Source of the DNA: Thiomargarita sp.
Lineage (GTDB): Bacteria > Pseudomonadota > Gammaproteobacteria > Beggiatoales > Beggiatoaceae
Direction: 5' to 3'
Length of the DNA: 34,849 nt
NCBI GenBank assembly: GCA_030633165.1
Contig: DAOVTJ010000001.1
Coordinates: 1 to 34,849 of the forward strand
Shown here piece after piece: positions 1 to 34,849 of this stretch. A program made the translations under genes and the position numbers. Positions within the stretch are counted from its first letter, which is position 1. Every line of letters begins with the position of its first letter. A model generated the notes under the pieces. The model ran no database searches. It worked only from the letters and a program-made list of their open reading frames with translations, and was not told where the DNA came from.

Positions 1-350
1 AAACCAAAACCAATATCACGAGCTAATTGCCATTTAGCATCACCAGATAATCGGAAATCCTCATAATTATCTGCTGAACTGCTAGTGTAACGACCAATAT
101 CAATCCCAGCAGTTATGTTGTAAAGACTGCCTTGTTGTTTGTTTTGTAATTTTACTTGTGGGCTGAGTTTAACCAAAAAAGAACTCACTTCGTCTTCTTT
201 TACCGCATAGGTAATATTATCATCGTATCCTAATGTCAGTCCTACCTCTGGCATAATTCGAAAAGGTCCTACTGCAACACCTTGAGCAGCTATTGCAGCA
301 TTACATGCGACACTAAGTATTAATGTCAATTTTAGAGAATTTTTCATCAT
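1..350 (-). CDS. Outer-membrane beta-barrel protein, BBP2-like (N-terminal part only)
   Basis: About 116 codons are visible before the gene leaves the window. The protein starts MMKNSLKLTLILS and has a typical Sec signal peptide: Lys-rich start, hydrophobic core, and a likely signal peptidase I cut after A-I-A near residue 21. After that comes VGPFRIMPEVGLTLGYDDN and alternating polar/hydrophobic strands. This resembles the start of the putative beta-barrel porin 2 family, often found in exopolysaccharide export loci. A Cys at residue 16 lies in a poor lipobox, so a lipoprotein is less likely. A good sigma-70 promoter lies just upstream. The family assignment rests on the first ~100 residues only; a generic outer-membrane barrel is the safe reading. 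Confidence 0.6.
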   Translation of the reverse strand, partial: MMKNSLKLTLILSVACNAAIAAQGVAVGPFRIMPEVGLTLGYDDNITYAVKEDEVSSFLVKLSPQVKLQNKQQGSLYNITAGIDIGRYTSSSADNYEDFRLSGDAKWQLARDIGFG

Positions 351-382
351 TTTTAATATTTCCGCAAGTTATTCAGTATAAT

Positions 383-412
383 ACTATATCTGATTAACAG
401 AGAATATGTCAA
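383..412 (-). promoter_or_regulatory. Sigma-70 promoter for the beta-barrel gene
   Basis: On the minus strand a perfect -35 TTGACA (407-412) is followed by an 18-bp spacer and the -10 TATAGT (383-388). It lies about 33 bp before the ATG at 350. It sits in the 67-bp gap after the purL stop, so the gene probably has its own transcription start. Confidence 0.6.
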
Positions 413-417
413 TAAGT

Positions 418-3400
418 TCACTTAATCCACTGCCGCGCGTTCCAAAACATTTGCATCCAAGGTCCTTCCTGGCTACGGCAATTATCTAACCAAGAATATT
501 GGCTACTTAAAAAGAGCCGCTCAGGATGTGGCATCATAATCGTAAATCGACCATCCTCTGTTGTGATACCTGTTATACCTAAAGGAGAACCATTGGGATT
601 AGTGGGATAATCAGTGGTTACACTGCCATAATTATTCACATAACGCAAAGCAACTAATTTATTTTCAATATCACTAAATTGTGCTTTTCCTTCACCATGT
701 GAGACAACTATTGGTAAACGTGAACCTGCCATTCCTTGTAGAAATATTGAAGATGAGTCAAGCACTTCTACCATGACTAAACGTGCCTCAAATTGCTCTG
801 ATTCATTACGTCCAAAAGTGGGCCAATGGGCAGCACCTGGTATTAAATCGCTCATTTGTGCCATCATTTGACACCCATTACAGACTCCTAAAGCAAAGGT
901 ATCCTTTCTCTGAAAAAACTCTGAAAATTCATCATAAGCACGAGGGTTAAAACGGATAGATTTTGCCCAACCGCTACCTGCTCCTAAGACATCACCATAA
1001 GAAAAACCACCGCAAGCTGCTAAACCCTTAAAATCTTTAAGGCTAATATGTCCGTTTAAAATATCACTGGTATGAACATCGACACAAGCAAAGCCTGCTT
1101 TTTCAAATGCCGCTGCCATCTCTAATTGTCCATTAACCCCTTGTTCACGGAGAATAATAATACGGGGACGAGCGCCACAGATATGTGGAGCTTGTAAGGT
1201 AAATGTCTGATGAACTGACAGTCCAGGATTTTTGATATCTAGAATAGAATCATATTCTTGTTGGGCACAATCAGGATTATCACGCAAGCGCTGTATCAAA
1301 TAGCTTGTTTCACTCCAAGCCCTTTGTAGTGTATTACGGGCTACACTTAATACAAGTGTATAATTATGATAAAAATTGATTTTATCCTTATCATTTGTTG
1401 TCCCTAAAACCTGGACATGTTGATTTAAATCCGTTTTTTCGGCAAAACAAGCTTGTACTTCAGCTAGATCAGTCTTTTTAATTTGAATAACAGCCCCTAA
1501 TTCTTCATTAAATAGACTGGCTAAAAAATGTTTTTTGATATGGATATCTAGCCCACAATGTCCTGCAAAAGCCATTTCACAAAGTGTAGTTAATAATCCA
1601 CCATCAGAACGGTCATGATATGCCAGTATTTTTTCTTTTAAGCTTTGAATGACATTGAAAAAATCTTTTAAATCTTTTGGATTATCCACATCAGGTGTGG
1701 TATCACCAAGTTGATTATAGACTTGGGCTAATGCTGAAAGCCCTAAACGATTTTTACCTTTACCTAAATCGATTAATAATAATACGGTATCACCGCTTTG
1801 CAATTGTGGTGTGAGAGTACGGCGAATATCTGAAACACGTGCAAATCCAGAAATAATTAGAGATAATGGCGCTGTAACTGATTTATCATCCCATTGTGTA
1901 TGTAGGGATAATGAATCTTTACCCACTGGAATAGCAATTCCTAAAGCAGGACATAATTCCATCGCCACTGCTTTTACCGTATTAAATAAGGCAGCATCTT
2001 CACCAGGCTGTCCACAGGCTGCCATCCAATTTGCTGAAAAAACAATATCACTAAGATTATCTATACATGCTGCGGCAATATTCGTAATGGCTTCACCAAT
2101 AGCCATCCGTCCTGAGGCAGGCGCATTAAGCAAAGCTAATGGAGCACGTTCACCAATTGCCATCGCTTCACCAGTGAAACTACCAAACTTACTAGCGGTG
2201 ACTGCACAATCAGCCACTGGAACTTGCCAAGGACCAACCATTTGATCACGTGCAACAAGTCCACCCACAGTACGATCACCAATAGTAATTAAAAAACTCT
2301 TATTGGCAACAGTGGGCAAATGGAACACTCGTAATATTGCTTCTTGTATATTTATACTATCAAGATCTAAGGGAGGCGGTGTTAAGCTTGGAAGTGATAT
2401 AACATTGCGGCATATTTTTGGCGGATTACCCAATAACACTGATAATGGCATATTAATCAAATTATCAGATAATTGTAATTTTTGTTCTTTTGTGGTTTTT
2501 CCCACTACAGCATAAGGGCAACGTTCACGCTCAGTGAGTTTTGAAAAAAGTGATAGATTTTCTGTATCAATTGCAAGTACATAACGTTCTTGTGCTTCAT
2601 TACACCAAATTTCCATTGGTGATAAACTTGGATCAGCAGAAGGAATCGCATTTAATATAAATTCTCCCCCACAGCCCCCATCTTTGACTAATTCTGGCAA
2701 AGCATTAGAAAGTCCACCAGCACCGACATCATGTATAGAAATAATGGGATTATCAGCTCCCATGCGCCAACAGGCATCTATCACTTCTTGACAACGTCGC
2801 TGCATTTCTGGGTTACCACGTTGCACAGATGCAAAATCTAATTCTGCACTACTGTGTCCTGCGACCATTGAAGAAGCAGCCCCACCCCCTAAGCCAATTA
2901 ACATTGCAGGACCCCCTAATACTATTAATAAGCTTTGAGGAGGTATTTTATTTTTTTGGATATGCTCTGGACGAATATTACCTGTTCCACCGGCTAACAT
3001 AATTGGTTTATGATAACCACGCCGTCGTCCATTCACATCCATTTCAAAACTGCGAAAATAGCCACACACTGCTGGACGCCCAAATTCATTATTAAAAGCA
3101 CTAGCACCAATTGGTCCCTCTAGCATGATTTGCAAAGCGGTTGCCATGCGTGTCGGTGTCTCATAAGGCGTTTCCCAAGCTTGTGGCGCATCAGGTAAGC
3201 GCAAATGTGATACCGAAAATCCAGTTAAACCTGCTTTGGGTTTAGCACCGCGTCCAGTTGCTCCCTCATCACGAATTTCACCGCCAGAACCTGTAGCCGC
3301 ACCAGGAAATGGGGAAATTGCGGTGGGATGGTTATGAGTTTCCACTTTCATCAAAATATCACGGTCTTCATAGCCTTTCATAACAGCAGAATTGTCATGA

Positions 3401-4095
3401 TAAGCAGAAATAACATGTCCAGGATGTTGTTCATAAGTATGGCGTATCATCTGAAATAATGATATTTCTTGCTTTTGTCCATCAATAATCCAATCTGCAT
3501 TAAAAATTTTATGCCGACAATGCTCAGAATTGGCTTGGGCAAACATCATTAATTCAACAAGAGTAGGATTACGTTGTAAAGCTTTAACTAAATAATCTAT
3601 TTCATTCTCAGATAAGGCAAGCCCATATTCTTTATTAGCTGTTATAAGTCCATATTTTCCTTCTGCTAAGATATTAACCCTTGGCGCCGCCACGTTAAAT
3701 AGCATCTCTGCTTGCTTTATATCTGATAATACAGTTTCTGTCATACGATCATGAATAAAAGGAATGATTTGGGTAGCATCTGTATGCCACAAAATTCCTC
3801 GTTCTATTCGTTTGACAGCAGATAAACCACAAACTGTGGCAATATCTGTAGCTTTAGTGGACCAAGGTGAAATAGTACGGGGAATGACTAAAAAATATTT
3901 TCCCTTTTGTAAAGTTACTTTTTTTGATGTGTTATCAGGTAATAAGGCACGTAGTTGACTTTCTTCATTTTCTGATAATGGACGTACTAGTTCAACAAAA
4001 TATAGATATTGTGCATTAAGTGTGCTTGTTTGTACGATTTTGAGTAATTTTTCACGTCGAAATGTTGAAAGAGCGGTTCCCCCTGTATAATACAT
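418..4095 (-). CDS. purL: Phosphoribosylformylglycinamidine synthase (FGAM synthase, large fused form)
   Basis: Cytosolic enzyme of de novo purine synthesis: FGAR + glutamine + ATP to FGAM. 1225 residues, the single-chain proteobacterial form (about 1290 in E. coli). The N-terminus ([14 protein letters not shown]) matches the family start. The FGAM synthase core carries [32 protein letters not shown] and [13 protein letters not shown]. The C-terminal class I glutamine amidotransferase domain has the nucleophile Cys1072 in GVCNGC and the His1190/Glu1192 pair in PHPERLF, so all key parts are present and it should be active. It stands alone, divergent from hslV with an 85-bp gap between them. 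Confidence 0.97.
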
Positions 4096-4122
4096 AAATA
4101 AAGCACCTCTATTACTTTTATT

Positions 4123-4131
4123 TGGTATAAT
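4123..4131 (+). promoter_or_regulatory. Extended -10 promoter for hslVU
   Basis: TGGTATAAT is an extended -10 element (TGN plus a perfect TATAAT) about 50 bp before the hslV start, in the divergent gap with purL. No good -35 is seen, which is normal for extended -10 promoters. No sigma-32 heat-shock promoter could be recognised. Confidence 0.45.
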
Positions 4132-4180
4132 TTATTATTGTGTAATAATAACTGATTTTGATTGTAGGAATAAAAACATT

Positions 4181-4741
4181 GTGGAAAAAATTCGAGGGAC
4201 TACCATTTTATCAGTACGCCGTGATGATGTGGTGGTGATAGGCGGTGATGGACAAGTCTCTTTTGGCAATACTGTAATGAAACATAATGCTCGTAAAGTG
4301 CGAAGATTATATCACAATAAAGTTATTGCTGGTTTTGCTGGGAGTACTGCTGATGCTTTTACATTATTTGAACGTTTTGAAGGAAAATTAGAGAAACATC
4401 AAGGTCATCTAACACGTGCTGCTGTTGAATTGGCAAAAGATTGGCGTACTGATCGTATGTTACGACGTTTAGAAGCCCTTCTTATTGTCGCTGATCAGAC
4501 GAATTCCTTGATTATTTCTGGAACTGGTGATGTGATAGAACCTGAAAATAATTTAATGGCGATAGGTTCAGGTGGGGCTTATGCACAAGCTGCTGCACTA
4601 GCTTTATTAGATAGTACTACTTTAAATGCTACAGAGATTGTCGAAAAGGCATTACATATTGCTGCTGATATTTGTATTTATACAAATCATAACTTGACCA
4701 TTGAAAGCTTAACGCTGACTGAAGGCGATTTAAAAACATGA
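4181..4741 (+). CDS. hslV: ATP-dependent protease HslVU, peptidase subunit
   Basis: Proteasome-like threonine peptidase that forms the proteolytic core of the HslVU (ClpQY) complex. 186 residues from a GTG start, with AGGA 11 bases upstream. The catalytic threonine is the first Thr of [12 protein letters not shown] (residue 7), exposed after removal of the short propeptide. Other family blocks: [63 protein letters not shown]. Its stop overlaps the hslU start (ATGA), so the two are translationally coupled. Confidence 0.97.
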
Positions 4742-6072
4742 GCGAGATGACTCCTAAAGAAATTGTCAGTGAATTGGATAAACATATTATTGGTCAAAAT
4801 GCTGCGAAACGGGCTGTCGCCATTGCGTTGCGTAATCGTTGGAGACGCATGCAAATTGAACCAATGTTACGTAATGAAATTACCCCAAAAAATATTTTGA
4901 TGATTGGACCCACAGGGGTAGGAAAAACAGAAATTGCACGGCGCTTAGCTAAATTGGCAAATGCCCCTTTTATTAAAGTTGAAGCGACTAAATTTACTGA
5001 AGTGGGTTATGTTGGTCGGGATGTAGAGTCGATTATTCGAGATTTAGTTGATATGGCAGTCAAGATGATCCGCGAGGATGCAATGAGCCAAGTTGAAATT
5101 GAGGCTACAGATGCAGCGGAAGAACGGATTTTAGATGCCTTATTAACACCCCCGCGAGATAATACGAGTCGCTTTGAATCTGATGCTGAAGGTTCATCAT
5201 CCACACGACAAACATTTAGAAAGATGTTACGTGAAGGCAAGTTGGATGAACGGGAAATTGAAATTGATATTACTGAATCTCGTGTTGGTGTTGAAATTAT
5301 GGCTCCTCCTGGCATGGAAGAGATGACCAGCCAATTACAAAGTATGTTTCAAAACATGGCTGGAAATCGTACTAAAAACCGCAAAATACGTATCAAAGAC
5401 GCGAGAAAATTGTTACATGAAGAAGAAGCGGGTCGTTTGATTAATGAAGATGAGTTGAAAACACAAGCTGTAGAACGTGTTGAACAAAATGGTATTGTGT
5501 TTTTAGATGAAATCGACAAGGTAACTAATCGTTCAGAAACATCAGGGGCAGATGTTTCACGTGAAGGAGTACAACGTGATTTATTGCCATTGGTTGAAGG
5601 CAGCACCGTGACAACAAAATATGGTATGGTGAAAACTGATCATATTTTGTTTATTGCCTCTGGTGCCTTTCATTTAGCTAAACCTTCTGATTTAATTCCA
5701 GAATTACAAGGACGTTTGCCGATTCGTGTTGAACTTGATGCACTTAATGTGGAAGATTTTGTTCGTATTTTGACAGAACCTGATGCTTGTTTAACAGAAC
5801 AATATATTGCGTTGATGCAAACTGAAGGGGTAAATCTTCAATTTTCTGAGGACAGTATTAGGCAAATTTCTGAAATGGCTTGGCAAGTTAATGAACGCAC
5901 TGAAAATATCGGTGCCAGACGTTTGCATACTGTAATGGAACGTTTAGTAGAAACAATCTCTTTTGAAGCTTCAGAACAAAACGGTGAGGTAATAAAGATT
6001 GATGTTGATTATGTCAATCAGCATTTGGCTGATTTGGTGAATAATCAAGATTTAAGCCAATATATTCTTTAG
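4738..6072 (+). CDS. hslU: ATP-dependent protease HslVU, ATPase subunit
   Basis: AAA+ unfoldase that feeds substrates into HslV. 444 residues, normal length. Walker A GPTGVGKT (57-64), pore loop GYVGRD (90-95), Walker B VFLDEIDK (254-261) and sensor-2 GARRLH (392-397) are all present; the helical I-domain lies between about 110 and 240. The C-terminus DLSQYIL is the tail that docks into HslV and opens its active sites. Cotranscribed with hslV. Confidence 0.98.
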
Positions 6073-6088
6073 TTGACCAGGTAATAAC

Positions 6089-6460
6089 ATGACTACATCT
6101 ATCCCTACAGAAATTAATCTACATCAAAAATCTCGTTTTTTAGAACTGACTTTTGATACTGGTGAACATTTTGAATTAAGTTGTGAATATTTACGGGTAT
6201 ATTCTCCATCTGCTGAAGTACAGGGGCATGGTCCTGGTGAAGAAACTTTGCAAGTCGGTAAGGCAGATGTAAATATTGAGAAGATTGAGCCAGTTGGCAT
6301 TTATGCCATACAGCTTTGTTTTGATGATGGACATGATACGGGACTCTATTCTTGGGAGTGGTTATATTTTCTTGCTAAAAACAAAGAGAAATTATGGCAA
6401 GAATATTTGGACAAACTTGAAAAAGCAGGGCAAAAACGTGCGCCAAGTCGTGCGAGTTAA
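6089..6460 (+). CDS. DUF971 (GBBH-like N-terminal domain) protein
   Basis: 123-residue single-domain protein with the DUF971 pattern: LELTFDTGEHFELSCEYLR, a central SPSAEVQGHG, then GIYAIQLCFDDGHDTGLYSW. This fold also forms the N-terminal domain of gamma-butyrobetaine hydroxylase. It commonly sits between hslU and ubiE in gammaproteobacteria. Its role as a stand-alone protein is not established. Start ATG is 17 bp after the hslU stop, so it is probably in the same transcript. Confidence 0.85.
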   Translation: MTTSIPTEINLHQKSRFLELTFDTGEHFELSCEYLRVYSPSAEVQGHGPGEETLQVGKADVNIEKIEPVGIYAIQLCFDDGHDTGLYSWEWLYFLAKNKEKLWQEYLDKLEKAGQKRAPSRAS

Positions 6461-6513
6461 TAGATTTTCCCGAAAATAATAGCCTGATGTTATACACTTT
6501 TTCATGTCCATAA

Positions 6514-6534
6514 CCCAGGGACAATGTCCCTGGG
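6514..6534 (+). terminator. Terminator-like hairpin between the DUF971 gene and ubiE
   Basis: CCCAGGGA and TCCCTGGG can pair around a short loop, and a T-rich stretch (AATTATTTTG) follows. It looks Rho-independent and could end the hslVU transcript. The T-run is imperfect, so partial read-through into ubiE is possible. Confidence 0.55.
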
Positions 6535-6589
6535 AATTATTTTGTCTATAATATCCCCTACTTCTGGAAAACTGGAAAGGTTTCACAAC

Positions 6590-7324
6590 ATGACTACAAC
6601 CCATTTTGGCTTTACCAAAGTCCCACTCGAAGAAAAAGTCCATCGTGTCACTGAGGTTTTTGATTCTGTGGCAAATCGTTATGACATAATGAATGATCTT
6701 ATGTCTGGTGGCATACATCGTTTATGGAAACATTTCACTATTCAATTATCTGGTGTGCAACCTGGGCAAACAGTACTTGATTTGGCAGGAGGAACAGGCG
6801 ATTTAGCGGCTAAGTTTACAAAAATTGTAGGATCTCAAGGACAGGTTATTTTAGCTGATATTAATGCCTCTATGTTGAAAGTTGGGCGTGAACGTTTACT
6901 TAATAAAGGAGTATTAGTAGACTTTGCTCAAGCTAATGCTGAATCTTTACCATTTGCTGATAATAGTTTTGATCTCATTACAATTGCTTTTGGATTGCGT
7001 AATGTCACCAATAAAGAAGCAGCTCTTGCCTCAATGTTGCGTGTGTTAAAACCTGGGGGACGGCTATTAATCTTAGAATTTTCGGAATTAAAAATTACTC
7101 CCTTAAAACCTTTATATGATATTTATTCTTTTAAAGTCTTACCATTTTTAGGTAAATTGATTGTAAAAGATGATGACAGTTATCGTTATTTAGCAGAATC
7201 TATTCGTATGCATCCTAATCAAGAGTCTTTATTAGAAATGATGAAAACAGTGGGTTTTGAGCAATGTGATTATCATAATTTAAGTGGCGGCATTGTGGCT
7301 GTACATAGAGGGTATAAATTATGA
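6590..7324 (+). CDS. ubiE: Ubiquinone/menaquinone biosynthesis C-methyltransferase
   Basis: SAM-dependent C-methylation step of quinone biosynthesis. 244 residues from the chosen ATG. Motif [13 protein letters not shown], the UbiE signatures [17 protein letters not shown] and [16 protein letters not shown], and the C-terminal [12 protein letters not shown] are clear. The open frame extends 22 codons further upstream, but homologues start at about TTHFGF and a good Shine-Dalgarno (GGAAAGG) lies 9 bases before this ATG, so the longer version is rejected. Its stop overlaps the next start (ATGA). Confidence 0.95.
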
Positions 7325-7791
7325 CAGAATATGCAGGATTTTGGCGACGTTTCATGGCATTTTTGGTGGATATGCTATGGATTACCCCTTTATTGAGCTT
7401 ATTATTATATTTTAGTTATAGTGGAGAACTTGTTTCAATTTTGGAATTTTCAGAATTAAAAACTCTTTTGATTTATAATATCTTACCTATTTTAGTTATT
7501 TTAGGTTTAGTCATTTTATGGTTTTGGATTAGATATGGTGCGACACCTGGAAAATTATTATTTGATTGCGAAATTGTGGATGTACGTAGTGGTGAAAATA
7601 TTGGTTTAGGACAAATACTATTGCGTTATTTGGGTTATATGATTTCTGTCTTATCCTTAGGCTTGGGTTTTCTGTGGATTATGTGGGATAAGCGTAAACA
7701 AGGATGGCATGATAAAATTTCTGGAACAATGGTAGTTATACATGATGAAGCGACTGTTCCTTTACATCAACTGGAGAAATATTACCGTTGA
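7321..7791 (+). CDS. RDD family inner-membrane protein
   Basis: 156 residues with three or four hydrophobic segments (about 10-30, 47-70, 98-120). RDD-family features are seen: the opening [14 protein letters not shown], the central [21 protein letters not shown] and the late [11 protein letters not shown]. Several RDD proteins are linked to transport, but this one cannot be assigned a substrate. It overlaps ubiE and ubiJ by 4 bp, which places it inside the ubi operon; a membrane role near quinone synthesis is only a guess. Confidence 0.85.
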
Positions 7792-8348
7792 TAAATAAAT
7801 TATTTGCAACCACATTAGAAACGCAGCTCAATCAAGCATTACATTGGGATCAAGCCTGTTTAGAAGATTTAAATAAATTGTCTGGAAAAATCATCCGTCT
7901 TGAATTAAGTGGACTTGATCTCAATTTTACTTTTTTTCCTGATAATCAAGGTATTATTGTACTTGGTAATTATAATGGTGAACTTGATGTTCGCATTAGC
8001 TGTCCGCCTTTTAGTTTGTTACGTTTATTGTTAGAAACAACACAATCAGATAATACAGATGTAATTATTACGGGTGAAATAAGTACAGCCCAACAATTCT
8101 TACTGCTTTTGAGAAAATTGGATATTGATTTGGAAGAGCGATTAGCACAATGGTTGGGAACAGTCCCCATGTTCCAAAACTTAAACAGTGAATGTCGCAA
8201 TACTTTACAAGATAAACTACGCGAATATTTGCAAGAAAAAACTCATCACTTGCCCACCCGTGTTGAAATGGAAACTTTTTTACATGCGGTAAATACATTA
8301 AGTGATGATCTTGAACGTTTAGAACAACGGGTACAACGATTAAAATGA
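7788..8348 (+). CDS. ubiJ: Ubiquinone biosynthesis accessory factor UbiJ
   Basis: Lipid-binding SCP2-domain protein that, with UbiK, supports the soluble Ubi enzyme complex in aerobic ubiquinone synthesis. 186 residues. The SCP2 domain covers about residues 10-110. The C-terminal helix ends in a heptad-like [14 protein letters not shown], the coiled coil typical of UbiJ. Start is TTG, overlapping the previous stop (TTGA); its stop overlaps ubiB in turn. The ubiE-(RDD)-ubiJ-ubiB position supports the call. Confidence 0.88.
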
Positions 8349-9925
8349 GAATGATTCGTCAATTTATTCGTTTATTAAGCATTTACCGTGTCATCATACG
8401 CTTTGGGCTTGATGAATTATTATTTTCTACTAAGATATTTCGTCCTCTACGATTATTAGCCTATTTGACACCTGGTTACTGGTTACGTCCGAAAGATCTT
8501 ACACGTGGTATGCGGATTCGTCTCGCCTTAGAAGAATTGGGACCTATTTTTATAAAGTTTGGTCAAATCCTTTCCACGCGCCGTGACTTATTACCTGATG
8601 ATATTGCTTTTGAATTGGCAAAATTACAAGATAAAGTGGCACCGTTTTGTGGTATTCAAGCCAGAGAAATTATCGAAAAGGCTTATGATCGCCCTTTATT
8701 GGAAGTTTTTGCCCAATTTGATACCACACCACTTGCTGCTGCTTCTATTGCCCAAGTACATGCAGCACGCTTGCATAATGGACAAGATGTTATCATCAAA
8801 GTACTACGTCCAGGTATTAAGGCTAGAATTACTAAAGATATTGAATTACTTTATTTTTTGGCAAATATCGCTAATCGTTATTGGAGTGATGGACGTCGAT
8901 TACGTCCACGAGAAGTCGTTGCCGAATTTGAGAAAAATCTTCAAGATGAACTAGATTTAATGCGCGAAGCAGCAAATGCTGCTCAACTTAGACGTAATTT
9001 TAAGGATTCTGATTCGCTTTATATCCCTGAAATTGAATGGGATTATACCTTGCCCAATGTATTAGTAATGGAACGTATCAAAGGTATTCCTATTAGAGAT
9101 ATAGAAACTTTAAAGCGTGAAGGGGTCAATTTGAAACATCTTGCAGAAATTGGAGTAGAAATTTTTTTTACCCAAGTTTTCAGAGATAACTTTTTTCATG
9201 CTGATATGCATCCTGGCAATATTTTTGTCGATATCTCTAATCCTGAACGTCCCTCTTATATTGCAGTAGATTTTGGTATTATGGGTGCCCTTAGTACTGA
9301 AGATCAACATTATTTAGCCGCCAATTTTTTAGCCTTCTTTCGTCGTGATTATCATAGAGTGGCGGAATTACATGTTCATTCAGAATGGGTACCCCCTTCA
9401 ACACGAGTAGAAGAATTTGAAGGTGCTATTCGCAGCGTGTGCGAACCATTTTTTGATAAAGCATTGAAAGATATCTCTTTTGGACTGGTATTATTACGCC
9501 TATTTCAAACTGCACGGCGTTATAAAATGGAAGTACAACCACAATTAGTACTGCTACAAAAAACATTACTTAATATTGAAGGTTTAGGGCGGGAACTTTA
9601 TCCTGAATTAGATTTATGGAAAACAGCTAAACCTTTTTTAGAACGTTGGATGGATGAACGGATAGGATTGCGAGGTTTTTTCAAAGGGATACAGACGAAT
9701 TTACCATTATGGGCAGAAACTTTACCAGAATTACCACTGTTGGTACATGATGCTTTAGTCCATCGTAAAACAGATTCTGAACATATCAAACACCTTAGCC
9801 TTGAAGTGAGTAACTTAACAAAAGAAATACGACAATGGCATGAACGTCTTTTATCAATATTTCTTACTGCATTCATTTTCAGTAGTGTTATTGGGATATT
9901 CTTATATCTGTTTTTTCAGGATTAA
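8345..9925 (+). CDS. ubiB: UbiB, atypical kinase/ATPase of ubiquinone synthesis
   Basis: 526-residue member of the ADCK/ABC1 family needed for coenzyme Q synthesis or export. The family signature KFGQ (71-74) replaces the usual kinase P-loop; [11 protein letters not shown] (131-141), the ATP-site Lys152, HADMHPGN (285-292) and DFG (309-311) follow. Two hydrophobic helices at the very C-terminus (about 498-522) anchor it in the inner membrane. Last gene of the ubi cluster; a long bidirectional palindrome follows. Confidence 0.96.
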
Positions 9926-9948
9926 TTGAATGACAGTACATGCTAATG

Positions 9949-9990
9949 TTCCAGCAATTCTAATAAAGCACCTAATTATAATTGCTGGAA
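9949..9990. terminator. Bidirectional terminator between ubiB and mazG
   Basis: TTCCAGCAATT (9949-9959) and AATTGCTGGAA (9980-9990) form a perfect 11-bp stem with a 20-nt loop between two converging genes. The right arm codes for the last residues of MazG. No strong T-run. Confidence 0.5.
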
Positions 9991-10754
9991 TCTATAAGCT
10001 TAGCCTCATTCCAGTAAGCATCCATTTCTTCTAAAGTCATATCTTTCAATTTTTTACCTGCATTAGCTTCTATATATTCAAAACGTTTGATAAATTTTTT
10101 ATTCGTCTTTTCCAAAGCAGTATCTGGATTAATACCTATAAATCTAGCATAATTCACCAGCGAGAATAAAAGATCACCAAATTCATTTTCTGTATTATCA
10201 AAATTCTGGCTTTCTTTGAATTCAGCTATTTCCTCCTCCACCTTTTCCCAAACTGCCTCTTTATTATCCCAATCAAAACCGACACCATGCGCTTTTTCTT
10301 GAATACGAAATGCCTTAATCAAAGCTGGCAATGAATTGGGAACACCTGAGAGAACACCTTGATTCTTACCTTTCTCTTTGAGTTTTAACAATTCCCAATT
10401 TCGTTTAACATCAGCCTCATTTTCTACAATGACATCACCAAAAACATGTGGATGCCGTGCAATGAGTTTTTCACTCACACCATTAATCACATCAGCAATA
10501 TCAAAAGCATTTTTTTCTGAACCCAGTTTGGAATAGAAAACAATATGCAACATTAGATCGCCTAATTCTTTTTTAACTTCTTCTAAATCACCTTCCAAAA
10601 TAGCATCAGATAACTCATAAGTTTCCTCAATAGTTAAATGGCGCAGTGACTCAAAAGTTTGCTTTTGATCCCAAGGACATTTTATACGTAATTCATTCAT
10701 GATACCAAGTAAATGACGCAATGCTGCCATGGATTCTTCAGGATTTGGATTCAT
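9972..10754 (-). CDS. mazG: MazG nucleoside triphosphate pyrophosphohydrolase
   Basis: House-cleaning NTP pyrophosphatase; 260 residues from the chosen start, close to the E. coli length. Tandem MazG domains: N-terminal CPWDQKQT with EETYE (43-47) and ELGD (63-66); the second with EEEIAEFKE and EFGDLLFSLVNYAR. The frame opens 44 codons further upstream, but that part matches nothing in the family. No Shine-Dalgarno precedes the ATG; the upstream run is CTAAAAAA. The wording of the second half (KLKEKGK, GVPNSLPALIKAFRIQEKA, DMTLEEMDAYWNEAK) resembles Bacteroidota MazG more than gammaproteobacterial MazG, which together with the missing SD suggests horizontal transfer. Confidence 0.92.
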   Translation of the reverse strand: MNPNPEESMAALRHLLGIMNELRIKCPWDQKQTFESLRHLTIEETYELSDAILEGDLEEVKKELGDLMLHIVFYSKLGSEKNAFDIADVINGVSEKLIARHPHVFGDVIVENEADVKRNWELLKLKEKGKNQGVLSGVPNSLPALIKAFRIQEKAHGVGFDWDNKEAVWEKVEEEIAEFKESQNFDNTENEFGDLLFSLVNYARFIGINPDTALEKTNKKFIKRFEYIEANAGKKLKDMTLEEMDAYWNEAKLIDSSNYN

Positions 10755-10953
10755 TTTTTTAGAAAGGGAAAAGAAAGTATGTTTAGTATGGATTTGAGAT
10801 GAGTGTGACCTAAATTTAATGTTAAGAGTGTATTTCTTATAACTATTTGATTTTAAAATGTTTTTATTCATTATCGAGAAGCACATGATTCTTGTACTAC
10901 TGTGACATGTTATTTTTATTACATGCCAGTGATGGGCTAATTCAATTAGTCTA

Positions 10954-11520
10954 TCAAATAGAGGTCACACACTTTGAGATTATTGCCATTCTACGATATT
11001 CATGTTTGGTTTCTGTACCCCAACATTGATTGAGATAAGAATGTACTAAGTCATTTTTATTATTTATTCTGGTTAAATGCCTAGTTCCATAATCTCCATA
11101 AAATATATCATATCCATATTTTAAGGCTTCCGTCAATCGATCTAACCAAAAACGTTTACCATGTTCTGTATGTAAGTAGTCAGATACAATAGCACCGTAT
11201 TCATCTAATAAATAATTAAAAAATATCGCTTTGGGTAATCCATGTGTTATTTCACCAGAACCGATCTGCCGCCAAACCCCTACTTGTATGGCTTGATGAG
11301 GGCTATTCCAAAATTTCTTACTTTTTATTTCAAATTTTACATAGTAAAGAGTTTCATATTCTTCAATAAGCCTTATGGTATTCCCAACCTTTAAAAGATT
11401 CCATTTATCTATGGTAAGTTTTTGTGGGTAACGAGAAAGAAAGGATTTCGTGCTTTCAAGATTTTCGTTAAATTCTTCTAATTTAAAATCATCTCGATCT
11501 GTTATTAATCTAGGCATCAT
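10954..11520 (-). CDS. Hypothetical protein, function not recognised
   Basis: 188 residues from an ATG with AAGGTAGGA just upstream; an in-frame ATG five codons earlier lacks this. No signal peptide or membrane span; mixed alpha/beta composition, rich in aromatic residues (VKFEIKSKKFW, GVWRQIGSGEITHGLP, HTEHGKRFWLDRLTEALK, YDIFYGDYGTRH). I recognise no catalytic motif. The layout faintly recalls small phage-encoded proteins, but this is not evidence. It lies between mazG and a broken gene, downstream of a terminator hairpin, in what looks like an accessory patch. Confidence 0.6.
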   Translation of the reverse strand: MMPRLITDRDDFKLEEFNENLESTKSFLSRYPQKLTIDKWNLLKVGNTIRLIEEYETLYYVKFEIKSKKFWNSPHQAIQVGVWRQIGSGEITHGLPKAIFFNYLLDEYGAIVSDYLHTEHGKRFWLDRLTEALKYGYDIFYGDYGTRHLTRINNKNDLVHSYLNQCWGTETKHEYRRMAIISKCVTSI

Positions 11521-11558
11521 AATTCCTACCTTCATAAAGCTATGAGATGGGAAAAAAC

Positions 11559-11588
11559 GATCCCAAAATTTAGAAAAAACTTGGGATC
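11559..11588. terminator. Bidirectional Rho-independent terminator
   Basis: GATCCCAA and TTGGGATC form an 8-bp stem around 14 nt. AATTTTTTTG follows on the plus strand and GTTTTTTCCC on the minus strand. On the minus strand it would end transcription of the broken hydrolase gene before the hypothetical gene. Confidence 0.6.
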
Positions 11589-11600
11589 AAAATTTTTTTG

Positions 11601-11651
11601 CTATAGTATTTCAAGTCTCAATTCATACGCCATGCCCTCTATAGTATTTCA
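11601..11651. repeat. Two 13-bp direct repeats, 38 bp apart
   Basis: CTATAGTATTTCA occurs at 11601-11613 and 11639-11651, and GCTATAG recurs near 11727. The gap between the hypothetical gene and the relic gene (11536-11748) holds no gene; it consists of these repeats and two hairpins. Confidence 0.6.
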
Positions 11652-11672
11652 GATAAAGATTTTGGCCAAAAG

Positions 11673-11699
11673 CCTCCAAGGTTTGACAAACTTTGGAGG
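11673..11699. repeat. Palindrome, terminator-like
   Basis: CCTCCAAGGTTT and AAACTTTGGAGG pair over 12 positions (one G-T) with a 3-nt loop. It is just downstream of the relic hydrolase gene on the minus strand and may be part of a dispersed palindrome family. Confidence 0.6.
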
Positions 11700-11748
11700 T
11701 TTAGCTTAAAAAGCTTTTTCTGAAAAGCTATAGGTGATTATTATGCTA

Positions 11749-12576
11749 TCAATCAATTATAGGAGTATAAGCCATCACGCTTTGAACAAAACTTGACATC
11801 AATAAATCATCTGGAGTAATTATACCTAAAGGGTAGATAGAATTATCATTTAATTCCACGTTGGCAGAATTATAATAAGAGTCCCAAATTAATTCAGAAC
11901 AATAAACGGCATCATTGTAAGGTATTGGGATAGAATCATAATCACCATCATTCCATCTAGCGAATGAATATAATGCTACACGGTTTGCATTAGAATCAGA
12001 TACACTTGGTACCCGAGCCAACATAACCGATGTGTATTTATTTGCATTATTTATCTATGGTAAACGGGTCAGTTCCCACCCCATGAGAAGGACTTCTTGC
12101 TTGCATAACTGTAAAAGAAGTGTCATTTTTCTTATAGATCATTGCTGCGTGTTGCAAGAAACCATAGCCAATACCACTAACAATACCACCTGTTATATGC
12201 TCTATAACACCTGATGAGCAATTGATTGGCTCATCTTCTGTACCATCACATGCACTGAGTAGCAAAAAATCACCAACTCTAGATTTGTGCAAAAGTGTTG
12301 TATAATACAGTTTGTTTATTTGTTTCTTTGCTAAAGATGGATAGTCCTTTCCCCAAGAATAAAGCACAGTAGTATGTCCAGCTTCATACCCATAAGCCTT
12401 CATTACAAGGTTATTTGTTGTTACACCTGATATTTTAATATATTCATAACCTAATTCTGTTCCATTTCCCTTGTACCCAGACCATGTAATAGTCATTCCA
12501 TTGTAGTTTGTTGATTCTCTTGTTGCTCCGTTTAATATGCCTGCCTCATCTGAGTTAGACGCCCATTTTACTATTG
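11749..12576 (-). pseudogene. Broken NlpC/P60-like (YiiX/YebB-type permuted papain) hydrolase
   Basis: Two frames on the minus strand join into one protein. The first (12576 to 12047) ends GVGTDPFTIDK and carries a GDFLLLSACDG block and a His in FLQHAAMIY. The second (to 11749) reads NNANKYTSVMLARVPS and carries the candidate catalytic Cys in AVYCSELIWDSYY. A one-base change near 12037-12047 would restore one frame. The order GD, His, then YCSEL fits the circularly permuted papain-like (YiiX/YebB) family. The 5' end is cut by the MITE-like element, which supplies a spurious start and the first ~18 codons. Upstream of the element a stop is met at once, so the original N-terminus is lost. A sequencing error could explain the frameshift but not the insertion. 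Confidence 0.7.
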
Positions 12577-12756
12577 TAGGACTTACGCATTGACAGATGA
12601 AAAATTTTATGAACCCTTTTAAATACAAGGCATTACATTTTTTTGATTAATCGTTATTGATCACAAATGACAGATTTATACACGTGCTATTTTTTTATAA
12701 CCCTATGATATTTATCAGGAACACAAAAAATATAGTTTGTCAATGCGTAAGTCCTA
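12577..12756. mobile_element. MITE-like element with perfect 19-bp terminal inverted repeats
   Basis: TAGGACTTACGCATTGACA (12577-12595) and its exact reverse complement (12738-12756) bound about 180 bp with no coding capacity. The termini begin TA-GGAC and end GTCC-TA, compatible with a TA target duplication as in the IS630/Tc1 group, although the TA could also belong to the repeat. It lies over the 5' end of the hydrolase relic. It needs a transposase supplied elsewhere. Confidence 0.8.
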
Positions 12757-12760
12757 TTAT

Positions 12761-12971
12761 ATTGTTAGAACACTTAAACTTTTAACTCTATACTGCACTC
12801 CTTCATAAATTGAACTTTTTTTAAAGACTGAAATGTTAATAGTGAATCCAGTTATTTTTGTCGTGTTCTAACAATCAATGGCCATTTTGAATAAGGAAAA
12901 ATCAGTAATATTTAGAGCACTTCTCAAAAAATCATAAGAGCTAAATTTGTGAAGGACTACAGTATAGGATT
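12761..12971. repeat. Two interlocked inverted-repeat pairs next to the MITE
   Basis: Pair A: ATTGTTAGAACAC (12761-12773) and its perfect reverse complement (12863-12875). Pair B: 12785-12812 and 12943-12970, matching at 22 of 28 positions in reverse complement (core CTATACTG and TCCTTCA). The arms alternate A-B-A-B. The 238 bp between the MITE and the rplX stop hold no gene; this looks like decayed mobile-element ends. Confidence 0.6.
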
Positions 12972-12994
12972 TTGACCTAGGGAAAAACAAACGA

Positions 12995-13309
12995 TCAATT
13001 AATCACTTCATTATTTGACTTAAAATAACGCACCTTCGCGCCATCTTCAAGAAATTTGAAACCGACTTTATCTGCCTTGTTCGTTATAGGATTAACAAGC
13101 GCAATATTAGAAATATGAATAGGCATTTCTTTATCAATAATGCCACCTGGAACATTTTGCATAGGATTGCCCCGGGTGTGACGCTTGACTAAATTAATAT
13201 TTTCTACCACAAGGCGATTTTTCGCACTAAAACGGACAACTTTACCGTATTTACCTTTATCTTTACCAGTAATGACAATCACATCATCACCTTTTCTAAT
13301 TTTTTGCAT
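12995..13309 (-). CDS. rplX: 50S ribosomal protein L24
   Basis: 104 residues, normal length. Opening [20 protein letters not shown] is the KOW motif of L24; it binds 23S rRNA early in 50S assembly. In relatives rplE follows directly; here the cluster stops and only repeat debris follows, so this is the break point of the superoperon. The start is preceded by two degenerate heptamers (TAGCTAA TAACTAA, 13325-13312) and no clear Shine-Dalgarno. Confidence 0.97.
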
Positions 13310-13332
13310 ATTTAGTTATTAGCTATTACATA

Positions 13333-13361
13333 GATAGAAACCAAATCGCCTGGTTTCTATC
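13333..13361. repeat. Perfect palindrome in the rplN-rplX gap
   Basis: GATAGAAACCA and TGGTTTCTATC: an 11-bp stem with a 7-nt loop in a 77-bp gap that is normally very short. There is no T-run, so it looks more like an RNA-stabilising or processing hairpin than a terminator. Confidence 0.65.
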
Positions 13362-13386
13362 AAATCACAAATACTATGAAAATTCA

Positions 13387-13755
13387 TTAAAGAACTTCCA
13401 AAGCTAAAGAAATAATTTTTGTAAAACGCTCACCTCTTAACTCACGGGTGACAGGACCAAAAATACGTGTTCCAATAGGTTGCATTTGATTATTAAGTAA
13501 AACTGCTGCATTACCATCAAAACGAATGACTGAACCATCTGGACGTCTAACACCTTTACGAGTCCTTACTACAACAGCTGAATATACTTCACCTTTTTTA
13601 ACCTTACTACGAGGAATAGCTTCTTTTATACTAACCTTAATAATATCCCCAATATGAGCATAGCGGCGGTGTGACCCCCCTAATACCTTGATACAGCTTA
13701 TTCGACGTGCACCACTATTATCGGCAACGTCAAGCATAGATTGCATTTGTATCAT
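13387..13755 (-). CDS. rplN: 50S ribosomal protein L14
   Basis: 122 residues, typical length. [17 protein letters not shown] at the start and [18 protein letters not shown] at the end are the family ends. L14 sits at the 30S-50S interface near L19. The SD AGAGG lies 9 bases before the ATG. S10-operon position between rpsQ and rplX. Confidence 0.98.
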
Positions 13756-13793
13756 TTTTTAGACCTCTATCAATTTGATGGTGCTTTAATAAA

Positions 13794-13819
13794 GCTGCGC
13801 TTTACGTAAATAGCGCAGC
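13794..13819. repeat. Palindrome in the rpsQ-rplN gap
   Basis: GCTGCGCT and AGCGCAGC form an 8-bp GC-rich stem with a 10-nt loop in a 71-bp gap. It could affect relative expression of the two neighbours. Confidence 0.6.
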
Positions 13820-13826
13820 AAAAGCT

Positions 13827-14102
13827 CTAAGCACCTTTTTTTGTCACAATCTTATGCAAACGCCACGATTTAGTTTTAGAAAATGGACGACATTCAGAAA
13901 TTTCAACTATATCGCCTTCTTGACAACTATTTTCCTCATCATGAGCATGTAACTTAGTTGAACGCTTAATATATTTTCCATATTTGGAATGTTTTATTTT
14001 ACGTTCAGTTAACACAGTAATTGTTTTTGACATCCTATTGCTAGTGACACGTCCTATTACTGTTCGTATCACACTTGCTTGGACTTTAGTCTCTTCCGTC
14101 AT
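13827..14102 (-). CDS. rpsQ: 30S ribosomal protein S17
   Basis: 91 residues. [20 protein letters not shown] and [19 protein letters not shown] are the S17 OB-fold signatures; it binds 16S rRNA in early 30S assembly. Its start overlaps the rpmC stop by 4 bp, so the two are translationally coupled. Confidence 0.97.
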
Positions 14103-14302
14103 GCCGTGCTACCTACTCTTTTTTCTTTTAAAACCGTTTTTACCCGTGCAATATTACGTCTGACGTGTTTTAATTGGGTATGTCGGTTTAATTGACCATT
14201 TGCTTTTTGTAAACGCAAATTAAAGTGTTCACGTAATAAATCGAGCTGTTCTGAATGAAGCTCGCTAACTGATTTTTCTCGAAGTTCTTTCGCTTTCATC
14301 AC
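14099..14302 (-). CDS. rpmC: 50S ribosomal protein L29
   Basis: 67 residues, a two-helix protein: [19 protein letters not shown], then the typical [16 protein letters not shown] and [15 protein letters not shown]29 sits by the peptide exit tunnel next to L23. It overlaps rplP and rpsQ by 4 bp on each side. Confidence 0.97.
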
Positions 14303-14712
14303 ATTACCGTTCGACTTACAAAAGTAGTTGGCACCGACAGTTTTGCCGATGCTAAACGAAAGGCTTCCCGGGCATTTTCTTCTGAAACCCCTTCAATTTC
14401 ATAAAGCATTCTTCCAGGTTGAATTAAAGCAACCCAATATTCAACATTTCCCTTTCCTTTGCCCATACGAACTTCCAACGGCTTTTTACTAATTGGTTTA
14501 TCTGGAAAAATCCGAATCCATAATTTACCACCCCGTTTTACACGACGTGTTATGGCACGTCGTGCGGATTCAATCTGACGTGCCGTGATACGTCCATGTC
14601 CAGTGGCTTTTAGCCCAAATTCGCCAAAACTGACTTTATTACTCCGTTGAGCACACCCTCGGTTTCGGCCTTTTTGTTGTTTTCTGAATTTGGTGCGTTT
14701 GGGTTGTAACAT
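14299..14712 (-). CDS. rplP: 50S ribosomal protein L16
   Basis: 137 residues; [19 protein letters not shown] and [19 protein letters not shown] are diagnostic. L16 is a late-assembly protein that helps place A-site tRNA. The start is preceded by GGATAATTAACT; the AATTAACT-ATG context is shared with rpsC. Confidence 0.98.
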
Positions 14713-14742
14713 AGTTAATTATCCATTATGGCGATAAATCGC

Positions 14743-15381
14743 CTACTGCAAACGGTTTATAATCTCGCCCTTAAAAATCCAGACTTTCACGCCTATCAGA
14801 CCATAAGTCGTTTTAGCTTCAGCAAGTCCATAGTCAATATCGGCACGTAAAGTATGTAAAGGTACACGTCCTTCACGATACCATTCTGTTCGTGCGATCT
14901 CTGCCCCACCTAGACGACCACTCACATTAATACGAATCCCATGAGCACCTAAACGCATAGCATTTCCGACGGCTCGTTTCATCGCACGTCTAAACATAAT
15001 ACGACGTTCTAATTGTTGCGCGACATTGACTGCTACCAAATAGGCATCAATTTCAGGTTTGCGAATTTCTGCCACAGTAATGTGTACCGGAATACCCATC
15101 ATTGAAGATATTTCACCTCTCAATCTATCAATATCCTCACCTTTCTTACCAATAACAATACCAGGGCGAGCAGTATGAATAACAATCCGTGCATTACGTG
15201 CGGGTCTTTCAATACGCACCTCGCTAACAGAGGCTTGTATCAGTTTTTTCTTGATATACTCTCGTACTTTCAAATCAGTATTGAGATAATTTGCATAATC
15301 CTTGCTACTGGCATACCATTTAGAAGACCAGTCTTTGATGATACCTAAGCGGAACCCAGTAGGATGTACTTTTTGACCCAT
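14743..15381 (-). CDS. rpsC: 30S ribosomal protein S3
   Basis: 212 residues, slightly shorter than E. coli (233) because the C-terminal tail is short. [20 protein letters not shown] opens the protein; the type II KH domain has GKKG at 78-81 inside [15 protein letters not shown]. The C-terminal block ends in [11 protein letters not shown]. It lines the mRNA entry channel and takes part in mRNA unwinding. Confidence 0.98.
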
Positions 15382-15393
15382 AGTTAATTCTCG

Positions 15394-15726
15394 TTAAGCG
15401 TCTGAAACAGTCACAGTAATATGACTAGTGCGTTTTAAAATTCGACTCCCACGGCCTTTGGCACGGGCACGCATACGTTTCAAGGTTGGTCCTTCATTAA
15501 TATATATCATTGATACGCACAATTCATCAATATCCGCACCTTCATTATTTTCGGCATTGGCAACAGCAGAATCCAAGGTCTTTTTGACTAACTCAGCAGC
15601 GCGTTGTTTGCTAAATTTTAGAGTATTAAGTGCTTTTTCAACCGATAGCCCACGGATTTGGTCTGCAACCAAGCGGCACTTTTGCGGAGAAATACGCGCA
15701 TATTTATGTATGCTAGAGACTTCCAT
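15394..15726 (-). CDS. rplV: 50S ribosomal protein L22
   Basis: 110 residues. [20 protein letters not shown] and the C-terminal [20 protein letters not shown] are diagnostic; the beta-hairpin that reaches into the exit tunnel (macrolide region) is complete. No Shine-Dalgarno is visible upstream; an A-run precedes the ATG. Confidence 0.98.
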
Positions 15727-15771
15727 TTTTTTTAATAAAAGTTAGAACTTTAAGTTATCAGTCATGTCTGG

Positions 15772-16056
15772 TTATTTTTTTGACTTGGATTTTTTATCAC
15801 CAGCCAAATGCCCTTTAAAGGTTCGTGTAGTTGCAAATTCACCTAGCTTGTGTCCTACCATGTTTTCTGTGATAAACACAGGGACATGTTGACGGCCATT
15901 ATGAATTGCGATATTCATTCCCACCATTTCGGGAATAACCATTGAACGACGTGACCATGTTTTTATGGGACGTTTGCTTTTTGTAGCAATAGCTTTCTCC
16001 ACTTTTTTCCATAAATGGAGATCGACAAAAGGCCCTTTTTTAATTGAACGTGGCAT
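15772..16056 (-). CDS. rpsS: 30S ribosomal protein S19
   Basis: 94 residues. [34 protein letters not shown] and [17 protein letters not shown] are the family blocks. S19 pairs with S13 in the 30S head. The gap to rplB is 105 bp, much longer than the usual few bases. No clear SD is present. Confidence 0.98.
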
Positions 16057-16106
16057 ATTTAATCAATTTCTATCAAAAAATTAATAATGCTAAAAAAACA
16101 AAATAT

Positions 16107-16160
16107 CTGAATTCGAGAATACGGATTTTTTTGGAAAAAAACTTTATCCTCGAAACTCAG
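16107..16160. repeat. Imperfect hairpin in the rplB-rpsS gap
   Basis: CTGA-TTCGAG and CTCGAA-TCAG pair with a small bulge around a 31-nt loop that holds a T7 and an A7 run. On the coding (minus) strand a T-rich stretch follows, so it could attenuate transcription into rpsS. Weak evidence. Confidence 0.35.
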
Positions 16161-16161
16161 T

Positions 16162-16989
16162 TTATCGATGCGTTCTGGAACGCACAATCATTTTTCCAGT
16201 GCGTTTGTTATGACGAGTCTTAGCACCTTTAGTAGGAAACCCCCAAGGTGTAACTGGATGCCGACCACCTGATGTACGTCCTTCTCCACCACCATGAGGA
16301 TGATCCACTGGATTCATAACCACACCGCGAACGGTGGGACGTATACCTCTCCATCTTGTTGCACCAGCTTTACCCCATGACTCCAGATTGTGTTCAACAT
16401 TGCCTACTTCACCCATAGTAGCTCGACAATCTGTAAAGACTTTTCTAATTTCGCCTGAACGTAAACGTAATGTTGCATGTACACCTTCACGAGCAATTAA
16501 TTGTGCAGAAGTACCAGCACTGCGAATCATTTGTGCTCCTTTACCTGGCTGCAATTCAACACAATGAATTGTACTGCCCATTGGAATACGATGTAGTGGC
16601 AAAGTATTACCTGGCTTTATAGGTGCATGAATGCCAGACATGATAGCATCACCGACACTCACCCCTTTGGGTGACAAAATATAACGGCGTTCACCATCTG
16701 CATATAATATTAAGGCAATATGAGCACTACGGTTAGGATCGTATTCAATACGTTCCACCTTTCCCATTATGCCATCTTTATTACGTTTAAAATCAATAAT
16801 TCGATAATGTTGTTTATGTCCACCACCATGATGACGAACTGTTATGCGCCCATTGTTATTACGTCCACCCGTTTTAGACTTTTTTTCTAACAATGCTTTG
16901 TGAGGTCTTCCACGATACAACCCTGGGGTAGTCGATTTGATGACAAATCGTCGTCCTGCTGATGTGGGTTTTGCTTTAACGAGTGCCAT
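16162..16989 (-). CDS. rplB: 50S ribosomal protein L2
   Basis: 275 residues, normal. [20 protein letters not shown] near the start and [13 protein letters not shown] near the end (it contains the His tied to peptidyl-transferase function) are intact. One of the most conserved 23S-binding proteins. The start is preceded by a long A-run without SD, and by a heptamer array about 25 bp further up. Confidence 0.99.
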
Positions 16990-17014
16990 ATTTTTTTTTA
17001 CTAAAAGTTAAAGA

Positions 17015-17042
17015 GTGTAGAGTGTCAAGTGTCAAGTGTCAA
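17015..17042. repeat. Heptamer direct repeat (GTGTCAA) in the rplW-rplB gap
   Basis: Three perfect GTGTCAA units (17022-17042) plus one variant GTGTAGA (17015-17021). On the coding strand this reads TTGACAC three times. It lies 25-53 bp before the rplB start, in a 67-bp gap that is normally only a few bases. Confidence 0.85.
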
Positions 17043-17056
17043 GTTTTATCAAAATG

Positions 17057-17353
17057 TTAGTCGCCTACTCTGTAATTGATATCAAAACCTTCTTGCAATC
17101 CGACATAGGCTTTTTTCCAATCAACACGTTTACCAAGAATTCGACCAAAAGTTTTGTGTTTACCCTTAACACAAACCACTCGAACTTTGTCAACCTTGAC
17201 ATTAAATAAAAACTCAACTGCCTCTTTTATTTCCAATTTCGTGGCATCAGGTAAAACTTTAAATACAAATTGTCTATGATTATCAGCCACTCTTAACGCT
17301 TTTTCTGAAATATGTGGCGTAATCAATATTTTCAATAAACGAGCTTGGTTCAT
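17057..17353 (-). CDS. rplW: 50S ribosomal protein L23
   Basis: 98 residues. [39 protein letters not shown] and [20 protein letters not shown] are diagnostic. At the tunnel exit it docks trigger factor and SRP. Its start overlaps the rplD stop by 4 bp. Confidence 0.98.
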
Positions 17354-17964
17354 GCCAATCTCTCCTCCATTTTCTTTAATGCAGCAACGGTTATTAAAAC
17401 TTTTTCAAATTTTAATAAACTGACAGGGTTCACTGTCATTGCATCAGTGATATCAACTTGATGCAGATTTCGCGCGCCCAAACAGAGGTTTTCATCCTTA
17501 TCTTCGGTCACAATTAGTACATTACTCAAATCGAGTGTTTTTAATTGTGCCAGTAGGGATTTAGTTTTTGGCTTGTCAATAGAAAATTGTTCAATAACTA
17601 AAAAACGTGCTTGTCTTACCAATTCTGATAAAATTGAGCGTAATGCACCTTGATACATTTTTTTATTTAGTTTTTGAGAATGATCAGCAGGTTTTGCGGC
17701 AAAAGTAATACCACCCCCACGCCATAAAGGACTTTTGACCGTACCAGCACGTGCACGTCCCGTTCCTTTTTGCCGCCAAGGTTTTTTACCACTACCAGTC
17801 ACTTCAGCACGAGTTTTTTGGGAGCGTGTCCCTGCACGGGCACCAGCTAAATATGCAATTACTGCTTGATGAATCAAAGGTTCATTAAGTTTAGCAGCAA
17901 ATACTGCGTCAGAAACATTTACCAAACCCGATGTATCATCGTCTGATTGTAGGTTTAATTCCAT
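17350..17964 (-). CDS. rplD: 50S ribosomal protein L4
   Basis: 204 residues. The tunnel loop [20 protein letters not shown] is intact. L4 is also the classical autogenous repressor of the S10 operon in E. coli; whether that works here is unknown, since the operon starts at tRNA/rpsL rather than at rpsJ. Strong SD (AAGGAG) before the ATG. Confidence 0.98.
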
Positions 17965-17976
17965 GAGTTTCTCCTT

Positions 17977-18630
17977 TTAGCCTTGAGAAGCGCATGATTT
18001 AATCGCAGGGTGTACGATAATATCGCCACCTGGTGCGCCTGGTACTGCTCCTTTTATGAGCAATAAATTTCTTTCGAGATCAACTCGTGCGATTTCAAGA
18101 TTTTGCACAGTACAACGTACATTACCCATGTGTCCAGCCATTTTCTTACCTTTGAAGACACGTCCTGGCGTTTGATTTTGACCTATCGAACCAGCCGAAC
18201 GGTGTGCTAAGGAGTTACCATGGGTAGCATCTTGCATGTGAAAGTTATATCGTTTGATAACACCTGCAAATCCTTTTCCTTTACTTGTGCCCGTAACATC
18301 AACTTTTTGCCCATCTTTGAAAATATCGACTTTGAGTTCAGCGCCAAGTTGAATATCTTCAAGCTCTGAATCTTTTAGGCGTAATTCCCAAAAACCCCGT
18401 CCTGTTTCTACACCCGCTTTCGCTAATTGTCCACTGGTTGGTTTGTTAATTCTACTACTACGACGTTTACCACAAGTAATTTGTATGGCACGATAGCCAT
18501 CTTTTTCTTTTGTTTTGAGTTGCGTTACCCGATTGGGTGTTGCCTCAATAACGGTCACTGGTATGGAGACACCGTTTTCAGTAAAGATACGGGTCATTCC
18601 ACATTTACGACCGATAATTCCAACGGCCAT
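17977..18630 (-). CDS. rplC: 50S ribosomal protein L3
   Basis: 217 residues. [20 protein letters not shown], the [12 protein letters not shown] turn and [20 protein letters not shown] (with the Gln methylated by PrmB in E. coli) are present. Good SD (AGAGGA) upstream. It is separated from rpsJ by an extra gene and a palindrome, which is unusual. Confidence 0.98.
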
Positions 18631-18669
18631 TTTATTATTATCCTCTTGTTCACTAGGGTTTGAAAAAAG

Positions 18670-18699
18670 AAACCAAGTTTTTGGGAAAAAACTTGGTTT
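18670..18699. terminator. Strong terminator-like palindrome inside the S10 operon
   Basis: AAACCAAGTTTTT (18670-18682) and its exact complement (18687-18699) form a 13-bp stem with a 4-nt loop, in the 101-bp gap between the 85-codon gene and rplC. The stem core (AAACCAAG/CTTGGTTT) is shared with the palindrome at 27655-27683. It would resist, but need not stop, transcription into rplC. Confidence 0.65.
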
Positions 18700-18731
18700 T
18701 TCAAAATTTAAATTTCTCTAGAATAACACCT

Positions 18732-18989
18732 TTATGCCATTTGTTCAGTTCCCAAGGCATCACTTTTTGTTGGACTCCATTCTTTATTTATGGCTTTTGC
18801 GTACCAAATCAAAGCATCAGCATAGGTACTATTTGCTGCTCTTCTCATTTGCCAAAGACTTTCTAATGTTCTTGCACTTGTTGTTGGGAAGATTTCAGTC
18901 TTTAATTGTTTAAAGCTTATCCCATTTTTCTCTGCGAATTCCCGTAACCATTTTTTATCTCCGCGTCTAAACCATTGATTTTCAGTCAT
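18732..18989 (-). CDS. Unrecognised small protein inserted between rpsJ and rplC
   Basis: 85 residues, predicted mostly helical, with no signal peptide or membrane span. It has a canonical SD (AGGA, 7 bases before the ATG) and reads MTENQWFRRGDKKWLREFAE at the start. The stretch FAEKNGISFKQLK looks like a helix-turn-helix pair and LESLWQMRRAANSTYADALI like further helices, so a small DNA- or RNA-binding protein is possible. I recognise no family. No gene is expected here: rpsJ and rplC are usually adjacent. Being in the operon it should be transcribed at ribosomal-protein level, or be limited by the following palindrome. Confidence 0.7.
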   Translation of the reverse strand: MTENQWFRRGDKKWLREFAEKNGISFKQLKTEIFPTTSARTLESLWQMRRAANSTYADALIWYAKAINKEWSPTKSDALGTEQMA

Positions 18990-19053
18990 AAAAAATTCCT
19001 GGTACTCAAGAAAAAGCTAAAAAAATTAAGAACAAAGAACCGCAAAAATGTAT

Positions 19054-19365
19054 TTAATTAAGTTTAATTTGTACGTCAACACCTGCTGCTAAATCTAACT
19101 TCATCAAAGAATCAACCGTTTTATCTGTTGGGTCAATGATATCTAACAAACGTTTGTGGGTACGAATTTCATATTGATCTCGTGCATCTTTATTAACATG
19201 TGGTGAGATCAGTATGGTAAATTTTTCGTTTTTTGTTGGCAATGGTATTGGACCACGTAGTTGTGCCCCTGTTCGTCTTGCTGTTTCAACAATTTCACGT
19301 GCTGATTGATCAAGGAGACGATGGTCAAATGATTTTAAACGGATACGAATTCTTTGATTAGCCAT
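19054..19365 (-). CDS. rpsJ: 30S ribosomal protein S10 (NusE)
   Basis: 103 residues, exact family length. [28 protein letters not shown] and [20 protein letters not shown] are diagnostic. Besides its ribosome role it links transcription and translation as NusE. The start has no Shine-Dalgarno; an (ATTT)4 tract sits 1 bp upstream. tufA, normally just before it, is missing. Confidence 0.99.
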
Positions 19366-19366
19366 T

Positions 19367-19382
19367 ATTTATTTATTTATTT
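19367..19382. repeat. (ATTT)4 tetranucleotide tract abutting the rpsJ start
   Basis: Four ATTT units, read as AAAT on the coding strand, 1 bp upstream of the ATG. Such tracts can change copy number by slippage; here that would change the untranslated leader, not the reading frame. Confidence 0.8.
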
Positions 19383-19409
19383 AATGTTATTTGGGGGCAT
19401 GTTTTTGTC

Positions 19410-19437
19410 CTCAAACAGATACCTATATCTGTTTGAG
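19410..19437. repeat. Perfect palindrome in the fusA-rpsJ gap
   Basis: CTCAAACAGATA and TATCTGTTTGAG: a 12-bp stem with the 4-nt loop CCTA, starting 11 bp after the fusA stop. No T-run follows on the coding strand. It occupies the place where tufA is expected. Confidence 0.7.
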
Positions 19438-19447
19438 AATAAAAAAA

Positions 19448-21547
19448 TTATTGGCTTTTCTTAATTATCGCCTCAGCAACACTTGTTGGTGCTTCATTAT
19501 ATTTGGCAAATTGCATGCTGTAATTAGCACGACCTTGCGACAAAGAGCGTAAGTCAGTAGCATAGCCAAACATTTCACTCAGTGGCACTTCAGCACGAAT
19601 CACTTTTCCGGTTGGCACATCTTCCATGCCTTGTAAAATTCCACGACGACGATTAATGTCTCCCATCACATCACCCATATAGTCTTCTGGTGTAATAACC
19701 TCGACTGCCATCATAGGTTCGAGTAAGACTGCTTTAGCTTTTTTGGCACCTTCTTTAAAGCATTGTGATCCTGCAATTTTAAAAGCCATTTCGCTAGAAT
19801 CAACATCATGGTAAGAACCATCAAATAAAGTGGCTTTAATATCGACGACTGGATAGCCAGCGATAACACCATTTTGCATTTGTTCTTGTATCCCTTTATC
19901 AACTGCAGGTATGTATTCTTTGGGAATAGTACCACCCACAATTTCGTTGATAAATTCATAGCCTGTTCCTGGTTCTTTTGGCTCAAGTTTAAGCCAGACG
20001 TGTCCATATTGACCACGTCCACCAGATTGTTTGATAAATTTACCTTCTTGCTCAATTGTTTGACGAATGGTCTCACGATAAGCCACTTGGGGGGCGCCCA
20101 CATTAGCCTCGACATTAAATTCTCGACGCATGCGATCAACAATAATATCAAGATGTAACTCTCCCATACCTGATATAATCGTTTGCCCAGATTCTTCATC
20201 TGTACGCACTCTAAAAGATGGGTCTTCAGCTGCCAGTTTACTTAAAGCTATTCCCATTTTCTCCTGGTCAGCTTTTGTCTTGGGCTCGACAGCCACAGAG
20301 ATCACAGGTTCAGGAAATTCCATCTTTTCTAAAGTGATTACATGATCTTTACTACATAAAGTTTCACCAGTAGTGACATCTTTTAAACCAACAGCCGCTG
20401 CAATATCTCCAGCCCGTACTTCTTTAATTTCTTCGCGACTGTTGGAATGCATTTGTAGAATACGCCCAACTCGTTCTCGCTTACTTTTTAGTGGATTGTA
20501 AACAGTATCTCCTGATACTAGTATACCTGAATAAACGCGAAAATAGGTCAGTGTTCCAACATACGGATCGGTGGCAATTTTGAAGGCTAAAGCTGCAAAT
20601 GGTTCGTCATCCTTGGGGGCACGAGTGGATTCGGTTTGTTTACCATCATCTAAAATTCCACGGATGGCTGGAACATCTGGAGGAGCAGGTAAATATTCAA
20701 TAACTGCATCCAACATTGCTTGAACACCTTTATTTTTAAAGGCAGAACCGCAAATGGTTGGGATCAGTTCATTAGCTAAGCTACGTTGACGAATACCTTG
20801 ACGAATTTCCTCTTGACTAAGTTCACCGTCCTCAAGATATTTATCCATTAAAGTTTCATTAGCTTCTGCCGCAAGCTCTACCAATTTTTCACGCCACTCT
20901 TCACACTCTGTTTGTATGTTCTCGGGGATGTCACGCTCTTCAAACTTGACTCCCATGCTGGCATCATCCCAGTAAATGGCTTTCATTTTTACCAGATCTA
21001 CAATCCCTTCAAACTTGTCTTCTGCACCAATAGGGAGTTGTAAAACGGCTGGAGTTGCAGCAAGTCGTGTCTTAATTTGTTCAACAACACGTAGGAAATC
21101 GGCACCGGCTCGATCCATTTTATTGACGAAGGCAATACGGGGAACGCCATATTTATTGGCTTGTCGCCAAACAGTTTCAGATTGCGGTTCTACACCACCG
21201 ACTGCACAAAAAACTGCGCATGCTCCATCAAGAACACGTAGTGATCGTTCTACCTCGATAGTAAAATCGACATGACCAGGTGTATCAATAATATTGATCC
21301 TGTGTTCAGGATATTGTTGAGCCATGCCATGCCAGAAACAAGTCGTGGCAGCAGATGTGATCGTGATGCCACGTTCTTGCTCTTGTGCCATCCAATCCAT
21401 TGTTGCCGCACCATCATGTACTTCACCAATTTTGTGGGAAATACCTGTATAGTAGAGTATGCGTTCTGTAGTTGTGGTTTTGCCCGCGTCAATATGAGCC
21501 ATAATACCGATATTACGGTAATGCTCAATGGGTGTTTTACGTGCCAT
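19448..21547 (-). CDS. fusA: Elongation factor G
   Basis: 699-residue translational GTPase that drives translocation and ribosome recycling. G1 [10 protein letters not shown]3 DTPGHVDF, G4 NKMD and G5 GSAFKNKG are present; domain IV has [15 protein letters not shown] and the C-terminus ends [18 protein letters not shown]. No Shine-Dalgarno: the ATG is preceded directly by three TAACTGA-type heptamers. The other str genes, rpsG and rpsL, lie upstream as usual. Confidence 0.99.
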
Positions 21548-21548
21548 A

Positions 21549-21569
21549 TCAGTTATCAGTTATTAGTTA
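21549..21569 (-). promoter_or_regulatory. TAACTGA heptamer array directly before the fusA start
   Basis: On the coding strand TAACTAA-TAACTGA-TAACTGA, then a single T and the ATG of fusA. Direct repeats of this heptamer a few bases before start codons are known from marine Beggiatoaceae (MacGregor 2015, recalled, not looked up), where a role in translational control was proposed. It replaces the ribosome binding site here. Confidence 0.85.
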
Positions 21570-21597
21570 TCGAATTATACTTAGTGTCCAGTAATTT

Positions 21598-21632
21598 CAC
21601 TGATCACTAATCACTGAACACTGAACACTAAA
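21598..21632. repeat. Second heptamer array (CACTGAA type) after rpsG
   Basis: Five contiguous units: CACTGAT, CACTAAT, CACTGAA, CACTGAA, CACTAAA. On the coding strand they read as TTCAGTG variants, starting 2 bases after the rpsG stop. The TCAGT core is complementary to the ACTGA of the array before fusA. Confidence 0.85.
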
Positions 21633-21634
21633 AA

Positions 21635-22105
21635 TCACCAACGGAAATGTGAAAACGCTTTATTAGATTCTGCCATACGATGTACGTCTTCACGTTTTTT
21701 AATAGCAGCTCCCTTTTTATCATAAGCATCAAGGATTTCACCTGCTAAGCGATCCCCCATGGTTTTTTCCCCTCGCTTACGTGCTGTGTCTGCCAACCAT
21801 CGCATAGCTAAAGTTGTTCGACGTGCAGGGCGAACTTCTACTGGTATTTGGTAAGTTGATCCACCGACTCGACGAGATTTAACTTCCACGATCGGTCGAA
21901 TGTTATCTAATGCTTTACCAAAAATATCTAAGGGTTCTTCCTTCTTTTTTTCTGCAACACGATCTAATGCACCATAAATAATACGTTCTGCTACCGATTT
22001 TTTACCATCTTTCATCATAATATTGATGAATTTGGCGACTGTTGCGTCTCCATATTTTGGATCTGGTAAAATGGTACGTTTTGCGACAATTCTTCTTCTT
22101 GGCAT
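21635..22105 (-). CDS. rpsG: 30S ribosomal protein S7
   Basis: 156 residues. [20 protein letters not shown] at the start and [20 protein letters not shown]-type end (here [19 protein letters not shown]) are diagnostic. S7 organises the 30S head and contacts the E-site tRNA. GGAAAA about 8 bases upstream serves as a weak SD. In E. coli S7 is the repressor of the str operon. Confidence 0.98.
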
Positions 22106-22129
22106 TTTAAATTTTCCAATTATTTTTGG

Positions 22130-22504
22130 TTAAGACTTAGGTCTTTTTGCTCCATATTTAGAACGGCCTTGTCGTCTATCATTAACCCCAGAGGTGTCTA
22201 ACGAACCGCGTACTGTATGATAACGGACACCTGGTAAATCTTTTACACGTCCGCCTCGAACCAATACGACTGAATGTTCTTGTAAATTATGTCCCTCACC
22301 ACCAATATAGGTTGTAACTTCCATACCATTGGTAAGTCGCACACGTGCCACTTTACGCATGGCTGAATTAGGTTTCTTGGGTGTTGTGGTGTACACACGA
22401 GTACATACGCCACGCCTTTGGGGGCAGCCTTCGAGTGCCGGTGTGGTACTTTTACTTATTTGACGTTTGCGCGGTTTACGCACCAACTGGTTAATTGTTG
22501 CCAT
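22130..22504 (-). CDS. rpsL: 30S ribosomal protein S12
   Basis: 124 residues, decoding-centre protein. [17 protein letters not shown] and [13 protein letters not shown] are intact; Lys43 and Lys88 are the wild-type (streptomycin-sensitive) residues. First protein gene of the str-S10 half, 149 bp downstream of tRNA-Arg on the same strand. Confidence 0.99.
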
Positions 22505-22572
22505 AGCTTACTCACAAAAAGTTAATCATAAAAATAAAGCCTCCAATACACAAAACAGCAATATTGAGCATA

Positions 22573-22601
22573 AGGGATTTTCCAAATAAAAGGAAGGTCA
22601 A
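22573..22601 (-). promoter_or_regulatory. Possible promoter before rpsL
   Basis: On the minus strand TTGACC (22596-22601) lies 17 bp from ATCCCT (22573-22578), followed by TTATGCT. The -10 match is poor. Read-through from the tRNA promoter is an equally good explanation for rpsL transcription. Confidence 0.25.
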
Positions 22602-22653
22602 TTTGCTAAAAGACGCGACATGAATAAAAATCGCAGTGCCAAGTGTAGGGAAA

Positions 22654-22731
22654 TGGCGCGCCCGGAGAGATTCGAACTCCCGACCCCCTAGTTCGTAGCC
22701 AGGTACTCTATCCAAACTGAGCTACGGGCGC
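22654..22731 (-). tRNA. tRNA-Arg (anticodon ACG)
   Basis: Full cloverleaf: acceptor GCGCCCG/CGGGCGC, D-stem GCTC/GAGT, anticodon stem CCTGG/CTAGG with loop CTACGAA (anticodon ACG), T-stem GGGAG/CTCTC with TTCGAAT, discriminator G and encoded CCA. The A34 is normally edited to inosine by TadA to read CGU/CGC/CGA. Confidence 0.95.
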
Positions 22732-22741
22732 AAAAAAACTG

Positions 22742-22832
22742 TGGCGGAGAGAGAGGGATTCGAACCCTCGACAGGGGATAAGCCTGTACTCCCTTAGCAG
22801 GGGAGCGCCTTCAGCCACTCGGCCATCTCTCC
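22742..22832 (-). tRNA. tRNA-Ser (anticodon GCT)
   Basis: Class II tRNA with long variable arm: acceptor GGAGAGA, anticodon stem CTCCC/GGGAG with loop CTGCTAA (anticodon GCT, reads AGC/AGU), variable arm TACAGGCTTATCCCCTGTC, T-arm GAGGG-TTCGAAT-CCCTC, encoded CCA. It ends 10 bp before tRNA-Arg and is presumably cotranscribed with it. Confidence 0.95.
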
Positions 22833-22861
22833 AAAAAACATTACTTCAAATAACGTGGCGG

Positions 22862-22867
22862 ATTATA
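22862..22867 (-). promoter_or_regulatory. -10 element of the tRNA promoter with GC-rich discriminator
   Basis: A perfect TATAAT on the minus strand, about 30 bp before the tRNA-Ser 5' end, followed by CCGCCACG. A GC-rich discriminator after the -10 is typical of stringently controlled stable-RNA promoters. The -35 (TTGTTT in a T-run) is poor. Confidence 0.55.
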
Positions 22868-23164
22868 CATAGATTTTAAAAAAAAAACAAACTTTTGTTT
22901 GCAGGGGGGGGGTTAATAATATGATTTCAATATAGGTTATTATATTTATATATAATATATTCAATAAGTTATATATTATATTTATTTTTATTACAAATTT
23001 AGAAAATATATAACTACATAGCATGTGAACTTTAATTTAATCATTGATTTTACATGTTATTTTTTTTAAAAATGTGCCAACTATATACTACTTTTTATAA
23101 ATATAAATAGGCTTGTATTCAAAAACATGAAATACAATAATCAGGTATTCTTCGATATATAGCG

Positions 23165-23192
23165 TTGCGATTATTTTTAATCCTTTTATAAA
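23165..23192 (+). promoter_or_regulatory. Possible promoter for leuC
   Basis: TTGCGA (23165-23170), a 16-bp spacer and TATAAA (23187-23192). The transcript would start only ~14 bases before the leuC ATG, which has no Shine-Dalgarno. Confidence 0.35.
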
Positions 23193-23212
23193 ATTTTTAC
23201 TAATTTTAAAAT

Positions 23213-24619
23213 ATGTCTACAAAAACCTTATATGACAAATTATGGGAAGCCCATACGGTACATGTTAATAAAAATGGTGCTACATTACTTTATATTGATC
23301 GACAGTTGATTCATGAAGTCACCTCGCCCCAAGCTTTTGAGGGACTACGATTAGCTAATCGTCAACCGTGGCGGGTTACAGCAAATTTTGCTGTACCTGA
23401 TCATAATGTACCTACAACCAATCGTGATAATGGAATAGCAGATATTGTTGATCCTGTCGCACGCTTACAGGTTGAAACTTTAGATAAAAATTGTCAAGAG
23501 TACGGTATTACAGAATTCACCATGAATGATCCTCGCCAAGGTATTGTGCATGTTATGGCACCTGAACAAGGGATAACATTACCTGGGATGACTATCGTAT
23601 GTGGTGATTCACATACTGCTACACATGGTGCTTTTGGGGCTTTAGCATTTGGAATTGGGACTTCAGAAGTGGAACATGTTTTAGCGACACAATGTTTGGT
23701 ACAGACAAAATCCAAAAATATGCTCATTAGTGTTGATGGTGAAATTGCATCTGGCGTTACTGCCAAAGATGTTATTTTATATCTTATTGGAGAAATTGGC
23801 ACAGCAGGTGGAACAGGTTATGCCATTGAATTTGGGGGAACAGCGATAAGTGCATTATCAATGGAGGGACGCATGACTGTTTGTAATATGGCCATTGAAG
23901 CAGGAGCACGCGCTGGCATAATTGGCGTGGATGATAAAACAATTGAATATGTGCGAGGGCGACCATTAGCACCTTCTAATGAATTTTTGGCACAAGCTGA
24001 AACAACATGGCGTGATTTACACAGTGATGCCAATGCCAAGTTTGATCGTGTTATTCATATTGATGCGACTGCCATTAAACCTCAAATAAGCTGGGGCACT
24101 TCTCCAGAAATGGTTGTCTCAGTTGATGCAGTTGTCCCTGATCCTGCAACAGTAGATGATGCTAGTAAAGCAGAAGGCATGCAACGTGCATTAAATTATA
24201 TGAATTTAAAGGCAGGCATGCCAATGACTGACATTAGCCTGGATAAAATTTTTATCGGTTCTTGTACAAATTCACGTATTGGAGATTTACGTGCTGCTGC
24301 TCAAGTTGTTAAAGGTCATAAACTAGCATCTAATATCAAACTGGCTTTAGTGGTTCCAGGGTCAGGGTTAATCAAAAAACAAGCAGAAGATGAAGGATTG
24401 GATAAAATTTTCACTGATGCTGGATTTGAATGGCGTACTGCTGGTTGTTCTATGTGTCTTGCCATGAATGCTGACTACTTAGAACCAGGTGAACGGTGTG
24501 CTTCAACTTCTAATCGCAATTTTGAAGGTCGACAAGGTCAAGGGGGGCGTACTCATTTAGTCAGTCCTGAAATGGCAGCAGCAGCTGCAATAGCAGGACA
24601 TTTTGTTGATGTGCGTTAG
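23213..24619 (+). CDS. leuC: 3-isopropylmalate dehydratase, large subunit
   Basis: Aconitase-family isomerase of leucine biosynthesis, 468 residues. The 4Fe-4S ligands Cys351 (GSCTNSR), Cys412 and Cys415 (GCSMCLAMN) are present, as are [19 protein letters not shown] and [12 protein letters not shown]. It needs the small subunit LeuD, which usually follows directly but is not in this window; hemH is next. The start is taken from alignment to family N-termini ([11 protein letters not shown]); no SD is visible. Confidence 0.97.
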
Positions 24620-24633
24620 ATGCACTATAAAAT

Positions 24634-24656
24634 TTGTCAGGTCTTAAACCTGACAA
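24634..24656. terminator. Hairpin after leuC
   Basis: TTGTCAGGT and ACCTGACAA: a 9-bp stem with a 5-nt loop, 15 bp after the leuC stop. No T-run follows. The arms resemble those of the hairpin after rplQ (CTGACA core), suggesting a dispersed family. Confidence 0.5.
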
Positions 24657-24703
24657 GTTGACTATAATTAAAGATTAAGAATTGCAATGAGCTTATCAAA
24701 CAG

Positions 24704-25651
24704 ATGACAGCTACTGGAATATTATTAATTAACTTAGGCACACCAGATGCTCCAACACCACCAGCATTACGCCGTTATTTAGGGGAATTTTTAGCAGATC
24801 CAAGAGTGACAGAAATGCCACGTGCTTTATGGTGGCTAATATTACATGGCATCATTTTGCGTATTCGACCACGTCGTTCAGCACTCAAATATCAAAAAAT
24901 TTGGACAGAGACAGGTTCACCTTTATTAAATATTAGTCAAACACAACAATCAGAGCTTCAAAAAGCCTTTGATAGCAGCGAAATAACAGTTGCTTTAGGT
25001 ATGCGTTACGGCAATCCCTCTATTGCCACAGCCTTAGAACAATTACGCCAAGCCAAAGCACGTCTGCTAGTGATTTTGCCATTATATCCACAATATTCAT
25101 CATCAACCACAGGCTCAACTTTTGATGCTATTGCAAAGGTGCTAAAAACATGGCGTTGGATACCTGAAGTGCATTTTATATCAGATTACCATGATCATCC
25201 TGCTTATATCCATGCCTTAATTATGCAAATTAAAAATTATTGGCAAAAACATGGCACACCAGACCAATTATTATTTTCATTCCACAGTATTCCAAAACGC
25301 TTTGATCTGGCAGGTGATCCCTATCATAGTCATTGTCAAAAAACAGCACAATTAGTGGCAAAACAAATTGATATTAAATGGCAAGTTGTATTTCAATCTC
25401 GATTTGGACGTGAAGAATGGCTGAAACCTTATATAGATCATACCTTAGCTAGCATAGGTAAAGGACGCGTGGATGTCATTTGTCCTGGATTCGCAGCTGA
25501 CTGTTTAGAAACTTTAGAAGAAATTAATCAAGAACACCGTCATATATTTTTACAAGCAGGTGGTAAAGAATTTCATTATATTCCTGCCCTAAATAATAAT
25601 GTTGAACATATTCAAGCTTTGTTGGAATTAATCAAAAATGTCCGAAAATAA
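24704..25651 (+). CDS. hemH: Ferrochelatase
   Basis: Last step of protohaem synthesis, insertion of Fe2+ into protoporphyrin IX. 315 residues, membrane-associated. GILLINLGTPDAPTPPALRRYL at the start in two blocks, the metal-site His194 in FSFHSIPKRF and Glu269 in CPGFAADCLETLEE are the family marks. It lies 84 bp after leuC and ahead of the displaced rplE operon, an unusual neighbourhood. Confidence 0.96.
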   Translation: MTATGILLINLGTPDAPTPPALRRYLGEFLADPRVTEMPRALWWLILHGIILRIRPRRSALKYQKIWTETGSPLLNISQTQQSELQKAFDSSEITVALGMRYGNPSIATALEQLRQAKARLLVILPLYPQYSSSTTGSTFDAIAKVLKTWRWIPEVHFISDYHDHPAYIHALIMQIKNYWQKHGTPDQLLFSFHSIPKRFDLAGDPYHSHCQKTAQLVAKQIDIKWQVVFQSRFGREEWLKPYIDHTLASIGKGRVDVICPGFAADCLETLEEINQEHRHIFLQAGGKEFHYIPALNNNVEHIQALLELIKNVRK

Positions 25652-25672
25652 TTTGAATAAAAAAACTACTAT

Positions 25673-25776
25673 TTGACTTTAAGTTGAAAATTGAATATCC
25701 TATCCCTCGTAAAAATTTTTTGGAGAACGAATTAAAAATTAGTCTCCTTGACTAATCTTTTAAAATTGAGTACCCT
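25673..25776 (+). promoter_or_regulatory. Two tandem promoter-like copies before rplE
   Basis: Copy 1: TTGACT (25673-25678), 17 bp, TATCCT (25696-25701). Copy 2: TTGACT (25748-25753), 17 bp, TACCCT (25771-25776). The copies lie 75 bp apart and also share the spacer end and -10 block AAAATTGARTAYCCTA (14 of 16 bases). The second copy's TTGACT is part of a short hairpin (TTAGTC/GACTAA). They would supply transcription to the spc-alpha half after its separation from the S10 half. Confidence 0.5.
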
Positions 25777-25814
25777 ACGCGCCACATGGGTTGATTACGG
25801 ATAGAAAAAAAAAC

Positions 25815-26354
25815 ATGGCAAGATTACACACATACTACCACGAGACAGTAGTACCACAACTGAAGCAACAATTTGGCTACAAAAGTGTTATGCAAGTGCC
25901 AAAATTACAGCAAATTGTGTTAAATATGGGTCTCGGAGAAGCGGTGGACGATAAGAAAGTGGTTGAACGCGCCGTGGCTGATATGACAGCGATTGCTGGA
26001 CAAAAACCAGTAGTCACAAAGGCACGTAAATCTGTGTCTAACTTTAAAATTCGACAAGGATGGCCAGTTGGCTGTAAAGTCAACTTACGTCGAGAACGCA
26101 TGTATGAATTTATTGATAGACTCATCAGTATTGCCATACCACGGATACGAGATTTTCGTGGCTTTAGTTCAAAATCCTTTGATGGACGAGGTAATTATAG
26201 TTTGGGCATACGTGAACAAATTATTTTTCCAGAAATTGACTATGATAAAATTGATACCCTTCGTGGAATGGACATCATTATTACAACAACGGCGCGGACA
26301 GACGAAGAGGGACGTGCATTATTAGCGGCATTTAAATTTCCGCTAAAAACATAA
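25815..26354 (+). CDS. rplE: 50S ribosomal protein L5
   Basis: 179 residues from the chosen ATG, the same as E. coli. [20 protein letters not shown] opens; [20 protein letters not shown] and [20 protein letters not shown] are diagnostic. An in-frame TTG 8 codons upstream is rejected because the family starts at MA-[KR]-LH. L5 binds 5S rRNA and touches S13. It heads the displaced half of the superoperon; normally rplX would be directly upstream. Confidence 0.98.
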
Positions 26355-26364
26355 GGCAAAAACG

Positions 26365-26670
26365 ATGGCAAAAAAATGCATGATCTATCGGGAAGTTAAA
26401 CGCCTAGCAACGGTCAACAAATATGCCGCAAAACGAGCTGCATTAAAGAAAATCCTGGCTGATGTCAATGCCAGTATTGAGGCACAACAAGAAGCGAGAG
26501 AAAAATTCCAAGCTTTGCCTCGTAATGCCAGCCCATGTCGTTTGCGTAACCGATGTACAATCACAGGGCGTCCACATGGCTATTATCGTAAATTTGGACT
26601 AAGCCGAAACAAACTGCGTGAAGCAGCCATGCAAGGATTTGTTCCTGGACTCGTAAAATCAAGCTGGTAA
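26365..26670 (+). CDS. rpsN: 30S ribosomal protein S14 (long, zinc-free form)
   Basis: 101 residues. [20 protein letters not shown] and [20 protein letters not shown] identify S14. It is the long form without the paired CxxC zinc ligands, so it does not need zinc. It follows rplE by 10 bp as in the standard spc operon. Confidence 0.98.
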
Positions 26671-26682
26671 AGAAAATAAACT

Positions 26683-27075
26683 ATGAGCATGACAGACCCG
26701 ATAGCCGACATGCTGACCCGAATTCGCAATGCGGAAGCGGTCAGAAAAAAGCAAGTAGAAATGCCGGGATCAAAAATCAAAATGGGCATTGCCAAAATAT
26801 TAAAGGAAGAAGGCTATATTAATGACTATAGCATCACAGAAAATGTCAAACCTGTATTGACGATCACCTTAAAATATTACCTTGGCAAGCCAGTAATTTC
26901 TGACATTAAGCGGGTTAGTAAACCCGGCTTGCGTATTTATAAAGCCAAAGATAACTTACCTAAAGTCCTCGGAGGATTGGGTATAGCTATTATGTCCACA
27001 AGCAAAGGACTGAAAACAGATCGCCAGGCACGTTCCGAAGGTTATGGCGGAGAAGTGCTCTGTTACGTATCATAA
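26683..27075 (+). CDS. rpsH: 30S ribosomal protein S8
   Basis: 130 residues. [20 protein letters not shown] and the C-terminal GGEVLCYVS are diagnostic; [13 protein letters not shown] precedes it. S8 binds 16S helix 21 and represses the spc operon in E. coli by binding near rplE. Confidence 0.99.
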
Positions 27076-27091
27076 GACAAGGAAATTGAAC

Positions 27092-27625
27092 ATGTCCAGA
27101 ATTGCTAAAAGTCCCATACCACTCCCAAAAGGAGTAGAAGTAAATATACTAAGTCAAAAAGTTGAAGTAAAAGGCAATAAAGGTTGTTTGGAACGCAATA
27201 TTCATAAAGATGTTAGTATCACCTTAACTGAAAATGTACTAACATTTGCACCGCAAACCAACACAAAAGCAGCAAGAGCCTTAGCAGGAACAACACGTGC
27301 CTTAGTCAACAATATGGTACAAGGTGTAACACAAGGTTTTGAGAAGAAACTCATCTTAGTCGGTGTAGGATATAAAGCACAGGTACAAGGTTCAATACTT
27401 AACTTGATTTTAGGGTTTTCTAAACCAGTGGAATTCGCCATCCCTAATGATATTAGTATAGAGACACCAAATCCAACAAATATCACCATAAAAGGGCTAG
27501 ACAAACAAAGTGTTGGACAAACAGCAGCAAATATTCGTGCTTATCGACCACCTGAACCTTACAAAGGCAAAGGCGTGAAATATGCTGATGAAATCATATT
27601 AAGAAAAGAAGCCAAGAAAAAGTGA
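27092..27625 (+). CDS. rplF: 50S ribosomal protein L6
   Basis: 177 residues, as in E. coli. SRIAKSPIPLPKGVEV at the start and RAYRPPEPYKGKGVKYADE near the end are diagnostic. The frame is open 16 codons further upstream into rpsH, but the ATG with AAGGAA before it is the right start. The gap to rplR is 92 bp and holds a palindrome; it is usually about 10 bp. Confidence 0.98.
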   Translation: MSRIAKSPIPLPKGVEVNILSQKVEVKGNKGCLERNIHKDVSITLTENVLTFAPQTNTKAARALAGTTRALVNNMVQGVTQGFEKKLILVGVGYKAQVQGSILNLILGFSKPVEFAIPNDISIETPNPTNITIKGLDKQSVGQTAANIRAYRPPEPYKGKGVKYADEIILRKEAKKK

Positions 27626-27654
27626 CGTTACTATCCTTATTCAAGGTACTCATC

Positions 27655-27683
27655 AAACCAAGTTTCTTCTCGAATCTTGGTTT
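27655..27683. repeat. Palindrome in the rplF-rplR gap
   Basis: AAACCAAG and CTTGGTTT, 13-nt loop, followed by TTGATTTT. Its arms equal those of the palindrome at 18670-18699, so the same element type sits in both halves of the ribosomal cluster. Confidence 0.6.
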
Positions 27684-27717
27684 TTGATTTTCTGATAAAA
27701 AAAAGAGACAAGTGTAG

Positions 27718-28071
27718 ATGGACAAGAAAACAGCCAGACAGCGCCGTGCCCGTCGCACCCGAGCAACGATAAAAAGACTAGGAACGACGCGATTATGTAT
27801 ATATAAAACGCCACGGCATATATATGCACAAATTATAGCGCCTGATGGTTCCCATGTACTCGCCAGTGCTTCAAGCTTAGATAAAGAATTCAAGCAAGCG
27901 ACAAACTATGGTGGTAATGTGAGTGCAGCGGCACTAGTGGGTAAAACCATTGCAGAACGTGCCAAAACGACTGGCATTACAGCCGTATCTTTTGACCGCT
28001 CAGGATTTAAATATCACGGACGTATAAAAGCACTTGCTGAAGCCGCCCGTGAAAATGGATTAACCTTCTAA
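27718..28071 (+). CDS. rplR: 50S ribosomal protein L18
   Basis: 117 residues. [20 protein letters not shown] at the basic N-terminus, then [20 protein letters not shown] and [20 protein letters not shown]. Binds 5S rRNA with L5 and L25. No convincing SD precedes the ATG. Confidence 0.98.
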
Positions 28072-28091
28072 CTTGAAAACACAAAAACATA

Positions 28092-28598
28092 ATGGCAATA
28101 GAAGCACAACGAACCAAAAATGATGACTTACTAGAGAAACTAGTGTCAGTCAACCGAGTTGCCAAGGTTGTCAAGGGCGGACGCATATTTCGTTTTACCG
28201 CCTTGACAGTAGTGGGCAATGGAAAAGGTGCCGCAGGATTTGGCTATGGGAAAGCCCGAGAAGTACCCTTGGCGATAGCTAAAGCCATGGAAAAAGCACG
28301 CAAAAATATGAACCAAATTCCTTTAAAGGGAACAACACTACAATACGCAATCACTGCAGAACATGGTGCTGCCAAAGTTTACATGCAACCAGCATCAGAA
28401 GGTACGGGTGTAATAGCAGGTGGCGCAATGCGAGCAGTATTTGATGTATTAGGTGTGCGTGATGTGTTGACTAAAACCATTGGCAGTGCTAATCATAAAA
28501 ATGTTGTACGTGCTATGTTTAAAGGTTTAACATCAATGGAAACCCCTGAATCTATTGCCGCAAAGCGTGGTAAAACAGTTGAAGAGATTTTGGGGTAA
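28092..28598 (+). CDS. rpsE: 30S ribosomal protein S5
   Basis: 168 residues. [38 protein letters not shown] and [15 protein letters not shown] are diagnostic. Takes part in decoding accuracy and helicase activity at the mRNA entry with S3 and S4. It ends 2 bp before rpmD. Confidence 0.98.
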
Positions 28599-28600
28599 AG

Positions 28601-28783
28601 ATGATAAAAAAACTAAAAGTCACACAAATAGGCAGCATTTTTGGACGCAAGAAAGCGCATCAAGCATGTGTTGCTGGTTTGGGATTAAGGCGCCGACATC
28701 ACACTGTCGAAGTTGAAGATACCCCAGCCACACGTGGCATGATCAACAAGGTTGCCTACCTTATAAAAGTGGAAGAAAACTAA
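28601..28783 (+). CDS. rpmD: 50S ribosomal protein L30
   Basis: 60 residues. [40 protein letters not shown] and the final [14 protein letters not shown] fit the family. It is 2 bp from both neighbours, so tightly coupled in the spc operon. Confidence 0.97.
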
Positions 28784-28785
28784 CC

Positions 28786-29220
28786 ATGTATCTGAACAGC
28801 TTAAAACCGGCAGCAGGTGCTAAAAAAACAGCAAAACGTGTCGGACGTGGAATAGGCTCTGGATTCGGTAAAACCTGTGGGCGAGGACATAAAGGACAAC
28901 GCTCTCGTTCTGGTGGATATCACAAAGTTGGATTTGAAGGTGGGCAAATGCCATTACAAAGGCGTTTACCAAAAGTTGGATTTGTATCACCAAAAGAGAA
29001 AACTTCTGCACAAGTGTGTCTACATGAGCTGCAAGGTATTCAACAAGAGATAATAACTTTAGAAAGCTTAAAAGCGGCAAATATAATACCGCAGCAAACT
29101 AAACGTGCCAAAGTTATCGCCTCAGGGAAATTGACGAAACTCGTCAAAATCCAGGGACTCGCCGTAACAAAAGGTGCTCGTGTAATGATAGAAAGTATCG
29201 GCGGCACTATTGAAACTTAG
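28786..29220 (+). CDS. rplO: 50S ribosomal protein L15
   Basis: 144 residues. The glycine/arginine-rich N-terminal tail [20 protein letters not shown] and [16 protein letters not shown] are diagnostic; the C-terminus [18 protein letters not shown] follows. A late 50S assembly protein. Confidence 0.98.
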
Positions 29221-29230
29221 TTTTTTGGTT

Positions 29231-29246
29231 TCCCCCTAAAGGGGGA
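29231..29246 (+). repeat. GC-rich hairpin between rplO and secY
   Basis: TCCCCC and GGGGGA with the 4-nt loop TAAA, 11 bp after the rplO stop. It could lower secY expression relative to the ribosomal proteins. Confidence 0.5.
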
Positions 29247-29272
29247 CTTAAAATGACTCTCACAAATAGAAA

Positions 29273-30598
29273 GTGGCTAAAAATACAGCAGGAGAATTAG
29301 GCAAGCTAGGTAGACTAACCGAACTCAAACAACGATTATTATTCGTATTGGGTGCGATTATCGTCTTTCGTATTGGCACATTTATTCCAGTACCTGGAAT
29401 TGACCCAGTGGCACTAGCCGCCATGTTTGAACAACAACGTGGTACAATACTGGACATGTTTAACATGTTTTCAGGTGGTGCTTTAGAACGCTTCTCAGTG
29501 TTTGCAATAGGTATAATGCCCTATATTTCTGCCTCTATTATTATGCAATTGCTAACAGCTGTGTCACCAACACTGGAGCAATTGAAAAAAGAGGGAGAAT
29601 CTGGGCGACGAAAAATTACCCAATACACACGTTATGGTACTCTAGCATTAGCAACCTTCCAAGCAACTGGAGTTGCAATAGCACTTGAAAGTCAAAATGT
29701 TGTTATTGAACCTGGTTTAGCTTTTCGGGTAACCGCAATTATGACACTAGTGACAGGTGCCATGTTTTTAATGTGGCTAGGTGAACAAGTCACAGAGCGT
29801 GGCATTGGAAATGGTATTTCAATTATCATTTTTGCAGGGATTGTTGCTGGATTACCGTCCGCAATCGGTGGCTCATTAGAATTAGCACGTACAGGTCAAT
29901 TACATATCTTAACCGTGTTAGTATTATTTGCCATTGTTTTATTAGTAACAGCATTTGTAGTATTTGTTGAACGAGGACAGCGACGTATAACTGTCAATTA
30001 TGCCAAACGACAAATTGGAAACAAAATGTATGCTGGGCAAAGCAGTCATTTACCCCTAAAAATGAATATGGCTGGTGTTATTCCACCTATTTTTGCCTCA
30101 AGTATAATATTATTTCCCGCCACATTAGGTGGATGGTTTGGTAGTGCAGAAGGCATGATCTGGTTAAAAGATTTATCTCAAGCTTTATCACCAGGTCAAC
30201 CTTTATATGTCATGTTCTATGCCATCGCTATTATATTTTTCTGTTTTTTTTATACCGCCTTAATATTTAATCCAAGAGAGACAGCGGATAACTTGAAAAA
30301 ATCAGGAGCCTTTGTACCAGGAGTAAGACCTGGACGACAAACGGCAGAATATATTGATAAAGTGATGTCGCGTTTAACCCTAGCAGCTGCGATATACATG
30401 ACAGCAGTGTGTTTACTACCAGAGTTCCTCATTTTGAGATGGAATGTGCCTTTTTATTTCGGGGGAACATCCTTACTAATTATTGTCGTTGTGACGATGG
30501 ACTTCATGTCTCAAGTACAAGCCCATTTAATGTCACACCAATATGAAGGACTAATGAAAAAGGCAAATCTGAGAGGGCGCAATCCTCTCATGCCCTAA
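29273..30598 (+). CDS. secY: Protein translocase subunit SecY
   Basis: Central channel of the Sec translocon, 441 residues with ten membrane spans. [11 protein letters not shown] after the first span, [44 protein letters not shown] and the end [13 protein letters not shown] match the family. GTG start, no strong SD. Position between rplO and rpmJ is standard. Confidence 0.98.
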
Positions 30599-30625
30599 CC
30601 GACAAACGATCACGAATAAAACAGA

Positions 30626-30739
30626 ATGAAAGTAAGAGCCTCTGTTAAAAAAATTTGTAGAAATTGCAAGGTCATTCGACGTAATGGAACAGTTCGAGTG
30701 ATTTGCATTGAGAAACGACACAAACAACGACAAGGATGA
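30626..30739 (+). CDS. rpmJ: 50S ribosomal protein L36 (zinc-binding form)
   Basis: 37 residues. [20 protein letters not shown] identifies it. Zinc ligands Cys11, Cys14, Cys27 and His32 are all present. Standard place between secY and rpsM. The gene is too short for most gene callers. Confidence 0.97.
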
Positions 30740-30775
30740 CTACAATTCACTTTTCAACTGAAAAAGAGAAAAATT

Positions 30776-31135
30776 ATGGCCCGTATTGCTGGGGTTAATA
30801 TCCCAGTACGCAAACATATCGTCATGGCATTAAGAGCCATTTATGGGATTGGACCCACCTTAGCTAAAAGTATTTGTGAAGCAACAAAAGTTGTTCCAAG
30901 TACCAAAGTCCAAGACCTAAAAGATGAAGAACTAGACCGTTTGCGTACTGAGGTTGCCAAATACAATATTGAAGGTGATTTGCGTCGTGAAACCGCGATG
31001 AATATCAAACGCCTGATGGATTTAGGATGTTACCGTGGTATGCGACATCGGCGTGGATTACCTCTACGTGGACAACGCACCCGTACCAATGCTCGAACCC
31101 GTAAAGGTCCACGTAGGGCCATAAAGAAAAAGTGA
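30776..31135 (+). CDS. rpsM: 30S ribosomal protein S13
   Basis: 119 residues. [33 protein letters not shown] and [20 protein letters not shown] are diagnostic. Bridges 30S head to 50S (with L5) and contacts P-site tRNA through its basic tail. First gene of the alpha-operon part. Confidence 0.99.
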
Positions 31136-31175
31136 ATTTTCACTTGGAACAACTTATTTAGACTGAAGACAAACT

Positions 31176-31565
31176 ATGGCGAAAACAGCATCACGCCCCC
31201 GTAAGAAAGTAAAAAAGCATGTGACAGAAGGTATTGTTCATGTTCATGCCTCTTTCAATAACACAATTATTACGATAACAGACCGTCAAGGTAACGCCTT
31301 GGGTTGGGCAACAGCAGGGGGAAGTGGCTTTCGTGGTTCACGAAAAAGTACTCCATTTGCTGCCCAAATTGCGGCTGAAAAAGTAGGTAACACCGTTAAA
31401 GAGTTTGGTGTTAAAAATTTGGAAGTGCGAATTAAAGGACCCGGGCCTGGACGTGAGTCAGCAGTGCGTTCACTCAATGCCAATGGCTTTAAGATTACCA
31501 GCATTACAGATGTTACACCGATTCCACATAATGGTTGTCGCCCTCCCAAAAGGCGCAGAGTTTAA
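31176..31565 (+). CDS. rpsK: 30S ribosomal protein S11
   Basis: 129 residues. [38 protein letters not shown] and the end [13 protein letters not shown] are diagnostic. Platform protein of the 30S subunit. Confidence 0.99.
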
Positions 31566-31572
31566 AATTTGA

Positions 31573-31599
31573 TTATCAGTTATCTGTGATAACTGATAA
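31573..31599 (+). promoter_or_regulatory. Inverted TAACTGA palindrome between rpsK and rpsD
   Basis: TTATCAGTTATC and GATAACTGATAA form a perfect 12-bp stem with a 3-nt loop. The left arm contains TCAGTTA and the right TAACTGA: an inverted rather than direct arrangement of the heptamer seen before fusA. A normal SD (AGGAGA) for rpsD follows about 10 bp later. Confidence 0.7.
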
Positions 31600-31623
31600 C
31601 CAAAAACAGGAGAACAAACAAAT

Positions 31624-32244
31624 ATGGCGAGATACCTTGGCCCTACATGTAAATTAAGCCGTCGCGAAGGTGTCGATCTTTTTTTAAAGAGTCGGACGCG
31701 GGGTTTGGAATCAAAATGTCATTTAGACAAAATGCCTGGCCAACATGGCGACAAACGTCCACGTACATCCGACTATGCCCTACAATTGCGTGAGAAGCAA
31801 AAATTACGCAGATTTTATGCGGTTTTAGAGCGACAATTTCATAATTATTATGTCAAAGCGAGTCGTTTAAAAGGATCAACCGGTGAAAATTTGCTAACAC
31901 TACTTGAAAGTCGCTTAGATAATGTTGTTTATCGTATGGGATTTGCAGCAACACGTGCTGAAGCCAGACAATTAGTCAGCCACAAAGCAATTTTAGTCAA
32001 TGAGAAGAGTGTAAATATTCCATCTGTCCATTTAAAAGCGAATGATATCATTAGTATTCGTGAAAAAAGTCGAAAACAATTACGTATTCAAACAGCATTA
32101 ACTAATGCTCAAGAATATGGTTTTCCAGAATGGCTTGATGTTGATATTAAACAAATGCAAGGCGTGTTTAAAACCGCACCAGAACGTTCAGAATTGCCTA
32201 GCGATATTAATGAGCAACTTGTTGTAGAATTGTATTCTAAATAA
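31624..32244 (+). CDS. rpsD: 30S ribosomal protein S4
   Basis: 206 residues. [20 protein letters not shown], the S4 RNA-binding domain [20 protein letters not shown] with [18 protein letters not shown], and the end LVVELYSK. Primary 16S binder and alpha-operon repressor in E. coli. A strong SD (AGGAGA) precedes the ATG. Confidence 0.99.
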
Positions 32245-32255
32245 TATCAATTGTT

Positions 32256-32272
32256 CCCCTCCCTGTGAGGGG
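32256..32272 (+). repeat. GC-rich hairpin in the rpsD-rpoA gap
   Basis: CCCCTC and GAGGGG with a 5-nt loop, 11 bp after the rpsD stop, in a 73-bp gap. Of the same short GC-stem type as the one before secY. Confidence 0.45.
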
Positions 32273-32317
32273 CTATGATGACTTTTCACGTTCACTTGTA
32301 ACGAAGAACGAACAAAG

Positions 32318-33310
32318 ATGGAATTATTAAAGCCGCGATTAGTTGATGTAAAATATATCAACGAAAAAACAGCCGCTATCACATTAGAACCATTAGAACG
32401 TGGCTTCGGATATACCTTGGGCAACGCTTTAAGACGTGTATTATTATCCACCTTACCAGGTGCAGCCGTGGTTGAAGTTGTGATTGAAGGCGTGTTACAT
32501 GAATACAGCAGTATTGAGGGTGTACAGGAAGATGTTACTGACATTTTACTGAATTTAAAAGGTTTGGCTATTCGTATGTTTGGACGTACAGAGGCAAAAT
32601 TACAATTAAGTAAGAAAGGTCCAGGCCCTGTATGTGCTTCCGATATTCTTTTAGAACATGATGTTGAGATTGTTAATCCTAATCATGTTATTGCGAACCT
32701 GGCTAAGGATGGAGAGCTTAACATGACATTAACAGTTATGATAGGACGAGGTTATCAACCAGCCAGCTCTCATCCTAAAGATAAAGAGGAAGACGAAGTC
32801 AGTCAGATTGGAAATTTAAAGCTCGATGCCTCTTTTAGTCCTGTATCACGAGTTGCATACAAAGTAGAAAGTGCACGTGTTGAACAGCGTACTGATCTAG
32901 ATAAGCTTATTATTGAATTGGAAACTAATGGGACAGTTGAGCCAGAATCTGCCATAAGATTAGCCTCATCGATATTGCGAGATCAATTATCAATCATTGT
33001 GGATTTAGAAGCACAAGTTGAAGCCGAAATTCGATTCAAAACAAATGATATTGACCCGATATTATTACGCCCAGTAGATGAACTAGAACTGACAGTCCGT
33101 TCTGCTAATTGTTTGAAAGCAGAAAACATCTTTTATATTGGAGATTTGATTCAAAAGACAGAAAGTGAATTACTGAAAACACCAAATCTTGGTAAAAAGT
33201 CTCTAACAGAAATAAAGGATATGTTAGCTTTACGGGGATTATCGCTCGGGGTACGTTTAGAAAATTGGCCGCCCCCTGGACTTCACTATAAAAAAGTGAA
33301 ATTTTCTTGA
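32318..33310 (+). CDS. rpoA: RNA polymerase subunit alpha
   Basis: 330 residues. The N-terminal assembly domain has [20 protein letters not shown] and [20 protein letters not shown]. The C-terminal DNA/activator-binding domain has [20 protein letters not shown] and [16 protein letters not shown]. Both domains complete. Standard place between rpsD and rplQ. Confidence 0.99.
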
Positions 33311-33384
33311 ATATCCAGCGCCGTGGAACAAAGTTTGAGCGACTCACGGCATTTAAACTTCCAACTTAAACTCAAAGGAAATTT

Positions 33385-33762
33385 ATGCGTCATCGGCATT
33401 CTGGTAGACAGCTTTCTCGTACAGCAAGTCATAGAAAAGCTATGTTTAAAAACATGGCCGTTTCTGTTATACGCCACGAACTCATTAAGACAAGCTTACC
33501 TAAGGCCAAAGAACTACGGCGTCATCTTGAACCGTTGATTACTTTAGCTAAAGAAGATACTGTGGCAAAACGCCGTTTAGCCTTTGCTCGGTTACGTGAT
33601 CGAGAAATGGTCACAAAATTGTTTAATGAATTAGGTCCCCGCTATAAAGAACGTCCTGGAGGATATTTACGCATTTTAAAATGTGGTTTTAGGACAGGAG
33701 ATAAAGCACCAATGGCTATAGTAGAATTGGTAGATCGCCCAGAGATAGAAGTTGAAGAATAA
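33385..33762 (+). CDS. rplQ: 50S ribosomal protein L17
   Basis: 125 residues. [40 protein letters not shown] and [20 protein letters not shown] are diagnostic. SD AAAGGAA precedes the ATG. Last gene of the superoperon; a palindrome follows. Confidence 0.98.
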
Positions 33763-33776
33763 AGAAAAATTTGGAA

Positions 33777-33801
33777 CTGACAGATTTTAAAAATCTGTCA
33801 G
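33777..33801. terminator. Palindrome after rplQ
   Basis: CTGACAGATTT and AAATCTGTCAG form an 11-bp stem with a 3-nt loop, followed only by CTCTAATTTATA. A likely end of the ribosomal transcript, and similar in its CTGACA core to the hairpin after leuC. Confidence 0.6.
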
Positions 33802-33837
33802 CTCTAATTTATATCATCAAAAATTAAAATTTAAAAA

Positions 33838-34849
33838 ATGAATACCGAAGTAAACCCATCAAATGCATACTCTAGACATGAAAACAATCAAAGTAACGAA
33901 GATGAAATTGATCTTTTAGCTTATTGGCATACCTTTAATAAATATCGAGGAACAATTTTTTTATTAACGATGCTAATTGGCGTATTAACAGTTGTTTGGG
34001 TAACATCTTTAGAACCTATTTTCCGTTCTACAACATTATTACTTATTGAATCTAATCAAGCTAAAATTATTTCTCTGGAAAACTTATCTGAAGCTTTTAG
34101 TGGTAGAGATAAATATTACGAAACTCAATTAGAAATTCTCAGATCTAGAGTTCTAACAGAAAAATTGAATGACCAATTGAATTTAGTTTCTCATCCAGTA
34201 TTTAATATACCAGTACAAAAAAGATTTTGGCACTCGTGGTTTTCATCTGATGATGGTCCTCCCAGTGCTGAAGAAAAACGCTTGATAATTGTTAAAAGTA
34301 TTCAAAATGATTTAGAGATTGAGCCTGTAAAGAGAAGTCAAATCGTAACAATTAGCTTTGAATCCCCAGATGCACAATTAGCTGCAAAAGTTCCCAATAC
34401 TTTGGCAGAGGTCTATATTGAAAGTGATTTAGAAGCAAAATTGGAAATGACTAATAAAGCTGCTTCTTGGTTGACTCAACGTATGGACGGATTAAGAAAA
34501 AATCTCAGACAATCTGAGAAAAAGTTACAACAATATACAGAAACACAAGGTCTCATCAATGTAACAGGTATCAAAAGTCTTGCTGTTAAACAGATCGAAG
34601 AAACTGCTAGCAAATTAGCAGAATTTAGTATACATTTTTCAGAAATTGAAAATATATATAAACAAGTACAAGCTGTTAAAGGCGTGCGTTCCAGTAAAAC
34701 ATTTGAGTCTATACCTGCAATTCTCGATCATCCTTTAGTACAGGGATTAAAACAAGCAGAATTAGATGCCGAGCGAAGAATTCTTGAACTGCGTGAACGT
34801 TATGGACAAAAACATCCTAAAATGATCGTTGCAAGAACTGAATTGAAGG
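33838..34849 (+). CDS. Wzz/Wzc-type polysaccharide chain-length or export protein (N-terminal part)
   Basis: 337 codons visible, running off the window. IDLLAYWHTFNKYRGTIF followed by a membrane helix (about 39-56) and FRSTTLLLIES is the Wzz-domain start of polysaccharide co-polymerases (Wzc, ExoP, GumC). YYETQLEILRSRVLTEKL and ITISFESPDAQLAAKVPNTL are typical, and a long coiled-coil region follows (about 195-260). Whether a C-terminal tyrosine kinase is fused cannot be seen. No SD; AAAATTTAAAAA precedes the ATG. Confidence 0.85.
   Translation, partial: MNTEVNPSNAYSRHENNQSNEDEIDLLAYWHTFNKYRGTIFLLTMLIGVLTVVWVTSLEPIFRSTTLLLIESNQAKIISLENLSEAFSGRDKYYETQLEILRSRVLTEKLNDQLNLVSHPVFNIPVQKRFWHSWFSSDDGPPSAEEKRLIIVKSIQNDLEIEPVKRSQIVTISFESPDAQLAAKVPNTLAEVYIESDLEAKLEMTNKAASWLTQRMDGLRKNLRQSEKKLQQYTETQGLINVTGIKSLAVKQIEETASKLAEFSIHFSEIENIYKQVQAVKGVRSSKTFESIPAILDHPLVQGLKQAELDAERRILELRERYGQKHPKMIVARTELK

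Follow-up and report, generated by a model that had tools for sequence, protein, structure and literature searches.

A probable displaced Cro/CI-type repressor gene between rpsJ and rplC in a Thiomargarita draft genome

Results

A small coding gene separates rpsJ from rplC

We analysed a stretch of 34,849 nucleotides from Thiomargarita sp. (contig DAOVTJ010000001.1), hereafter the window, in which the ribosomal protein genes rpsJ and rplC are separated by 423 bp. On the minus strand the gene order is fusA, rpsJ, 64 bp, an ORF of 85 amino acids, 101 bp and rplC, with the following features.

17977..18630, minus strand: rplC (L3)
18631-19053: gap between rplC (start at 18630) and rpsJ (stop at 19054), 423 bp, both genes on the minus strand
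18631..18731, minus strand: 101-bp gap from the 85-aa ORF to rplC, with a stem and the rplC Shine-Dalgarno sequence (AAGAGGA)
18670..18699, minus strand: 13-bp perfect stem AAACCAAGTTTTT/AAAAACTTGGTTT with a 4-nt loop, and a T-run after it on the coding strand
18732..18989, minus strand: 85-aa ORF of a Beggiatoaceae-restricted family (P family), predicted to encode a small lambda-repressor-like HTH protein
18990..19053, minus strand: 64-bp gap from rpsJ to the 85-aa ORF, with AGGA and without the sigma-70 promoter and dyads of the cassettes described below
19054..19365, minus strand: rpsJ (S10)

The ORF starts with ATG, with the Shine-Dalgarno sequence AGGA directly upstream. Scored with the codon usage of the window, it reaches 0.335 bits/codon, within the range of the long window ORFs (from 0.17 up, mean 0.375), and the five other frames at the same place are all negative (−0.24 to −1.24). 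Host-like codon usage, conserved homologues and divergence biased to third codon positions show that the ORF is coding. An earlier note on this DNA, made from the sequence alone, had placed an 85-codon gene with a Shine-Dalgarno sequence between rpsJ and rplC; the gene is there, and the coordinates given in the note (18631-19053) match the gap exactly. In the window fusA directly precedes rpsJ (19366-19447) without tuf, as in the family genome G004; in several relatives an EF-Tu-like gene lies in between.

The palindrome downstream is a dispersed intergenic repeat

The perfect stem that the earlier note described after the gene is present at 18670-18699, with 13 pairs and a 4-nt loop. The region folds with z = −2.8, and terminator-like scoring found one such structure against 0.4 expected. 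The stem and U-tract have the form of an intrinsic terminator (13 pairs, 4-nt loop, CTTTTTTC), with only three G-C pairs; the stem thus resembles a weak terminator and, judged from its sequence, may damp rplC expression. Nothing near the gathering threshold was found in Rfam.

We find that the pattern AACCAAGTTT-N(2-16)-AAACTTGGTT occurs 9 times in the genome of the window, 5 times in the congener and up to 63 times in another genus (g2), and the reversed control pattern occurs nowhere. The copies, which are present in only 4 of 25 genera, mostly lie outside long ORFs (20 of 22 examined), often between genes of the same direction. Copies exceeding the control in this way mark a dispersed palindromic repeat, and the stem is therefore an intergenic repeat unrelated to the 85-aa gene. 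The gene and palindrome reported earlier as one insertion are both there, but they are two unrelated things, the stem recurring elsewhere in the genome. The whole insert was also considered as a MITE or repeat and rejected, since only the palindrome part recurs. Genomes with the palindrome include G000, G001, G002, G018, G403 and G404, among others; its arms are conserved, its loop is variable, and the single arms are often close to palindromes in their own right (AGAAAC CAA GTTTCT).

Dispersed intergenic repeats are described in other Beggiatoaceae, such as TAACTGA (MacGregor 2015, PMC4679880) and those of T. nelsonii (PMC4853749). The likeness is that the family genomes are repeat-rich and some repeats lie before rplC; the palindrome found here differs in sequence from these repeats and does not appear in the portions of the two reports used here.

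The gene is not kept at this junction in relatives

Upon examining 43 genomes of the family, we located rplC in 39 and measured the rpsJ-rplC gap in 29 relatives, in which it spans 12-748 bp and is mostly below 200 bp. The earlier note had raised the matter of whether Beggiatoaceae relatives keep the gene here: none of the 29 measured junctions holds a P-family homologue, and we thus see no sign of an ancestral member of the S10 operon. In G004, in which fusA also directly precedes rpsJ, the gap is 17 bp, and two genomes that carry the P family elsewhere (G017 and G406) have a junction of 117 bp without a P-family gene. The assembly of the sole congener (G001, 85% complete) contains neither rpsJ nor rplC. 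The longest gap, 748 bp in G401 (L059), has no P-family gene and contains apparent dispersed repeat sequence. For a related genome, MacGregor 2015 (PMC4679880) reports TAACTGA repeats ahead of the L3 gene, which indicates that the junction has received other repeats too. A search of the literature on KilA-N with Thiomargarita or on rpsJ-rplC inserts returned nothing bearing directly on the window gene.

The P family is conserved and restricted to Beggiatoaceae

We refer to the unnamed protein family of the 85-aa product as the P family. A profile built from its first five members was searched against the 43 family genomes and recovered intact members in the genome of the window (G000, one), G017 (four), G406 (one) and G398 (one), and partial matches in G017, G398 and G402. 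Remnants of the gene lie at loci L014, L047 and L049. The six intact homologues, whose hosts in the GTDB contig scan are Candidatus Thiomargarita nelsonii Hydrate Ridge (G017), a Thiomargarita sp. MAG and a Thiotrichaceae MAG, all lie outside the S10 operon. In a class-wide sample of 369 genomes the only credible match was in G000 itself, and searches of plasmids, phages and IMG/VR yielded no homologue, so that the family is found here in Beggiatoaceae only. Class-level profile matches at L041-L043, covering residues 6-51 within ORFs of ~400 aa, were judged spurious; by eye, we take L041 and L042 to be inositol-phosphate-synthase-like enzymes. A Bacteroidales match (L115) was rejected as a member because it falls inside another protein, presumably SusD-like, as recognised by eye.

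The homologues share 49-61% identity with the window protein, which retains every invariant residue of the family (22 invariant columns in the alignment). Divergence lies mostly at third codon positions, with dN/dS of ~0.1-0.2 in most pairs with computable dS. The window protein has no significant match in Pfam, NCBIfam, PHROGs or PDB sequences, and PADLOC gives no hit; the statement of the earlier note that no family could be recognised thus stands at the level of sequence profiles.

The predicted fold resembles lambda-repressor-like HTH proteins

An AlphaFold model from seven sequences reached a mean pLDDT of 61.8, with ~70-77 for residues 11-50; four other models gave 45-52, and a run with five sequences (49.7) was too poor. 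Four helices are predicted, at residues 12-21, 26-33, 39-46 and 54-68. When compared by Foldseek, nearly all top matches in PDB and most named top matches in BFVD were HTH proteins of the Cro/CI, XRE, Aca or HigA type, among them HigA2, Aca1, Aca2 and Aca10. Each match is weak by itself (E 0.1-2, with query-normalised TM-scores reaching 0.62 at most), and their consistency weighs more than any one of them. Sequence profiles did not place the protein significantly in HTH_3/XRE (Cro/CI), and hhalign of the P profile against one XRE neighbour was not significant. The HTH-like part suspected earlier as that of a regulator gains support from the modest predicted fold, which matches lambda-repressor-like HTH proteins, and from the homologues, which sit in phage-type repressor/antirepressor cassettes.

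Homologues lie in divergent cassettes with antirepressor-type genes

All six intact homologues have a divergent neighbour, with a start-to-start distance of ~170-205 bp, and in five of the six this partner is a gene of the phage antirepressor kind, namely KilA-N, ORF6N or Rha. Each of the six also has a sigma-70 promoter directed at the neighbour. The −35 box of this promoter lies 22-37 nt upstream of the P-family ATG, and the promoter has 12 of 12 consensus positions in three homologues, 11 in one and 10 in two; among dinucleotide shuffles, between 0 and 1.6% reached such scores. Furthermore, the six intergenic regions contain dyads or direct repeats that overlap the promoter or lie next to it. 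The partners and the dyads or repeats are as follows.

L045: KilA-N; TATACGG...CCCGTATA plus ACATACGGGTTATCAGTATGT
L046: ORF6N with a weak ANT match; GTGATTCACCTA, two copies
L012b: Rha; TATTTTCGTA, two copies
L012a: KilA-N, broken; TTAGTCGATTCGACTAA
L010: Rha, frameshifted; similar to L045
L011: 113-aa ORF without a Pfam match; ACTAATTATTAGT

The homologues therefore show the anatomy of a divergent repressor/antirepressor pair over a shared promoter/operator region; of the five antirepressor-type partners, two are broken (L010 and L012a). The dyads differ between cassettes. In one pair from different genera with similar proteins (L010 and L045), 22 consecutive nucleotides over one dyad and the −35 box are identical, with dS of ~0.85 between the genes and the remaining intergenic region diverged. 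From their position and this one conserved pair, we regard the dyads as putative operators. XRE/CI-type genes adjoin one ORF6N gene in a relative (L109), and such repressors do therefore occur beside these antirepressors. In other members of the bacterial family, a P-family neighbour is lacking beside most KilA-N genes.

The window copy is an orphan in its assembly

None of this anatomy accompanies the window copy. No promoter faces away from it (the best candidate has 8 of 12 consensus positions, with a shuffle fraction of 0.73), its 64-bp leader has no cassette-type dyads, and the window contains neither antirepressor relics nor perfect TTGACA-TATAAT promoters. The operator of the L011 type, ACTAATTATTAGT, gave four matches with two mismatches in the window against 2.5 expected. 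Additionally, no ORF6N, KilA-N or Rha gene is present in its own 91%-complete genome assembly. With neither partner, promoter nor operator beside it and no antirepressor in the assembly, the window copy, judged from that assembly, lies outside any repressor-antirepressor switch and is an orphan.

Discussion

A stray phage-type repressor is the best explanation

The divergent antirepressor partners, the promoter dyads and the HTH-like fold together indicate that the P family is most likely a Cro/CI-like repressor of a repressor-antirepressor switch. A repressor controlling the antirepressor promoter would be the natural reading of the cassette anatomy: it would bind the dyads overlapping the strong sigma-70 promoter, keeping the antirepressor gene off, and the antirepressor (KilA-N, ORF6N or Rha), once expressed, would relieve this repression. 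The gene and its family, the cassette anatomy with its promoter, the displacement and the lack of partners in the assembly are observed; we infer DNA binding by the P protein, the direction of regulation and expression of the window copy. In the window, the repressor gene would stand alone in the S10 operon with its reading frame and Shine-Dalgarno sequence kept, presumably transcribed with rpsJ and made either as an orphan repressor that acts constitutively in trans or as a tolerated passenger. That the window ORF is such a displaced orphan of a phage-derived switch is our preferred reading, to which we give a probability of about 0.62.

Like the Cro/CI (HTH_3/XRE) repressors of lambda and P22, the P protein is small, with a predicted four-helix HTH, and its homologues are divergent over a shared promoter/operator region and paired with antirepressor-type genes. 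Unlike them, it has neither significant HTH_3/XRE similarity nor a C-terminal peptidase/dimerisation domain, it is lineage-restricted, and the short flanks read around P-family genes contain no complete prophage. KilA-N, ORF6N and Rha antirepressor genes (PF04383, PF10543, PF09669) stand divergently beside five of the six intact homologues and are absent from the window and its whole genome assembly. In predicted fold and size the protein is also similar to Aca (anti-CRISPR-associated) and HigA-type small HTH autoregulators, from which it differs in having no acr or toxin partner and no sequence match. If the gene were not a Cro/CI analogue but came from a toxin-antitoxin or anti-CRISPR operon, as an HTH gene of the antitoxin or Aca type, this would account for the HigA2, Aca1, Aca2 and Aca10 matches; we consider such an origin very unlikely, because the neighbour that recurs is of the antirepressor type, no toxin-like or acr-like partner recurs, and PADLOC found no match.

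The location of the gene has invited readings tied to ribosome synthesis. The earlier note thought a regulator of the operon or a ribosome-associated factor conceivable, and neither gains support, as no relative keeps the gene here and the intact copies lie elsewhere. A domesticated S10-operon regulator would be produced from the operon itself and act close to rpsJ/rplC, by binding either DNA or the stem in the transcript, to tune expression of the downstream ribosomal proteins. It would fit the intact ORF with its Shine-Dalgarno sequence in the operon, the predicted HTH and the terminator-like stem just downstream, but it is made rather improbable by that stem being a generic genome repeat not tied to the P family, by the lack of an operator-like dyad or strong promoter adjoining the window copy and by the absence of the gene from this junction in all 29 relatives measured. 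A ribosome-associated factor (e.g. Rmf-like), belonging with the ribosomal genes, has in its favour the location in the S10 operon and one weak NCBIfam Rmf_like_phage match in one family member (E = 0.05); since none of the six other intact copies lies in a ribosomal operon, five have a phage regulator as neighbour and the predicted fold matches HTH proteins and not Rmf, it appears extremely unlikely.

A neutral passenger, recombined into a permissive junction, expressed without function and heading to decay, would have its repressor origin in common with our preferred reading. The patchy distribution, the remnants in other genomes (L014, L047, L049), the other non-coding inserts of up to 748 bp that the junction takes in relatives and the TAACTGA repeats before rplC reported in PMC4679880 are all consistent with it. 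We nevertheless hold it to be unlikely, given the intact ORF, its host-like codon use and its full set of family invariant residues, although the selection that these reflect may predate the insertion. The phage or transposon remnant raised in the earlier note holds in part, as to the phage connection, but the gene, with its intact frame and conserved sequence, is not a decayed remnant. A long shot is a phage-type repressor rewired into the S10 operon, whose level would track ribosome synthesis and couple growth rate to repression of a distant regulon or of incoming phage-like elements; if true, this would be immunity made from a housekeeping operon.

For the window the consequence is modest, a single displaced gene in a single draft genome. 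The case would also show that a stray regulator of phage type can sit even in a junction as highly conserved as rpsJ-rplC. The P family and its cassette are more interesting than the window copy, a displaced member. A functional hypothesis and testable candidate operators are now available for a family of small proteins in giant sulfur bacteria that has no name, and the six cassettes, with mostly different putative operators, form a small natural set for studying repressor-operator co-change.

Other genes near the antirepressors

Upon examining the surroundings of the antirepressor-type genes, we observed a second unnamed small family (GAGAKPTVWKHGG...) near Rha/ORF6N genes (L011:1039-1290, L105:2000-2197, L107:348-548, L136:1030-1224), which has no Pfam match, adjoins the P-family gene in L011 and is possibly another exchangeable partner. 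A third partner type consists of genes of ~120-130 aa starting MEKLSI.EAS..F..SRARLY.L upstream of ORF6N/KilA-N/Rha (L104, L108, L125, L142, L143), HTH_28-like in one case. Finally, in T. nelsonii, rpoC-like fragments in two frames lie beside a P-family gene (L010:488-1154, G017:C400), which may be compared with the alternate beta-prime genes described in PMC4679880.
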